Of a DNA stretch of 48,611 nucleotides, positions 1 to 48,611 are shown piece by piece. The translations under genes were made by a program, and so were the position numbers. Every line of letters begins with the position of its first letter. Positions within the stretch are counted from its first letter, which is position 1. Location: positions 1 to 48,611 of the forward strand of contig WGNM01000041.1 in the NCBI GenBank assembly GCA_016124575.1, read 5' to 3'. The notes under the pieces are model-generated. The model worked only from the letters and a program-made list of their open reading frames with translations, was not told the origin of the DNA and searched no databases. This DNA is from Cryomorphaceae bacterium (GTDB taxonomy: Bacteria > Bacteroidota > Bacteroidia > Flavobacteriales_D > Sanyastnellaceae).

Positions 1-34
1 GAGTCTTTTCGTACATTGCTCTCAGGTCGTGCAT
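1..34 (-). CDS. IS982-type transposase, N-terminal fragment
   Basis: The frame opens at ATG 34-32 and runs off the left edge, giving only MHDLRAMYEKT. This resembles the first residues of bacteroidotal IS982-family transposases as I remember them, but 11 residues cannot prove it. An in-frame TTG at 43-41 is an alternative start. The start codon lies inside one arm of a 10-bp inverted repeat, as in other insertion sequences that block translation from read-through mRNA. Confidence 0.55.
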   Translation of the reverse strand, partial: MHDLRAMYEKT

Positions 35-96
35 GGTGCTCAATGTTTTGATTTTCGTACCTTTAAAATACTGAATACCAATACATTGCACGACCT
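24..96 (-). repeat. Inverted repeat over the transposase start
   Basis: AGGTCGTGCA at 24-33 is perfectly complementary to TGCACGACCT at 87-96. A transcript entering from the flanking DNA would fold these arms together and bury the ATG at 34-32. A shorter transcript starting between the arms would leave it free. Confidence 0.6.
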
Positions 97-121
97 TTTC
101 ATCATTTATTTATTCATATAT

Positions 122-901
122 TCAGTAGCACAACGCGTTAAAATAGAATGTATGTTGTCCGTGAATGTAATACCAATCTCCTCGGAACAAACGATATCCT
201 AGTGAATCAATATCCATCGTTTTGATAAACAGCTTATCGCCCGGTAGCTGATATTCAGCAAGGATTTTCAAATCTTCAAGTGGAGTTAAAAGATGTTCTA
301 TCAAGTCGGTCATTACCACGGCCTTGATGCGATCTTCTCCTCGCAGCATCATCAACATCGGAATGTCTTCAACCTTACCTTGTTCAATCTGTGTAACTCC
401 TGCTTTCTTTGCCACCGAAACACATTTAGAACTCATTTCGATACCAAACGACTTAAATCCATTTTTTTCGAGCATTCTTGGCAGCGCACCGTATCGGGTT
501 CCGATATCGACAATCACTCCAGTTGCTTTCTTCGAAACATACTTTTTAATTTCGCCAGCTATATACGCGTATTTATTGTCTGCGCTGAAATGACGAGCAG
601 TAAGCATATCTGGAATGACTTCTTCAGGATACAACCAATCAAGAAATTTCTCGTTGAATCTCGGACTTTGATAAATCAATTCACAATCCGAACACTTTAC
701 CAACTTGAGCTCCAATCCTAAATTGGCGTCCCATGAGTGTGTGTCGAAAAAGTGTCTGTCAAAATGCTCTTCCGGAAAAATATGCTGCACACTATGACTC
801 GTGCTTCCACAAATTGCGCAAGGTACTGTAACCTGAATCGCTTCCTTAATCGCCTCTTTAGGAACTTCAACAAAGTTCCTGAATCCCACTCCTGCTATCA
901 T
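122..901 (-). CDS. SAM-dependent methyltransferase, 3' end replaced by IS
   Basis: Class I methyltransferase with an N-terminal zinc-ribbon-like part (CxxC at residues 28-31 and 70-73), as often seen in proteins that modify sugars or surface polysaccharides. Motif I is VDIGTRYG (131-138), the acidic ribose-binding residue is near E155, and a DLIEHL segment follows (199-204). The family sequence runs to about residue 254 (GQHTFYF). The last residues and the stop codon come from the inserted IS, so the C-terminal part that usually follows is missing and the product is probably impaired. ATG at 901 is the only good start. A TAATTTTG box lies 36 nt upstream. The neighbour at 1156-2136 is a diverged paralogue. 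Substrate unknown. Confidence 0.8.
   Translation of the reverse strand: MIAGVGFRNFVEVPKEAIKEAIQVTVPCAICGSTSHSVQHIFPEEHFDRHFFDTHSWDANLGLELKLVKCSDCELIYQSPRFNEKFLDWLYPEEVIPDMLTARHFSADNKYAYIAGEIKKYVSKKATGVIVDIGTRYGALPRMLEKNGFKSFGIEMSSKCVSVAKKAGVTQIEQGKVEDIPMLMMLRGEDRIKAVVMTDLIEHLLTPLEDLKILAEYQLPGDKLFIKTMDIDSLGYRLFRGDWYYIHGQHTFYFNALCY
126..140 (+). repeat. IS terminal inverted repeat (left)
   Basis: TAGCACAACGCGTTA, perfectly inverted relative to 48471-48485. It contains the palindrome AACGCGTT. The last codons of the truncated methyltransferase (NALCY and its TGA stop) are read from this repeat and the adjoining IS bases. Confidence 0.85.
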
Positions 902-937
902 ATCATCAAAGGTTATATGAATGTGTTATTCACAGGA

Positions 938-945
938 CAAAATTA
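938..945 (-). promoter_or_regulatory. Candidate -7 box for the truncated methyltransferase
   Basis: TAATTTTG on the minus strand matches the Bacteroidota -7 consensus TAnnTTTG, 36 nt before the ATG. No convincing -33 TTTG was found at the normal spacing. Confidence 0.4.
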
Positions 946-1042
946 ATCCAACTCCCTCCTGAACAGGTCTAAATTTCGACGAGATGGATGTTTTTTAGCG
1001 CTCGCGTGTCATTTTTTGTCGTTAAAGCAAAACAATAATATC

Positions 1043-1075
1043 AAAAAAGCCGCTTAAAAATTAAACGGCTTCTTT
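1043..1075. terminator. Bidirectional intrinsic terminator
   Basis: AAGCCG (1047-1052) pairs with CGGCTT (1066-1071); an inner TTAA/TTAA pairing extends the stem after one mismatch. Runs of A on the left and T on the right give a U-tract on both strands. It lies downstream of the 1156-2136 gene and should separate it from the methyltransferase that follows. Confidence 0.7.
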
Positions 1076-1155
1076 TCGATCATTGCTAAGTTGCAAACAA
1101 CCATCTTTCTTGTCTTGCTTTACTAGACTTCATTAGAATCGCGACACAGCCGAAT

Positions 1156-2136
1156 TCACATCTTTTCTGCGATTAGGAGAGATGAATCGCTGAATTGTAA
1201 ACCCTTCGTCTCCGCGGCTTCCGATCGAATTGAAGAAATTATCTTCAACAAAGCCTTCAAATAATTTGTCGCACATTGAACCCGCGATATTTTACCCGTT
1301 TCGTTCAAATCACAATAACGATTGTGAATGCAATAGCCGTGGTTTTCTAGTATCGTTGTCATCAAGGTTCTCAAACGGTTCGAATCTAAAACTTCATCAT
1401 TTTTGTTTGATGAAAATGCTGGCGCTTCAGGCTCGACAAAAGGTAACACCAGTTTATCTCCTGACTTTTGAAATCTAATGAGGTTGTCTAGGAAGGCTGG
1501 CAAGTCTTCAAGATTCTCGTTGTGAACAAATTTAACTGCGGCACAAATCTGGCGAGAACTGAAACGATTTAAGACTCTTTCTAAGTCGGTATGATCACCG
1601 TGAACAATATTCTGCATGCCAGCGGCATGAGCGGCGCGGACATTCGACATATTTTTTTCTAGAGCGAGGGTGTTGTATCCTTCGAGACGGAGCAAATTGG
1701 TTGTAATGCCAAACTTTGAATCGAATTCTACTATAATTCCTTTGCACGACTTGGAAATCATGCGAATAACAACCTCCTTAAACTGCATACTCCGCTCATT
1801 GGCAATCGACTGCTGAAGCAATGATATTTTTTGAGTAGGATACAGCCAACTGACTACTTGCTTATTGAAACTTGTAGCATGCAGTGAGGTAAATATTCCG
1901 AAAGATTTTCCCGTATTGTTCTCCGAAGTGTTCTTCATTATCCTCAAAAGCAATGAGGAAACGGTTGCCTTAGAACTGGATTCATTTAATGGTCCTATGT
2001 TCGGTTGAAATGATAGAAAACTGTTTGATGCAAGCAAAGCAGAATTAGAACCTCTTTGTTCTGTTTGTGCACTCAAGATTGATCGATCTATCATTTTAGC
2101 GAGGTCTTCATCGTCAGGTTTTAGCACCTGATTCAA
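1156..2136 (-). CDS. Degenerate methyltransferase paralogue
   Basis: Aligns by eye with the neighbouring methyltransferase from its WLYP segment onward (residues 97-100 here). The equivalent of motif I is IVEFDSKFG instead of IVDIGTRYG, and AAGMQNIVHGD matches KAGVTQIEQGK. The zinc-ribbon cysteines are absent, the SAM-binding glycines are largely lost, and the N-terminal 75 residues are low-complexity and unlike the paralogue. It probably no longer binds SAM, so it is either a decaying copy or a repurposed partner. The first in-frame start is TTG at 2136; ATG at 2094 (MIDRS) is an alternative. A terminator follows the gene. I cannot name a function. Confidence 0.6.
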   Translation of the reverse strand: MNQVLKPDDEDLAKMIDRSILSAQTEQRGSNSALLASNSFLSFQPNIGPLNESSSKATVSSLLLRIMKNTSENNTGKSFGIFTSLHATSFNKQVVSWLYPTQKISLLQQSIANERSMQFKEVVIRMISKSCKGIIVEFDSKFGITTNLLRLEGYNTLALEKNMSNVRAAHAAGMQNIVHGDHTDLERVLNRFSSRQICAAVKFVHNENLEDLPAFLDNLIRFQKSGDKLVLPFVEPEAPAFSSNKNDEVLDSNRLRTLMTTILENHGYCIHNRYCDLNETGKISRVQCATNYLKALLKIISSIRSEAAETKGLQFSDSSLLIAEKM

Positions 2137-2231
2137 ACGAAGCTCGGAACATTCCTACAGCAGCCTTGAATAATTTAGACCTCCGACATCATAACATCGA
2201 CAGACCAACAAGAATAAGCGACTAGTTGAAT

Positions 2232-2924
2232 TTAGATGAATTTTATCTTTTCCATCAAGATAGAACGATGCGATCGAGAGACTGGAATGACATGACTATG
2301 AACGAGCACAGAATTCTCTTGAATGTCGCTTATTTGACTGCGGTTAATGATGAACGACCTATGGACACGTATGAAGCGATCATCGTCTTTTAGTTGTTCC
2401 TCTACGTTTTTCATCGTCGTATGAACAAGATGTTTTCCTTTCTCCATGCGGAAGATTACATAGTCACGCATGCTTTCCAAAACCAAAAGATCATCGAGCG
2501 GTATGCGAATGATTTTCCCTTCAGATTTTACAAAAATATTCTCTTCCTTCTCACTTTTCACCGTTGATTCAACAATGGCAGTGCGTGCCTTAAACCGATC
2601 TATAGCCTGAATAAACCTCGACAATGAGACGGGTTTCTTGAGGTAGTCGACAACATCGAGCTCAAATGCTTCAAGAGCGTATTTCTCATTCGAAGAAATT
2701 ATGATCACAGGTGGAAGCGACATGCCAATGCGTAGAAATTCTACCCCATTTATATCAGGCAATCCGATATCCAACAGTACGAGATCAAAAGTTTTTTGAG
2801 AAAGAATTTTGCGCGCGTCGACTACATTCTCAACGGCTTCAACCGTCATTCCTCCTACTTTGTCGCACAAAGCAAATAAAGCCTCTCGTGACAACTTTTC
2901 GTCTTCTATGATTAGGCAATTCAT
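2232..2924 (-). CDS. LytTR-family response regulator
   Basis: N-terminal receiver domain (residues 1-120) with the acidic pocket EDE at 7-9, phospho-acceptor D52 in LLDIGLP and the conserved KKP lysine after VVDYL. The C-terminal LytTR DNA-binding domain (about 128-230) carries the typical VHRSFIINRSQI segment. Length (230 aa) is normal for the family. Its ATG overlaps the stop of the upstream hybrid kinase by four bases (ATGA), so the two are translated together. I infer that it takes phosphate from that kinase, via the kinase's own receiver and HPt domains, and controls unknown promoters. Confidence 0.92.
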   Translation of the reverse strand: MNCLIIEDEKLSREALFALCDKVGGMTVEAVENVVDARKILSQKTFDLVLLDIGLPDINGVEFLRIGMSLPPVIIISSNEKYALEAFELDVVDYLKKPVSLSRFIQAIDRFKARTAIVESTVKSEKEENIFVKSEGKIIRIPLDDLLVLESMRDYVIFRMEKGKHLVHTTMKNVEEQLKDDDRFIRVHRSFIINRSQISDIQENSVLVHSHVIPVSRSHRSILMEKIKFI

Positions 2925-5329
2925 ATCTCAGAATTTAAATTTTTCTTCATCTTACTAATCGAATCTATAATCATATAATCAGATTCAACAATCCCAGCTA
3001 TAAGCTTGTTCAGTTCATTCAAACACTTTTCGCTCAGCTCTGAATCATGTAACTCCTTCTCTATCTCTTCCGACAACAATGCCAAATTCGATAGACCAAC
3101 CATGCGCAGCGGACTTCTTATTTTGTGCAGGTTAGCACAAATGCCACTTACTTCTTTCATAGAAATACACGTCTGCAAATCATTCAGGTATTCTCCAAAT
3201 TGACTCAAATAAATTTCGAACATGTCTAAGGCGTAATTGACATCACCCTCGTACAAATCTTCCAACATTTCAGAATCCAACCCACTATTGAAAAGTCCAA
3301 CCTTTTTAAACGAATTGTCTGAAAGAAAACTCTCCGTGAAGTACTTCGAAATCATGCGTTGCACATCTCCCGGTGCAAATGGTTTAGTCAGATAATTATC
3401 CATTCCCGCTCGGGCCGATAGCTGTACATCTTCATTAAACGCATAGGCAGATAAACCTACGATTGGAGTTTCACAGTTTGGATTATTGAAGTCTGACCTT
3501 ATTCTCATCGTTGCATCTAGTCCGTTCAATCGTGGCATTTGAACATCCATGAAAATCATATTGTAGTGCTGAGTCATGGTCATTTCAACCGCCTCAACCC
3601 CATCTCTAGCGCAATTATACCGAATTTTCAATTTTTCAAGCACCCTTGTCAGGTATTGGATGTTCATTTCATTGTCATCAACAACAAGTACCAGGCAATC
3701 GGCAGAATGGACACCCATTCCAATACCTAGATCGCGTGATACAGTTTCTGCTGATTCCATGGGAATCTTAACCGTAAATGTTGACCCTACTCCTAGCACG
3801 CTGCTCACAGCAATTGTACCGCCTAAAGATTCAACGATTCGTTTCGTAATGGTCAGTCCTAAACCTGTACCACCTTGTCTTTCACCAATTTGTTTGAACT
3901 TCTCAAAAACAAGATCAATTTTATCTTCAGAAATACCTAAACCAGTATCTGTGACCGAAATCTCAATGATCCACCGTTCACCAAATTGCTCAGCATTCAA
4001 GACCACACGCACAGAACCTTTGTCGGTAAACCTTATGGCATTGCTCAGCAGATTCGTGACGATTTGGTTTATAAGTAAAGCATCTGTCTGAAGTCGGTCA
4101 GGCATGGCCTTTTCAGCCTCAAACTCCAATCTCACATTCTCCTTCTCCAAACCATGACCGATCATTTGAATGCACGACGATATAAGTCTGTTCAAATCGA
4201 TGCTGTCTTGACGAACATCGAGCTGACCAGCTTCAATCTTCGAAAAGTCGAGCACATCGCTGATCAACCCTCGAAGCAAATTCGCTGAATAATAGATCGA
4301 GGTCATCAATTCAGCTTGTTCCTTGCTCAACTCACTTTCAGTAAGCAAATGCGACATTCCAATTATTGCATTGAGCGGAGTTCGTATCTCATGACTCATG
4401 CTAGCTAGGAATTCTTTTTCCGCTTGTTGCGCTTTTTCCGCACGCAGTCGCGCTTCCTTGAGATCACGCTCTGTTTTCCTAGTTTCGGTAACATCGAAGT
4501 GAATGCCTATCGAACCTACCACCTTACCTTGAGCATCGAAAATGGGCGCACCACTGATTATAACATCTCGAATTTCTCCAGACTTGCGCAACAACTTGGT
4601 TTCATACATTCCTGCTTCTCCACTGAAGCGCAGCTGTTCTTGGCGGTTCATTTCTTCCGAAAATGGCCCTGGCACCATCAATTGTTTCGCATTCTGTCCT
4701 TTAACAGCATCCAAATCGTAGCCAGTTAAAATCGTAAAACTGCGATTCATCCACAGAATGTTTCCAGCCAGATCAACTTCCATCAATCCAAGCTTCATGT
4801 GCTCAATTATACCTCGGTACTTTTCTTCACTGGCTTTTAAGAGATCCCTTAATTGGCGTTCAATTGTTATATCTCGTGCTGATACATAGACAAACTTCAA
4901 CACTCCAGAGTCAAAATCCATTCTTACATTCTGACCAATCCAATGCATTTCTCCATTCTTTGTTTTGATGAGAAACTCTCGATATGAAATGGGTGTTTGT
5001 AAGCCAATCTGCTTGAAATAGAATTTTTCAATTTCAACTTTTTGCTCTTCTCCGAGGAAATCAACAAAGTACTTTCCCAAAACTTCATTTTCAGCGAAAC
5101 CCGAAAATTCAAGAAAATAACGATTTACATATATTACGAAACCACGAGAATCCAACACATATATCATCTCTCTTACATTAGAAAGAATGTCGGATTCAGT
5201 AAACGAATGGGGATGAAAGACACCTGAAAGTTCAGCTTCGGCGGCTGCCAATTCAGAACGCAAACGTTCAACCCGTGAAATTTTTTCACGGACATCGACT
5301 GGAGATTTCGATGTATCCTTTGTTTGCAT
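2921..5329 (-). CDS. Hybrid sensor histidine kinase (PAS-PAS-HisKA-HATPase-REC-HPt)
   Basis: Numbered from ATG 5329: two PAS domains (about 45-160 and 167-285), a coiled coil, HisKA with H313 in SHEIRTPLN, HATPase with the N box (NLLSNAIRF), DTGLGIS and GGTGLGL, a receiver with D595 in MDVQMP, and a C-terminal HPt with H735 in LHKIRSP. No transmembrane segment is seen, so the sensor is probably cytoplasmic and senses through the PAS domains. All phosphorelay residues are present. ATG at 5329 (MQTKDTSK) is preferred; an in-frame TTG at 5350 would add seven residues. The gene is co-translated with the LytTR regulator downstream. Confidence 0.9.
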   Translation of the reverse strand: MQTKDTSKSPVDVREKISRVERLRSELAAAEAELSGVFHPHSFTESDILSNVREMIYVLDSRGFVIYVNRYFLEFSGFAENEVLGKYFVDFLGEEQKVEIEKFYFKQIGLQTPISYREFLIKTKNGEMHWIGQNVRMDFDSGVLKFVYVSARDITIERQLRDLLKASEEKYRGIIEHMKLGLMEVDLAGNILWMNRSFTILTGYDLDAVKGQNAKQLMVPGPFSEEMNRQEQLRFSGEAGMYETKLLRKSGEIRDVIISGAPIFDAQGKVVGSIGIHFDVTETRKTERDLKEARLRAEKAQQAEKEFLASMSHEIRTPLNAIIGMSHLLTESELSKEQAELMTSIYYSANLLRGLISDVLDFSKIEAGQLDVRQDSIDLNRLISSCIQMIGHGLEKENVRLEFEAEKAMPDRLQTDALLINQIVTNLLSNAIRFTDKGSVRVVLNAEQFGERWIIEISVTDTGLGISEDKIDLVFEKFKQIGERQGGTGLGLTITKRIVESLGGTIAVSSVLGVGSTFTVKIPMESAETVSRDLGIGMGVHSADCLVLVVDDNEMNIQYLTRVLEKLKIRYNCARDGVEAVEMTMTQHYNMIFMDVQMPRLNGLDATMRIRSDFNNPNCETPIVGLSAYAFNEDVQLSARAGMDNYLTKPFAPGDVQRMISKYFTESFLSDNSFKKVGLFNSGLDSEMLEDLYEGDVNYALDMFEIYLSQFGEYLNDLQTCISMKEVSGICANLHKIRSPLRMVGLSNLALLSEEIEKELHDSELSEKCLNELNKLIAGIVESDYMIIDSISKMKKNLNSEI

Positions 5330-5429
5330 GAGCTTACTTGTACTTAACAAATTCTTTTTACGTGGAATATCTGTGAAAGTTCCGTTTATAACTTATTCTG
5401 CTTCTTTTTCTCTTTTAAGATACTTGATC

Positions 5430-5437
5430 TAAATTCG
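5430..5437 (+). promoter_or_regulatory. Candidate -7 box (TTCG variant) of the O-acylation operon
   Basis: TAAATTCG, one mismatch from TAnnTTTG, ends 5 nt before the LysM gene's ATG at 5443. A T-rich stretch (5405-5409) sits at about the -33 spacing. It would give a near-leaderless mRNA. Confidence 0.35.
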
Positions 5438-5442
5438 CTCCT

Positions 5443-6771
5443 ATGTTCCGTTTATTTTCCATTTTCTCAGTTTTTATGTCTTTGCCAGTTTACTGCACCG
5501 CGCAGTACGACTGGGGAAAGCTACTTGAAAACACTGAAAATCAATGGTTAGTGACTGAGATAGATAAGTCTTTCAACCTACCTCAAAATCCTTGTCCACC
5601 TGATCTCGCAAAACTTATAGAACCATCCGAAATAGATTCAGTTCTTCATCCTTTTGCGCAAGACAAGAATTTGGAGTCCGAAAGTATCGAATCTTTGTTT
5701 AAAAACAACTGTTCCGGACTCAGAACCTTGCGATTGCTGAGTGATTTATACTTCCCTCTTTTTTCTCGCCAGCTGGATGCCAATGGATTGGATAAAGATT
5801 ATCGTTTTCTGCCTGTTGTGATTTCGGGTCTGAATTCAGAATTCGACAACAATGCCAGAGCCGGACTGTGGGGCATCGATATTCTAACTGCACGATCAAA
5901 CGGTATGCGCATCGACAGACAAATCGACGAGCGCAAAGCTGCCGATCCTTCAACACAACTAGCCGTAAAAATGATTAAGAAGTTCGAGAAAGAATTTCAA
6001 GGTGACCGCATCAAAGTAATCGTCGCCATGCTTCGCGGTCAGCGCTTTGCAAGCTCTTTCTCTTTCGCTAAAGCGGATGTTGAACTCCGCAGACAATTGT
6101 GCCTGCTGCATGTTTTAATCAGGATGTTCAACCATACAGAATCGAAACCCTCGTTGATGCTTTGGCTGCAAATGCTTCAAAACTATGAGGCCATTCCTTT
6201 GCGCAAAACTATGTCTTACAATGCTTTGGAAACTGTTCTCGACATCCCAGAAGGACTTTTAAGACATTTGAACCCTGCATTTCATGGTGATACCATTCCT
6301 GCGAATTTTAGAAAGGTCAGTTTCTTAATCCCAGCAAATAAAATCGAACAATTCGCCTTGTTAGAAGACTCAATAGCGAATTTCATTGTCCCAATTAAAG
6401 AGACCCCAGCACAACCCGAACCCCAAACATTTGCATACCATACAGTAAAATCAGGTGATGTGCTGGGATTGATAGCACAGAAATACGGCGTAAGTGTTGC
6501 CCAGATTAGGCGGTTGAACAATTTGAAGAGCGACAACATCCGCATCGGACAACGACTAAAGATTTCTGCAGACAGCACCGATGTGGTTTCAAAACCCAAA
6601 CCCTCAACTTCAAACAATTCAACTCAAGTCTACACAGTGCGGTCAGGCGATTCACTGTGGTTAATTGCCAAGAAATTCCCTGGCGTTAGCATTGAAGATA
6701 TACAACGAGAGAATGGCATTGGCGATGGCATACAGCCAGGACAAAAACTCACAATACCAGCAGCGAAATGA
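5443..6771 (+). CDS. Secreted LysM protein with degenerate lytic transglycosylase-like domain
   Basis: Signal peptide (residues 1-20, ending CTAQ). The middle region (about 100-210) resembles MltD-type lytic transglycosylases: RFLPVVISGLNSEF...AGLWGI matches the family's LPxxESxFxPxAxS...GLWQ. At the place of the catalytic glutamate in ESxF this protein has N131 (NSEF), so it may bind but not cut peptidoglycan. Two LysM domains follow (332-375 and 397-440, each starting YxxxxGD or YTVRSGD), which bind glycan strands. It is the first gene of a four-gene run and overlaps the next by ATGA, tying it to the acyltransferase genes. Periplasmic or outer-envelope location is inferred. Confidence 0.85.
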   Translation: MFRLFSIFSVFMSLPVYCTAQYDWGKLLENTENQWLVTEIDKSFNLPQNPCPPDLAKLIEPSEIDSVLHPFAQDKNLESESIESLFKNNCSGLRTLRLLSDLYFPLFSRQLDANGLDKDYRFLPVVISGLNSEFDNNARAGLWGIDILTARSNGMRIDRQIDERKAADPSTQLAVKMIKKFEKEFQGDRIKVIVAMLRGQRFASSFSFAKADVELRRQLCLLHVLIRMFNHTESKPSLMLWLQMLQNYEAIPLRKTMSYNALETVLDIPEGLLRHLNPAFHGDTIPANFRKVSFLIPANKIEQFALLEDSIANFIVPIKETPAQPEPQTFAYHTVKSGDVLGLIAQKYGVSVAQIRRLNNLKSDNIRIGQRLKISADSTDVVSKPKPSTSNNSTQVYTVRSGDSLWLIAKKFPGVSIEDIQRENGIGDGIQPGQKLTIPAAK

Positions 6772-8252
6772 ACACTGAAATCACACCATGGCGGGTGACT
6801 ATTTCACTGGTGGTTGTCGGTGTTTTGTGCACCGCGCTCACACAACTAATACCCAAAGAAGGATTTCAAATTGCTGGTGTCGAAGTCAATTTTTACCGTC
6901 CATTTTTTCAACCTCGCGACACCACAAAACAAGGCATTGCTGATGCGGAGGCATTTCTAGAAGGTTACAATTCTATTCTCGCAGAAGATTCTTTATCTAC
7001 AAACGAGAAAACCTTTGATGAAGAAAAGGCCGATGACGAATTGTTAGAGGAGCGAAAGAAACTTTTGAGAATTCAGCGTGGTGAATCGGGCATTAAAAAT
7101 CTCGATTTGTTCTTCATCCGCGCCGAGAGCGCGAAAGAGAAAGGAACCCGATTGCGTGTTTTACATTACGGCGACTCGCAAATTGAAGGCGACCGCATCA
7201 GTCGCAATCTGCGCGAAAAAATGCAGCAGCTCTGGGGCGGCAATGGTCCGGGCATGGTTACTCCAGTTGAAGTCGTGCCCTCTTCAGCCATAACATCTTC
7301 TGCATCAGAAGGTTGGAAGCGTAGCACCATATACGGTCAAAAAGACAAAACCATGCTTCATAACCGCTACGGCGTGCTGGGAAGTATGGCTACCTATACC
7401 CCCGAAGTTGGAAAGCAATACCGACTGACATTTTCACCATCCAACATGTCATTTAGCAGAAATAGGCAATTCTCGAATGCTAGCCTCTATTTCAGCGTCC
7501 CCGACTCAGCCGTCACCCTGTCTGTTTTTCACAACGGCGTTGAAATCGACAAACGTGTTTTGCCCGATAGCAGCTTTTTTAAGAAAATCTCATGGAGTTT
7601 GCCAAGCAGCACAGAAAGTTTCGAACTTGTATTTGAAGGAGGACCAGCAGAGTGCTATGCGCTTGCGCTTGATGGTGGCGCTGGCATTCAACTAGACAAC
7701 ATTGGGATGCGCGGCAGTTCGGGAACAATCTTCAAAAAAATCAATCGAGAACAAATAAAGAAGCAGCTCACCGATTTAAATCCAGGATTGATATTCCTGC
7801 AGTATGGGGGAAACACTGTGCCCTACGTCAACGACACCCTTGCAGCCGAAAATTATGGTGATTGGATGAAATCGCAGATTTTGTATTTGCAGAGTATTCT
7901 ACCCGAGGCAGCCTTTATCCTTATCGGTCCGTCTGACATGGCATACAAAGACGGAGATGAATTTATCACCTATCCCTATTTGGTACCTATTCGGGATGCG
8001 TTGAAGAAGACCGCATTGGAAACAGGATGTGGCTTTTGGGATATTTATGAAGCCATGGGAGGTAAGAATTCGATGGCCGCTTGGGTAGCTGCTGATCCGC
8101 CATTGGCCGCTGCCGATTATGTCCACTTCTCACCAAAAGGGGCCACAAAAGTGGCAGAACTATTGTTTAAAGCCCTTTCAGATGAGTACGAAAACTACCG
8201 CAGTAGGAGTGCTCAGCCAGACACAATCAACACTGAAAAAAAGGCACTATGA
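6768..8252 (+). CDS. Membrane-anchored SGNH/GDSL hydrolase-like protein
   Basis: One N-terminal transmembrane anchor (about residues 8-28), then a periplasmic SGNH fold. Block I is HYGDSQIEGDR with nucleophile S137. Block III is represented by LQYGGN. Block V is DYVHFSPKG with D450 and H453, so the catalytic triad is intact. The N-terminal linker (50-105) is charged and may be extended. Such proteins paired with an MBOAT protein move or remove O-acyl groups on extracytoplasmic glycans (the PatB and AlgX type of role). It overlaps both neighbours by four bases. Whether it acts as transferase or esterase cannot be told from sequence. Confidence 0.82.
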   Translation: MNTEITPWRVTISLVVVGVLCTALTQLIPKEGFQIAGVEVNFYRPFFQPRDTTKQGIADAEAFLEGYNSILAEDSLSTNEKTFDEEKADDELLEERKKLLRIQRGESGIKNLDLFFIRAESAKEKGTRLRVLHYGDSQIEGDRISRNLREKMQQLWGGNGPGMVTPVEVVPSSAITSSASEGWKRSTIYGQKDKTMLHNRYGVLGSMATYTPEVGKQYRLTFSPSNMSFSRNRQFSNASLYFSVPDSAVTLSVFHNGVEIDKRVLPDSSFFKKISWSLPSSTESFELVFEGGPAECYALALDGGAGIQLDNIGMRGSSGTIFKKINREQIKKQLTDLNPGLIFLQYGGNTVPYVNDTLAAENYGDWMKSQILYLQSILPEAAFILIGPSDMAYKDGDEFITYPYLVPIRDALKKTALETGCGFWDIYEAMGGKNSMAAWVAADPPLAAADYVHFSPKGATKVAELLFKALSDEYENYRSRSAQPDTINTEKKAL

Positions 8253-9526
8253 AAGAATTGATCTGCGCATTGCTCCTACTCTTTCCGGCCTTATCGATCA
8301 ACGAAATCGCAGTTTTAAAACCAACGGTAGACAAAGAGCCATACCCCTTTATTGATTACAGCCGCAACCACATCGACTTCCCAAGTCAAGTAAAATTCGA
8401 AGGCGTGTATGAACTTTTAGACTCAGCATTTGCAGGAACACGAAGCTTCAACATCCTTCATTTCGGAGGTTCACACGTTCAGGCGGGATCTATCGGAGTT
8501 CGGATGCGCCAGCTTTTAGAGCAGCTTTCTTGGGGAATCACGAATGAAAGAGGTTGGCTTTTCCCCTATCGAGTAGGAAATAGCAACAGCACACAAAACA
8601 CCCGCTCTGAAGCAACAGGCGAATGGACCCTTCAGCGCTGTGCCAGCAACAAAGACCATGCTGCATGGGGAATGGGAGGCATAGTTGTTTCAACAGCTAC
8701 AGACAGTGCCACATTAAAAATTTGGGCTTGGAAGCCCGATTCCTCCAATTACAGAGGAAATGAAGTAAGACTATTTTACAACATGCAGATAGCATCGTAC
8801 ACCCCGACCTGGGTTGGTGCTGAAAATCCAGTTTCAACACGCATCGATTCAACTTTGGGCTGCATCATACATACCTTCGAGCAAGAGGTAGACACCCTTC
8901 ATTGGCAGTTTGTGCAGACCGACAGCGTGCAAATTGGCATTGAAGTTCAAGGCTGCCAGCTTCTGAGCCAAGAGCACGGAATCACATACAACGAAATTGG
9001 AGTGAACGGAGCCAGCACCGCCAGTTACCTCAGGTGCGAGCAAATGGAGATGCAGTTGCCCAGCATTAAGCCAGACCTGGTTATTTTCGGAATCGGCATT
9101 AACGATGCACATGTGCCGCAAGACGACTTTTCATCTGTCGCCTTTACAAATCGATACGACAGCTTGATAGCGGTGCTTCGAACCAGCAATCCCGAAGTGA
9201 GATTTCTATTTCTCACCAACAACGATTCGTATTACAAGAAAAGGCACCCCAACCAGAACGCCTCATCAGTGCGCACATGCATGTATTCGCTAGCAGAGAA
9301 ACACGGAGCTGCTGTTTGGGATCTGTTTGAAATCATGGGCGGTTTAGGTTCGATAAAATCATGGGAAGATGAAGGATTGGCGAAATCCGATTACATTCAT
9401 CTCACCCGACAAGGGTATTATTTGCAAGCAGAGCTCTTGTTTCAAGCATTCATGCAATCGTATGGAGATCATTTGCAAGAGAAGCATGGGATGCTTCAAA
9501 CCACTAAACCTACAATTCCGAATTGA
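8249..9526 (+). CDS. Second SGNH hydrolase-like protein of the operon
   Basis: Begins with a hydrophobic signal-like segment (residues 1-18). Block I reads HFGGSHVQAG with S75, so the usual Asp of GDS is Gly, while the serine is kept. GIGINDAH is the block III GxND motif, and block V is DYIHLTRQG (D381, H384). It shares the DxxH ending and the layout of the preceding gene but little else, so the pair is either an old duplication or two separate recruitments. ATGA overlaps on both sides place it in the operon. Likely acts in the periplasm on the same glycan as its neighbour. Confidence 0.8.
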   Translation: MKELICALLLLFPALSINEIAVLKPTVDKEPYPFIDYSRNHIDFPSQVKFEGVYELLDSAFAGTRSFNILHFGGSHVQAGSIGVRMRQLLEQLSWGITNERGWLFPYRVGNSNSTQNTRSEATGEWTLQRCASNKDHAAWGMGGIVVSTATDSATLKIWAWKPDSSNYRGNEVRLFYNMQIASYTPTWVGAENPVSTRIDSTLGCIIHTFEQEVDTLHWQFVQTDSVQIGIEVQGCQLLSQEHGITYNEIGVNGASTASYLRCEQMEMQLPSIKPDLVIFGIGINDAHVPQDDFSSVAFTNRYDSLIAVLRTSNPEVRFLFLTNNDSYYKKRHPNQNASSVRTCMYSLAEKHGAAVWDLFEIMGGLGSIKSWEDEGLAKSDYIHLTRQGYYLQAELLFQAFMQSYGDHLQEKHGMLQTTKPTIPN

Positions 9527-11232
9527 AGATGGAAATCTTGAAAGAGTATTTTCTGTACAACCCCAATTCCCCTTTGATCTTCACAGAGCAGATTTTCTGG
9601 GTGTTTTTCGGAATTGTAATGCTTGTATTCAGTCTGATCTATAAGAACAAAGCCTGGCGAAACGGATTTTTATTCTTGGCAAGTATATTTTTCTATTACA
9701 AGACATCAGGATTTTTTTTCAGCATCCTACTTTTCTCCACCATCACCGATTTCGGAATAGGAATCGCAATATATAACGCAACGACTCAGATCGCGAAAAA
9801 ATGGTGGCTCGCCTTGAGTATATCCTTGAATTTGGGAGTCCTCATATACTTTAAATACGCCTACTTCTTTGCCGACTCATTCAATCGAATGATAGGCAGC
9901 CAATATCATCCAATCAATCATTTTGCGGATATCTCGAACAAGTTGTTGGGGACAGGATTTCGAGTTGATCAGATCTTGTTGCCTGTTGGCATTTCATTCT
10001 TCACGTTTCAAACCATGTCGTATGCTATCGACATCTACCGCGGACACTTGAAGCCTGTACGAAGCATTTTCGATTTTGGATTTTACGTCTCTTTCTTCCC
10101 TCAACTAGTCGCAGGACCCATTGTTCGCGCATCCGATTTCATACCTCAGCTTTTTGAGCCATACCGATTGACCAAGCAGCAATTTGGCATAGCGCTTTTT
10201 TGGATAATGAATGGCTTGATCAAGAAAGTCCTCTTAGCCGATTATATCGCCCTCAACTTCGTTGACAGAGTCTTCGGCAATCCCGGTTCATACACAGGCT
10301 TTGAAAATTTGATGGCGTTGTATGGCTATTCATTGCAGGTGTACGCGGATTTTTCAGGCTATACGGATATGGCGATTGGCATAGCGCTTCTGATGGGATT
10401 TCGATTGCCATTGAATTTCAATTCACCCTACAAAGCCGATAGTTGTGCGAATTTTTGGAAACGCTGGCACATCTCCCTTTCCACATGGTTGAAAGATTAC
10501 TTGTATATCCCCTTGGGCGGCAACAGAGGAGGCACCTTGTTTACATATATAGCGCTCGGGTTCATAGCCTTTTTCGTTTATATGATCAGCGGATCATGGG
10601 CAGTACTAGCAAGTATGGCTTTGTTTGCTGCGTTAGCGATACTCACAGGTATGTTTATACCACCAGCAAAACGATGGTTCACCACCAACATCAACTTATT
10701 GATCACCATGTTATTTGGAGGTTTGTGGCATGGTGCAAGTTGGAACTTCGTATTGTGGGGAGGCTTAAACGGCTTGGGCATCGTAGTTTACAAACTCTGG
10801 AGAAAGATTAGTCCGTGGGAAGACAAAACCAAATGGTACAATCGGTTGATTGCCATCTTCATAACCTTCAACTTCATCTCATTCACACGCATTTGGTTTA
10901 GGAGTAGCAGTGCCAATTCATGGGACTCTATGAAAGCCAGTCACGACATCAGTTCAGAGTGGAGCAATGCAACCACCATGCTGAATCAGTTGGTAACCAA
11001 TATGGATTTTAGCGTAGCTCTGGATGTCATCACAGGGTTTGCACCTGTATTTGGCGTCATGGTTTTGGGTTTTATCATCCATTGGTTGCCTGAGAGTTGG
11101 AAGAATCGGTATCGCTATTTCTTCGCCAACCAAGGAATTGTTGTCCATGTATTGGTTGCTGTTTTGGGTGTGTTCTTGGTATATCAGGTGATGTCGGCTG
11201 ATGCGCAACCCTTTATTTATTTCCAGTTTTAG
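9523..11232 (+). CDS. MBOAT-family O-acyltransferase (AlgI/PatA-like)
   Basis: A polytopic membrane protein of 569 aa with the MBOAT signature: KRWHISLSTWLKDYLYIPLG, with H316, and GLWHGASWNFVLWG, with the candidate catalytic H403. In AlgI, PatA and DltB this family carries an acyl group, usually acetyl, across the inner membrane to a partner protein. It is longer than typical AlgI (about 520 aa) because of extra membrane segments at the C-terminus. It is the last gene of the operon and is followed by two hairpins. The two SGNH proteins upstream are the obvious partners. The substrate (peptidoglycan or an exopolysaccharide) is inferred, with LysM favouring peptidoglycan. Confidence 0.92.
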   Translation: MKMEILKEYFLYNPNSPLIFTEQIFWVFFGIVMLVFSLIYKNKAWRNGFLFLASIFFYYKTSGFFFSILLFSTITDFGIGIAIYNATTQIAKKWWLALSISLNLGVLIYFKYAYFFADSFNRMIGSQYHPINHFADISNKLLGTGFRVDQILLPVGISFFTFQTMSYAIDIYRGHLKPVRSIFDFGFYVSFFPQLVAGPIVRASDFIPQLFEPYRLTKQQFGIALFWIMNGLIKKVLLADYIALNFVDRVFGNPGSYTGFENLMALYGYSLQVYADFSGYTDMAIGIALLMGFRLPLNFNSPYKADSCANFWKRWHISLSTWLKDYLYIPLGGNRGGTLFTYIALGFIAFFVYMISGSWAVLASMALFAALAILTGMFIPPAKRWFTTNINLLITMLFGGLWHGASWNFVLWGGLNGLGIVVYKLWRKISPWEDKTKWYNRLIAIFITFNFISFTRIWFRSSSANSWDSMKASHDISSEWSNATTMLNQLVTNMDFSVALDVITGFAPVFGVMVLGFIIHWLPESWKNRYRYFFANQGIVVHVLVAVLGVFLVYQVMSADAQPFIYFQF

Positions 11233-11244
11233 TATTATACGGAT

Positions 11245-11273
11245 ACTTGCAAAAAATTGCATTTTTTGCAAGT
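11245..11273. terminator. Perfect 12-bp hairpin after the MBOAT gene
   Basis: ACTTGCAAAAAA (11245-11256) and TTTTTTGCAAGT (11262-11273) are exact complements around a 5-nt loop, 12 bp after the MBOAT stop codon. A run of nine T follows at 11283-11291. The stem itself is AT-rich, so it may be an mRNA 3'-end stabiliser or a weak terminator. Confidence 0.6.
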
Positions 11274-11454
11274 AAGCGGATAATTTTTTTTTGCTTTAAT
11301 TAGCCGAAACAACAAAGTTTATAGGCTTTTCAGTTTGTTGAACTATTTCGATATCGGGTTCTGAGTTAAACAGGCTTCAATCGATTTTGTAAAATCCGCT
11401 TTCGAACTATTTCGCTTTATTCCGACTGCCCCTTTGCAAACAAACGGATAATAA

Positions 11455-11486
11455 AAAAGCCCCCTGAAAAAGGAGGCTTTTGTTTT
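11455..11486. terminator. Bidirectional intrinsic terminator
   Basis: AAAAGCC (11455-11461) pairs with GGCTTTT (11475-11481); CCT/AGG extends the stem past one C-A mismatch. There is a T-rich tail on the plus strand and an A-run at 11453-11458 that gives U on the minus strand. It separates the O-acylation operon from the convergent small lipoprotein gene. Confidence 0.75.
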
Positions 11487-11500
11487 GAGCACGACACCCA

Positions 11501-11659
11501 TCAAGGTGCCGAAATATCGTTCGCCTCAACCTTATTATAGGCCGAGCAATGTTCTGGTGTGCTGCATGAAGTCATAAAAACGCCTAGCGTTAACAACCCC
11601 AACATTAGTATAATTAGTTTCTGTAGTACCGTGTGGTACAGCTCTTCAACAGGCTTCAT
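11501..11659 (-). CDS. Small lipoprotein, 52 aa
   Basis: ATG at 11659 to TGA at 11501. A long hydrophobic segment (about residues 14-30) ends in the lipobox-like MTSC with C32, followed by STPEHCSAYNKVEANDIS. Bacteroidota genomes carry many tiny lipoproteins of this type. A bidirectional terminator lies just past its stop, and there is no competing gene in this stretch. The 13-residue N-terminal extension before the hydrophobic part is unusual; a start at the internal ATG at 11605 (MLGLLTL) is possible but shortens the signal peptide. Function unknown. Confidence 0.65.
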   Translation of the reverse strand: MKPVEELYHTVLQKLIILMLGLLTLGVFMTSCSTPEHCSAYNKVEANDISAP

Positions 11660-12000
11660 AATACTCAAGTTTAAAATCAGATTAGGTTATGATGCCTCTT
11701 ACGAAACCTCTTGCCTTTGGTTACATTTTATCCGACTTCTTACACAAGTATACGGAAAATAATTCTTCGCACCTCCTAAATTCCGACGAATAAAAGGATT
11801 CCCAAAATGCTCAAAATGAACACTACAAGCTTTTTTATCGATGCTGTCATTCTAGTAAATTTTTGTCTAACTCCTCTCCCATGCAGCTTCTGAGGGGGTT
11901 AGTAGCTTCACTCTCTGTACGTATTTTCTTACAAAAGGTTTCAATCAATAGACTACTCAAAATCCAATCTTAAAAAAAAATGCAAATTTTTAGTACTATG
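11660..12000. other. Intergenic stretch, mostly non-coding
   Basis: About 400 bp separates the small lipoprotein from the padR-like gene. It is AT-rich with no convincing large gene. It holds a possible 24-aa membrane peptide on the minus strand (11776-11850), a 9-bp wobble-containing hairpin (CTAAC near 11867 with GTTAG near 11901) and, at its right end, palindromes in front of the PadR promoter. Confidence 0.5.
11776..11850 (-). CDS. Possible 24-aa single-pass membrane peptide
   Basis: ATG 11850 to TAG 11776 gives MTASIKKLVVFILSILGILL and four more residues: two lysines followed by an unbroken hydrophobic stretch. The composition fits a small membrane protein, but the length is too short to exclude chance. 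An AGGAG sits about 20 nt upstream, inside one arm of a hairpin. Confidence 0.25.
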   Translation of the reverse strand: MTASIKKLVVFILSILGILLFVGI

Positions 12001-12056
12001 TTTTGCATAATACCTGTTTATGTATATATATTTGCATAAGATTGTACTATATGTAC
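11991..12056 (+). promoter_or_regulatory. PadR promoter with candidate operator palindromes
   Basis: TTTTG (12001-12005), a 21-nt spacer and TATATTTG (12027-12034) fit the Bacteroidota -33/-7 promoter. TTTGCATAA is repeated at 12002-12010 and 12031-12039, over both promoter elements. TAGTACTA (11991-11998, a perfect palindrome) and GTACTATATGTAC (12044-12056) flank it on either side. PadR proteins commonly repress their own operon, so these are the likely binding sites. Confidence 0.6.
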
Positions 12057-12070
12057 TAAAGACTTTTAAA

Positions 12071-12406
12071 ATGAACATCGAAAATGCTCAGGCGCAAATG
12101 CGGAAAGGTGTCCTCGAATACTGCATTCTCTCCATTCTAAACAATGGGGAAGCGTATCCCTCAGACATCATGCAAATGCTTAAAGATGCCAAACTGATCG
12201 TTGTAGAAGGTACCCTGTACCCTCTCCTGACACGATTGAAAAATGCTGGACTACTCGACTACCGTTGGGAGGAATCACACTCTGGTCCACCACGCAAATA
12301 TTATCGCCTCACTGAAAATGGTGTGAGGTTTATGAATGAACTTGACCAAACCTGGCGTGAACTAGCCGATGCCGTTGCCTTTACTACCAAAAAATCGAAA
12401 TCATGA
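12071..12406 (+). CDS. PadR-family transcriptional regulator
   Basis: Winged-helix repressor of 111 aa. The PadR core is clear: GVLEYCILSIL, then SDIMQML, EGTLYPLLTRL and the beta-wing YRWEESHSGPPRKYYRLTE. There is no C-terminal extension, as in the short PadR-s2 type. ATG at 12071 (MNIENAQAQM) is chosen because the family starts there and the promoter lies just upstream; a further in-frame ATG at 12020 would overlap the -7 box. Its stop overlaps the PspC gene by ATGA, a pairing often seen in Bacteroidota. It probably represses this operon and releases it in response to an unknown signal. Confidence 0.9.
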   Translation: MNIENAQAQMRKGVLEYCILSILNNGEAYPSDIMQMLKDAKLIVVEGTLYPLLTRLKNAGLLDYRWEESHSGPPRKYYRLTENGVRFMNELDQTWRELADAVAFTTKKSKS

Positions 12407-14022
12407 ACAAAACGCTTTCCGTAAACATAGGTGGATATGTCTTCAACATCGAGGAAGATGCTTATCAAGCTCTCCAAAATTATCTCGATGCCATCGCCCG
12501 AAACTTCAAAAAACAATCAGGGGCTGATGAAATTATGGCCGATATCGAGGCTCGTATTGCTGAACTATTCAATGAAGCGCTCGTTGGTGGTCGCCAAGTT
12601 GTCATCATCAAAGATGTCGAATGGGTCATCGAAAGAATGGGCCGCCCAGAACAAGTAGCTGGCGAAGATGATGAAGATGCTCAGAACAATGAACATTTCA
12701 ATGAACCGAAAGACCGTCGGTTGTACCGCGATCCTGAAAACGCCATGCTCGGTGGTGTATGCAGTGGATTGGGATACTACCTCGGTTGGGAACCTAGTGT
12801 GGTCAGAATCATTTTCTTTCTGCTTGCGTTCTTCGGCTTCGCTGGCATCCCCATCTATATAATACTGTGGATCGCTATGCCTGAAGCGAAAACAACAGCT
12901 GAAAAACTGAGAATGAAGGGACAAAAAATCAATGTCGAAAACATCTCGAAATCTATAAATGATGAATTCGAAAATGTGAAATCTTCTTTCTCTAAGATGG
13001 ATAAGGAGGGTTCTATAAAAAACGGACTGGATAAACTTCTATCAGCTCTTGGTCTTGTGGTCAGCGTTCTAGTGAAGGTGATAAAAACAATTGTCGGTGC
13101 AGTTCTAATCTTGACTGGTGTCGCTATCCTCATTACTGCAGTTGCCCTTTTTGTTGGCATTGGGAAATTCAATAATGATGTTGTGAACTACGATTTCCTC
13201 AACAACTTCATCTTCTTTAGCGAAAATAACCTGAACCTGGCTTACGTTTCAGCTTTCTTACTATTGGTGGTACCTGTTATAGCCCTTTTCTACATGGGAA
13301 TGAGAGCTGTAATGTCGACTCCACTGCGTGTCCGCGGTTTGGGATTAACATTACTCGTGCTCCTGATCTTGGCCTCTGTTATGGCGTCTTTCGTCGCGAT
13401 TTATCAAGTGAGCGAATACAGTGACTACGAAATGGTTACCAATGAAACTCCGCTCAATGTGAATTCAGACACTCTCGTTCTTGCAATGCTCGATGATCCG
13501 CATTGGCACAATCAAATAAATGCGAATCGAAACTACAAGTTCGATATGCTCAGAATAAATGATGACTTTATTCTAAAAGGCGATCCAAAAATTCGGTTAG
13601 AAGTTTCGAAATCAAGCGAATACATCCTTGAAGTAATCAAGAAGTCGCATGGAAAAACGACCACAGACGCACTTCATTTTGCCGAAGAAATAGAATACAA
13701 CTACATAACTTCTGGCGACACGCTTTTCCTTTCACCTCTCATGAAATTTCCAAAAGGTCAAAAGTTCAGAGAACAAGAAACAGAGGTTGTCCTCCATATC
13801 CCCGAAGGAAGATTTGTAGACATCTCTAAATCATTGACAAGGATGACGTGGACGGGTAGAACTTTCGATAACCTCAAAAGAAGCGAAATCCCGTCTCATA
13901 CAGTAACTGTGGAAAATGCTGCTCTGCGTTGCGCTGATTGCCCCGAAATTGAAATATCCGAATCAGACACCATTGTAAGTGTCGATTCAGATATTCAAAT
14001 AACATTCAATTCAAACGATTGA
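12403..14022 (+). CDS. PspC-domain membrane protein
   Basis: The N-terminal cytoplasmic part (1-100) is a helical region found before PspC in this phylum. The PspC domain (about 105-165) is marked by RRLYRDPENAMLGGVCSGLG and a hydrophobic hairpin ending YIILWIAMP. Three or four more membrane segments follow (about 210-330), then a 200-residue extracytoplasmic C-terminal domain rich in beta-structure. PspC proteins respond to cell-envelope stress, and co-transcription with the PadR repressor suggests a self-contained stress module. It converges on the next gene with only 8 bp between stops. Confidence 0.85.
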   Translation: MNKTLSVNIGGYVFNIEEDAYQALQNYLDAIARNFKKQSGADEIMADIEARIAELFNEALVGGRQVVIIKDVEWVIERMGRPEQVAGEDDEDAQNNEHFNEPKDRRLYRDPENAMLGGVCSGLGYYLGWEPSVVRIIFFLLAFFGFAGIPIYIILWIAMPEAKTTAEKLRMKGQKINVENISKSINDEFENVKSSFSKMDKEGSIKNGLDKLLSALGLVVSVLVKVIKTIVGAVLILTGVAILITAVALFVGIGKFNNDVVNYDFLNNFIFFSENNLNLAYVSAFLLLVVPVIALFYMGMRAVMSTPLRVRGLGLTLLVLLILASVMASFVAIYQVSEYSDYEMVTNETPLNVNSDTLVLAMLDDPHWHNQINANRNYKFDMLRINDDFILKGDPKIRLEVSKSSEYILEVIKKSHGKTTTDALHFAEEIEYNYITSGDTLFLSPLMKFPKGQKFREQETEVVLHIPEGRFVDISKSLTRMTWTGRTFDNLKRSEIPSHTVTVENAALRCADCPEIEISESDTIVSVDSDIQITFNSND

Positions 14023-14030
14023 CGGTGTCA

Positions 14031-14459
14031 TCAATACAACTCGATTGCTATGCACTTGTTGGCTTTCAGGGTAACTAAATCAGCCCAAAACCCAAAACCA
14101 TCTACCTCTTCCACAAGGTAGTCTACCAGCTGAGTTTTATTACTCCCCATGTCTCTCACAATGGTAAACGACCCAACAGCTCCGCATTCAGGTGCGCTGC
14201 TCGTTGGGTTGTTTGGGACGTGGGTGCCGACATTCTCGATAAAAAAACTAGCAGCCAATAAGTCAACTCCGTTCGAGGCGAGTTGGTCGGCAATGTCTTG
14301 ACGATACCAAAAAACAATGCTGCCTTCATACTTACATGAACTGTCGTCTTTGCCCGCATCGGCGCTGTAATTCACTGCATCAGGATCTGTACAGCCTTCT
14401 TTTTTGCAGCTTGTCATCGCACTCGCTGCAATCATTAGAATAAAATAAATCTTTCGCAT
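14031..14459 (-). CDS. Small lipoprotein with CTDPxAxNY motif
   Basis: Lipoprotein signal with lipobox MTSC (residues 13-16 of MRKIYFILM...). Next comes GCTDPDAVNYSADAGKDDSS, matching the GCTDPxAxNYxxxAxxDDGSC motif that recurs in secreted Bacteroidota proteins. The remaining 95 residues have no family I recognise. ATG at 14459 is chosen because it puts the signal peptide at the start; an in-frame upstream ATG at 14486 would add nine charged residues. It is divergent from the large T9SS protein gene 102 bp away. Confidence 0.75.
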   Translation of the reverse strand: MRKIYFILMIAASAMTSCKKEGCTDPDAVNYSADAGKDDSSCKYEGSIVFWYRQDIADQLASNGVDLLAASFFIENVGTHVPNNPTSSAPECGAVGSFTIVRDMGSNKTQLVDYLVEEVDGFGFWADLVTLKANKCIAIELY

Positions 14460-14561
14460 AATCTTGTTTTTTTGCTCTGGGCACAACGCAAATATCTTGC
14501 CTTCTTACTTTCGCAGTCTTTTTGTTCTGCAATATTTTTTTTTCATTCGTATCTTTCCATC

Positions 14562-17500
14562 ATGCGTCTGCTTTCTTCTTTAATTCTGCTATCGCTGTCA
14601 CTGACAAGTTTTGCTCAGGTGAAATATCCTGTGATTGAAAATCGTGGACAATGGCCAGATCATGTGGTTGCACAGGTTGAAATCGGGGGCGGACAGCTTT
14701 ACATTGAAAACCAAGGACTTACATGGCACTTCATGGATTTGTCTGCCGTGGAAGCGGTGCATGGTACCGGAATCCAACCGTATGATTTGGAAGATGATGT
14801 CCGTATTCGCGGACATGTATACAAAGTTGATTTCATCGGTGCAAATCCTTCTCCTGGCGTCGGATATGAAGATGAACAACAAACAAAATTCAATTATTTC
14901 AGAGGCAATAACCCCGATAACTGGCAAGGAAATGTCCCCGCTCACGGTGCGTGCTCTCTTCTAAACATATACCCCGGTATCGATATCAAATTCTACAACC
15001 ATGATTTGATCCTCAAATACGATGTCGTTTTAAAGCCTGCGGCAGATGTCAATCTAATTGCATTCAAATACAGAGGCGCCGAAAATGTTAGCTTGGTCGA
15101 TGGCAGAATACTTATTAAAACAAGTATCAATACGATTGTGGAACAAGCTCCCATCGCTTGGCAAATCAAAAACGGTGAAAACATAAGGGTGGCATGTGAA
15201 TACACTCTCGAAAACGACATCCTAGGCTTCAAATTTCCAAAAGGCATCGACCCCAAACTCGAAACGGTAATCGACCCTGTACTTATCTTTAGTACCTATT
15301 CTGGGTCCACAGCCGATAATTTCGGCTACACCGCTACCTACGACGATGAGGGCTACCTCTATTCAGGCAGCTCTGCTTTCGGAAATGGGTATCCGACAAA
15401 TGTGGGTTCTTATCAGCAAACGTGGGCAGGTGGTAACGGACAAGGTTCATTGGTTGGCACAGACATAGCGATTACGAAGTACGATATTACTGGAACCTTC
15501 CGAGTATATTCAACCTACCTTGGTGGTTCAAACGATGATCTGCCCCATTCACTTATTGTAAACGCAGCAGGTGAGCTTGTTGTAATGGGAACTACCAGCT
15601 CGCCCGACTTCCCTTCCACCGCAGGTGCTTACTCTTCTGCTTTTTTCGGGGGGACGGCGTTCGCGCCTTCTGGAGTGGGTACCAACTACGTTAATGGCTC
15701 CGACATTGTTGTAACAAAGTTCACAGCCGATGGTGCAGCCCTTGCTGCTTCTACTTTCCTCGGTGGCAGCGGAAATGATGGCACGAACACAGCAGCACAA
15801 TTGAAATTTAATTACGCCGATGAGTTCAGAGGCGAAGTCGAAATAGATGCCCTCGGGAATATTTATGTCGCTTCATGCACATTTTCAAACAACTTCCCTG
15901 TAGTGGGTGGTTTGCAGTCGGCCAATGCTGGCGGACTTGACGGATGCATCGCTCGTTTCAGCGCCGACCTCTCGGAACTTCAATTTTCAACCTATTTGGG
16001 AGGTTCAGGAAATGATGCGGCATACTCTTTAGCGGTTGCACCAAATGGAAATTATTATGTTTCTGGGGGCACTACGAGCATTAACTTCCCTACCACAACC
16101 AACGCATATCAAGCAAACTACAATGGTGGAACCGCGGATGGCTTCCTTGTCCACATCGATGCCGCTGGCAGCAACATCCTTGATGCCACGTATTTCGGTT
16201 CTGGTGCGTATGACCAAGTGTATTTTGTTGAAGTCGATGGGGAGGGGAATCCGCATCTGTACGGACAAACGATGGCTTCTGGCAGTGCAATGGTTTTTAA
16301 CGCTGCTTACAGTGTGCCAAACAGTGGTATGCTCGTGGCTCGCATGATTCCTGATCTGAGCACTCTTGAATGGTCTACCGTTTTTGGAACCGGCGAGGGT
16401 GAACCAAACATGTCGCCAACGGCCTTTCTTGTTGATGTCTGCGGTAAGGTATACCTCTCTGGCTGGGGTGGTTCTACCAACACATCATCAAACCCCAACA
16501 CCGACAATCTATTCGGTATGCCAACAACGCCAGATGCATATCAAACGACCACCAACGGTAGCGATTTTTACCTCATGGTTCTCGAAGATGATGCGAGTGC
16601 ATTGGTCTATGCTAGCTTTTTCGGGGGCGGCACAAGTGCTGAACACGTAGATGGTGGCACCAGTCGTTTCAATCGCAAAGGGGTCATTTACCAGTCTGTT
16701 TGCGCCGGGTGTGGAAGCAACGACGACTTCCCGATCTTTCCGCCAAATGCGGTTTCGCCAACGAACAATAGCTCAAATTGCAACAATGGGGTATTTAAAT
16801 TCGACTTCCAGTTGCCAATTACTGTGGCTGATTTCGTAGTGCCTCCGGTGGCATGCATCAATCAGCCTTTGCAATTTCAAAACTCGTCGAACCTTGCCTC
16901 TTCGTTTAGCTGGAATTTTGGCGACAACACGACATCTACGCTCACAAATCCTGTCCATTTCTACAGTGAACCGGGCGTTTATGCCATTACGTTGTATGCA
17001 ATCAATCCTGGAACATGTAACGCGCAAGATTCGTTGGTGAAGTTCATCGAAATCTTCGAACCCAATGTGCAATCGCTCGGTGATTTGAATATCTGCATCG
17101 GCGAACTTATTGACCTTGGTCCTGAAAACCCTATTCCAGGAGCTGTTTACAATTGGGAACCAGCAGAATTGGTTAGCAACCCAAACACTGCTAATACAAC
17201 GAGCCAACCGCTGGTAGATACCGATTTCGTTCTCACCGTTCAAAGTGGTGGTGCTTGTGTTGACACCCTTTTGCAATCGGTATTTGTAACAATCATTGAA
17301 TTGGATGTGTCAGACGATCTTGTGCTTTGCGATGGTCCTGCAATCGCTAACTTTCAAGCTACGTCTCCACAAACAAATGCAGCTTTTACATGGTCATCTC
17401 AGTCTGATTTTTCAGATCAACTAAACGATGGTCCGAACGATGGCGACATTTCTATCGAGGTAAACTCTCCTACTACTTTCTACGTCCTCGCCTCACTCGG

Positions 17501-18305
17501 CGGATGTGAAACAACCAGTGAAGTTCATGTTTCGTTTATTGCCGAAGCTCTTGCCATTACCGGAAATCCGCTGGTCTGCGCAGGTGATACAATTGTGCTA
17601 AGCGTGTTGACTGAAATCCCTGGCTTCGCTCTTGATTGGAGTCCAGACAACCTCATCATTAGCGGCGACGGCACAGAAAGCGTAACGGTTGTCGTTCCCG
17701 ATGAGACTGTATTTACTGTTTTTGCAGACGACAACGCCGGATGTACTTTTTCAACCAGCTTAACCATAGATGTAAGTGGTTTGGCATTGTCTGACATAGA
17801 AGCCTCTGCCGAACCGAGTTTGATAAGAGATGGCGATGAAGCAACGCTAACGGTAGTTCCATTGGGTTATGATTACGTGTGGACACCTGATGAAACGCTA
17901 ACTGACCCTACGGGGCAAACAACCATTGCTTCACCAGAGGTTACAACAACTTACTACGTAGAGATCATTGATGGTGAATGTGTTTACCTCGACTCTGTTC
18001 AAGTGCGCGTTTATGATTTTGTTTGTGGTCCGCCCATGATCTACGTTCCAAATGCCTTCACACCCAATGGCGACAGCAACAACGATAAGGTGTATGTCCA
18101 TGGAAATTTCGTCACCAGTCTGAATTTCGTGATCTACAATCGCTGGGGTGAAAAAGTTTTCGAAACAAATTCTCTCAACGTGGGATGGGACGGAACATAT
18201 GAAGGGATGCCTGTAGACCCGGCTGTTTTCGTTTATTACCTAGAAGCAATTTGTGAAGACGGACAGCAATATTTCGAGAAAGGCAACATCACCGTAATTC
18301 GATGA
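14562..18305 (+). CDS. Large T9SS type B cargo: SBBP repeats, PKD, gliding-type CTD
   Basis: Signal peptide (MRLLSSLILLSLSLTSFAQ). Residues about 20-250 form the N-terminal domain often found with SBBP repeats (ENRGQWPDHV...). Several SBBP beta-propeller repeats follow (STYLGGSGND-type, about 255-730). A PKD domain (SWNFGDNTTSTL, FYSEPGVYAITLYA) and Ig-like or cell-adhesion repeats come next. The C-terminal 90 residues are a type B sorting domain (YVPNAFTPNGDSNNDKVYV, IYNRWGEKVFE, GWDGTYEG). Type IX secretion exports it to the surface. ATG 14562 is used because it starts the signal peptide. It overlaps the PorP/SprF gene by ATGA, the usual partner arrangement. Confidence 0.93.
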   Translation: MRLLSSLILLSLSLTSFAQVKYPVIENRGQWPDHVVAQVEIGGGQLYIENQGLTWHFMDLSAVEAVHGTGIQPYDLEDDVRIRGHVYKVDFIGANPSPGVGYEDEQQTKFNYFRGNNPDNWQGNVPAHGACSLLNIYPGIDIKFYNHDLILKYDVVLKPAADVNLIAFKYRGAENVSLVDGRILIKTSINTIVEQAPIAWQIKNGENIRVACEYTLENDILGFKFPKGIDPKLETVIDPVLIFSTYSGSTADNFGYTATYDDEGYLYSGSSAFGNGYPTNVGSYQQTWAGGNGQGSLVGTDIAITKYDITGTFRVYSTYLGGSNDDLPHSLIVNAAGELVVMGTTSSPDFPSTAGAYSSAFFGGTAFAPSGVGTNYVNGSDIVVTKFTADGAALAASTFLGGSGNDGTNTAAQLKFNYADEFRGEVEIDALGNIYVASCTFSNNFPVVGGLQSANAGGLDGCIARFSADLSELQFSTYLGGSGNDAAYSLAVAPNGNYYVSGGTTSINFPTTTNAYQANYNGGTADGFLVHIDAAGSNILDATYFGSGAYDQVYFVEVDGEGNPHLYGQTMASGSAMVFNAAYSVPNSGMLVARMIPDLSTLEWSTVFGTGEGEPNMSPTAFLVDVCGKVYLSGWGGSTNTSSNPNTDNLFGMPTTPDAYQTTTNGSDFYLMVLEDDASALVYASFFGGGTSAEHVDGGTSRFNRKGVIYQSVCAGCGSNDDFPIFPPNAVSPTNNSSNCNNGVFKFDFQLPITVADFVVPPVACINQPLQFQNSSNLASSFSWNFGDNTTSTLTNPVHFYSEPGVYAITLYAINPGTCNAQDSLVKFIEIFEPNVQSLGDLNICIGELIDLGPENPIPGAVYNWEPAELVSNPNTANTTSQPLVDTDFVLTVQSGGACVDTLLQSVFVTIIELDVSDDLVLCDGPAIANFQATSPQTNAAFTWSSQSDFSDQLNDGPNDGDISIEVNSPTTFYVLASLGGCETTSEVHVSFIAEALAITGNPLVCAGDTIVLSVLTEIPGFALDWSPDNLIISGDGTESVTVVVPDETVFTVFADDNAGCTFSTSLTIDVSGLALSDIEASAEPSLIRDGDEATLTVVPLGYDYVWTPDETLTDPTGQTTIASPEVTTTYYVEIIDGECVYLDSVQVRVYDFVCGPPMIYVPNAFTPNGDSNNDKVYVHGNFVTSLNFVIYNRWGEKVFETNSLNVGWDGTYEGMPVDPAVFVYYLEAICEDGQQYFEKGNITVIR

Positions 18306-19303
18306 AAAAGCTCGCGATTTTCATATTGCTTTCTCCACTTTGGGTTCTTGGGCAAGACATCCATTTCAGTCAATTTGATGTGGCACCTCTGGTTTATAAC
18401 CCTGCTTTCATAGGCAATTTCGACGGCGACATCCGATTTATCGGAAATCAACGCACCCAATGGAGATCGGTGACAGTTCCGTATTCTACGATTGGGGTAA
18501 GTGGTGAGATGAGGGAAATAAAAGACATCCCGCGAGTGAGCGGTGCTGCCTCTATTTATCAAGACAGAGCAGGTGACTCTCGGCTGAACACACTACAATT
18601 CAATCTTGCGGGATCTTATGAAATCAAACGCAGTGCAGATTCATTGCACCGCTTCACCGCGGGATTTCAAACGGGCTTTACGCATCGCAACATCGATTAC
18701 AGCGAGTTGAGGTACGACAATCAGTGGAACGGCGTGAACTACGACCCGGGCATCAATTCGGGAGAAAGTTACAGTCGTGATGCGCGCACAAATTTGAATT
18801 TGAACATCGGTGCTGGTTGGCATTACTTTAAAGACCGCAGGCATCGTGCAGAAGCAGGTTTGGCTTTGCACCACCTGCAAAAGCCAAGACAGAGTTTTTT
18901 CGATGATCCTTCCATTGGCCTAGACCGTCGCTTTTCTATGGTAGCCTCGGGAGTTACACAATTGAATTACGATTGGGATTTGATGGGTTCGCTGCTCCTT
19001 TCTCGTCAAGGCAAATTCATGGAATTCAATACCGGTATGGGTGTTCGTTACATCTTGATGGACAAAAATCAATTTTTCAGGACATTATTCGCAGGGTTTT
19101 ATTTTAGGACAAAAGACGCAGGATATGTCCTTGCAGGAATGGATTACGACGCTTGGAGATTTGGAATCTCATACGATTTCAACCTTTCAGATCTAAAACC
19201 AGCAAGTGCGGGTAGAGGGGGCTTTGAATTGAGTGTGGTATATGTACTTCGCAAATTCAAACCTGTTCTTAAAACACGTAAAATCTGTCCCGACTACCTT
19301 TAA
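18302..19303 (+). CDS. PorP/SprF-family T9SS membrane protein
   Basis: Signal peptide followed by QDIHFSQFDVAPLVYNPAFIG, the family hallmark (QxxxFSQYxxxPxxxNPAxxG). The rest alternates like an outer-membrane beta-barrel of about 310 residues and ends with a strand plus a short tail. Members are paired with type B T9SS cargo and are thought to anchor or help export that cargo. The four-base overlap with the cargo gene fits this exactly. 333 aa is a normal length. It is one of many paralogues expected in such a genome and need not be the essential PorP. Confidence 0.92.
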   Translation: MKKLAIFILLSPLWVLGQDIHFSQFDVAPLVYNPAFIGNFDGDIRFIGNQRTQWRSVTVPYSTIGVSGEMREIKDIPRVSGAASIYQDRAGDSRLNTLQFNLAGSYEIKRSADSLHRFTAGFQTGFTHRNIDYSELRYDNQWNGVNYDPGINSGESYSRDARTNLNLNIGAGWHYFKDRRHRAEAGLALHHLQKPRQSFFDDPSIGLDRRFSMVASGVTQLNYDWDLMGSLLLSRQGKFMEFNTGMGVRYILMDKNQFFRTLFAGFYFRTKDAGYVLAGMDYDAWRFGISYDFNLSDLKPASAGRGGFELSVVYVLRKFKPVLKTRKICPDYL

Positions 19304-19320
19304 GGCAACACTACAATTCG

Positions 19321-19328
19321 CATCTTTG
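19321..19328 (+). promoter_or_regulatory. Candidate -7 box, near-leaderless
   Basis: CATCTTTG, one mismatch from TAnnTTTG, ends 4 nt before ATG 19333. The same spacing is seen in front of the glycosyltransferase, smr-like and ung genes. Confidence 0.35.
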
Positions 19329-19332
19329 CAGC

Positions 19333-19662
19333 ATGACAGAAGGAAAAGACGAAAAAGGAGCGCGATTGGTGCTTGTAGGGTTGATCTTATTGATCGCATA
19401 CAACCTCGTTTTCTTTGCAGGAAAGTTCATTGTTGGCGGTCCAGTAGGATTTCTACACAACATCTACCTTGATTTATACCAGAACAAAGGCATGTTGACT
19501 TTCCTTGAGTTTTTAGGCGTTGCCAGTGTTTTTGTAGACCTCTTGGGCCGATTCGAGCAGTTTGGAAAGTTACGTACCATCCGCATCCTCATCATCGGAT
19601 TACTGATCGCAGCGTTCATATTTAAAATCTTCATGAACTACATTGATTCTGCCTATATGTGA
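19333..19662 (+). CDS. Small membrane protein, unknown function
   Basis: 109 aa with hydrophobic segments at about 11-28 and 86-103 and a weaker one in the middle (LTFLEFLGVASVFVDLLG). The N-terminus is short and charged. I do not recognise a family. It is preceded by a candidate -7 box and converges with the next gene so tightly that the two stop codons touch (TGA TCA at 19660-19665). Confidence 0.7.
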   Translation: MTEGKDEKGARLVLVGLILLIAYNLVFFAGKFIVGGPVGFLHNIYLDLYQNKGMLTFLEFLGVASVFVDLLGRFEQFGKLRTIRILIIGLLIAAFIFKIFMNYIDSAYM

Positions 19663-20412
19663 TCAGTCGTCGAGGTGATACTCGTAATCTGAATTGCTTA
19701 TTTTCCTTGGCAGTTGCTTGTAGCTTGCAAACCGATTCTTCACGTAAAGAATAAATTCATATTGGCTCCAAGATTTTAGTCGCTCATCACCCGGATCCAT
19801 GTAATCTATAAACGCATCAAATTCATCATCTTCTAGCGTGATGATATCGTATTCTACGTATTTGGCAAACAGTTCTTTCAGCAAATCACGTCTGCGATCA
19901 TTGTTGCGCAATTCGAACGCTTCGCGCTTGCCCCTTTCACGTCGGCTGAAAGCCTCATACAAAAATGTTATCGGACTTAGCAGGGCGTTGGCCCCTGTTG
20001 AACGGTAATCGCTTTCATTGAATCCAAGACGTTGTATGTCATCATTTATTGCCTGTAAATCACGCGGTGCGAATACCTCTACCTCAGGAATGCTAACGCG
20101 CAGTTTGCGCATCACCACGTTAAATGTTTTTTGCGATCTATATACAGAATCAGCATAGGTTAGTCGCACAGAAGTGTAGCCCGTGGCCGCAAATTGAATG
20201 GTATCTGACTTGCAAATTTTAATAAGGTACGACCCATCACTCTCGCAGAATTGTCCGTATGAGCGAGTACGGTTCACGACCATCGCATCAAAAATTGGCC
20301 TTCCGCTTTCAGAAACAATCTTTCCACTCACAAACATAGGCTCATCGCAATCAACGACCTGAGCGAAAGAAAACAAAGGAATAAAAGACAATAGAAAGAA
20401 TAGATGCTTCAT
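19663..20412 (-). CDS. Secreted protein with carboxypeptidase-regulatory-like domain
   Basis: Signal peptide MKHLFFLLSFIPLFSFAQ. Residues about 25-105 fit a carboxypeptidase D regulatory-like beta-sandwich (VSGKIVSESGRPIFDAMVVN, TIQFAATGYTSVRL, FNVVMRK), the domain that opens many TonB-dependent receptors. Here no barrel follows; instead there is a charged helical C-terminal half (about 120-249) of unknown role. ATG 20412 is chosen for the signal peptide; upstream in-frame ATGs would bury it. Likely periplasmic or outer-membrane associated. It lies downstream of the DUF6265-like lipoprotein in the same direction, 57 bp apart. Confidence 0.8.
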   Translation of the reverse strand: MKHLFFLLSFIPLFSFAQVVDCDEPMFVSGKIVSESGRPIFDAMVVNRTRSYGQFCESDGSYLIKICKSDTIQFAATGYTSVRLTYADSVYRSQKTFNVVMRKLRVSIPEVEVFAPRDLQAINDDIQRLGFNESDYRSTGANALLSPITFLYEAFSRRERGKREAFELRNNDRRRDLLKELFAKYVEYDIITLEDDEFDAFIDYMDPGDERLKSWSQYEFILYVKNRFASYKQLPRKISNSDYEYHLDD

Positions 20413-20469
20413 ATACATGAGACGGATAAAAGACCAAAATGGTACACCATCATGAAAAAAAGGTGCCAC

Positions 20470-20964
20470 TTAGTTGGTGCGAACAAATGAAAACCGCGTT
20501 TCACCGAACGTTCCGTTTTCTATTCCATTTAAAAACACCCTCATTTCTGTGTTCGAAATCATGCGGTAGGTAATCTTTTTCGGGAAATCGTGCTGTGGAT
20601 TTTCAAAAACGATGTCTGTTTCATCAGAACTTGTCATTTTAAACTTCACCACCTCGGGTTTCTGTGATTGATTGCTCGATAGATTCACCTGATAGAACGT
20701 ACCCTCATCATCTTTAAATATTCGAAGATTCTCAATAAAAACTGTATCGGTAGCAACCATTACATAGCCCTTACCAATTAACAAGGAATCGCTCGCTACT
20801 GTCCATTCTTCATAAAACTTATTCTCTCTATCTACATCTTCCCACTTACCAGTTAGCCGTTCCAAAGGAAAATCTACCGGAGCCTTTTCAATAACAGGAG
20901 TTTCTTCACATCCTGTTATGAAAGCACCAATAAGAAAAAGAATAAAGAAGTCTGAATACCTCAT
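20470..20964 (-). CDS. DUF6265-like lipoprotein
   Basis: Lipoprotein signal MRYSDFFILFLIGAFITGC. The mature part has LERLTGKWEDV at its start, FYEEWTVASDSLLIGKGYV, and FENPQHDFPKKITYR near the end, which fit the DUF6265 pattern of a small beta-barrel. Function of that family is unknown. ATG 20964 is chosen; the upstream in-frame ATG at 21009 would hide the signal. TATTTTTG (20971-20978) ends 6 nt from the start, giving a very short leader. It is divergent from the 21091 gene. Confidence 0.8.
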   Translation of the reverse strand: MRYSDFFILFLIGAFITGCEETPVIEKAPVDFPLERLTGKWEDVDRENKFYEEWTVASDSLLIGKGYVMVATDTVFIENLRIFKDDEGTFYQVNLSSNQSQKPEVVKFKMTSSDETDIVFENPQHDFPKKITYRMISNTEMRVFLNGIENGTFGETRFSFVRTN

Positions 20965-20970
20965 ACGTGT

Positions 20971-20978
20971 CAAAAATA
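20971..20978 (-). promoter_or_regulatory. -7 box of the DUF6265-like gene
   Basis: TATTTTTG, an exact TAnnTTTG, ends 6 nt before the ATG. No clear -33 element. Confidence 0.45.
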
Positions 20979-21090
20979 GCAATAAATCGTTTGTTCGATT
21001 CGTCTGCACGAATACATTTTAACGACAATTCTGATATGGGTAACCCTTTTCGAATTGATGCGTAAACTTTAGTAACCGAACCTAACGACT

Positions 21091-21654
21091 ATGTGGAAGA
21101 GAGATATGAAAAGGGGGGCTATGATAGTCGTCATTGCCGCAATTGCAACAAATTTTATAGCAAGTGAAGAAACGCCAGCTACCGAACAAGTGCTCGCCAT
21201 TCAACTCATGCCCAATTGGAGTGGACCGGTAACTTTCGGAGTTGCTACCCGATTGCAAGGCAAAATAGTGCACTTGCGTCACATTACCATGCGCGAGTTC
21301 ATCATGATAGGAACAGGGGCTGTGCGGCATCCTGCAAACCACAACGGACAAAACATCTTTTCAGAAAACGGAGTGCAGCAGTGCACTACACTTTACGACA
21401 GCTTAGACCACAAGCACTTCAGCGATTGCCGAGTAGTAGAAAACCTATGGCGCCTGAGGTATAAAAAACTTCCGAACGAAAGTGAAGGAAAAGAAACAGG
21501 ATTGGCACGTCATAATTCTGCTCCAGACGAGGCACAACTCGGTTTATTAAAGCCATTTGGCATCACGCGATTGAACGATTTCATTTACGACGATCAGGTT
21601 TTTCGACTGTTAAAAGCCAGCGCTGACCCACAATGGTTGCAAAGCTATCGCTGA
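21091..21654 (+). CDS. Hypothetical secreted protein
   Basis: 187 aa. A hydrophobic N-terminal segment (about 8-24) looks like a signal peptide, followed by a soluble domain with the notable stretch MREFIMIGTGAVRHPANHNG and two cysteines (about C98 and C112) that could form a disulphide. I do not recognise a family. The alternative start MKRGAM (21106) is equally plausible. It ends 28 bp before meaB, in the same direction, so it may share a transcript. Confidence 0.6.
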   Translation: MWKRDMKRGAMIVVIAAIATNFIASEETPATEQVLAIQLMPNWSGPVTFGVATRLQGKIVHLRHITMREFIMIGTGAVRHPANHNGQNIFSENGVQQCTTLYDSLDHKHFSDCRVVENLWRLRYKKLPNESEGKETGLARHNSAPDEAQLGLLKPFGITRLNDFIYDDQVFRLLKASADPQWLQSYR

Positions 21655-21682
21655 CTTCGCGACGATTGTGTAATTTGCACCC

Positions 21683-22717
21683 GTGCAAAGCAACTCGAAC
21701 AATAGTAAAAAAGCCATTGAGCGCATACGTATCGGCCGACAAGATCGCGACAACGTTGCTGCTATTTTCGAGGGACTGAGAAATGGCCGCCGAGATGCGC
21801 TTGGAAAAGCAATTACGTGGGTAGAAAGCAACAATATAAACCACTTTGAAAAAACCGAAGAACTGCTAGCAATGTGTCTGCCCCACTCTGGGAAATCATG
21901 GCGCATCGGCATTACAGGCGTTCCGGGAGTGGGTAAAAGCACATTTATAGAGACATTCGGCATGGCACTCATCGCCGCAGGCAAAAAAGTAGCTGTGTTG
22001 GCTATCGACCCAAGCAGCCAACGCTCAAAAGGCAGCATCCTCGGCGATAAAACTAGAATGGACGAGCTCTCGAAAAACGAAATGGCTTTCGTTCGTCCAT
22101 CACCTGCTTCCGACACTCTAGGCGGTGTAACCCGCGCCACCAGAGAATCAATATTGCTATGCGAAGCGGCTGGTTTCGATGTTATATTGGTTGAGACCGT
22201 TGGCGTTGGACAAAGTGAAACGGCTGTCAACGGCATGGTCGACTTCTTCCTATTGCTCTTGCTAGCCGGCGCTGGAGATGAGCTGCAAGGCATCAAACGC
22301 GGCATCATGGAAATGGCCGATGCCGTTTTGATCACCAAGGCCGATGGCGAAAATGTAATAGCGGCAAAAAAAGCAAGCACACAAATCAAATCAGCCCTCC
22401 ACCTCTTCCCCGCCGCTGAAAATGGTTGGACTCCAACAGTAGAAATTTGTTCTGCCATTGAAAACATTGGAATCGCATCGTTCATCGATGTTTTGCGTTC
22501 TTATTTCGAGAGTATCACCCACACGGGGTGGATATGGGACAACCGCACCAAACAAGACATAGACTGGCTGCATGAAGCGATTCGAAACGAGATTCTCCAG
22601 CAATTCCGGTCGAACCCCGCAAACCTAAAGTCCATTGCTGCCATCGAAGAAGATGTGAAAAACAAAGTAATTACACCCTTTGCGGCTGCTAGTAAGGTGG
22701 TGAAAAAAGACCCTTGA
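21683..22717 (+). CDS. meaB: Methylmalonyl-CoA mutase-associated GTPase MeaB
   Basis: G3E-family GTPase that gates cofactor loading and protects B12-dependent methylmalonyl-CoA mutase. Walker A GVPGVGKST (79-87), AIDPSSQRSKGSILGDKTRM, RPSPASDTLGGV, the ETVGVGQSE switch, and the base-recognition motif TKADG are all intact. Length (344 aa) is slightly above the usual 330. It starts with GTG; no ATG lies nearby in frame, and the N-terminus fits the family. The mutase subunit genes are not in this window, so the partner must be elsewhere. Confidence 0.93.
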   Translation: MQSNSNNSKKAIERIRIGRQDRDNVAAIFEGLRNGRRDALGKAITWVESNNINHFEKTEELLAMCLPHSGKSWRIGITGVPGVGKSTFIETFGMALIAAGKKVAVLAIDPSSQRSKGSILGDKTRMDELSKNEMAFVRPSPASDTLGGVTRATRESILLCEAAGFDVILVETVGVGQSETAVNGMVDFFLLLLLAGAGDELQGIKRGIMEMADAVLITKADGENVIAAKKASTQIKSALHLFPAAENGWTPTVEICSAIENIGIASFIDVLRSYFESITHTGWIWDNRTKQDIDWLHEAIRNEILQQFRSNPANLKSIAAIEEDVKNKVITPFAAASKVVKKDP

Positions 22718-22829
22718 AATTGAAAAAAAATCGTCTTTTTTGAAAGAACTTGGAGCTGACATGTAACCTTCACATTTAATTTCGTCCGATAATTAGTCCA
22801 TTTCATATACGTACCAAACTTATTGCAAA

Positions 22830-23753
22830 TTGAAATCTGTTCTCTTTCTATCTCTCCTTTTCATATCTGTGCTCGGAACTGCTCAAACTTTCGAAGAAAA
22901 GATCACTGAAGGTGATAAACTCTACAATGAAGGAAAATTTGAAGGTTCTGCACAAGCATTCGATGCAGCCTTTAAAATAAACGAAGGCGACCGCATGTCT
23001 TACTACAACGCTGCTTGTTCATGGGCTTTGACGGGCGACACAATCAACTCCATGAAATATTTAAATCTTGCAGCCGACAAAGGGTGGTCGAATGTGAAGC
23101 ACGTTAAAGCAGATAAAGACTTATCAATATTACATTCGCTTCGCGGATGGAATGATGTTGTCGCCAAGGTGCAGGCAAACCTCGACTTGGTAGAAAAAGA
23201 CCTGAACAAACCTCTCAAAGATCAACTGGAAAAAATATATGTCCGCGATCAAACCCTTCGTCAGCTCTACAGACAAGCAGAAGAGCTATTCGGACCTGAC
23301 AGCGACGAAATGAATTACTTCTGGGAAGTCGTAGCGGATCAAGACGCGAAAAATGAAGCCGAAGTGATCGAAATCATTGAAGAATATGGGTGGGTTGGAA
23401 GGAATGAAGTTGGCGGACAAGCGAATCTTGCTTTGTGGCTGGTGATCCAACATGCACCCATTGAAATTCAAGAAAAATACTTACCGTTGCTGGTCGAATC
23501 TGTAAGCAAAAATGAGTCAAGTGGCAACCACCTGGCCTTGCTTGAAGATCGCATCAATATGAGAAATGGCAAACCGCAGATCTATGGTTCTCAAATCGTA
23601 AGTGATCCTGAAACAGGGGCCGACATGGTGTATCAGGTCTTTGAACCTGAATTTGTAAATGCGCGCAGGGCATCAGTCGGACTGGGCCCAATAGAGGAAT
23701 ACATTTCTCGATGGAATATCGAATGGACAGTTCCGCAGAAAAAGAGAGAATAG
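22830..23753 (+). CDS. Secreted TPR protein with DUF6624-like domain
   Basis: Starts with TTG, giving MKSVLFLSLLFISVLGTAQ, a clean signal peptide. TPR-like helices follow (about 22-110: EGDKLYNEGKFEGSAQAFDA, YYNAACSWALTGD). The C-terminal half (about 130-300) has RDQTLRQLYRQAEELFG, YGWVGRNEVGGQANLALWLV and QIYGSQIV, which match the DUF6624 pattern. Likely periplasmic; role unknown. The 112-bp gap before it holds no clear promoter box. It converges with hisS, 10 bp apart. Confidence 0.8.
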   Translation: MKSVLFLSLLFISVLGTAQTFEEKITEGDKLYNEGKFEGSAQAFDAAFKINEGDRMSYYNAACSWALTGDTINSMKYLNLAADKGWSNVKHVKADKDLSILHSLRGWNDVVAKVQANLDLVEKDLNKPLKDQLEKIYVRDQTLRQLYRQAEELFGPDSDEMNYFWEVVADQDAKNEAEVIEIIEEYGWVGRNEVGGQANLALWLVIQHAPIEIQEKYLPLLVESVSKNESSGNHLALLEDRINMRNGKPQIYGSQIVSDPETGADMVYQVFEPEFVNARRASVGLGPIEEYISRWNIEWTVPQKKRE

Positions 23754-23763
23754 TGATTTTCAA

Positions 23764-25128
23764 TCAACCCATGAAGGCACGGATATCGTTCACGTCGAGG
23801 CTCTTCTGCTCGGCATCTGCCATCCGCTTGATTGTAATCTGATTCTTTGCCATTTCATCGCTACCTACCAAAGCTACAAATGGAATGCCTTTATCGTCGG
23901 CATACTTCATTTGCTTTTTCATCTTAGCAGCTTCAGGATACACTTCTACTCTCATCCCTGCCGTGCGCAGGATGCTGGCCTGCTTCATGCAGAAACGCTC
24001 TTCCATTTCGCCGAAATTCACAAAAAGTAATTCGGTCGTTTTGCCCGCTGCTTCCGGAAACAAATTGAACTCTTCCAGCACGTCGTAAATCCGATCGGCG
24101 CCAAACGAAATACCAACACCGGAGATACCTGGCAAACCGAATATGCCTGTGAGATCGTCGTACCTACCCCCACCACAAATACTTCCTACTGAAGCTTGTG
24201 GCACTTTGACTTCGAAAATTGCTCCCGTGTAATAGTTGAGTCCACGAGCCAAGGTAGGATCTATCTTTAAAACACCTTTGTCTAAGCCAAGGTCGGCAAC
24301 GTAGTTTACAACGACTTCCAACTCTTCAACACCTATCAGTCCGATTTGGCTTTTTGCAAGGTGTTTTCTCAGCATATCCATCGCACCAACATTACTCGAA
24401 GGCAAACCGAACAATGGATCCAAAGATGTGATTTGAGCATCTGTGAATCCTCTTTGACGCAGCTCATCTTCTACCTTGTCTCTTCCAATCTTATCCAATT
24501 TATCTATCGCAACGGTAAGATCTGTCAACTTATCTTCTACCCCCGCAATTTCAGCAATCCCAGCGAGCACTTTTCGATTGTTGATCACGATTTCAAATCC
24601 TTGAATGCCCAATTTCGTGAGTACCTCATCGAAAATACAGACAAGATCTACTTCGTTTAAAAGAGAATCGGAACCGATGATGTCTGCATCGCATTGATAA
24701 AACTCTTGGTAGCGGCCTTTACCTGGACGGTCACCGCGCCAGACATTTTGAATCTGATAGCGCTTAAAAGGAAACGCCAAGGTGTGTTGATTCATCACAA
24801 CAAAACGAGCAAACGGCACGGTGAGGTCATACCTCAGGGCTTTCTTCGAAATAGAAAAGGATGTCTTTTTTGAATCACCAGCGGCCAAAGCCTCTTTATC
24901 TGCCTTCTCTAAAAAATCGCCGTTGTTCAAGATTTTAAAAATCAGCTGATCGCCTTCATCACCGTACTTACCAGTGAGAGTGCTCAGGTTTTCAAAGGCA
25001 GGCGTTTCTATTGGTTCAAATCCATAACGCTCAAATGTTGTGCGAATGGTATTAAAAATCCACTGTCGACGAGCCATTTCTTTCGGCCCAAAATCACGTG
25101 TACCTTTCGGTATCGATGGTTTGCTCAT
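23764..25128 (-). CDS. hisS: Histidyl-tRNA synthetase
   Basis: Charges tRNA-His with histidine using ATP. Class II features are present: motif 1 near PIETPAFE, motif 2 around FKRYQIQNVWRGDRPGKGRY, the histidine-binding GLNYYTGAIFEV with GGGRYDDL, and motif 3 GVGISFGADRI. The C-terminal anticodon-binding domain (about 360-454) starts LLFVNFG. Length 454 aa is normal. Divergent from the 25218 gene; a TATCTTCG box lies 16 nt upstream of its ATG. Essential housekeeping gene, so this region is chromosomal. Confidence 0.97.
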   Translation of the reverse strand: MSKPSIPKGTRDFGPKEMARRQWIFNTIRTTFERYGFEPIETPAFENLSTLTGKYGDEGDQLIFKILNNGDFLEKADKEALAAGDSKKTSFSISKKALRYDLTVPFARFVVMNQHTLAFPFKRYQIQNVWRGDRPGKGRYQEFYQCDADIIGSDSLLNEVDLVCIFDEVLTKLGIQGFEIVINNRKVLAGIAEIAGVEDKLTDLTVAIDKLDKIGRDKVEDELRQRGFTDAQITSLDPLFGLPSSNVGAMDMLRKHLAKSQIGLIGVEELEVVVNYVADLGLDKGVLKIDPTLARGLNYYTGAIFEVKVPQASVGSICGGGRYDDLTGIFGLPGISGVGISFGADRIYDVLEEFNLFPEAAGKTTELLFVNFGEMEERFCMKQASILRTAGMRVEVYPEAAKMKKQMKYADDKGIPFVALVGSDEMAKNQITIKRMADAEQKSLDVNDIRAFMG

Positions 25129-25144
25129 TGTTATATTGAAAGTG

Positions 25145-25152
25145 CGAAGATA
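25145..25152 (-). promoter_or_regulatory. Candidate -7 box of hisS (TTCG variant)
   Basis: TATCTTCG, one mismatch from TAnnTTTG, 16 nt before the hisS ATG. A similar GTATCTTC occurs on the other strand at about 25193-25200 for the divergent gene. Confidence 0.35.
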
Positions 25153-25217
25153 CAGAATACAGCATTGTCATTACTTCCTCATACTTGCTTTCCGTATCTT
25201 CACCGCAAATTTTGAAC

Positions 25218-25781
25218 ATGGCAGAAGATAGCAACATCCTCATCAATATTCGTATACCATCAATGAGCGGGAAGCGCGGAAAAGGTATGACCTCCCTAAC
25301 TTTTGTCTTGGGCATGGTATTCTTCTTTTTCACTTTTTTTGATGTCAACTGCAACAACCAAAAACTAATGTCTGTTTCGGGTATAGACCTTGTGGTGGGG
25401 ATGGAAAAACCTACCATTCTCGGACAAACACCAACGGATGATGAGAACGACCTCAAACCGAATATCTTCGCTGTTTTAGCCCTCCTATCTGCCGCAGGGG
25501 CCGCAATTGGCATACAAGCGAGCAAGCGCAAAGCGCGAACCTGGGGCGTGACATTTGGTACACTCTCTTTTCTAGGAATGTTGGGGCTGTACTGGAACAT
25601 AAATGCCGGTGTGCAAGAAGCAAACGGACTGATGTCAGCAGATTTTAAGTTTCCTTTTTATGTCTCAACAATAGCATTTCTGGCAGGAACGGTTATCTCC
25701 ACTCGTCTCAAACGTCGGCAAGAACCAATCAGTCATCCCCTTTCCGAAGATTCAATCGATAGCGGACAAAAAGAAGTATGA
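25218..25781 (+). CDS. Membrane protein, unknown function
   Basis: 187 aa with four hydrophobic segments: about 28-45 (LTFVLGMVFFFFTFFDV), 90-105, 115-130 and 150-165. The N-terminus is soluble, and one periplasmic loop contains two asparagine-flanked residues (NCNNQ). I recognise no family. ATG 25218 is chosen over the upstream in-frame ATG at 25185 because it follows the promoter-like box and gives a normal N-terminus. It is followed 58 bp later by the WD40 gene in the same direction. Confidence 0.75.
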   Translation: MAEDSNILINIRIPSMSGKRGKGMTSLTFVLGMVFFFFTFFDVNCNNQKLMSVSGIDLVVGMEKPTILGQTPTDDENDLKPNIFAVLALLSAAGAAIGIQASKRKARTWGVTFGTLSFLGMLGLYWNINAGVQEANGLMSADFKFPFYVSTIAFLAGTVISTRLKRRQEPISHPLSEDSIDSGQKEV

Positions 25782-25839
25782 TAAGCACTGCCATTGCTGG
25801 CCAAACATATGCCATGACGCAAAATTTTGTGTTAAAGGT

Positions 25840-26751
25840 ATGATGAAAATTGAGAAAATAAGAGAACTATCCGGACATGCGGGTCCAATTTACCGCATGT
25901 GTTTTGGGCGTTCTGAAAATCATTTACTCACTGCATCTGGCGACTGTTTCGTTGCCGAGTGGGATTTCAACCATGGCGTTGCATCTCCATTTTCGATCAA
26001 GCTCGAACATCCGTGCATCGCACTGCTTTACTTGCAGGAACTAAACACCCTAATTTGCGGCACAATTACCGGTGGCATGCACGTCGTAAACCTCAATCTG
26101 AAAAAAGAAGAAAAGCTTTTGAAGGTGCACGAAGATGGACTTTTTGCACTTTGTTATATTGCTGAAGAAAAGTGGGTTATTGCAGGCGGCGGACAAGGAT
26201 TCATAAGTGTTTGGAATGCTGAGACATGGGAATTGGTCAGACATTTTAAAATCGCACAAGGAAAGATCAGGCACATTCGGAAAGCCAAAGGCCGCATAGT
26301 TGTTTCTTCCGCAGACGGCACTGTTAGCATCCTCGATCTTCCTTGGCTCAACCTACTAGCAACGATTGAAGCGCACGAAGGTGGTGCATTGTGCACAATA
26401 GACCATCCAACAAAACCAGTCATGATTAGCGGAGGAAAAGATGGTTATCTGCGTTTGTGGCATCACCACGACAACAGACTTGTGATGGAAATTCCTGCCC
26501 ACAATTTTGGCATCTACGACCTCGTCATCTCTCCCGATAAATCACTGTTAGCATCTGCAAGTAGAGATAAATCGGTGAAGATTTGGGACCTGAATGACCT
26601 CACTCCATTGGATAAAATTGCGCGACCGAAATACGAAGCACACACCCATTCAGTGAACACTTTACTTTGGAACGACAATCCACAAATGCTCATTTCTGCC
26701 GGTGATGACCGAAAGATAAAAAGCTGGAAAATTTCAATGCAAATACCGTAA
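25840..26751 (+). CDS. WD40-repeat protein
   Basis: About seven WD40 repeats fill the 303 residues, for example LSGHAGPIYRMCFGRSENHL, SGGKDGYLRLW, SASRDKSVKIWDL and SAGDDRKIKSWKI, enough for one beta-propeller. There is no signal peptide, so it is cytoplasmic and probably a protein-binding scaffold. ATG 25840 or the next codon, ATG 25843, can be the start. The middle repeats are weak, as is common. No partner can be deduced from the neighbours. Confidence 0.9.
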   Translation: MMKIEKIRELSGHAGPIYRMCFGRSENHLLTASGDCFVAEWDFNHGVASPFSIKLEHPCIALLYLQELNTLICGTITGGMHVVNLNLKKEEKLLKVHEDGLFALCYIAEEKWVIAGGGQGFISVWNAETWELVRHFKIAQGKIRHIRKAKGRIVVSSADGTVSILDLPWLNLLATIEAHEGGALCTIDHPTKPVMISGGKDGYLRLWHHHDNRLVMEIPAHNFGIYDLVISPDKSLLASASRDKSVKIWDLNDLTPLDKIARPKYEAHTHSVNTLLWNDNPQMLISAGDDRKIKSWKISMQIP

Positions 26752-26782
26752 AAGGGGTACTTTCAGAAGGACATAGAGCGTG

Positions 26783-26790
26783 TATATTTG
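26783..26790 (+). promoter_or_regulatory. -7 box of the iron importer operon
   Basis: TATATTTG, an exact match, 16 nt before ATG 26807. The -33 position has TTTC with 18-nt spacing, which is weak. Confidence 0.45.
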
Positions 26791-26806
26791 CACGAAACTT
26801 CGGAAA

Positions 26807-27835
26807 ATGAGATACCTTTTTATAGCATTCACGCTTTTGCTTGCTGCTTGCACCAGCCCTACAGCTCCAGAGCAAACTACTGTTCAAGAAGTTAACGTTT
26901 ACAGCCACCGTCATTATGACATCGACCAAGCCCTTTTCGAACAGTTCACGAAAGAAACAGGAATCACAGTAAATGTAGTTAACGCCTCTGCCGATGAACT
27001 ACTTGTTCGCATGCAAACGGAAGGTGAGAATTGTCCGGCTGACCTGCTCATCACTTCTGACGCTGGTCGTTTAGTTCGCGCCGCAGATATGAACTTGTTG
27101 CAAGCTTCAAATTCAGAAATCGTTAATCAAACTGTCGCTTCATATTTGCGGTCGGTCGACAATTTATGGACGGCTCTTACTGTTCGAGCACGCGTGCTTG
27201 CTTACGCTCCTGAGCGGGTTGATACCAGTTTACTACGCACCTATGAAGACCTCGCCAGCCCAATTTGGAAGGGAAAAGTACTTACCCGCTCTTCAACCAA
27301 CATCTACAACCAATCGTTGCTTGCCTCTATTATTGCCAACGATGGCGATTCAATGGCCATTGCTTGGGCTGCAGGTGTAAAGGCCAATTTTGCGAGAGAC
27401 CCGCAAGGCAACGACAGAGATCAAGTAAAAGCCATCGCCGCTGGAGAAGGTGATATCGCTATCGTGAATACATACTATGTTGGTAAAATGTTGACTTCTG
27501 ACAATCCTGCAGAGCGCGAGGCGGCTGAAGCAGTGAAGCTTTTGTTTCCAAATCAGCATGACCGCGGGACACACATTAATATCTCGGGAGCAGGCATTGC
27601 GAAATACGCACCAAATAAAGACAATGCGTTGAAATTGATAGAGTTCTTGCTGCGCAAGGATGTCCAACAACAATTCGCCGACGCCAACTACGAGTTCCCT
27701 GTCAACAAAGAAGCCGCGGCTTCAGATTTATTGAAGAACATGGGGTCTTTCACCGAAGACCGACTGCCTCTTGAAAATTTAGGAGAGTTAAATGCGCGAT
27801 CAGTAGAGATTTATAACGAAGTTGGCTGGAACTGA
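26807..27835 (+). CDS. Iron(III) ABC transporter substrate-binding lipoprotein
   Basis: FbpA/FutA-like ferric-iron-binding protein. Lipoprotein signal MRYLFIAFTLLLAAC places it on the membrane. NVYSHRHYDIDQALFEQFTK is the typical start of the mature fold, and IVNTYYVGKM carries the paired tyrosines that bind Fe(III) in this family. 342 aa is normal. ATG 26807 is chosen so that the lipobox follows at the right distance. It is the first gene of a four-gene run with permease, ATPase and a TPR protein. Likely iron-regulated, though I found no clear Fur site. Confidence 0.93.
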   Translation: MRYLFIAFTLLLAACTSPTAPEQTTVQEVNVYSHRHYDIDQALFEQFTKETGITVNVVNASADELLVRMQTEGENCPADLLITSDAGRLVRAADMNLLQASNSEIVNQTVASYLRSVDNLWTALTVRARVLAYAPERVDTSLLRTYEDLASPIWKGKVLTRSSTNIYNQSLLASIIANDGDSMAIAWAAGVKANFARDPQGNDRDQVKAIAAGEGDIAIVNTYYVGKMLTSDNPAEREAAEAVKLLFPNQHDRGTHINISGAGIAKYAPNKDNALKLIEFLLRKDVQQQFADANYEFPVNKEAAASDLLKNMGSFTEDRLPLENLGELNARSVEIYNEVGWN

Positions 27836-29444
27836 TGCTCCATATTCTGGACTAGGTAAGCCTGGTTTTTTGCGCGTGCGGCGCGGCGGTTGGCTCATTT
27901 TGGCAACCCTAATCGCAGCACTTGTCCTTGTACCTTTACTTCTTCTATTCACCAGCATCGCTGCCGATGGCGGCAGTTTCGACCAGCTTTCGAATACGCA
28001 GCTCCCCCGCTATGCAATCAACACATTGACGCTTGTGGCGGGTGTTGGTTTGAGCACCTTGTTTTTAGGCACCAGTCTGGCCTTGCTTACTTCGTTGTAT
28101 CGCTTTCCTGGCGCTAAATTCTTCCGCCTAGCACTCCTACTGCCCCTCGCCTTTCCGGCATACATAGCAGCTTATGTATATGCCGGTATTTTCGAGTATT
28201 CAGGCCCATTGCACCTGATAGGTCGACATTTCGGTAAAAATGATTTGTACGCGAATATTTTGGGCATGCCCGGACTCATAGCGGTGCTATCACTTGTTTT
28301 ATACCCGTATGTCTTCGCCACCACGCGCGTAGCCATAGAAAGCAGGTACACCAGCTACCTCGAAAGTGCTCGTTCTCTCGGGTTAGAGCGCAATGCGCTG
28401 ATTCGAAAAGTCTTATTGCCGTTGCTACGTCCTGCAATTGCTGGCGGGGTGTTCCTCGTTATGATGGAGGTTTTGAACGACTACGGAGCCATGAAATACT
28501 TCGGAATACCAACCTTTACTACTGGCATTTTTACTGCTTGGTTTTCAATGGGTGATTTGGGGTCTGCAGTTCGGCTTGCCATGTATTTGTTCATCATAGT
28601 GGTGATGCTTGGCCTGTTAGAATCATGGTACAATCGTCGGAATAAGGTTTCAGAGTCTCATCGGTCACGTCCGCTTGAAAAACGACAATTACAAGGCGTA
28701 AAAGCCTTTCTAGCAACAAGTTACGCATGCGGGATCTTTTTCATAGCCTTCATAGCACCTGTGGCATATCTGTTCTACCTCTTGAGCATAGCAGATTCAT
28801 CGCACGCCATTGCCGAATGGCCAAAACTGGCAGGAAGCTCATTGCTTTGTGCTCTTGGCGGAGCCGCGCTGGTGTTGTTGGTTGTCGTCGTTACACAGTT
28901 TGTTCGACAGCTTGTAAAATCGAAATACGGCTTTTGGGTTGGGAAGAGCATCGCCGTTGGATACACCATTCCAGGGGCCATTATCGCTATTGGCGTGATG
29001 CTTTTTTCCCGCTTGGTAGACAATACATTCAACCAAGGAATGATTGTGGCGGGATCGTTTTTGGCACTCTTATTTGCATACGCTGTTAGGTTCGCAGGGG
29101 TGGCATATCAGCCGTTACATGCTGAAAGTGAGAAGCAAAGTGGTAGGTTGTTTGAGGCTGGACAATCGGTAGGACTATCAGCGAAAAATTTGTTGGTTAA
29201 AATCTTCCTCCCTTTATCAAGAAAAGGCATCCTCTTGGCAACCACACTGGTTGTCATCGACATTTTCAAGGAACTCCCTCTAACCCTAATTCTACGTCCG
29301 TTCAACTTCAACACCCTGGCAACAAAAGCCTTTGAATATGCAGACGATGAAATGATTACACGTGCTGCTTTGCCCGCATTATCGGTAGTGATAGTAGGAT
29401 TGATTCCCGTACTTTTGTTGCACCGAATCCTGAGATCACGATGA
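27822..29444 (+). CDS. Iron(III) ABC transporter permease
   Basis: FbpB-type fused permease of 540 aa with about 12 membrane segments and two EAA-like loops for the ATPase: [20 protein letters not shown] and [20 protein letters not shown]. It starts with TTG inside the 3' end of the binding-protein gene (14-base overlap); no ATG gives a better N-terminus. It overlaps the ATPase gene by ATGA. Together the three proteins import ferric iron into the cytoplasm. Confidence 0.93.
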
Positions 29445-30379
29445 ACCATTTTCTAACTGTAAAGGGAGTTTCAAAATCATTCAGCAACGCTAGTGTCCTG
29501 TCTGATTGCTCTTTTACAGCCGAAAAAGGAGAGCTGATTTCACTGCTGGGTGAAAGTGGAAGCGGGAAAACAACCTTGTTGCGCATCATCGCAGGATTTG
29601 AAAACCCCGATGCCGGTGAAGTGAATATGAATGGCCGATTGCTGTGCAATGCAAACTATGCCATGATGCCCGAGCATAGATATGTCGGACTCGTTTTCCA
29701 AGATTATGCGCTGTTCCCGCATCTGAATGTCAAAAAGAACATCGAATTGGGAATGAAAACCAATTTGAAAACTTCAGTTTTCCTGAATATGGTCGGATTG
29801 GAGGGGTTGGAAAAACGAAAACCGCATGAGCTCAGCGGCGGACAACAGCAACGTGTCGCTATAGCCCGATCATTGGCTGCATCGCCGCAACTCTTGCTGC
29901 TCGATGAGCCCTTCTCTAATATCGATGAATCGCTGAAGTTCAATTTCAGGAGAGAGCTGAGAGAGTTGCTCAAAAGTCAAGACATCCCGTCTGTATTTGT
30001 AACACACGACACGAAAGATGCGCTGGCCATCGCTGATAAAATCATCATCTTAAAAGATGGAGAAGTAAGGCAAATAGGAACCCCTGAAGACATCTACCTT
30101 CGTCCGGCCGATACCTATGTCGCCGGTTTGCTTGGCACCTTCAATATCGTTTCAGAAACAGCCGACACTGCCAACATCATTCGATCTGAACATACGCGTA
30201 TCACAGCGGGTAGTGAGTATGAGGTAACATCCTCCATGTATCAAGGACGTTCGTATCTTGTCCATTTGAAGCGCAACGACATTCATTTCAATGTTAGCTC
30301 CGACACCCCGATGAACATTGGCTCACATGTCGGACTTCATTTCACTGAAGATCATATACTTACCGTATTAAAACGATGA
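29441..30379 (+). CDS. Iron(III) ABC transporter ATP-binding protein
   Basis: Walker [10 protein letters not shown] (37-45), Q loop [10 protein letters not shown], signature [14 protein letters not shown], Walker [13 protein letters not shown] and the H loop VFVTHD are all present. The C-terminal 80 residues form a regulatory TOBE-like extension, as in FbpC and other CUT1-like ATPases. 312 aa is slightly short of the 350 typical for FbpC. Start and stop both overlap neighbours by four bases. It energises the permease encoded just upstream. Confidence 0.94.
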
Positions 30380-30675
30380 GTAGGATTGCTCAAATACAAC
30401 AGATGTTGGCAGAAGATCCATCTGATCAATTCTTGCAATATGCCCTTGCCCTCGAGTTTATAAAAATAGGTGAAAGACAAGCCGCAGTAGAAGCTTTGGA
30501 GCATCTATCAGACGATTATTTACCGAAGTACTATCAGTTAGGTAAACTGCTTGAAGAAGATGAGAAAATCGACCAAGCCATCGAAGTTTACAAGCATGGT
30601 GTGGCATTGGCGCGAAAAACGGGCGACTTAAAAACTGCCAATGAACTGGCCGAAGCGATTTGGATGCTCGATTAG
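30376..30675 (+). CDS. Small TPR protein
   Basis: 99 aa made of about two and a half tetratricopeptide helix pairs: [40 protein letters not shown] and [20 protein letters not shown]. No signal peptide, so cytoplasmic. The ATGA overlap with the iron-transport ATPase makes it part of that transcript, although such small TPR proteins occur next to unrelated genes. It ends by overlapping the stop codon of the convergent lipoprotein gene. Confidence 0.85.
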
Positions 30676-31406
30676 TCGATAATTATAGCAAAGGTTCGCG
30701 TGCTAGCAGTTGAACCATTCGACACGTAAATAGATAAAATTCCCGTACCCGACATTTCCGATGGCACTGTTGCTGGATAAAAATCAAGACCAACCATGCT
30801 GCTTGAAGGGTCTGCCGAGATCACCGCACTGTCGTTTACTGAAACAATATAAGACGAAAATATTCCGCCTCCATTAATCATCCCTTGCATCTCCAAAGGC
30901 TGTCCTGCCTGCAGTTGAATCGGTAAAGCTGATTGTCCGTTGATCGATGAAACATCAATGTATGGCAACAAACCGTTTTGCACATCGATAAAAAACTCGA
31001 ACGTTTCCGACTCATTTCCCCGCGCATCGATGGCGTTTATAGAAACCAAGTGCTTTCCACGCGCACTGTCGGGAGCCAGTAACGTAAAAGTTTGTGACGT
31101 GTTGTCACCGTTCAATTCAACCAATTTGAAAGCATTCCAATCACCTTCTGTCCAAGAAAAAAAACCGTCCAAATCATCGGCAGGTTTTACCATCATGATC
31201 GCTTGATTCAATTCCTGATCATCAGAAAAAGCCATTTCGATCGAAACAATACCTCCAGCTACGGTAGGCACAATTTCATTCGCAGAAACATTGACCCCAC
31301 TAACTGCAGGCGGTGTTTCATCGTATCCCTTTCCACATCCGCCGAGTAAGGCGAAAAAAACGAAAAGTAACAGACTACCAAATAATCGATTCCATGTTAT
31401 GTTCAT
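30672..31406 (-). CDS. Lipoprotein with Ig-like beta domains
   Basis: Lipoprotein signal MNITWNRLFGSLLLFVFFALLG ending in C (lipobox LGGC). About two beta-sandwich domains follow; ETPPAVSGVNVSANEIVPTV and LVSINAIDARGNESETFEFFID look like DUF4625 or Ig-type folds that decorate the outer membrane. ATG 31406 is chosen for the signal; it lies inside the 3' end of ung (32-base overlap), so the two genes are translationally linked. Role unknown. Confidence 0.75.
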   Translation of the reverse strand: MNITWNRLFGSLLLFVFFALLGGCGKGYDETPPAVSGVNVSANEIVPTVAGGIVSIEMAFSDDQELNQAIMMVKPADDLDGFFSWTEGDWNAFKLVELNGDNTSQTFTLLAPDSARGKHLVSINAIDARGNESETFEFFIDVQNGLLPYIDVSSINGQSALPIQLQAGQPLEMQGMINGGGIFSSYIVSVNDSAVISADPSSSMVGLDFYPATVPSEMSGTGILSIYVSNGSTASTRTFAIIID

Positions 31407-32037
31407 TGAGCCAGCGATTGGTTTTACTGAATGGTTTTGAGCCAAAAAAGCCGCGATAAGACGACAACGGTGATGGATGAGGTGCCTTGAGGATCAAGTG
31501 TTTCGAAGCATCAATAAGGGCCTCTTTTTTCTGAGCAAAGCTGCCCCAAAGTATAAATACCACATGATCTTTGTGCAGGCTCACGGCCTGGATGGCAGCA
31601 TCTGTAAAGCGCTCCCACCCTTTTCCTGCGTGCGAAGCCGATTCACCTTCTCGCACTGTGAGCGTTGAATTTAAAAGCAACACTCCCTGCTCTGCCCAGC
31701 GAGTAAGATCTCCACTTTCAGGTTTTCGTGTGCCTATATCTTCTTGCGCTTCTTTGAGAATATTCTCCAAAGATGGCGGAAAAGGAACACCCCGCGGAAC
31801 CGAAAACGAAAGTCCTTGCGCCTGTCCCGGCCGGATGTACGGATCTTGTCCGAGAATAACCACCTTCACATGGTCTATCGCACAAATATCGAATGCATTA
31901 AAAATCAACGAAGCCGGCGGAAAACAGCGAGTAGCGGAATACTCTTGCTTCACAAAATCTGTGAGCCGTTTGAAGTACGGTGCTTCGAACTCATCGGCAA
32001 GCATGTATTTCCATGATGATTCAATGCGGACAACCAT
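31375..32037 (-). CDS. ung: Uracil-DNA glycosylase, family 1
   Basis: Removes uracil from DNA as the first step of base excision repair. Catalytic D65 lies in GQDPYIRPGQAQGLSFSV, LLNSTLTV is the uracil-binding motif, and APHPSPLS holds the second catalytic histidine. Two positions in motif A differ from the usual GQDPYHxPGQAHG: I68 for His and Q74 for His. Length 220 aa is normal. A TAACTTCG box ends 4 nt before the ATG. A possible 28-aa frame lies upstream on the same strand. Confidence 0.95.
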   Translation of the reverse strand: MVVRIESSWKYMLADEFEAPYFKRLTDFVKQEYSATRCFPPASLIFNAFDICAIDHVKVVILGQDPYIRPGQAQGLSFSVPRGVPFPPSLENILKEAQEDIGTRKPESGDLTRWAEQGVLLLNSTLTVREGESASHAGKGWERFTDAAIQAVSLHKDHVVFILWGSFAQKKEALIDASKHLILKAPHPSPLSSYRGFFGSKPFSKTNRWLNEHNMESIIW

Positions 32038-32041
32038 AAAG

Positions 32042-32049
32042 CGAAGTTA
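32042..32049 (-). promoter_or_regulatory. Candidate -7 box of ung (TTCG variant)
   Basis: TAACTTCG ends 4 nt before the ung ATG, implying a leaderless mRNA. One mismatch from TAnnTTTG. Confidence 0.35.
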
Positions 32050-32113
32050 CTTTTTTTAGATCTGAATTGTCTTCTTGGTTTGTTTCTGACTCTAATTCCA
32101 GATGGTCAGATGT

Positions 32114-32200
32114 TTATATATCGTAATCTTCACCGTCGTCAAATCCCATAATAAAACCTGAAATTATCTGTAATACCCTAGCTGTCAGATAGTAATACAT
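32114..32200 (-). CDS. Possible 28-aa protein upstream of ung
   Basis: ATG 32200 to TAA 32114 reads MYYYLTARVLQIISGFIMGF and ends DDGEDYDI. An amphipathic or membrane-like helix followed by a sharply acidic tail looks coding rather than random, and this 290-bp gap has no other gene. It may instead be a remnant of a larger protein: an in-frame TAG lies just upstream. No family recognised. Confidence 0.35.
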   Translation of the reverse strand: MYYYLTARVLQIISGFIMGFDDGEDYDI

Positions 32201-32270
32201 AAATGACTAGTCAACACCCTAAAACTGTTTTAAAGACGTTGATAAAGTAATTGCAAACTATTGCTTTCAA

Positions 32271-32303
32271 CTTGGTTATTTGTTAATCATGTGAGTACCT
32301 TTG
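32271..32303 (+). promoter_or_regulatory. Promoter of the helicase gene
   Basis: CTTG (32271-32274), 21-nt spacer, TACCTTTG (32296-32303): an exact Bacteroidota -7 box with a good -33 element, 25 nt before ATG 32329. Confidence 0.65.
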
Positions 32304-32328
32304 CAAATCAATTTTTTCGGCAGATCGC

Positions 32329-33846
32329 ATGATCAATCCACTCTTAGAAAGGCTAGAAAGAAGCGAAGGCAAGAAGCTTTACGGTTATCAACTTGATTCC
32401 ATCGATACTATATTCGATAGATTCAGCAAAAACCCTGCGAACTACAATTTGCTTTTCCAATTGCCTACTGGTGGTGGTAAGACTGTTATTTTCGCCGAAC
32501 TCGCCAAGCGCTTTATTCTCGAAACACACAAAAAGGTACTTATTCTTACCCACCGCATTGAGCTGCTAGCACAAACAAGCAGGATGCTCAACGACATTGG
32601 GGTGAACAATAAAATCATCAACAGCAAAATAAAAGATTTGCCCGATGAGCACGAGCACCTTTGTTTTGTAGCGATGGTTGAAACGCTCAACAACCGTTTG
32701 AGCGATGAGAAGATGGAGCTCGAAAACCTCGGATTGGTAATCATAGATGAGGCTCACTACAACTCATTCAGAAAGCTCTTTAAGTTTTTCGAAGATCAAA
32801 TTATCTTAGGTGTTACGGCCACACCACTGAGCTCTAACATCAAGTTGCCGCTTAAAGACAATTACCAAGAACTCATCGTAGGTGAATCGATTCAATCGCT
32901 GATAAAGAAGGGATTCCTTTCGCAAGGCAATACATACAGCTACGATGTTAACCTCCGTTCTCTGAAAATAGGCATCAACGGCGACTACACGGTGAGCTCG
33001 TCAGAACGTTTATACGGCAATTTTTTCATGCAAGAGAAACTGCTCTATGCTTATGAAGAAAAAGCGAAAGGTTCGAAGACATTGATTTTTAACAACGGAA
33101 TTGCAACGAGCAAACAGGTATATGCTCTTTTCAAAGAGGCTGGTCACGAGATCATGCACCTCGACAATACGCACTCCGAAAAAGAACGCGCCGATATTCT
33201 TGAATGGTTTCACACGAAAAAAGATGCAATTCTCACTTCGGTAAGTATCCTTACAACCGGATTCGATGAGCCTGAGGTCTCAACGGTCATCTTAAACCGT
33301 GCTACGAAGTCGCTTACGCTCTATCACCAAATGATAGGTCGCGGCTCTCGTGTTCTGCCGAGCAAAAAAGAATTCAACATCATAGATCTGGGCAACAATG
33401 CACGCAGATTTGGTTTGTGGGAGAATCATATCAACTGGCAAGACATTTTCAGAAACCCGAATTCATTCATCGATGGGTTATACTCGGATGAAGAAATCGA
33501 GAAAGAATTTGTCTACGATATGCCTGAAGAAGTCCGAGTGCGCTTCTTAAACTCTGTCATTGGTGAGTTCGATATAAAAGAAGAATACCACAATGTCATG
33601 AAGGCTGGCGGCAAAGCCCGCGATGTTATTCAACTGTCTATCAACGAACATACCCTCATGGTTGTTGAAAACGGTGAAGACTTGTTGGAGGCGCTTGAAC
33701 TCATAAAACTGCTTGATAAAGACATCGAGTTCCGCATCAAACAATACAGCTACTGCATTTCAAAAACCACCGAGAGCTACCTTACGTGGCTTCAAACGGA
33801 ATACCGCAGAAAGTTGGAATTTGCGGTTCGCCAGCACTATTTCTAA
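32329..33846 (+). CDS. SSL2-type DEAH-box helicase
   Basis: Superfamily 2 helicase of 505 aa. Motif I PTGGGKT, motif Ia LTHRIELL, motif II IIDEAHYN, motif III VTATP, and the C-terminal motifs IV-VI (TLIFNNGI, SILTTGFDEP, QMIGRGSR) are present. The order and spacing match SSL2/RAD25-like proteins such as those found in phage defence or DNA repair, but no nuclease or methylase partner lies nearby, so a general ATP-driven nucleic-acid role is all that can be said. The C-terminal 120 residues are family-specific. Good promoter upstream. Confidence 0.88.
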   Translation: MINPLLERLERSEGKKLYGYQLDSIDTIFDRFSKNPANYNLLFQLPTGGGKTVIFAELAKRFILETHKKVLILTHRIELLAQTSRMLNDIGVNNKIINSKIKDLPDEHEHLCFVAMVETLNNRLSDEKMELENLGLVIIDEAHYNSFRKLFKFFEDQIILGVTATPLSSNIKLPLKDNYQELIVGESIQSLIKKGFLSQGNTYSYDVNLRSLKIGINGDYTVSSSERLYGNFFMQEKLLYAYEEKAKGSKTLIFNNGIATSKQVYALFKEAGHEIMHLDNTHSEKERADILEWFHTKKDAILTSVSILTTGFDEPEVSTVILNRATKSLTLYHQMIGRGSRVLPSKKEFNIIDLGNNARRFGLWENHINWQDIFRNPNSFIDGLYSDEEIEKEFVYDMPEEVRVRFLNSVIGEFDIKEEYHNVMKAGGKARDVIQLSINEHTLMVVENGEDLLEALELIKLLDKDIEFRIKQYSYCISKTTESYLTWLQTEYRRKLEFAVRQHYF

Positions 33847-33976
33847 TTCGTCTTTCGCTTCTCAAACTCAGTCTACATTTCACCACTATTGGTCGAGTTG
33901 TTCAAAACTCTTGTCCTACTTTTTGCAATTTCTTGGTCGATGTCTGCTACTTTGGTATAACCTGAAAGCGAAAACC

Positions 33977-34405
33977 ATGAAGATAAAGACTGCAAATATA
34001 TTTCAAGTTTTCAACGTCAATGCTCGTCCTGCCGATGTGTACGACTTGCTAATGACATCTGAAAAACACGGTGCCTTTACCCAAAAATCGGCTGAAATCA
34101 ACCCTGTTGAAGGGGGCGCTTTCGCATTTTGTAACCGCAACCACACAGGATACTTTTTGAAACTTGTGAAGAATAAGCAGATGGTGTTAGCGTGGACGCA
34201 TCGTAAGTTTCCGCGCGGACATTTCTCTATTGTAGACATCACCCTTGAGCGCACAGAGAACGGGACAACCTGTGTAACGTTAAATCACATCGGAGTACCT
34301 GAAACTTGCGACGGTTGGCTGACAGAAGCTTGGCGCAAAACGTATTGGGAACCAATGCAAACCTATGTCGCTACGCCTGCTAAAGAAGCGCTCGAAATGG
34401 TATAA
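33977..34405 (+). CDS. SRPBCC (AHSA1-type) domain protein
   Basis: 142 aa forming one START/Bet v1-like fold: VNARPADVYDLLMTSEKHGAF at the N-terminus, EGGAFAFCNRNHTGYFLKLV, then CDGWLTEAWRKTYWEPMQ in the C-terminal helix. Such proteins bind hydrophobic ligands or act with Hsp90. ATG 33977 (MKIKTANIFQ) is the natural start; the open frame upstream overlaps the helicase gene in another frame and is not coding. It converges with tsaD, 6 bp apart. Confidence 0.85.
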   Translation: MKIKTANIFQVFNVNARPADVYDLLMTSEKHGAFTQKSAEINPVEGGAFAFCNRNHTGYFLKLVKNKQMVLAWTHRKFPRGHFSIVDITLERTENGTTCVTLNHIGVPETCDGWLTEAWRKTYWEPMQTYVATPAKEALEMV

Positions 34406-34411
34406 TCATTT

Positions 34412-35449
34412 CTACTTGGTGCCAAATTCCCATCGCGCCAGCGGCGCGGATGAGAACTCACCGAAAACTCCTGCTTCAAATAAAAATTGTCCGGCTATTC
34501 CTATCATGGCCGCATTGTCTGTACAGTAAGAAAACGGCGGGATAAAAACGCTCGCGCCTGTCTGTTCGCCCAGCTCTATAAATGCTGCACGCAAGGCGCT
34601 ATTGGCGCTCACCCCTCCCGCCAAGGCGATTTGTTTGACATTCGTCATCGACATCGCTTCTCTGGTTTTGTCGACCAAAATCTCAACAATTGTCGATTGA
34701 ATGCTCGCGCAAATATCATTCAGGTTCTCCTGTACAAATCTCGGGTTCTGCTGCATCTCTTTTTGCAAGAAATACAAAACACCTGTCTTTAATCCACTGA
34801 AGCTGAAACCCAAGCCCTCAACTTTTGGCTTTGAAAACTGAAAGCGCTTGGGGTCTCCTAGTTTGGCAAACTTATCAATCAAAGGACCTCCCGGATAAGG
34901 CAACCCAAGCAGTTTAGCTGTCTTGTCGAAAGCCTCGCCAGCAGCATCGTCCAACGTCTGACCCAATATCCTCATGGTTTCCGCACTCTCTGCCAAAACA
35001 AGTTGTGTATGTCCACCCGAAACGGTCAAACATAAAAATGGAAATACCGGGTTCTTTTGACCATCCATTGCGATGCAATGCGCGAGTATATGAGCCTTCA
35101 TGTGGTGAACTTCTAGCAAGGGTATACCGAGTGCAATCGACAAACTTTTCGCAAACGAATTGGCCACCAAAAGCGAACCCAATAAACCTGGCCCACGCGT
35201 GTAAGCAACAGCTTCAAGGTCTTTTTTATCTACGCCAGCATTTCGCAACGCCAACTCTACAACAGGAACTATGCTTTTCTGGTGTTCCCTGCTCGCCAAT
35301 TCAGGCACCACACCGCCATATTGCGCGTGGATTTCTTGAGAAGAAACAACGTTTGAAAGTACAGTGTTGCCGCGCAATACAGCAGCGCTCGTGTCGTCAC
35401 AACTTGATTCTATTGCAAGAATTAATCTCTCTTTAGCGAAGTAGTCCAA
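34412..35449 (-). CDS. tsaD: tRNA threonylcarbamoyladenosine transferase TsaD
   Basis: Catalytic subunit that makes t6A at position 37 of ANN-decoding tRNAs. AIESSCDDTSAAVL opens the ASKHA fold; HHMKAHILAH carries the metal-binding histidines; SGGHTQLVL, GGVSANSALR and CTDNAAMIG are conserved. 345 aa is typical. It starts with TTG at 35449. The last codons overlap a 21-bp palindromic repeat (34433-34453) also found at 44749-44769, so the C-terminal SSAPLAR comes from that repeat. Confidence 0.96.
   Translation of the reverse strand: MDYFAKERLILAIESSCDDTSAAVLRGNTVLSNVVSSQEIHAQYGGVVPELASREHQKSIVPVVELALRNAGVDKKDLEAVAYTRGPGLLGSLLVANSFAKSLSIALGIPLLEVHHMKAHILAHCIAMDGQKNPVFPFLCLTVSGGHTQLVLAESAETMRILGQTLDDAAGEAFDKTAKLLGLPYPGGPLIDKFAKLGDPKRFQFSKPKVEGLGFSFSGLKTGVLYFLQKEMQQNPRFVQENLNDICASIQSTIVEILVDKTREAMSMTNVKQIALAGGVSANSALRAAFIELGEQTGASVFIPPFSYCTDNAAMIGIAGQFLFEAGVFGEFSSAPLARWEFGTK
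34433..34453. repeat. 21-bp palindromic repeat, copy A (in tsaD)
   Basis: Core CGCGCCAGCGGCGCG, a 6-bp perfect hairpin with a 3-nt loop. Identical over 21 bp to 44749-44769, and 18 of 21 bp match the reverse complement at 7114-7134. Confidence 0.8.
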
Positions 35450-35467
35450 AAGGCTTGAAATTTGCTA

Positions 35468-35475
35468 CAAAGGTA
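35468..35475 (-). promoter_or_regulatory. -7 box of tsaD
   Basis: TACCTTTG on the minus strand, exact, 18 nt before the TTG start, inside a small inverted repeat (GCTAC/GTAGC). No -33 TTG seen. Confidence 0.5.
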
Positions 35476-35549
35476 GCACGTTAAAAACATTCGACATCCC
35501 ATTGTGAATGATGAATGTAAATAGACAACAACACACCAACTCTTCTATC

Positions 35550-35557
35550 TATCTTCG
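35550..35557 (+). promoter_or_regulatory. Candidate -7 box of tamB (TTCG variant)
   Basis: TATCTTCG, 10 nt before ATG 35568, the same octamer as in front of hisS. Confidence 0.35.
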
Positions 35558-35567
35558 TTAGCTGAAA

Positions 35568-38500
35568 ATGAAAAAGGCCCTACGCATATTTACTCGCATA
35601 CTTCTGAGCGTATTCGCCTTACTGATCTTGTTGTGGATTCTAATTCAACTGCCGCCTGTTCAAACTTATATAATTAATCGCATTGCCGACAGCCTCGAAG
35701 AGAAAACAGGCTTCGCTTTCGACATCGCTTCTGTCGATATCCGTTTCCCAGCTGAAACTGTCTTTCGCGGTGTTTCTGCCATCGACCAAAATGGCGACAC
35801 CTTGTTCGCGGGAAATGAAATTAGCTTGTCGGGAATTCATCTGAATGAAAACTTCGAAGGACTCAATCTTCGAAGCCTGAAACTCATTGAACCAACCTTT
35901 AAACTGATCCAATCGAAAGGTGATAGTCTCACCAATTTGGATCACTTACTCAACAACTTCTCCTCGTCGGAATCTACCGATACCAGTCTGTTTTCAGTCG
36001 ACTTAAGCGCTATAGATTTAAGAAACGGACATTTTGTTTATCACGACAACAACCATGAAGCAATAGATACACTGATAGACCTTAACCATCTGGATATTAG
36101 TAATTTATACATTAAAGCCAGACACTTATCCCAAGCTGGAGATTACATGCTTGCTACCATTGATCAGCTCGGTTTTAAGGAACAAACAGGATTTGAGTTG
36201 TCAAATCTCACGGGGCAGTTTGAGCTTCGTCCCGACACCATGATGGTAAGCGGAATGAATTTAAAAACACCCGGTACACACCTCATCGGCGATCTTTCAT
36301 TTATTGCTCCATGGAGTTCGTACAGCGAGTTCACCCGGGAGGTTGTCATGCGCCATCAATTTGAACGATCGGTACTCGATTTTAAAGATCTGTGGTATTT
36401 CTCTACGGACCTTTATGGATTGAATCGCAAAGTAGAATTTGAAGGCCGCGTGCGCGGACCAGTGGCAAACCTCAAAGCGAGAGACCTTTTCGTTAAACTC
36501 GACGACAATACCTGGTTCAAAGGTAAAATCGACCTGGCTGGCTTGCCAAGGATAGACGAAACCTTCATCGATTTCAGTATCGACGATTTGCGTGCTAACA
36601 AAGCCGAACTCGACCGCATTCCACTCTACCCATTTGATAGCAATGAACTGCTGCAAACTCCTGAGAACTTTAAGCAACTCGGAAATATTGGTTTCAAGGG
36701 GAAATTCACGGGGTTCTTAACCGATTTTGTATCGTTTGGTACCATCACCACCGCTATCGGATCTGTGTCTACAGATATCAAACTACAAGAGTTGAATGAA
36801 GTATACACCTACAGCGGTAGTCTGAGAACCGATAAATTCAACCTCGGTAAATTCTACTCAGCGCCCGAATTGGGATCGCTGACGTGTTCGTTTGATGTGA
36901 AAGGGGAAGGATTGACCCGCTCCGATCTCGACATCGAAGTTGATGGAATCATCAGCGATATTGCAGTGCAAGGTTACCGTTACACCGATATAACTGCTGC
37001 AGGTACTTTCAAAAAGAATTTCTTCAATGGAGATCTAGCCATTAACGACGACAACGCACAGCTAGGATTTAAGGGATTGATTGATTTTTCCGGAAAAGTC
37101 CCTTCTGTGGATTTTAAAACTCAAATCACGCACCTGAATTTCGGCGCTCTCAATCTCGCAAAACTGCGAGGATACACAAGCCTTTCGGGAGATTTTAACA
37201 TCAAAGGAAAAGGATCGAACCTCAACAACATCAACGGCGACATCGTAGGTGATGAGGTTTTGTTTTGTACCATCGACCGCGAGTTCCCAATCGAGCACTT
37301 TGAACTGCACATGAATCAAACGAAAGATGGAAAAAGCTTCATTTTGAATTCGAATGTGGCCTCTGGTAAATTGGAGGGTAAATTCGACTTTGATGGTTTG
37401 GATCATAGCTTCAGAAGCATACTCGCCGATGTGATTCCTACCATCGAAAAAGAAAAAAACTTCAAGGGAAAAGAGAATTTCACCATCGAATTGGATGTCC
37501 ATACGTTCGAACTGGTATCCGAAATCTTCATTCCCGAACTCTACCTCGCCGACAATTCTTATTTGGCATTGCAGATGAACGATGAGACGAGTGCATTGAA
37601 AGGTATCTTCCAAAGCGATAGGGTCACATACCTCGATTTCGCAATGGATTCATTGATTGTTGATGTGACGCGTCCTACGAAAGAACTCTTTCTCTCAGTG
37701 CTTGCTGACCGTGTTTCATACGGAAGCACGGCCCTCGAATCTTTTAGCTTAGATGTCAGAAACGAATCAGAAGTTCTATTCGCCAACATTGGCTGGGGCG
37801 AACCTACCGATTTAATTCAAGGTGAAATCATCGCCCAAACAACGATTCTGAGCAATACAGAAATCAATACGATGCTTACCCAAGCGACATTAACATTTGA
37901 TGATGCACCGTGGCAACTGGTAGACACTGCCCAAATAAATGTCGCCAACAAAGATGTCCACATCGAGAATTTCTTCCTGAGCCATAAGAGCGAATCCATT
38001 CTCATCTTTGGTGATATCTCGGAAAATCCATCTCTGCCCCTCTCCGCAGAATTGAAAAATGTCGATTTGAAAGGATTGGATCCCATCCTCGAATCTTCAG
38101 GCATCAAGATGGGGGGGTTGGTGACCGGAAATCTAACCGCCCGGGATTTATACAATAAAACAACTCTTACGTGCGATGTCACAGCCATTAAATACACGCT
38201 CAATGATTATTTGATAGGCGACATTTGTACAGAAAGCTCGTGGGACAATAAAGAGCGCAGACTGATCATTGGGGGCGAAATTGATCGCATCAATGAAAAA
38301 ACATTGGTTTTTGGAGGGTATTATAACCCTGATGATACAGAAAGTCCTATCGATTTACATTGCGAACTTGAACATCTACCGCTGGAATTTATCAATGGAT
38401 TCATTGAAGAAGGAATCTCAAATATCAGTGGGAATATTTCTGGACGAGTAAATATCACTGGCACCATCGACTCACCGCAATTGAAGGGTAAAGCTGATTT

Positions 38501-39938
38501 CGAAGATGCCAGCCTGCACGTAGATTATCTCAATACGACCTACCACTTGAAGCAATCGTGCGGGATTTATCCCGACATGTTTACAATCGACAGAGTGCGC
38601 ACCGAAGATGAAGAAGGCAATGTTGCGTTTCTGATTGGTACCATTCAACACGACAACTTCGGTGATTGGAACTTTGACGTTTATCTCGACATGGAAGACA
38701 AACCTTTCCTTGTCATGAATACCAGTGAAGACGATAATTCAATGTATTTCGGAAAGGCGTATGCAACAGGATATGTCAGCGTTTTCGGCACGGAATACGA
38801 TTTGGGAATTGACGTCAATGTAAAAACTGAAAAGGGAACTGTCATCTCCCTACCTATGGGCGGGTCTGAAGAGGTGTATTTCGCTGATTTCATAACCTTC
38901 GTAGACCACAACGCGCCAGAATCAGATGAAGAGCCATTGGACTTATCGGGTATCAATATGAACCTCGAACTTGATATCACTCCAGATGCTCAGTTTCGGA
39001 TTGTATTCGATGAGGCCGTAGGAGATGAAATGCGCGGAAGAGGAAAAGGGCATTTGAACATGGCTATCTCGAATCTGAGCACATTCAACATGTTTGGCGA
39101 TGTTGAAGTGCTTCAGGGTAGGTATCTGTTTACGCTAAAAAACCTCATCAACAAAGAATTTGATTTGGAACCAGGCGGACGTATCTCATGGTACGGCGAC
39201 CCTTTTGATGCCGATATCAATCTGCGAACTGCATACCGCCTCAATACCAGTGTCTATGAATTGATGCCCGAAGGAACAGGTGATCAATACAAACAACGCA
39301 TCCCGGTAAATCTATTCATGGACCTTAGCGGCAAACTCTTCAATCCAAACATCGGATTCAATATTAACCTCCCAAGTGCCGATGAGTTAACCAAAGCAAG
39401 GGTGGCGAGCGCAATCAATACGGAGCAAGAAATGAACAGACAAGCATTTGCTCTCCTTGTTTTACGTCGTTTCCTTACTCCTCCCGATATCGCACGAACA
39501 ACCAGCTCACTCGGTTTAGCTGAAAACCCAACAGAACTGCTATCGTCGCAGATAAGCAACTGGCTCTCACAGATTTCTGAAGACTTCGATATCGGGGTAA
39601 ACTATGCCCCTGGAGATGAGATTAGTAACGATGAACTCGCTGTCGCTCTATCCACACAGTTGTTCAATGAACGGTTGCTGCTTTCGGGCAACTTTGGTGT
39701 CGCTCACGCTCGCTCAGCAGCGAGTGGCGAAGACCCAAATAGCTTGATTGGAGATATTAAAATGGAATTGAAAATAAGCGAAGATGGCCGACTAAGGGTC
39801 ATTGTCTACAACCAATCGAATCAATATGACTTGTTGAACACGCAGCAAAGTCCGTACACCCAAGGACTAAGCATTGTTTACCAAGAAGAATTTGATAACT
39901 TGTACGAGCTTTTCAAGCTTAAGAAACCAACCGAATAA
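35568..39938 (+). CDS. tamB: TamB-like translocation and assembly protein
   Basis: 1456 aa. One N-terminal transmembrane helix (about 8-27) is followed by a very long beta-rich periplasmic part (AsmA/TamB-like repeats), then the C-terminal DUF490 domain (about 1180-1456), marked by LEPGGRISWYGDPFDADINL and the closing beta segment LYELFKLKK. TamB proteins form a hydrophobic groove from inner to outer membrane for lipid transport and help outer-membrane protein assembly. Divergent from tsaD across 118 bp, an arrangement seen in other Bacteroidota as far as I recall. The T9SS gene follows 17 bp later. Confidence 0.93.
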   Translation: MKKALRIFTRILLSVFALLILLWILIQLPPVQTYIINRIADSLEEKTGFAFDIASVDIRFPAETVFRGVSAIDQNGDTLFAGNEISLSGIHLNENFEGLNLRSLKLIEPTFKLIQSKGDSLTNLDHLLNNFSSSESTDTSLFSVDLSAIDLRNGHFVYHDNNHEAIDTLIDLNHLDISNLYIKARHLSQAGDYMLATIDQLGFKEQTGFELSNLTGQFELRPDTMMVSGMNLKTPGTHLIGDLSFIAPWSSYSEFTREVVMRHQFERSVLDFKDLWYFSTDLYGLNRKVEFEGRVRGPVANLKARDLFVKLDDNTWFKGKIDLAGLPRIDETFIDFSIDDLRANKAELDRIPLYPFDSNELLQTPENFKQLGNIGFKGKFTGFLTDFVSFGTITTAIGSVSTDIKLQELNEVYTYSGSLRTDKFNLGKFYSAPELGSLTCSFDVKGEGLTRSDLDIEVDGIISDIAVQGYRYTDITAAGTFKKNFFNGDLAINDDNAQLGFKGLIDFSGKVPSVDFKTQITHLNFGALNLAKLRGYTSLSGDFNIKGKGSNLNNINGDIVGDEVLFCTIDREFPIEHFELHMNQTKDGKSFILNSNVASGKLEGKFDFDGLDHSFRSILADVIPTIEKEKNFKGKENFTIELDVHTFELVSEIFIPELYLADNSYLALQMNDETSALKGIFQSDRVTYLDFAMDSLIVDVTRPTKELFLSVLADRVSYGSTALESFSLDVRNESEVLFANIGWGEPTDLIQGEIIAQTTILSNTEINTMLTQATLTFDDAPWQLVDTAQINVANKDVHIENFFLSHKSESILIFGDISENPSLPLSAELKNVDLKGLDPILESSGIKMGGLVTGNLTARDLYNKTTLTCDVTAIKYTLNDYLIGDICTESSWDNKERRLIIGGEIDRINEKTLVFGGYYNPDDTESPIDLHCELEHLPLEFINGFIEEGISNISGNISGRVNITGTIDSPQLKGKADFEDASLHVDYLNTTYHLKQSCGIYPDMFTIDRVRTEDEEGNVAFLIGTIQHDNFGDWNFDVYLDMEDKPFLVMNTSEDDNSMYFGKAYATGYVSVFGTEYDLGIDVNVKTEKGTVISLPMGGSEEVYFADFITFVDHNAPESDEEPLDLSGINMNLELDITPDAQFRIVFDEAVGDEMRGRGKGHLNMAISNLSTFNMFGDVEVLQGRYLFTLKNLINKEFDLEPGGRISWYGDPFDADINLRTAYRLNTSVYELMPEGTGDQYKQRIPVNLFMDLSGKLFNPNIGFNINLPSADELTKARVASAINTEQEMNRQAFALLVLRRFLTPPDIARTTSSLGLAENPTELLSSQISNWLSQISEDFDIGVNYAPGDEISNDELAVALSTQLFNERLLLSGNFGVAHARSAASGEDPNSLIGDIKMELKISEDGRLRVIVYNQSNQYDLLNTQQSPYTQGLSIVYQEEFDNLYELFKLKKPTE

Positions 39939-39955
39939 CGTCTTAACATATCAGC

Positions 39956-40990
39956 ATGCTACGAATTCTATCTACTTTGCTTCTTTCGGCTGCCATTACC
40001 GCAAACGCTCAAATCACAATTACTTCAGCCGATATGCCTAGCACTGGCAGCTCTTACGTTCTTTCAACGGCTGGCGTTTTCGATGGCTTCGATTTTACAG
40101 AAACGGGCAGCGGATATACGTGGAATTACAACACATTATCTTCAACGGGACAAAACACTCGCACCTATTCCAATATCAGCAGCGCCCCATTTACCTACCA
40201 ATTCCTCTTCAATAATCCATTTGACCAGGCGCATTTGGCGAGCTATACAATTCAAACAGAAGGCTTCAGTGTAGCACAAGTTTCGTTTGAAAATTTCTAT
40301 GAATTCTACAAAAATAGTAACGACGATTTCCGCATCGTTGGATACGGTGCAACTGTCAACAGCATTCCTGTACCAGCTCAAACAAACCCTACTGATGTGG
40401 TTTATGACTTCCCTTTGGAGATGGGAAACACCAATGAATCATACTCTGAATGGCCTATCTCCATTCCTACTTTGGGGAGTTATTTGCTCAAACAAACACG
40501 CTCATACGAAGTAGATGGCTACGGAACTTTGGTGCTCCCAAATGCGACGTATGAATGTCTGCGTCTCAAAATGGACATTGCCGCCAACGACTCACTGTAC
40601 ATTGATGCACTGGGTTTCGGTTTTTCATTGCCGCGCAACTCAACAGAATATCATTGGTTGGCAGCAGGACAAGGAGTGCCGGTTTTGAAAGCTGTTTACA
40701 ACCTTGGATTCGCAAGTCAGGTGATCTATTTAGACACGCCGATCAGTGTTTCAGAGATAACTGCTCCAATATTTCAGGTATTCCCAACTGTTGCAAACGA
40801 GTTCATTCAAGTTGCGAATAGCGTGAACCAACAAATGGACGCTCGCGTGTTCTCCATCACAGGGGAATTGGTAATGAGCGAAACCAATGTGAGGGTATTA
40901 AATACCGCCCACCTTGCGAATGGAATGTACGTGGTTGAATTATCAACAGCAGGACATCTGGACCGCCAACAAATTGTGATCGCGCATTAA
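39956..40990 (+). CDS. Secreted protein with T9SS type A sorting domain
   Basis: Signal peptide MLRILSTLLLSAAITANAQ. The body (about 20-260) is a beta-rich domain without a named family that I can recall. The C-terminal 80 residues are a type A sorting domain: FQVFPTVANEFIQV, DARVFSITGELVMSE, LANGMYVVELST and a final QQIVIAH. It is exported by type IX secretion and probably anchored or released at the surface. It lies downstream of tamB with only 17 bp between, so it may be co-transcribed. Its stop codon shares TTAA with the convergent gene. Confidence 0.9.
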   Translation: MLRILSTLLLSAAITANAQITITSADMPSTGSSYVLSTAGVFDGFDFTETGSGYTWNYNTLSSTGQNTRTYSNISSAPFTYQFLFNNPFDQAHLASYTIQTEGFSVAQVSFENFYEFYKNSNDDFRIVGYGATVNSIPVPAQTNPTDVVYDFPLEMGNTNESYSEWPISIPTLGSYLLKQTRSYEVDGYGTLVLPNATYECLRLKMDIAANDSLYIDALGFGFSLPRNSTEYHWLAAGQGVPVLKAVYNLGFASQVIYLDTPISVSEITAPIFQVFPTVANEFIQVANSVNQQMDARVFSITGELVMSETNVRVLNTAHLANGMYVVELSTAGHLDRQQIVIAH

Positions 40991-41421
40991 ACGGATTCAG
41001 ACTCAGCCTCGGGTTCTATTTTAGACTTTACAGCAGCTTCAAAAAGCCACATCATTGCTTCTTTTCTTTTTGTAAAGATGCGGATTGGACTCTCCATACG
41101 GTGAAAAAACAACGAAAAATTGCGAAGTAACACACGCAATGGGGCGTCTATGACCATTGCCAAGGCAGAACATCCTTGCATGGCTCGATCAGAAGTGAAA
41201 TAACGAAAAGCCTCTGGGTCAAGCAATAGATAGTCTCCTGGAATAACCAACATAACAGGTATCGCATAGCCCCGTGTCATCTCCAAGCGGAAATGTTCAA
41301 TCTTCTGTGCCGTGCGTAAATCGATTATCAAATCGTGCTTCAAAGTAATACGCAACACGCCATCGGTGTATTGATAGTGCGCTTGTGGTGTCTCACTTCG
41401 AAAGTCGTCTAGTTCTTCCAT
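40987..41421 (-). CDS. STAS-like protein (DUF7793 type)
   Basis: 144 aa, cytoplasmic. YTDGVLRITLKHDLIIDLRTAQKIE, PVMLVIPGDY and ALAMVIDAPLRVLLRNF follow the pattern of the SpoIIAA/STAS-like proteins common in Flavobacteriia. The fold would be a beta-alpha sandwich. No partner gene is nearby, and function in these bacteria is unknown. The acidic C-terminal tail (EPEAESESV) is not part of the fold. The stop overlaps the preceding T9SS gene's stop. Confidence 0.7.
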   Translation of the reverse strand: MEELDDFRSETPQAHYQYTDGVLRITLKHDLIIDLRTAQKIEHFRLEMTRGYAIPVMLVIPGDYLLLDPEAFRYFTSDRAMQGCSALAMVIDAPLRVLLRNFSLFFHRMESPIRIFTKRKEAMMWLFEAAVKSKIEPEAESESV

Positions 41422-41509
41422 GATTCGGAGTAGACGCTAAATTAAACCGCCTACATCCTTGTCCGACAATTCCTACAAACAGATATTCACTTTTGAAGTT
41501 GGATAAGCC

Positions 41510-42622
41510 TTATTCGCCGCAATAAAACTCATTGAATGGGTTCGGAGAACAGAACCCAAGGGTAGATGTAAACTCTCCGATTGCCAATTCTTTCATTGTA
41601 CCATCAGTATAACCATACCCTGGTGCTTCTTGCGATGATCGAGAAGCGAATAATCCCAGTCCGTTCGCTATATTGGTATATTCCGGACGTTCCTGAATGA
41701 TTCCAGTTACAGGTTCGTTGATATCCAAGTAGGTATCCAATTCTTCATTCGCAACGACTAAAACCAAATCGAATGATCGTGCAATTTGAACTACAGGATC
41801 CCAAATACCAAGCTCACGACGTATGCGTGGATTCGCCTCAAAACGAGAAGCAATAAAACGGTAGAAAGACTCTCCATTTACTGGTAGCAAAATGGTTTCT
41901 CCACCATTCGTAGATGCTGGCGACTCAGTGCCTAAACTCCAATCAAGCGAAATAATGCGCTCTTCAAGCAATTGTGTTTGTGCGTTGTCTGCATACTCTT
42001 TCTCTTTTATCCAAATCCGCAACTTGGCTTCGTAACGCTTCGCATTCGCCGTGCTGCTCCATTTTATATTCTGGTTGGCGTAGGTGGTTCCGTTCGGACT
42101 AACAGTGGCCCAGTTCAATTTAAAATTGTCGTTTCCTATCGGCGGATAAATGATATTCCCAACAACAGTAGCTATTATATTGGTGGATGCTTCTACGTCC
42201 ACTTTATTCGGAAAATCAAGTGAGATACGGTACTCAGAGTTCGAATTTAAGCCTGCAGGAGTGGCAAAATAATATGCTTTGTGCTCCGGTCCATAGAAAA
42301 TACCGTCGGTTTCTTTGTTGTCCAACAAGGTATCATGCAACGCATACGTAGAAATCACTGACCCATTTTGAATCTCTTGCACTACACCAACAAATGCTCC
42401 CGCTTCATACTCAGAAGAATCCCGAATGGCAGCCACCAAAGCATTGTTGCCTTCACCTAACCACGTGCGGTTTATCTTCACCCACTGGGTATCCAACCCT
42501 GGATCAAGCAATCCGAAAACTACTGTTTTTGAATCGTATGGAGCATTCAAATCAACTTCCGTTGAGCAACTCCAAATACCAATCGCTGCGGTAAGCAGCA
42601 AAATCAACTTCTTGCCTTGCAT
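41510..42622 (-). CDS. DUF4249-like outer-membrane lipoprotein
   Basis: Lipoprotein signal MQGKKLILLLTAAIGIWSC. The mature protein (about 20-370) is beta-rich, with LNAPYDSKTVVFGLLDPGLD at its start and YRISLDFPNKVDVEASTNII, in line with DUF4249 lipoproteins. In other Bacteroidota these often stand beside TonB-dependent receptors; here no receptor is adjacent. It has one of the best promoters in the window: TTG, 21 nt, TACCTTTG, 6 nt before the ATG. Confidence 0.75.
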   Translation of the reverse strand: MQGKKLILLLTAAIGIWSCSTEVDLNAPYDSKTVVFGLLDPGLDTQWVKINRTWLGEGNNALVAAIRDSSEYEAGAFVGVVQEIQNGSVISTYALHDTLLDNKETDGIFYGPEHKAYYFATPAGLNSNSEYRISLDFPNKVDVEASTNIIATVVGNIIYPPIGNDNFKLNWATVSPNGTTYANQNIKWSSTANAKRYEAKLRIWIKEKEYADNAQTQLLEERIISLDWSLGTESPASTNGGETILLPVNGESFYRFIASRFEANPRIRRELGIWDPVVQIARSFDLVLVVANEELDTYLDINEPVTGIIQERPEYTNIANGLGLFASRSSQEAPGYGYTDGTMKELAIGEFTSTLGFCSPNPFNEFYCGE

Positions 42623-42628
42623 AGTCTA

Positions 42629-42660
42629 CAAAGGTATCAGTTTCTGTCGATAAATCTCAA
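42629..42660 (-). promoter_or_regulatory. Promoter of the DUF4249-like gene
   Basis: TTG (42660-42658), 21-nt spacer, TACCTTTG (42636-42629), 6 nt from the ATG at 42622. Both elements fit the consensus, giving a very short leader. Confidence 0.65.
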
Positions 42661-42701
42661 CTTAAGCATCACGCAACTTTTCCGTCATTATTTCATTTCT
42701 G

Positions 42702-43724
42702 TCACAAATTCAATAGCCATTCTACGGTGTCTATGTCGTCTGCATAATCCCAAAGCTGCGGTTTCTGCGCTTCTCCAAAGTCAACAAACCCCTTCCCTAC
42801 TATGCATTGCAACTCATCTTTCCTACCCTCAAGCATCTGCTTTAGCGCTTCTATGTCTGAATAACGCTCATAAAATAGGGTTCCTACCGGACTAACGATG
42901 CTCACATCTTCTTTGACAATCAAAAAGCCATTCTCCAAAAGATCTTCGCCGTTCAACATCCACAATGCTTTGTGATAGTCGTAATTGTTCGCGTATTTAT
43001 TGTGATTCCCCAATTCTTTGAACTTATAAAAAGCGTTGAACAATCGGTCTAAATCAAAATCTTGTGGCATGTAAACCTTGGTGACGTTCCTGCAACCCAA
43101 CCCGAAATAGGTAAAGATATCATCTGCAAGGCTGTCGAGTTCTTCAAGGGTCTCATCGCCCGTTAAAACCGCAACGCTAGTGCGATTTCGTCGAATGATG
43201 TGTGGCACTTTGCTGAAATAGTGCTCGAAATATCTCGATGTATTCCCACTGCCAGTGGCAATTACGGCATCAAAATCTGTCAATCGGTCGGTAAACTGAA
43301 TGTCTTTTATTTCCGGCACAGCCGAGAACAAAGCTGGAATCAATCGGCTGTCGTCTTTCGATAATTTCACCATTGCCGAATGTCCTGTTACTAGAGTCAC
43401 CAAGATGTCATGAAAACCAACCAAGGGTATATTTCCCGCCAAAACAAGTCCAACTTTATGCTTTTTTGCGTTGCTCTCGGGGTACTTCCCTAACCAAACT
43501 TGCAAGTTCTTCTCGGTCAGCGCATCACCAAAACTCTTGAGTGCTTTTCGAACGTTCTCTTCGGTAAACCAACCATTGCGTCGCTGCTCCAAAACAATTA
43601 ACTCGTCCATTTGCTCTATAAACGCGCTCACTTCCGCTTCCAATCGGTCACTTGGCGATGTTCCCAAGGTGCGCATAATCGCTCCTAAGCGAACAATTTC
43701 GTCTCTATATTGTATTTTTTCCAT
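42702..43724 (-). CDS. Acyl-CoA reductase (LuxC-like)
   Basis: NAD(P)-dependent reductase of fatty acyl-CoA or acyl thioester to aldehyde, 340 aa. The catalytic cysteine lies in FGLGCRNVTKV, the glycine-rich turn in VIATGSGNTSRYFE, and GLVLAGNIPLVGFHDIL is typical for this family. Divergent from the ferredoxin gene. In related genomes this reductase and a ferredoxin often sit with serC and serA; those genes are not here. Physiological substrate unknown. Confidence 0.9.
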   Translation of the reverse strand: MEKIQYRDEIVRLGAIMRTLGTSPSDRLEAEVSAFIEQMDELIVLEQRRNGWFTEENVRKALKSFGDALTEKNLQVWLGKYPESNAKKHKVGLVLAGNIPLVGFHDILVTLVTGHSAMVKLSKDDSRLIPALFSAVPEIKDIQFTDRLTDFDAVIATGSGNTSRYFEHYFSKVPHIIRRNRTSVAVLTGDETLEELDSLADDIFTYFGLGCRNVTKVYMPQDFDLDRLFNAFYKFKELGNHNKYANNYDYHKALWMLNGEDLLENGFLIVKEDVSIVSPVGTLFYERYSDIEALKQMLEGRKDELQCIVGKGFVDFGEAQKPQLWDYADDIDTVEWLLNL

Positions 43725-43764
43725 TGTGTAGCGGGTTTTCCTTAAAAAGCGGAATTTCTCTGCC

Positions 43765-43772
43765 TATATTTG
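43765..43772 (+). promoter_or_regulatory. -7 box of the ferredoxin gene
   Basis: TATATTTG, exact, 35 nt before ATG 43808. No clear -33. Confidence 0.45.
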
Positions 43773-43807
43773 CAGTGCAAAAGTACGAACCTATTCATTG
43801 TTGTTAC

Positions 43808-44155
43808 ATGGCTATCATGATTACCGACGAATGCATCAATTGTGGTGCATGCGAACCAGAATGTCCGAACAACGCTATCTATGAAGGTGGCGCCAACTGG
43901 AGTTTTTCAGATGGAACAGCTCTCAAAGGTAGTATTGTAACCCCCTCAGGAAAAAATGTTGTCGCTGAAGATTCGGAAGAACCTGTCGACATGGATGTGT
44001 ACTACATTGTTACCGATAAGTGTACCGAATGTGTTGGTTTTCACGACGAGCCTCAATGCGCCGCCGTTTGTCCGGTTGATTGCTGCGTCGACGATCCGAA
44101 GCACCGAGAAAGCAAAGAACAATTGCTTGCCAAAAAAGAATTCATGCACTTGTAA
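43808..44155 (+). CDS. 4Fe-4S dicluster ferredoxin
   Basis: 115 aa. The first cluster motif is CINCGACEPECP near the N-terminus; the second is CTECVGFHDEPQCAAVCPVDC with a longer spacing, as in YfhL/alvin-type ferredoxins. Together they bind two [4Fe-4S] clusters for electron transfer. The C-terminal tail is helical. ATG 43808 (MAIMITDE) is chosen, since the clusters then sit at the usual distance and the promoter lies just upstream. Divergent from the acyl-CoA reductase, with which it may work. Confidence 0.93.
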   Translation: MAIMITDECINCGACEPECPNNAIYEGGANWSFSDGTALKGSIVTPSGKNVVAEDSEEPVDMDVYYIVTDKCTECVGFHDEPQCAAVCPVDCCVDDPKHRESKEQLLAKKEFMHL

Positions 44156-44189
44156 TGGCATTGCCTCTGCGGTTTGCTAAATTACGTCC

Positions 44190-44672
44190 ATGAAGCCATT
44201 TCGATTTTTACTGCTGCTTTCCTTGTTGTTACTTTTTGATAATGCAAGTAGTCAAAATGTCTATTCCCCCGAATCTACCTGCAAAGAGGTGCTTCACCTG
44301 ATCTCAACAGGCAATGAAGATTGGGAGTCTTTCCGTTCCCTTTTTGTCGCTTCCGCCACATTCTCTGTTGTGAGTGAACATGCGGGCAACGGACCGCAAG
44401 CAACCACTTTCGCACTCGAAGATTTCGTCCGCATCTTTCTTTCAGGCTCCGACCGGACATTCACAGAAATCGAATTACGCGCTGAAGTGAACGTGTACAA
44501 TGGCATTGCGCAAGTTTGGCAGACGTATGAAGCCGATATAAACGGAAATAAAAACCAAGGCATCAACGCCATTCAATTGATCTATCACAACACCCGCTGG
44601 TGGATCACAAACGTGGTATGGAGCAACAATAGCAACGGAACACCAATTCCGGATCAATATTTGCCACACTAG
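44190..44672 (+). CDS. Secreted NTF2-like (SnoaL-type) protein
   Basis: Signal peptide MKPFRFLLLLSLLLLFDNASS. The remaining 135 residues fit a cone-shaped NTF2-like fold: LFVASATFSVV, IELRAEVNVYNGIAQVWQTY and GINAIQLIYHNTRWWITNVVW, the last strand pattern being typical. Such domains bind small molecules or act as enzymes, and the catalytic residues cannot be judged here. It follows the ferredoxin by 34 bp and precedes another secreted protein by 26 bp. Confidence 0.75.
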   Translation: MKPFRFLLLLSLLLLFDNASSQNVYSPESTCKEVLHLISTGNEDWESFRSLFVASATFSVVSEHAGNGPQATTFALEDFVRIFLSGSDRTFTEIELRAEVNVYNGIAQVWQTYEADINGNKNQGINAIQLIYHNTRWWITNVVWSNNSNGTPIPDQYLPH

Positions 44673-44698
44673 CATCACATTTTTTCCGTTATCGCTTT

Positions 44699-45571
44699 AT
44701 GAAGTATGCGCTGTTTTCGTTAACTCTTATCCTAAATATTTTTTTCCTTCGCGCCAGCGGCGCGGATGATGCTTCACTAGAAAGTCTTGAATTTCAATTG
44801 ATTCGATTCTCTGAAGCACTGCGCAATGCGAAATCCGACACTGAACGTCTGCAATTTGATGATTCACTGAAAACGACGGTAGAAACAATTCTGTCCACGC
44901 CTGCATCAATGCAATTTCCGTTTTCGAATGTAAAATGGATGGGGGTGCTGACTTCATCAGATAACCTTGTCCGCATGTACACGTGGAACATCCCAAACGA
45001 AGATTTATCTAACACGTATCGGTGCTATATTCAATATGTAGCAGATAAGAAGAAGGGCGAAATCAAATGGGTGGCCCTTGATGATGTCATGAGCGACAAC
45101 GATAACATTACCCAAAAATACATGACGCCAGAAAAATGGCAAGGTGCGCTCTACTACGAAATCATTCCGGTAACGAACAAGGGAAAAACGTACTATACCC
45201 TATTAGGTTGGGATGGCAGAGATGCGATAACCAATAGAAAACTGATAGATATTCTGCACTTCAATGGCGACAAGGTGCGATTGGGAATGCCAGCTTTCAA
45301 GGTTGAAAAAGGCAGTCCGAAACGCCATTTTCTCGATTATGGAGAAGACAGTGCCGTATCCCTTCGATACAACGACAAACAAAAGCGCATCATCTTCGAT
45401 CATCTCGCCCCTTCTCACCCATCCATGGTTGGCAACCCGGCATTTTACGGTCCCGATTTGACTTTCGACGCATTTTTATTGGTCAAAGGAGAATGGGTGT
45501 ATGAAAGTAACATTGAAATCACGCTGGGCAAAGACGATATCAAAGCGCCATATATCGACCCACGAAAGTAA
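44699..45571 (+). CDS. Secreted hypothetical protein
   Basis: Signal peptide MKYALFSLTLILNIFFLRASG; the LRASGADD part is encoded by a 21-bp palindromic repeat shared with tsaD. The rest (290 aa total) contains WMGVLTSSDNLVRMYTWNIP, YYTLLGWDGRD and KRIIFDHLAPSHPSM and resembles bacteroidotal hypothetical proteins without a named family. It ends where the Smr gene ends: TAA and the convergent stop abut. Function unknown. Confidence 0.7.
   Translation: MKYALFSLTLILNIFFLRASGADDASLESLEFQLIRFSEALRNAKSDTERLQFDDSLKTTVETILSTPASMQFPFSNVKWMGVLTSSDNLVRMYTWNIPNEDLSNTYRCYIQYVADKKKGEIKWVALDDVMSDNDNITQKYMTPEKWQGALYYEIIPVTNKGKTYYTLLGWDGRDAITNRKLIDILHFNGDKVRLGMPAFKVEKGSPKRHFLDYGEDSAVSLRYNDKQKRIIFDHLAPSHPSMVGNPAFYGPDLTFDAFLLVKGEWVYESNIEITLGKDDIKAPYIDPRK
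44749..44769. repeat. 21-bp palindromic repeat, copy B
   Basis: Exact match to 34433-34453; core CGCGCCAGCGGCGCG. It sits inside the signal peptide codons of the 44699 gene. A 3-mismatch inverted copy is at 7114-7134. Confidence 0.8.
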
Positions 45572-46165
45572 TCAACGCTGACGAATGATGACCTCGGTTG
45601 CGCCGTAACCATACTCAGCATAAGACGCATCGTGGTATTCAGCATGCGGAAAATACATTTCTAGTTGCTTTCGAATTTCAGAACGTAACACACCTGCACC
45701 AACTCCATGTATAAGCACAACGCGATTGATACGTTCTGATTCTGCGTGACGCATCATGCGATTGAAATGCTGCATCTGTATCTCCAACTTATCTCCGGGA
45801 TCTAGGCCTAAATCGGTGTCTACCAACTCATGTATGTGTAGGTCTACCTCAAGCACTGCACCTCGCTTCTTCGCATTTCCTGCTCCTTCGTTCTTGTATT
45901 TCAAGCCAAAATCTTTGTTCGCGGCTTTCAATTTGGCTGGGTCGACGTTGCGAAGCATAATCTCCGCCACATCCGGATCATTCGTCCGATACGCCGACTC
46001 CTCATCAATCTTCCCTTCAATCAACACCAACTCCTTAGCAAGATAAGGGTAGTCGAAGCCGCTATCATCCACCACCAATACTTCAGTGGCCGAAATCATT
46101 TGGACTACTCGAGCTTCTCCTGTGTCGTTTAAGAAGCGGACACGATCTCCTGGTTTGAACTGCAT
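45572..46165 (-). CDS. Smr-domain protein
   Basis: 197 aa. An N-terminal beta-barrel-like part (FKPGDRVRFLNDTGEARVV) is followed by a linker and a C-terminal Smr domain (about 105-197) with VDLHIHELV and VVLIHGVGAGVLRSEIRKQL. The Smr domain of MutS2 and relatives nicks or cleaves nucleic acids or binds ribosomes. The N-terminal layout matches the DUF2027-type proteins of Bacteroidota. TAACTTTG ends 4 nt before the ATG. Confidence 0.85.
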   Translation of the reverse strand: MQFKPGDRVRFLNDTGEARVVQMISATEVLVVDDSGFDYPYLAKELVLIEGKIDEESAYRTNDPDVAEIMLRNVDPAKLKAANKDFGLKYKNEGAGNAKKRGAVLEVDLHIHELVDTDLGLDPGDKLEIQMQHFNRMMRHAESERINRVVLIHGVGAGVLRSEIRKQLEMYFPHAEYHDASYAEYGYGATEVIIRQR

Positions 46166-46169
46166 GCCA

Positions 46170-46177
46170 CAAAGTTA
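46170..46177 (-). promoter_or_regulatory. -7 box of the Smr gene, leaderless spacing
   Basis: TAACTTTG, an exact consensus, ends 4 nt before the ATG at 46165; transcription would start at about the A of ATG. Confidence 0.5.
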
Positions 46178-46240
46178 AAACCTTTACAACGAATCGAACG
46201 GATAAACAAGATTATTCGTTCTATAAAGGCGGCTCAATCC

Positions 46241-46248
46241 TATATTTG
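46241..46248 (+). promoter_or_regulatory. -7 box of the glycosyltransferase gene, leaderless spacing
   Basis: TATATTTG, exact, ends 4 nt before ATG 46253. TTC at 46219-46221 is a weak -33 with 19-nt spacing. Confidence 0.5.
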
Positions 46249-46252
46249 CATA

Positions 46253-47503
46253 ATGAAAATTCTTGGGTCGAAAAACATTTTGATGGTTCTAGACGCTCGG
46301 TTCCCGACGGATCTCAGAGTAGAAAAAGAACTGACTGCACTGGCTTCCGAATACGATGTTTACATCATGTGTGCCAGCGATTCACCTCCAAGTTATTCAG
46401 GGCCTGGTTTTCAATTATCTTCAGGACCAAAAAGCACTAAATTGTCGAAAGGAATTCGCGACCTTTTTCTTGGCCTTTTTAATTTCGATCCGATCATGTT
46501 CATTAAAGTAAGTCGGATGATCAAAAAAATCCAACCGTGTGCAATTCATGTGCATGATTTACCTCAGTTCAATACGATATTCAAAGCTAATAAGAAGAAT
46601 GCGCAGCTAATACTCGACATGCATGAAAACTACCCTGAAGCGACTGAAATTTGGTTCAATTGGCGCAAATCGAAGATTATTCGGCTAAAAAACAAGCTTT
46701 TCAACAAGTTCTCAAGGTGGAAAAAATTTGAACAACGAGCTTGTATAAATGCTGACTATGTCATCGCTGTAGTAGAGGAAATGAAGACGAAAATAATCAC
46801 AGACCACTCAATTAACGCAGAAAAAATTCATGTCATTTCAAATACTGAATCAATACAATTTGCGAGGTCTTTTCAAAACTCATCCATTCAAAAAGTTGAC
46901 GAAATTCTTACCCCCAACACATTCAATCTGTTGTACATCGGGGGGATAGGTCCACACAGAGGACTAGATGATGCTATTGTAGGATTAGGGATCTTTATTT
47001 CCAAATTCTCCAACAATTCGGTTGCGTTACACATTGTAGGTGGGGGCAATTACGACAACATTGCACATCTCCAAGCATTGGTTGTAAAAATGAATCTTGA
47101 GAGGCATGTGCATTTTCACAAACCAATTGATTTCAAGTTAGTTTCTGCTGTAATGCAAGCAGCCGATTTGAACATCATACCTCACAAATCAAATGGTCAT
47201 TGCGACAACACAATACCGCACAAGCTGTTTCAGACTATGATGTCTGGATCTCCTGTAATGGTCAGTTCTTCTCCTCCTTTGTCACGAACGATTCAATCTA
47301 TTGATGGAGGGTTTGTTTTCAAAGCAGATGATCCGAATGACTTCGCTGAAGTTCTGAATCAGGTAATAATCCAACCAGAAAAAAGAAAAGAAAAAGCGAC
47401 GAAGGCGAAAGCAGCAACGATTAGCGGCACATTAAATTGGGAAGCTACTTCTGTTGATTTGAAAATGCTATATCGGCGCATTCTCGATCAATGCACAATT
47501 TGA
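46253..47503 (+). CDS. Family 4 glycosyltransferase
   Basis: 416 aa, GT-B fold. The N-terminal domain begins ILMVLDARFPTDLRVEKE and contains AIHVHDLPQFNTIF; the C-terminal nucleotide-sugar domain contains LLYIGGIGPHRGLDDAI, HVHFHKPIDF and TIPHKLFQTMMSGSPVM. It would transfer a sugar to a surface or secreted glycan. Composition looks more AT-rich than the neighbouring housekeeping genes, and it lies next to an IS, so it may belong to a mobile surface-polysaccharide region. The 3' end overlaps the convergent LamG gene by 16 bp. Confidence 0.9.
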   Translation: MKILGSKNILMVLDARFPTDLRVEKELTALASEYDVYIMCASDSPPSYSGPGFQLSSGPKSTKLSKGIRDLFLGLFNFDPIMFIKVSRMIKKIQPCAIHVHDLPQFNTIFKANKKNAQLILDMHENYPEATEIWFNWRKSKIIRLKNKLFNKFSRWKKFEQRACINADYVIAVVEEMKTKIITDHSINAEKIHVISNTESIQFARSFQNSSIQKVDEILTPNTFNLLYIGGIGPHRGLDDAIVGLGIFISKFSNNSVALHIVGGGNYDNIAHLQALVVKMNLERHVHFHKPIDFKLVSAVMQAADLNIIPHKSNGHCDNTIPHKLFQTMMSGSPVMVSSSPPLSRTIQSIDGGFVFKADDPNDFAEVLNQVIIQPEKRKEKATKAKAATISGTLNWEATSVDLKMLYRRILDQCTI

Positions 47504-48468
47504 ATTTTGGATGTTATTTTCTGTTTGTCATCACTAATTTCAAGAAAATACATTCCATAAGTCAAATCACTGAGATCAAGTATCGATTGGAGGTTACCTT
47601 GATAAACCAACTCTCCAACCAAATTGTAAACAGAAACCATTTCTCCACCCTCGATTGGGTAGTCAATGTTAAACATTCCACTCGAAGGATTTGGGAAGAT
47701 AAGTATCTCCTTTCTGTCAACGATATTGGAAACGTTAACTTCTGCGCCTTTGTAGTGGCAAATAGCAACAATCTCCTCTTCGGTTAAGTCTCTATCCCAG
47801 TAGGCAAAATCATCGATATAACCTTCAAAATGATACGCACTGAAAGATATATGTTGATCATGTCTTCCAATACTTCCAGGATTGATTGAATATTCCAACG
47901 GACCACCAGACCCGCTGTATTGACCTCCATGGTTAACGCAATCAACCCAAATTTCCATATCAAGAGCTGATCTGAATATGACTGTTATATGATGCCATTC
48001 TAAAGTATCAATAATTGCATTGCTAGTCAACGATCTTCTTGATTCAGCGCCATATGCATACTCACCATCACCATAACCAATTGCATAGGCTCCTGTAGAG
48101 TTTGATGTCATAAATGCTCCTGTATTTCTATCTTCCTCCAATGAGGTTGAAAACAAAACATTGTGAACTGGGTTAAGTGACTCATGTTTCACCCAAAACG
48201 CAATCGATATTGGAAACTCAGGTTTCAACTCGCTCACGTTTGGGAATTGAATGTATGAATCTTCGCCATTGAAGTACATGGCTTTGTCAGGTTCTCCAAA
48301 TCTATTCGGTGAAGGTTCAACATTCGAAGCAAAACCGTGGTATCCATTGCCACTAACATCCATAGCATCTCCGTTTAAAAAATACCGAAGCAACATGCCA
48401 TCTGATGGCAATTGAGCAAGACTCACAAAGGAGAAAAGGGTAAAACAGATTGCTGCAATTTTATTCAT
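47488..48468 (-). CDS. LamG-domain protein with T9SS type A sorting domain
   Basis: Signal peptide MNKIAAICFTLFSFVSLAQ. LamG-type concanavalin fold over about 20-235: LRYFLNGDAMDVSGNGYHG, ISIAFWVKHES, WHHITVIFRS and FEGYIDDFAYWDRDLTEEE. The type A sorting domain is at the C-terminus: ILIFPNPSSGMFNIDYP, SVYNLVGELVYQG, LTYGMYFLEIS. It would be exported and bind sugars or proteins at the surface. ATG 48468 is 2 bp from the IS boundary at 48471, so the native promoter and upstream region are gone. Confidence 0.92.
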   Translation of the reverse strand: MNKIAAICFTLFSFVSLAQLPSDGMLLRYFLNGDAMDVSGNGYHGFASNVEPSPNRFGEPDKAMYFNGEDSYIQFPNVSELKPEFPISIAFWVKHESLNPVHNVLFSTSLEEDRNTGAFMTSNSTGAYAIGYGDGEYAYGAESRRSLTSNAIIDTLEWHHITVIFRSALDMEIWVDCVNHGGQYSGSGGPLEYSINPGSIGRHDQHISFSAYHFEGYIDDFAYWDRDLTEEEIVAICHYKGAEVNVSNIVDRKEILIFPNPSSGMFNIDYPIEGGEMVSVYNLVGELVYQGNLQSILDLSDLTYGMYFLEISDDKQKITSKIQIVH

Positions 48469-48470
48469 TG

Positions 48471-48485
48471 TAACGCGTTGTGCTA
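48471..48485 (-). repeat. IS terminal inverted repeat (right)
   Basis: The reverse strand reads TAGCACAACGCGTTA directly after the transposase stop (TAA TAG). It is the exact inverted mate of 126-140. Confidence 0.85.
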
Positions 48486-48611
48486 TTAACTCCAAGCATG
48501 CTTGATGTGGTTTAAAGGCCTTCCTTTCTCGATGTTAACTTTCTGAAGCACAGCAATGGCGGCGAGTTTTGACGCCATTCTTACGAGGAATCCACCAAAT
48601 GTTTTTGCGTA
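48486..48611 (-). CDS. IS982-type transposase, C-terminal fragment
   Basis: Open from the window edge to TAA at 48488-48486. It reads YAKTFGGFLVRMASKLAAIA, then VLQKVNIEKGRPLNHIKHAWS. The IS982 family ends with this pattern (a YAK...GF..R..SK segment, then VLQ.xN, then a short IKHA-like tail). The 3' end of the protein is complete; the rest lies outside the window. The active-site residues are not included. Confidence 0.8.
   Translation of the reverse strand, partial: YAKTFGGFLVRMASKLAAIAVLQKVNIEKGRPLNHIKHAWS

Follow-up and report, generated by a model that had tools for sequence, protein, structure and literature searches.

The operon and its products

The window (the whole 48,611-nt stretch of DNA that was analysed) carries four plus-strand genes that follow one another as a tight operon (Table 1). 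By gene order, the profile matches read LysM twice, GDSL/SGNH, GDSL/SGNH and MBOAT, so the gene series proposed in an earlier note, made from the sequence alone, agrees with both coordinates and profiles. That note also counted three ATGA overlaps; those at 6768 and 8249 are present, whereas the third junction has a TTGA, plus an ATG at 9529, 2 bases past the stop of gene 3.

Table 1. Genes and junctions of the operon
Feature	Position	Strand	Basis
Pseudo-lytic transglycosylase, MltD-type domain without catalytic Glu (Ile127)	5443..6771	+	LysM Pfam E 1e-32; structure model
SG1, Ape1-like SGNH (ape1b position)	6768..8252	+	profile vs PDB, model, residues
SG2, Ape1-like SGNH (ape1c position)	8249..9526	+	profile vs PDB, residues
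MBOAT O-acyltransferase, PatA-like	9529..11232 (alternative start TTG 9523)	+	Pfam MBOAT E 6e-24
ATGA overlap, genes 1/2	6768..6771	+	sequence
ATGA overlap, genes 2/3	8249..8252	+	sequence
TTGA, junction of genes 3/4	9523..9526	+	sequence; TTG at 9523 overlaps TGA at 9524

The arrangement recurs in relatives, as a survey of gene order suggested by the earlier note reveals. Good SG1 matches, a non-random choice, gave 172 loci in all, drawn from 40/96 matching genomes, 51/69 of a second search and 80 loci out of 586; removal of 7 near-duplicates left 165 distinct loci. The complete four-gene set occurs together in 63 of these 165, and the gene order is therefore not due to chance. Carriers of the operon include a cultured Maribellus (L138/L139). 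The first two genes have a −4 spacing in 29 of the 75 loci that have this junction (the window counted); since each frame was started at its earliest ATG, GTG or TTG, some intergenic spacings are approximate.

What does the first gene encode? The protein begins with an N-terminal signal peptide (by reading) and carries two LysM domains at about residues 333–374 and 395–440. Its AlphaFold2 model (pLDDT 89.7) best matches the structure of MltD from Pseudomonas aeruginosa (8rhe/8rhf; Z 19.6 over 241 residues, rmsd 4.3), which also shares the two LysM domains. On this model, the protein is an MltD-type lytic transglycosylase (LT) fold followed by C-terminal LysM domains. The catalytic Glu of MltD is replaced by isoleucine, and the other active-site motifs of MltD are lost as well; an MltD paralogue elsewhere in the same genome has its catalytic Glu intact. 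Hence, the description “lytic transglycosylase-like” in the earlier note holds for the fold, whereas the Pfam SLT match, at 20.5 bits, falls just below the 21.3 cut-off, and the catalytic motif is degenerate. An active transglycosylase was considered and rejected because Glu and other active-site residues are missing.

Both SGNH proteins resemble peptidoglycan O-acetylesterases. For SG1, the GDSL/SGNH Pfam match reaches 28.4 bits, below the 32.9 cut-off, and the best profile match in the PDB is the peptidoglycan O-acetylesterase 4k3u (E 1e-36). A model of SG1 (pLDDT 91.6) places such esterases in all top five Foldseek rows (8gld and 8gkd, titled Ape1, and 4k3u; E 6e-25 to 8e-23, TM 0.78–0.84 on target length), with the fifth at 7.9e-23 and the next match at 2.8e-9. 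An N-terminal helix at residues 7–27 is read as a membrane anchor. SG2 matches 4k3u (E 2e-36) and 8gkd (1e-32) by sequence profile alone. The catalytic residues are Ser137/Asn349/Asp450/His453 in SG1 and Ser75/Asn285/Asp381/His384 in SG2, where GGSH replaces GDSH in the window's copy. The Ser, Asn, Asp and His are invariant in alignments A1 (16), A2 (16) and A4 (49). Using simple patterns, they were found across distinct loci in 160/165 (Ser), 148/165 (Asn) and 155/165 (Asp/His) for SG1 and in 121/121, 121/121 and 118/121, respectively, for SG2.

The MBOAT protein has His401 within GLWHG, and its C-terminus reads FIYFQF with Tyr564, which fits the FXYXXF acyl-shuttle motif of PatA. The WHG motif is present in 131/131 MBOATs examined; of the 128 frames whose end is complete (duplicates included), 118 carry the FXYXXF tail.

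Loss of the catalytic glutamate

LT homologues beside SG1 lack the Glu in 60 of 74 distinct cases and keep it in 14 (counting frames longer than 300 residues). The 60 Glu-less proteins form one clade in the LT tree (SH-aLRT 99), outside which the 14 Glu-bearing proteins branch; all four genes are present in 7 of these 14 active-LT loci. The root was placed by us on MltD rows, the outgroup being the 6 of 20 loci from an MltD search that passed a motif filter. In this tree, a single change accounts for the loss of Glu, whereas a concatenated SG1+SG2+MBOAT tree requires two because one locus with Ser at this position (L194) falls among the active rows there. Many independent losses are thus rejected by both trees, which are quick trees with five long-branched dead rows and an unresolved fork where the dead clade parts from the two active groups. 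Within this clade, Glu has given way to Leu, Ala, Thr, Ile, Val and others, and YNxG and further active-site residues are also lost. The GxW and D162/R164 positions of the LT domain are kept. Since active-site residues are so widely replaced, glycan binding by the LT domain of the dead clade may be gone.

The dead copies are maintained by selection. Their dN/dS ranges from 0.066 to 0.295 in seven pairs, well below 1 in all seven, with two values weak owing to dS > 2; a decaying gene is thereby rejected. For an eighth pair, with an active LT (L133/L129), dS is saturated for every gene, and for the pair L042/L044, it is saturated for the remaining three operon genes. Mean pairwise identity in the dead clade is 0.46/0.42 for the LysM domains versus 0.14–0.29 for the LT regions. 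This contrast between LysM and LT regions is soft, since LysM identity is higher in the active rows (0.60/0.56) and the dead rows are more diverse.

Relation to known O-acetylation systems

The OAP cluster ape1b-ape1c-pat was described in 2005 in Bacteroides and P. gingivalis (Weadge et al., PMC1199599). As that paper's available text describes it, this cluster has the same order and families as SG1-SG2-MBOAT, namely, two Ape1-type SGNH genes and then an MBOAT gene, the match being one of description. There are also differences. In Bacteroides, a cation-efflux gene lies upstream (PMC1199599), whereas the present operon opens with a dead MltD that is translationally coupled to the next gene. 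The described Ape1c is without the segment after motif I (PMC1199599), a region that is long in SG2 of the window. The term LysM is absent from the text of PMC1199599, and the available part of PMC10434189 contains nothing on the operon. Neither a dead transglycosylase in an acetylation operon nor this operon in Bacteroidota is described among the matches listed from the open-licence literature (titles and starts of abstracts). The earlier note's remark that the combination is not known as a described system needs narrowing: the SGNH-SGNH-MBOAT core has the known OAP order and families, and the new part is the LysM-bearing dead LT.

Reported levels of O-acetylated peptidoglycan are 69.4% in B. 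fragilis and 27.0% in B. thetaiotaomicron (PMC1199599), and MurNAc O-acetylation is 56–66% in three Bacteroides species (PMC11382707). The OAP-like gene order, the Ape1 best matches with their catalytic residues and the FIYFQF tail make peptidoglycan the likely substrate in this organism, and the acyl group is most likely acetyl.

Which protein does the job of PatB? The MBOAT of PatA/PatB systems likewise has an invariant His and a C-terminal FXYXXF shuttle motif (PMC12148441), whereas the place of PatB is taken here by Ape1-like proteins. DUF459 (PatB) has no match over the cut-off anywhere in the window's genome; in the window, SG2 scores 14.7 bits against a cut-off of 27.2, and SG1 has no match. 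With a limit of E 1, the PDB matches of SG2 include no PatB structure. The lack of a DUF459 match suggests that the acetyl transferase is probably one of the two Ape1-like proteins. A phylum devoid of PatB was considered and rejected: DUF459 matches occur in the control Bacteroides ihuae, in 17/150 genomes of the order and in 4/8 named genomes, some through proteins of 243–260 residues away from the operon. The DUF459 border is soft, since the SG2 of relatives reaches 27.2–34.2 bits; these are the matches over the cut-off in 5/150 genomes, and all five fall on SG2 itself or on the position next to SG1 that SG2 would occupy. Because the weak matches in relatives fall on SG2, it is slightly favoured over SG1 as the transferase, a division of labour suggested by sequence. 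The question is thereby sharpened to which protein does the PatB job where a cluster has two Ape1-type proteins and the genome no clear PatB.

A proposed role for the degenerate transglycosylase

A precedent for a non-catalytic role of an LT partner comes from Neisseria, where the transglycosylase LtgA forms a complex with Ape1 and stimulates it even though the two share no substrate (PMC7083599). A protein of lytic transglycosylase type is likewise paired with Ape1-like proteins here, by gene neighbourhood; the differences are that LtgA is active and closest to Slt enzymes (PMC7083599), whereas the partner here is MltD-type, lacks the Glu and lies within the operon. A first gene that has lost its cutting residue and is kept in the operon suggests a docking or activating partner. 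We consider it fairly probable that the four genes form an OAP cluster of Bacteroidota that incorporates a pseudo-lytic transglycosylase, which docks and/or activates the SGNH enzymes. The PatA-like MBOAT would take acetyl from acetyl-CoA, load it on Tyr564 of the FIYFQF tail and present it periplasmically. One Ape1-like protein would accept it on the active-site serine and pass it to MurNAc, and the other, or the same one, would remove it. The first protein would no longer cleave glycan; its LysM domains would hold it on glycan strands while its transglycosylase-shaped body contacts the SGNH enzymes, docking and/or activating them as LtgA does for Ape1. The earlier note's envelope O-acylation operon and its direction towards peptidoglycan stand, whereas its LysM protein is more than a targeting module, being a degenerate MltD. 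More tentatively, many Bacteroidota may possess such a four-protein O-acetylation machine, with an Ape1-type protein (likely SG2) doing the PatB job and an LT inactivated once, early in operon history, serving as a dedicated non-catalytic subunit that presents glycan and activates the enzymes; this wider proposal is possible, and we would not yet lean towards it.

What would follow from such a role? Lysozyme and lytic transglycosylases are both stopped by O-acetylation (PMC1199599, PMC11382707), so an LT recruited into the acetylation machinery would, if true, physically link two opposing processes. The switch from active to dead LT is testable because intermediates exist: the same SGNH gene is accompanied by active copies outside the dead clade and by dead ones within it.

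The dead LT could instead be a mere LysM tether or a glycan-end sensor that places or regulates the enzymes, or competes with real transglycosylases for strand ends, with no SGNH contact. This reading is doubtful. In its favour, LysM is the best-conserved part of the dead clade, an intact MltD is retained in the genome and, in one genus, LysM is inserted within SG2 in 10/10 tested proteins, as if it had replaced the whole protein. In that genus, LT is absent beside SG1 in all 11 loci, and the fetched stretch yielded no LT gene. Counting these, SG1 lacks an adjoining LT in 87 of 162 distinct loci with sufficient upstream sequence, so LT is dispensable for the acetylation core. In three genomes with a relocated SG1 (G020, G068 and G071), SG2 is without LT or MBOAT in 3/3 fetched stretches, that of G068 stopping 1.8 kb after SG2. 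Tethering, however, needs LysM alone, and the LT fold is kept under purifying selection. That the first protein still cleaves glycan via another acid residue is highly improbable; the fold is retained and some homologues beside SG1 keep their Glu, but the variety of its replacements, together with the loss of YNxG and other active-site residues, argues against it.

The earlier note offered, as an alternative, that the operon modifies an exopolysaccharide with the LysM protein as an accessory; the same reading extends to other envelope glycans. Alginate is among the polymers served by MBOAT-SGNH pairs (PMC12148441). In NCBIfam, the MBOAT matches DltB only (152.6 bits, below the 375 cut-off), and the only solved relatives found are DltB-type (6e-24). 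Nevertheless, this alternative is improbable, given that both SGNH proteins are Ape1-like, the first gene has a peptidoglycan-enzyme fold with LysM and a profile search finds no glycosyltransferase among the four genes. The ALGX-type SGNH partner of AlgX/AlgJ systems is also absent from the operon (no Pfam match at E up to 1), whereas a separate, second MBOAT in the same genome adjoins a Pfam ALGX protein.

The operon and its known core

What kind of operon is this? The four consecutive genes encode, by Pfam, two LysM domains in gene 1, a GDSL/SGNH domain in gene 3 and an MBOAT domain in gene 4, with a GDSL/SGNH match in gene 2 that scores 28.4 bits, below the 32.9 cut-off. The gene set named in the earlier note (LysM, SGNH, SGNH, MBOAT) is thus correct. 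Of its three proposed ATGA overlaps, those at junctions 1/2 and 2/3 are present, but junction 3/4 reads TTGA, and the ATG sits 2 bases past the stop codon. The same note did not know the combination as a described system. For the core this no longer stands: in the parts of PMC1199599 available, the OAP cluster is defined by ape1b first (Zymomonas excepted), ape1c next and pat last, and its holders include B. thetaiotaomicron, B. fragilis and P. gingivalis, with O-acetylation (Table 1) of 27.0% in B. thetaiotaomicron and 69.4% in B. fragilis. The operon is therefore of a known kind; what is new, relative to those parts of the source, is a MltD-type protein without its catalytic Glu (a "dead" lytic transglycosylase, LT) as the first member, a loss that the earlier note could not see.

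The two SGNH proteins, SG1 and SG2, are 25% identical to each other. Among solved sequences, the SG1 profile matches 4k3u best (E 1.1e-36), then 8gkd (1.3e-17) and 8gld (2.3e-17); the SG2 profile gives 2.3e-36, 1e-32 and 7.9e-32 for the same entries. All three are titled peptidoglycan O-acetylesterase, 8gkd and 8gld being Ape1 of Campylobacter jejuni; 4k3u is Ape1 of Neisseria meningitidis. Chains of these entries fill the first five rows retrieved with the predicted structure of SG1 (pLDDT 91.6), with E from 5.9e-25 to 7.9e-23; the hit that follows is at 2.8e-9. The alignments (16 + 49 rows for SG1, 16 for SG2) show no variation at the catalytic Ser, Asn, Asp and His, and simple patterns across distinct loci recover Ser, Asn and Asp/His in 160, 148 and 155 of 165 SG1 proteins and in 121, 121 and 118 of 121 SG2 proteins. 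SG2 has a long stretch after motif I, where ape1c, as described in the accessible text of PMC1199599, lacks a segment, so its equation with ape1c rests on gene order and family.

The MBOAT protein has His401 within GLWHG and ends in FIYFQF. In PatA, the Tyr of a C-terminal FXYXXF motif is acetylated, and the acetyl-Tyr can serve PatB as donor (PMC12148441, in part). Among the MBOAT frames whose end is complete (128, duplicates included), 118 carry F.Y..F within the last 12 residues; the other 10 have Tyr for the last Phe (3), Pro for the first Phe (4) or a motifless end (3, two of them one frame-split gene counted twice). The earlier note offered an exopolysaccharide as an alternative substrate. 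The second MBOAT of this genome (C-terminus FIYFRF) overlaps a gene for an ALGX-type protein, so that an exopolysaccharide is a less likely target of the window operon.

Two genes read as a LytTR-type response regulator and a PAS hybrid sensor kinase diverge from the operon across a gap of 92 bases, and are possible regulators of it.

Coordinates of the operon and other features
Feature	Location	Strand	Remark
Operon, genes 1-4	window 5443-11232	+	LT, SG1, SG2, MBOAT
Response regulator	window 2232-2924	-	label by reading
Sensor kinase	window 2921-5350	-	label by reading
Large repeat protein	window 14472-18305		presumably; gliding-type C-terminus
PorP/SprF-like gene	window 18302-19303		presumably; after repeat-protein gene
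Second MBOAT	G000:C4:69559-72131 (L232:6560-9132)		window genome
SG2 with inserted LysM	L106:7660-9075; L107, L108, L197-L204		natural LysM + Ape1-like SGNH fusion
SG1 alone	L047:7945-9897		no SG2, LT or MBOAT
SG1 alone	L048:4544-6496		as above
SG1 alone	L049:7944-9962		as above
SG1 alone	L054:7963-9927		as above
SG1 alone	L069:4509-6455		as above
Weak DUF459 place	G065:C2:139644-140027		one of 17 in the order

A transglycosylase fold without its glutamate

The LT was modeled with AlphaFold2 from a 39-row alignment (pLDDT 89.7), and P. aeruginosa MltD ranked first for the model (Foldseek, VIA-align; E 8e-14), with Z 19.6, rmsd 4.3 over 241 residues and 18% identity. At the active site, a MltD paralogue from the same genome has VESAL and YNAGPG where the LT has VISGL and MLRGQR. 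Glu was found in 0/29 of a first set of operon homologues and in 14/79 of a larger set (14/74 without near-duplicate loci). Pfam SLT scores 92-94 bits for two of these keepers versus 20.5 for the window LT. All 14 come from the named set, with titles that include Bacteroidales, Draconibacterium and Chlorobi MAGs, and all lie ≤355 bp upstream of SG1, although only 7 have all four genes. The others comprise LT-SG1-SG2 before the stretch ends (L160), LT-SG1-MBOAT with no SG2 adjoining SG1 (L169, L192, L196), a stretch that stops soon past SG1 (L161), and two with neither SG2 nor MBOAT within reach of SG1 (L173, L175).

How often was Glu lost? A tree of 74 LTs beside SG1 and 6 MltD rows, rooted on MltD with the Glu column excluded, groups all 60 dead rows in a single clade (SH-aLRT 99), to which no active row belongs. 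This quick search, with long branches and an unresolved basal fork, suggests one change; a tree of SG1+SG2+MBOAT needs two, because L194 (Ser) falls among active rows. For dead LTs, dN/dS in seven pairs of relatives is 0.066, 0.257, 0.11, 0.192, 0.096, 0.068 and 0.295 (dS > 2 in the third and sixth); it exceeds the MBOAT value in all five pairs for which the two are computable, and the comparison with the SGNH genes is mixed. Many residues fixed in active and MltD rows vary in the dead clade, which nevertheless keeps GxW and the D162/R164 positions. Over three LT regions, the mean pairwise identity is 0.14-0.29 in dead, 0.47-0.73 in active and 0.27-0.59 in MltD rows; for the two LysM domains it is 0.46/0.42, 0.60/0.56 and 0.42/0.41. 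Since the dead rows are more diverse, this contrast within rows outweighs that between them. The pattern fits a protein released from catalysis whose fold and glycan-binding modules are still required.

Possible roles of the LT and SG2

What might a dead LT do? In the portions of PMC7083599 available, LtgA and Ape1 of Neisseria are reported to associate into a complex of roughly 100 kDa. Ape1 is also more active on p-nitrophenyl acetate when LtgA is present, and LtgA does not use this compound as a substrate; a transglycosylase can thus aid Ape1 without cutting. By analogy, the operon may represent an LtgA-Ape1-type pairing that has become permanent and no longer cuts. A natural fusion suggests the same direction. 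In one genus (group f17/g61), the LT gene is beside the core in 0/11 loci, and SG2 itself carries a LysM over the cut-off in 10/10 proteins tested by Pfam (genus total 11), near residues 203-247, after the catalytic serine and before the remainder of the SGNH domain. A simple LysM pattern run on 135 SG2 frames matched only in this group (8 frames), although it missed 3/11 of the group's own frames and possibly others too.

Which protein does the job of PatB? DUF459, the PatB family, has no match in the window genome at E 0.001 and matches in 17/150 genomes of the order. Twelve of these 17 places fall on SG2 frames of examined loci and two more (G021, G028) on the SG2 place beside SG1, making 14/17; one is on an SG1-like frame (G134), and two (G055, G116) are unassigned. 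Each of the 5 matches that exceed the cut-off (27.2-34.2 bits) is on one of these 14 SG2 places. This weak but one-sided evidence would make SG2 the transferase-like member; against it, the window SG2 scores only 14.7 bits, and the PDB matches of SG2 (E up to 1) include no PatB structure. DUF459 also matches in 4/8 named genomes, some of the proteins (243-260 residues) lying away from the operon, so relatives may have a separate PatB elsewhere.

Distribution of the operon

SG1 matches occur in 96/150 genomes of the order (E ≤ 0.001) and 69/395 of the phylum (E ≤ 1e-20). A survey of the gene order in Bacteroidota, proposed in the earlier note, finds all four genes together in 63 of 165 distinct loci (7 near-duplicates among 172 were removed): 1/1 for the window, 24/39 in the order set, 1/51 in the phylum set and 37/74 in the named set. 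Beside SG1 are SG2 in 121, MBOAT in 136 and an LT directly upstream in 75, 29 of these LTs with the ATGA-type spacing of −4. Where the upstream sequence is long enough (162 loci), 87 lack the LT; once 21 distant loci (L085-L105) are excluded, it is present in 75/141. Together with 46 loci that have the SG1-SG2-MBOAT core and no adjacent LT, these counts make the LT a common yet dispensable member.

Five lone SG1 genes lie 1-36 bp downstream of a gene for a TPR-PD40-OmpA protein; OmpA domains bind peptidoglycan. In three such genomes examined, SG2 is located elsewhere, with no MBOAT adjoining. The distant SG1 relatives of L085-L105 have a gene for a ~200-280 aa protein just upstream in 16/21 (by reading, a small SGNH protein in L086) and MBOAT within the stretch in 15/21, and probably belong to a different acylation system.
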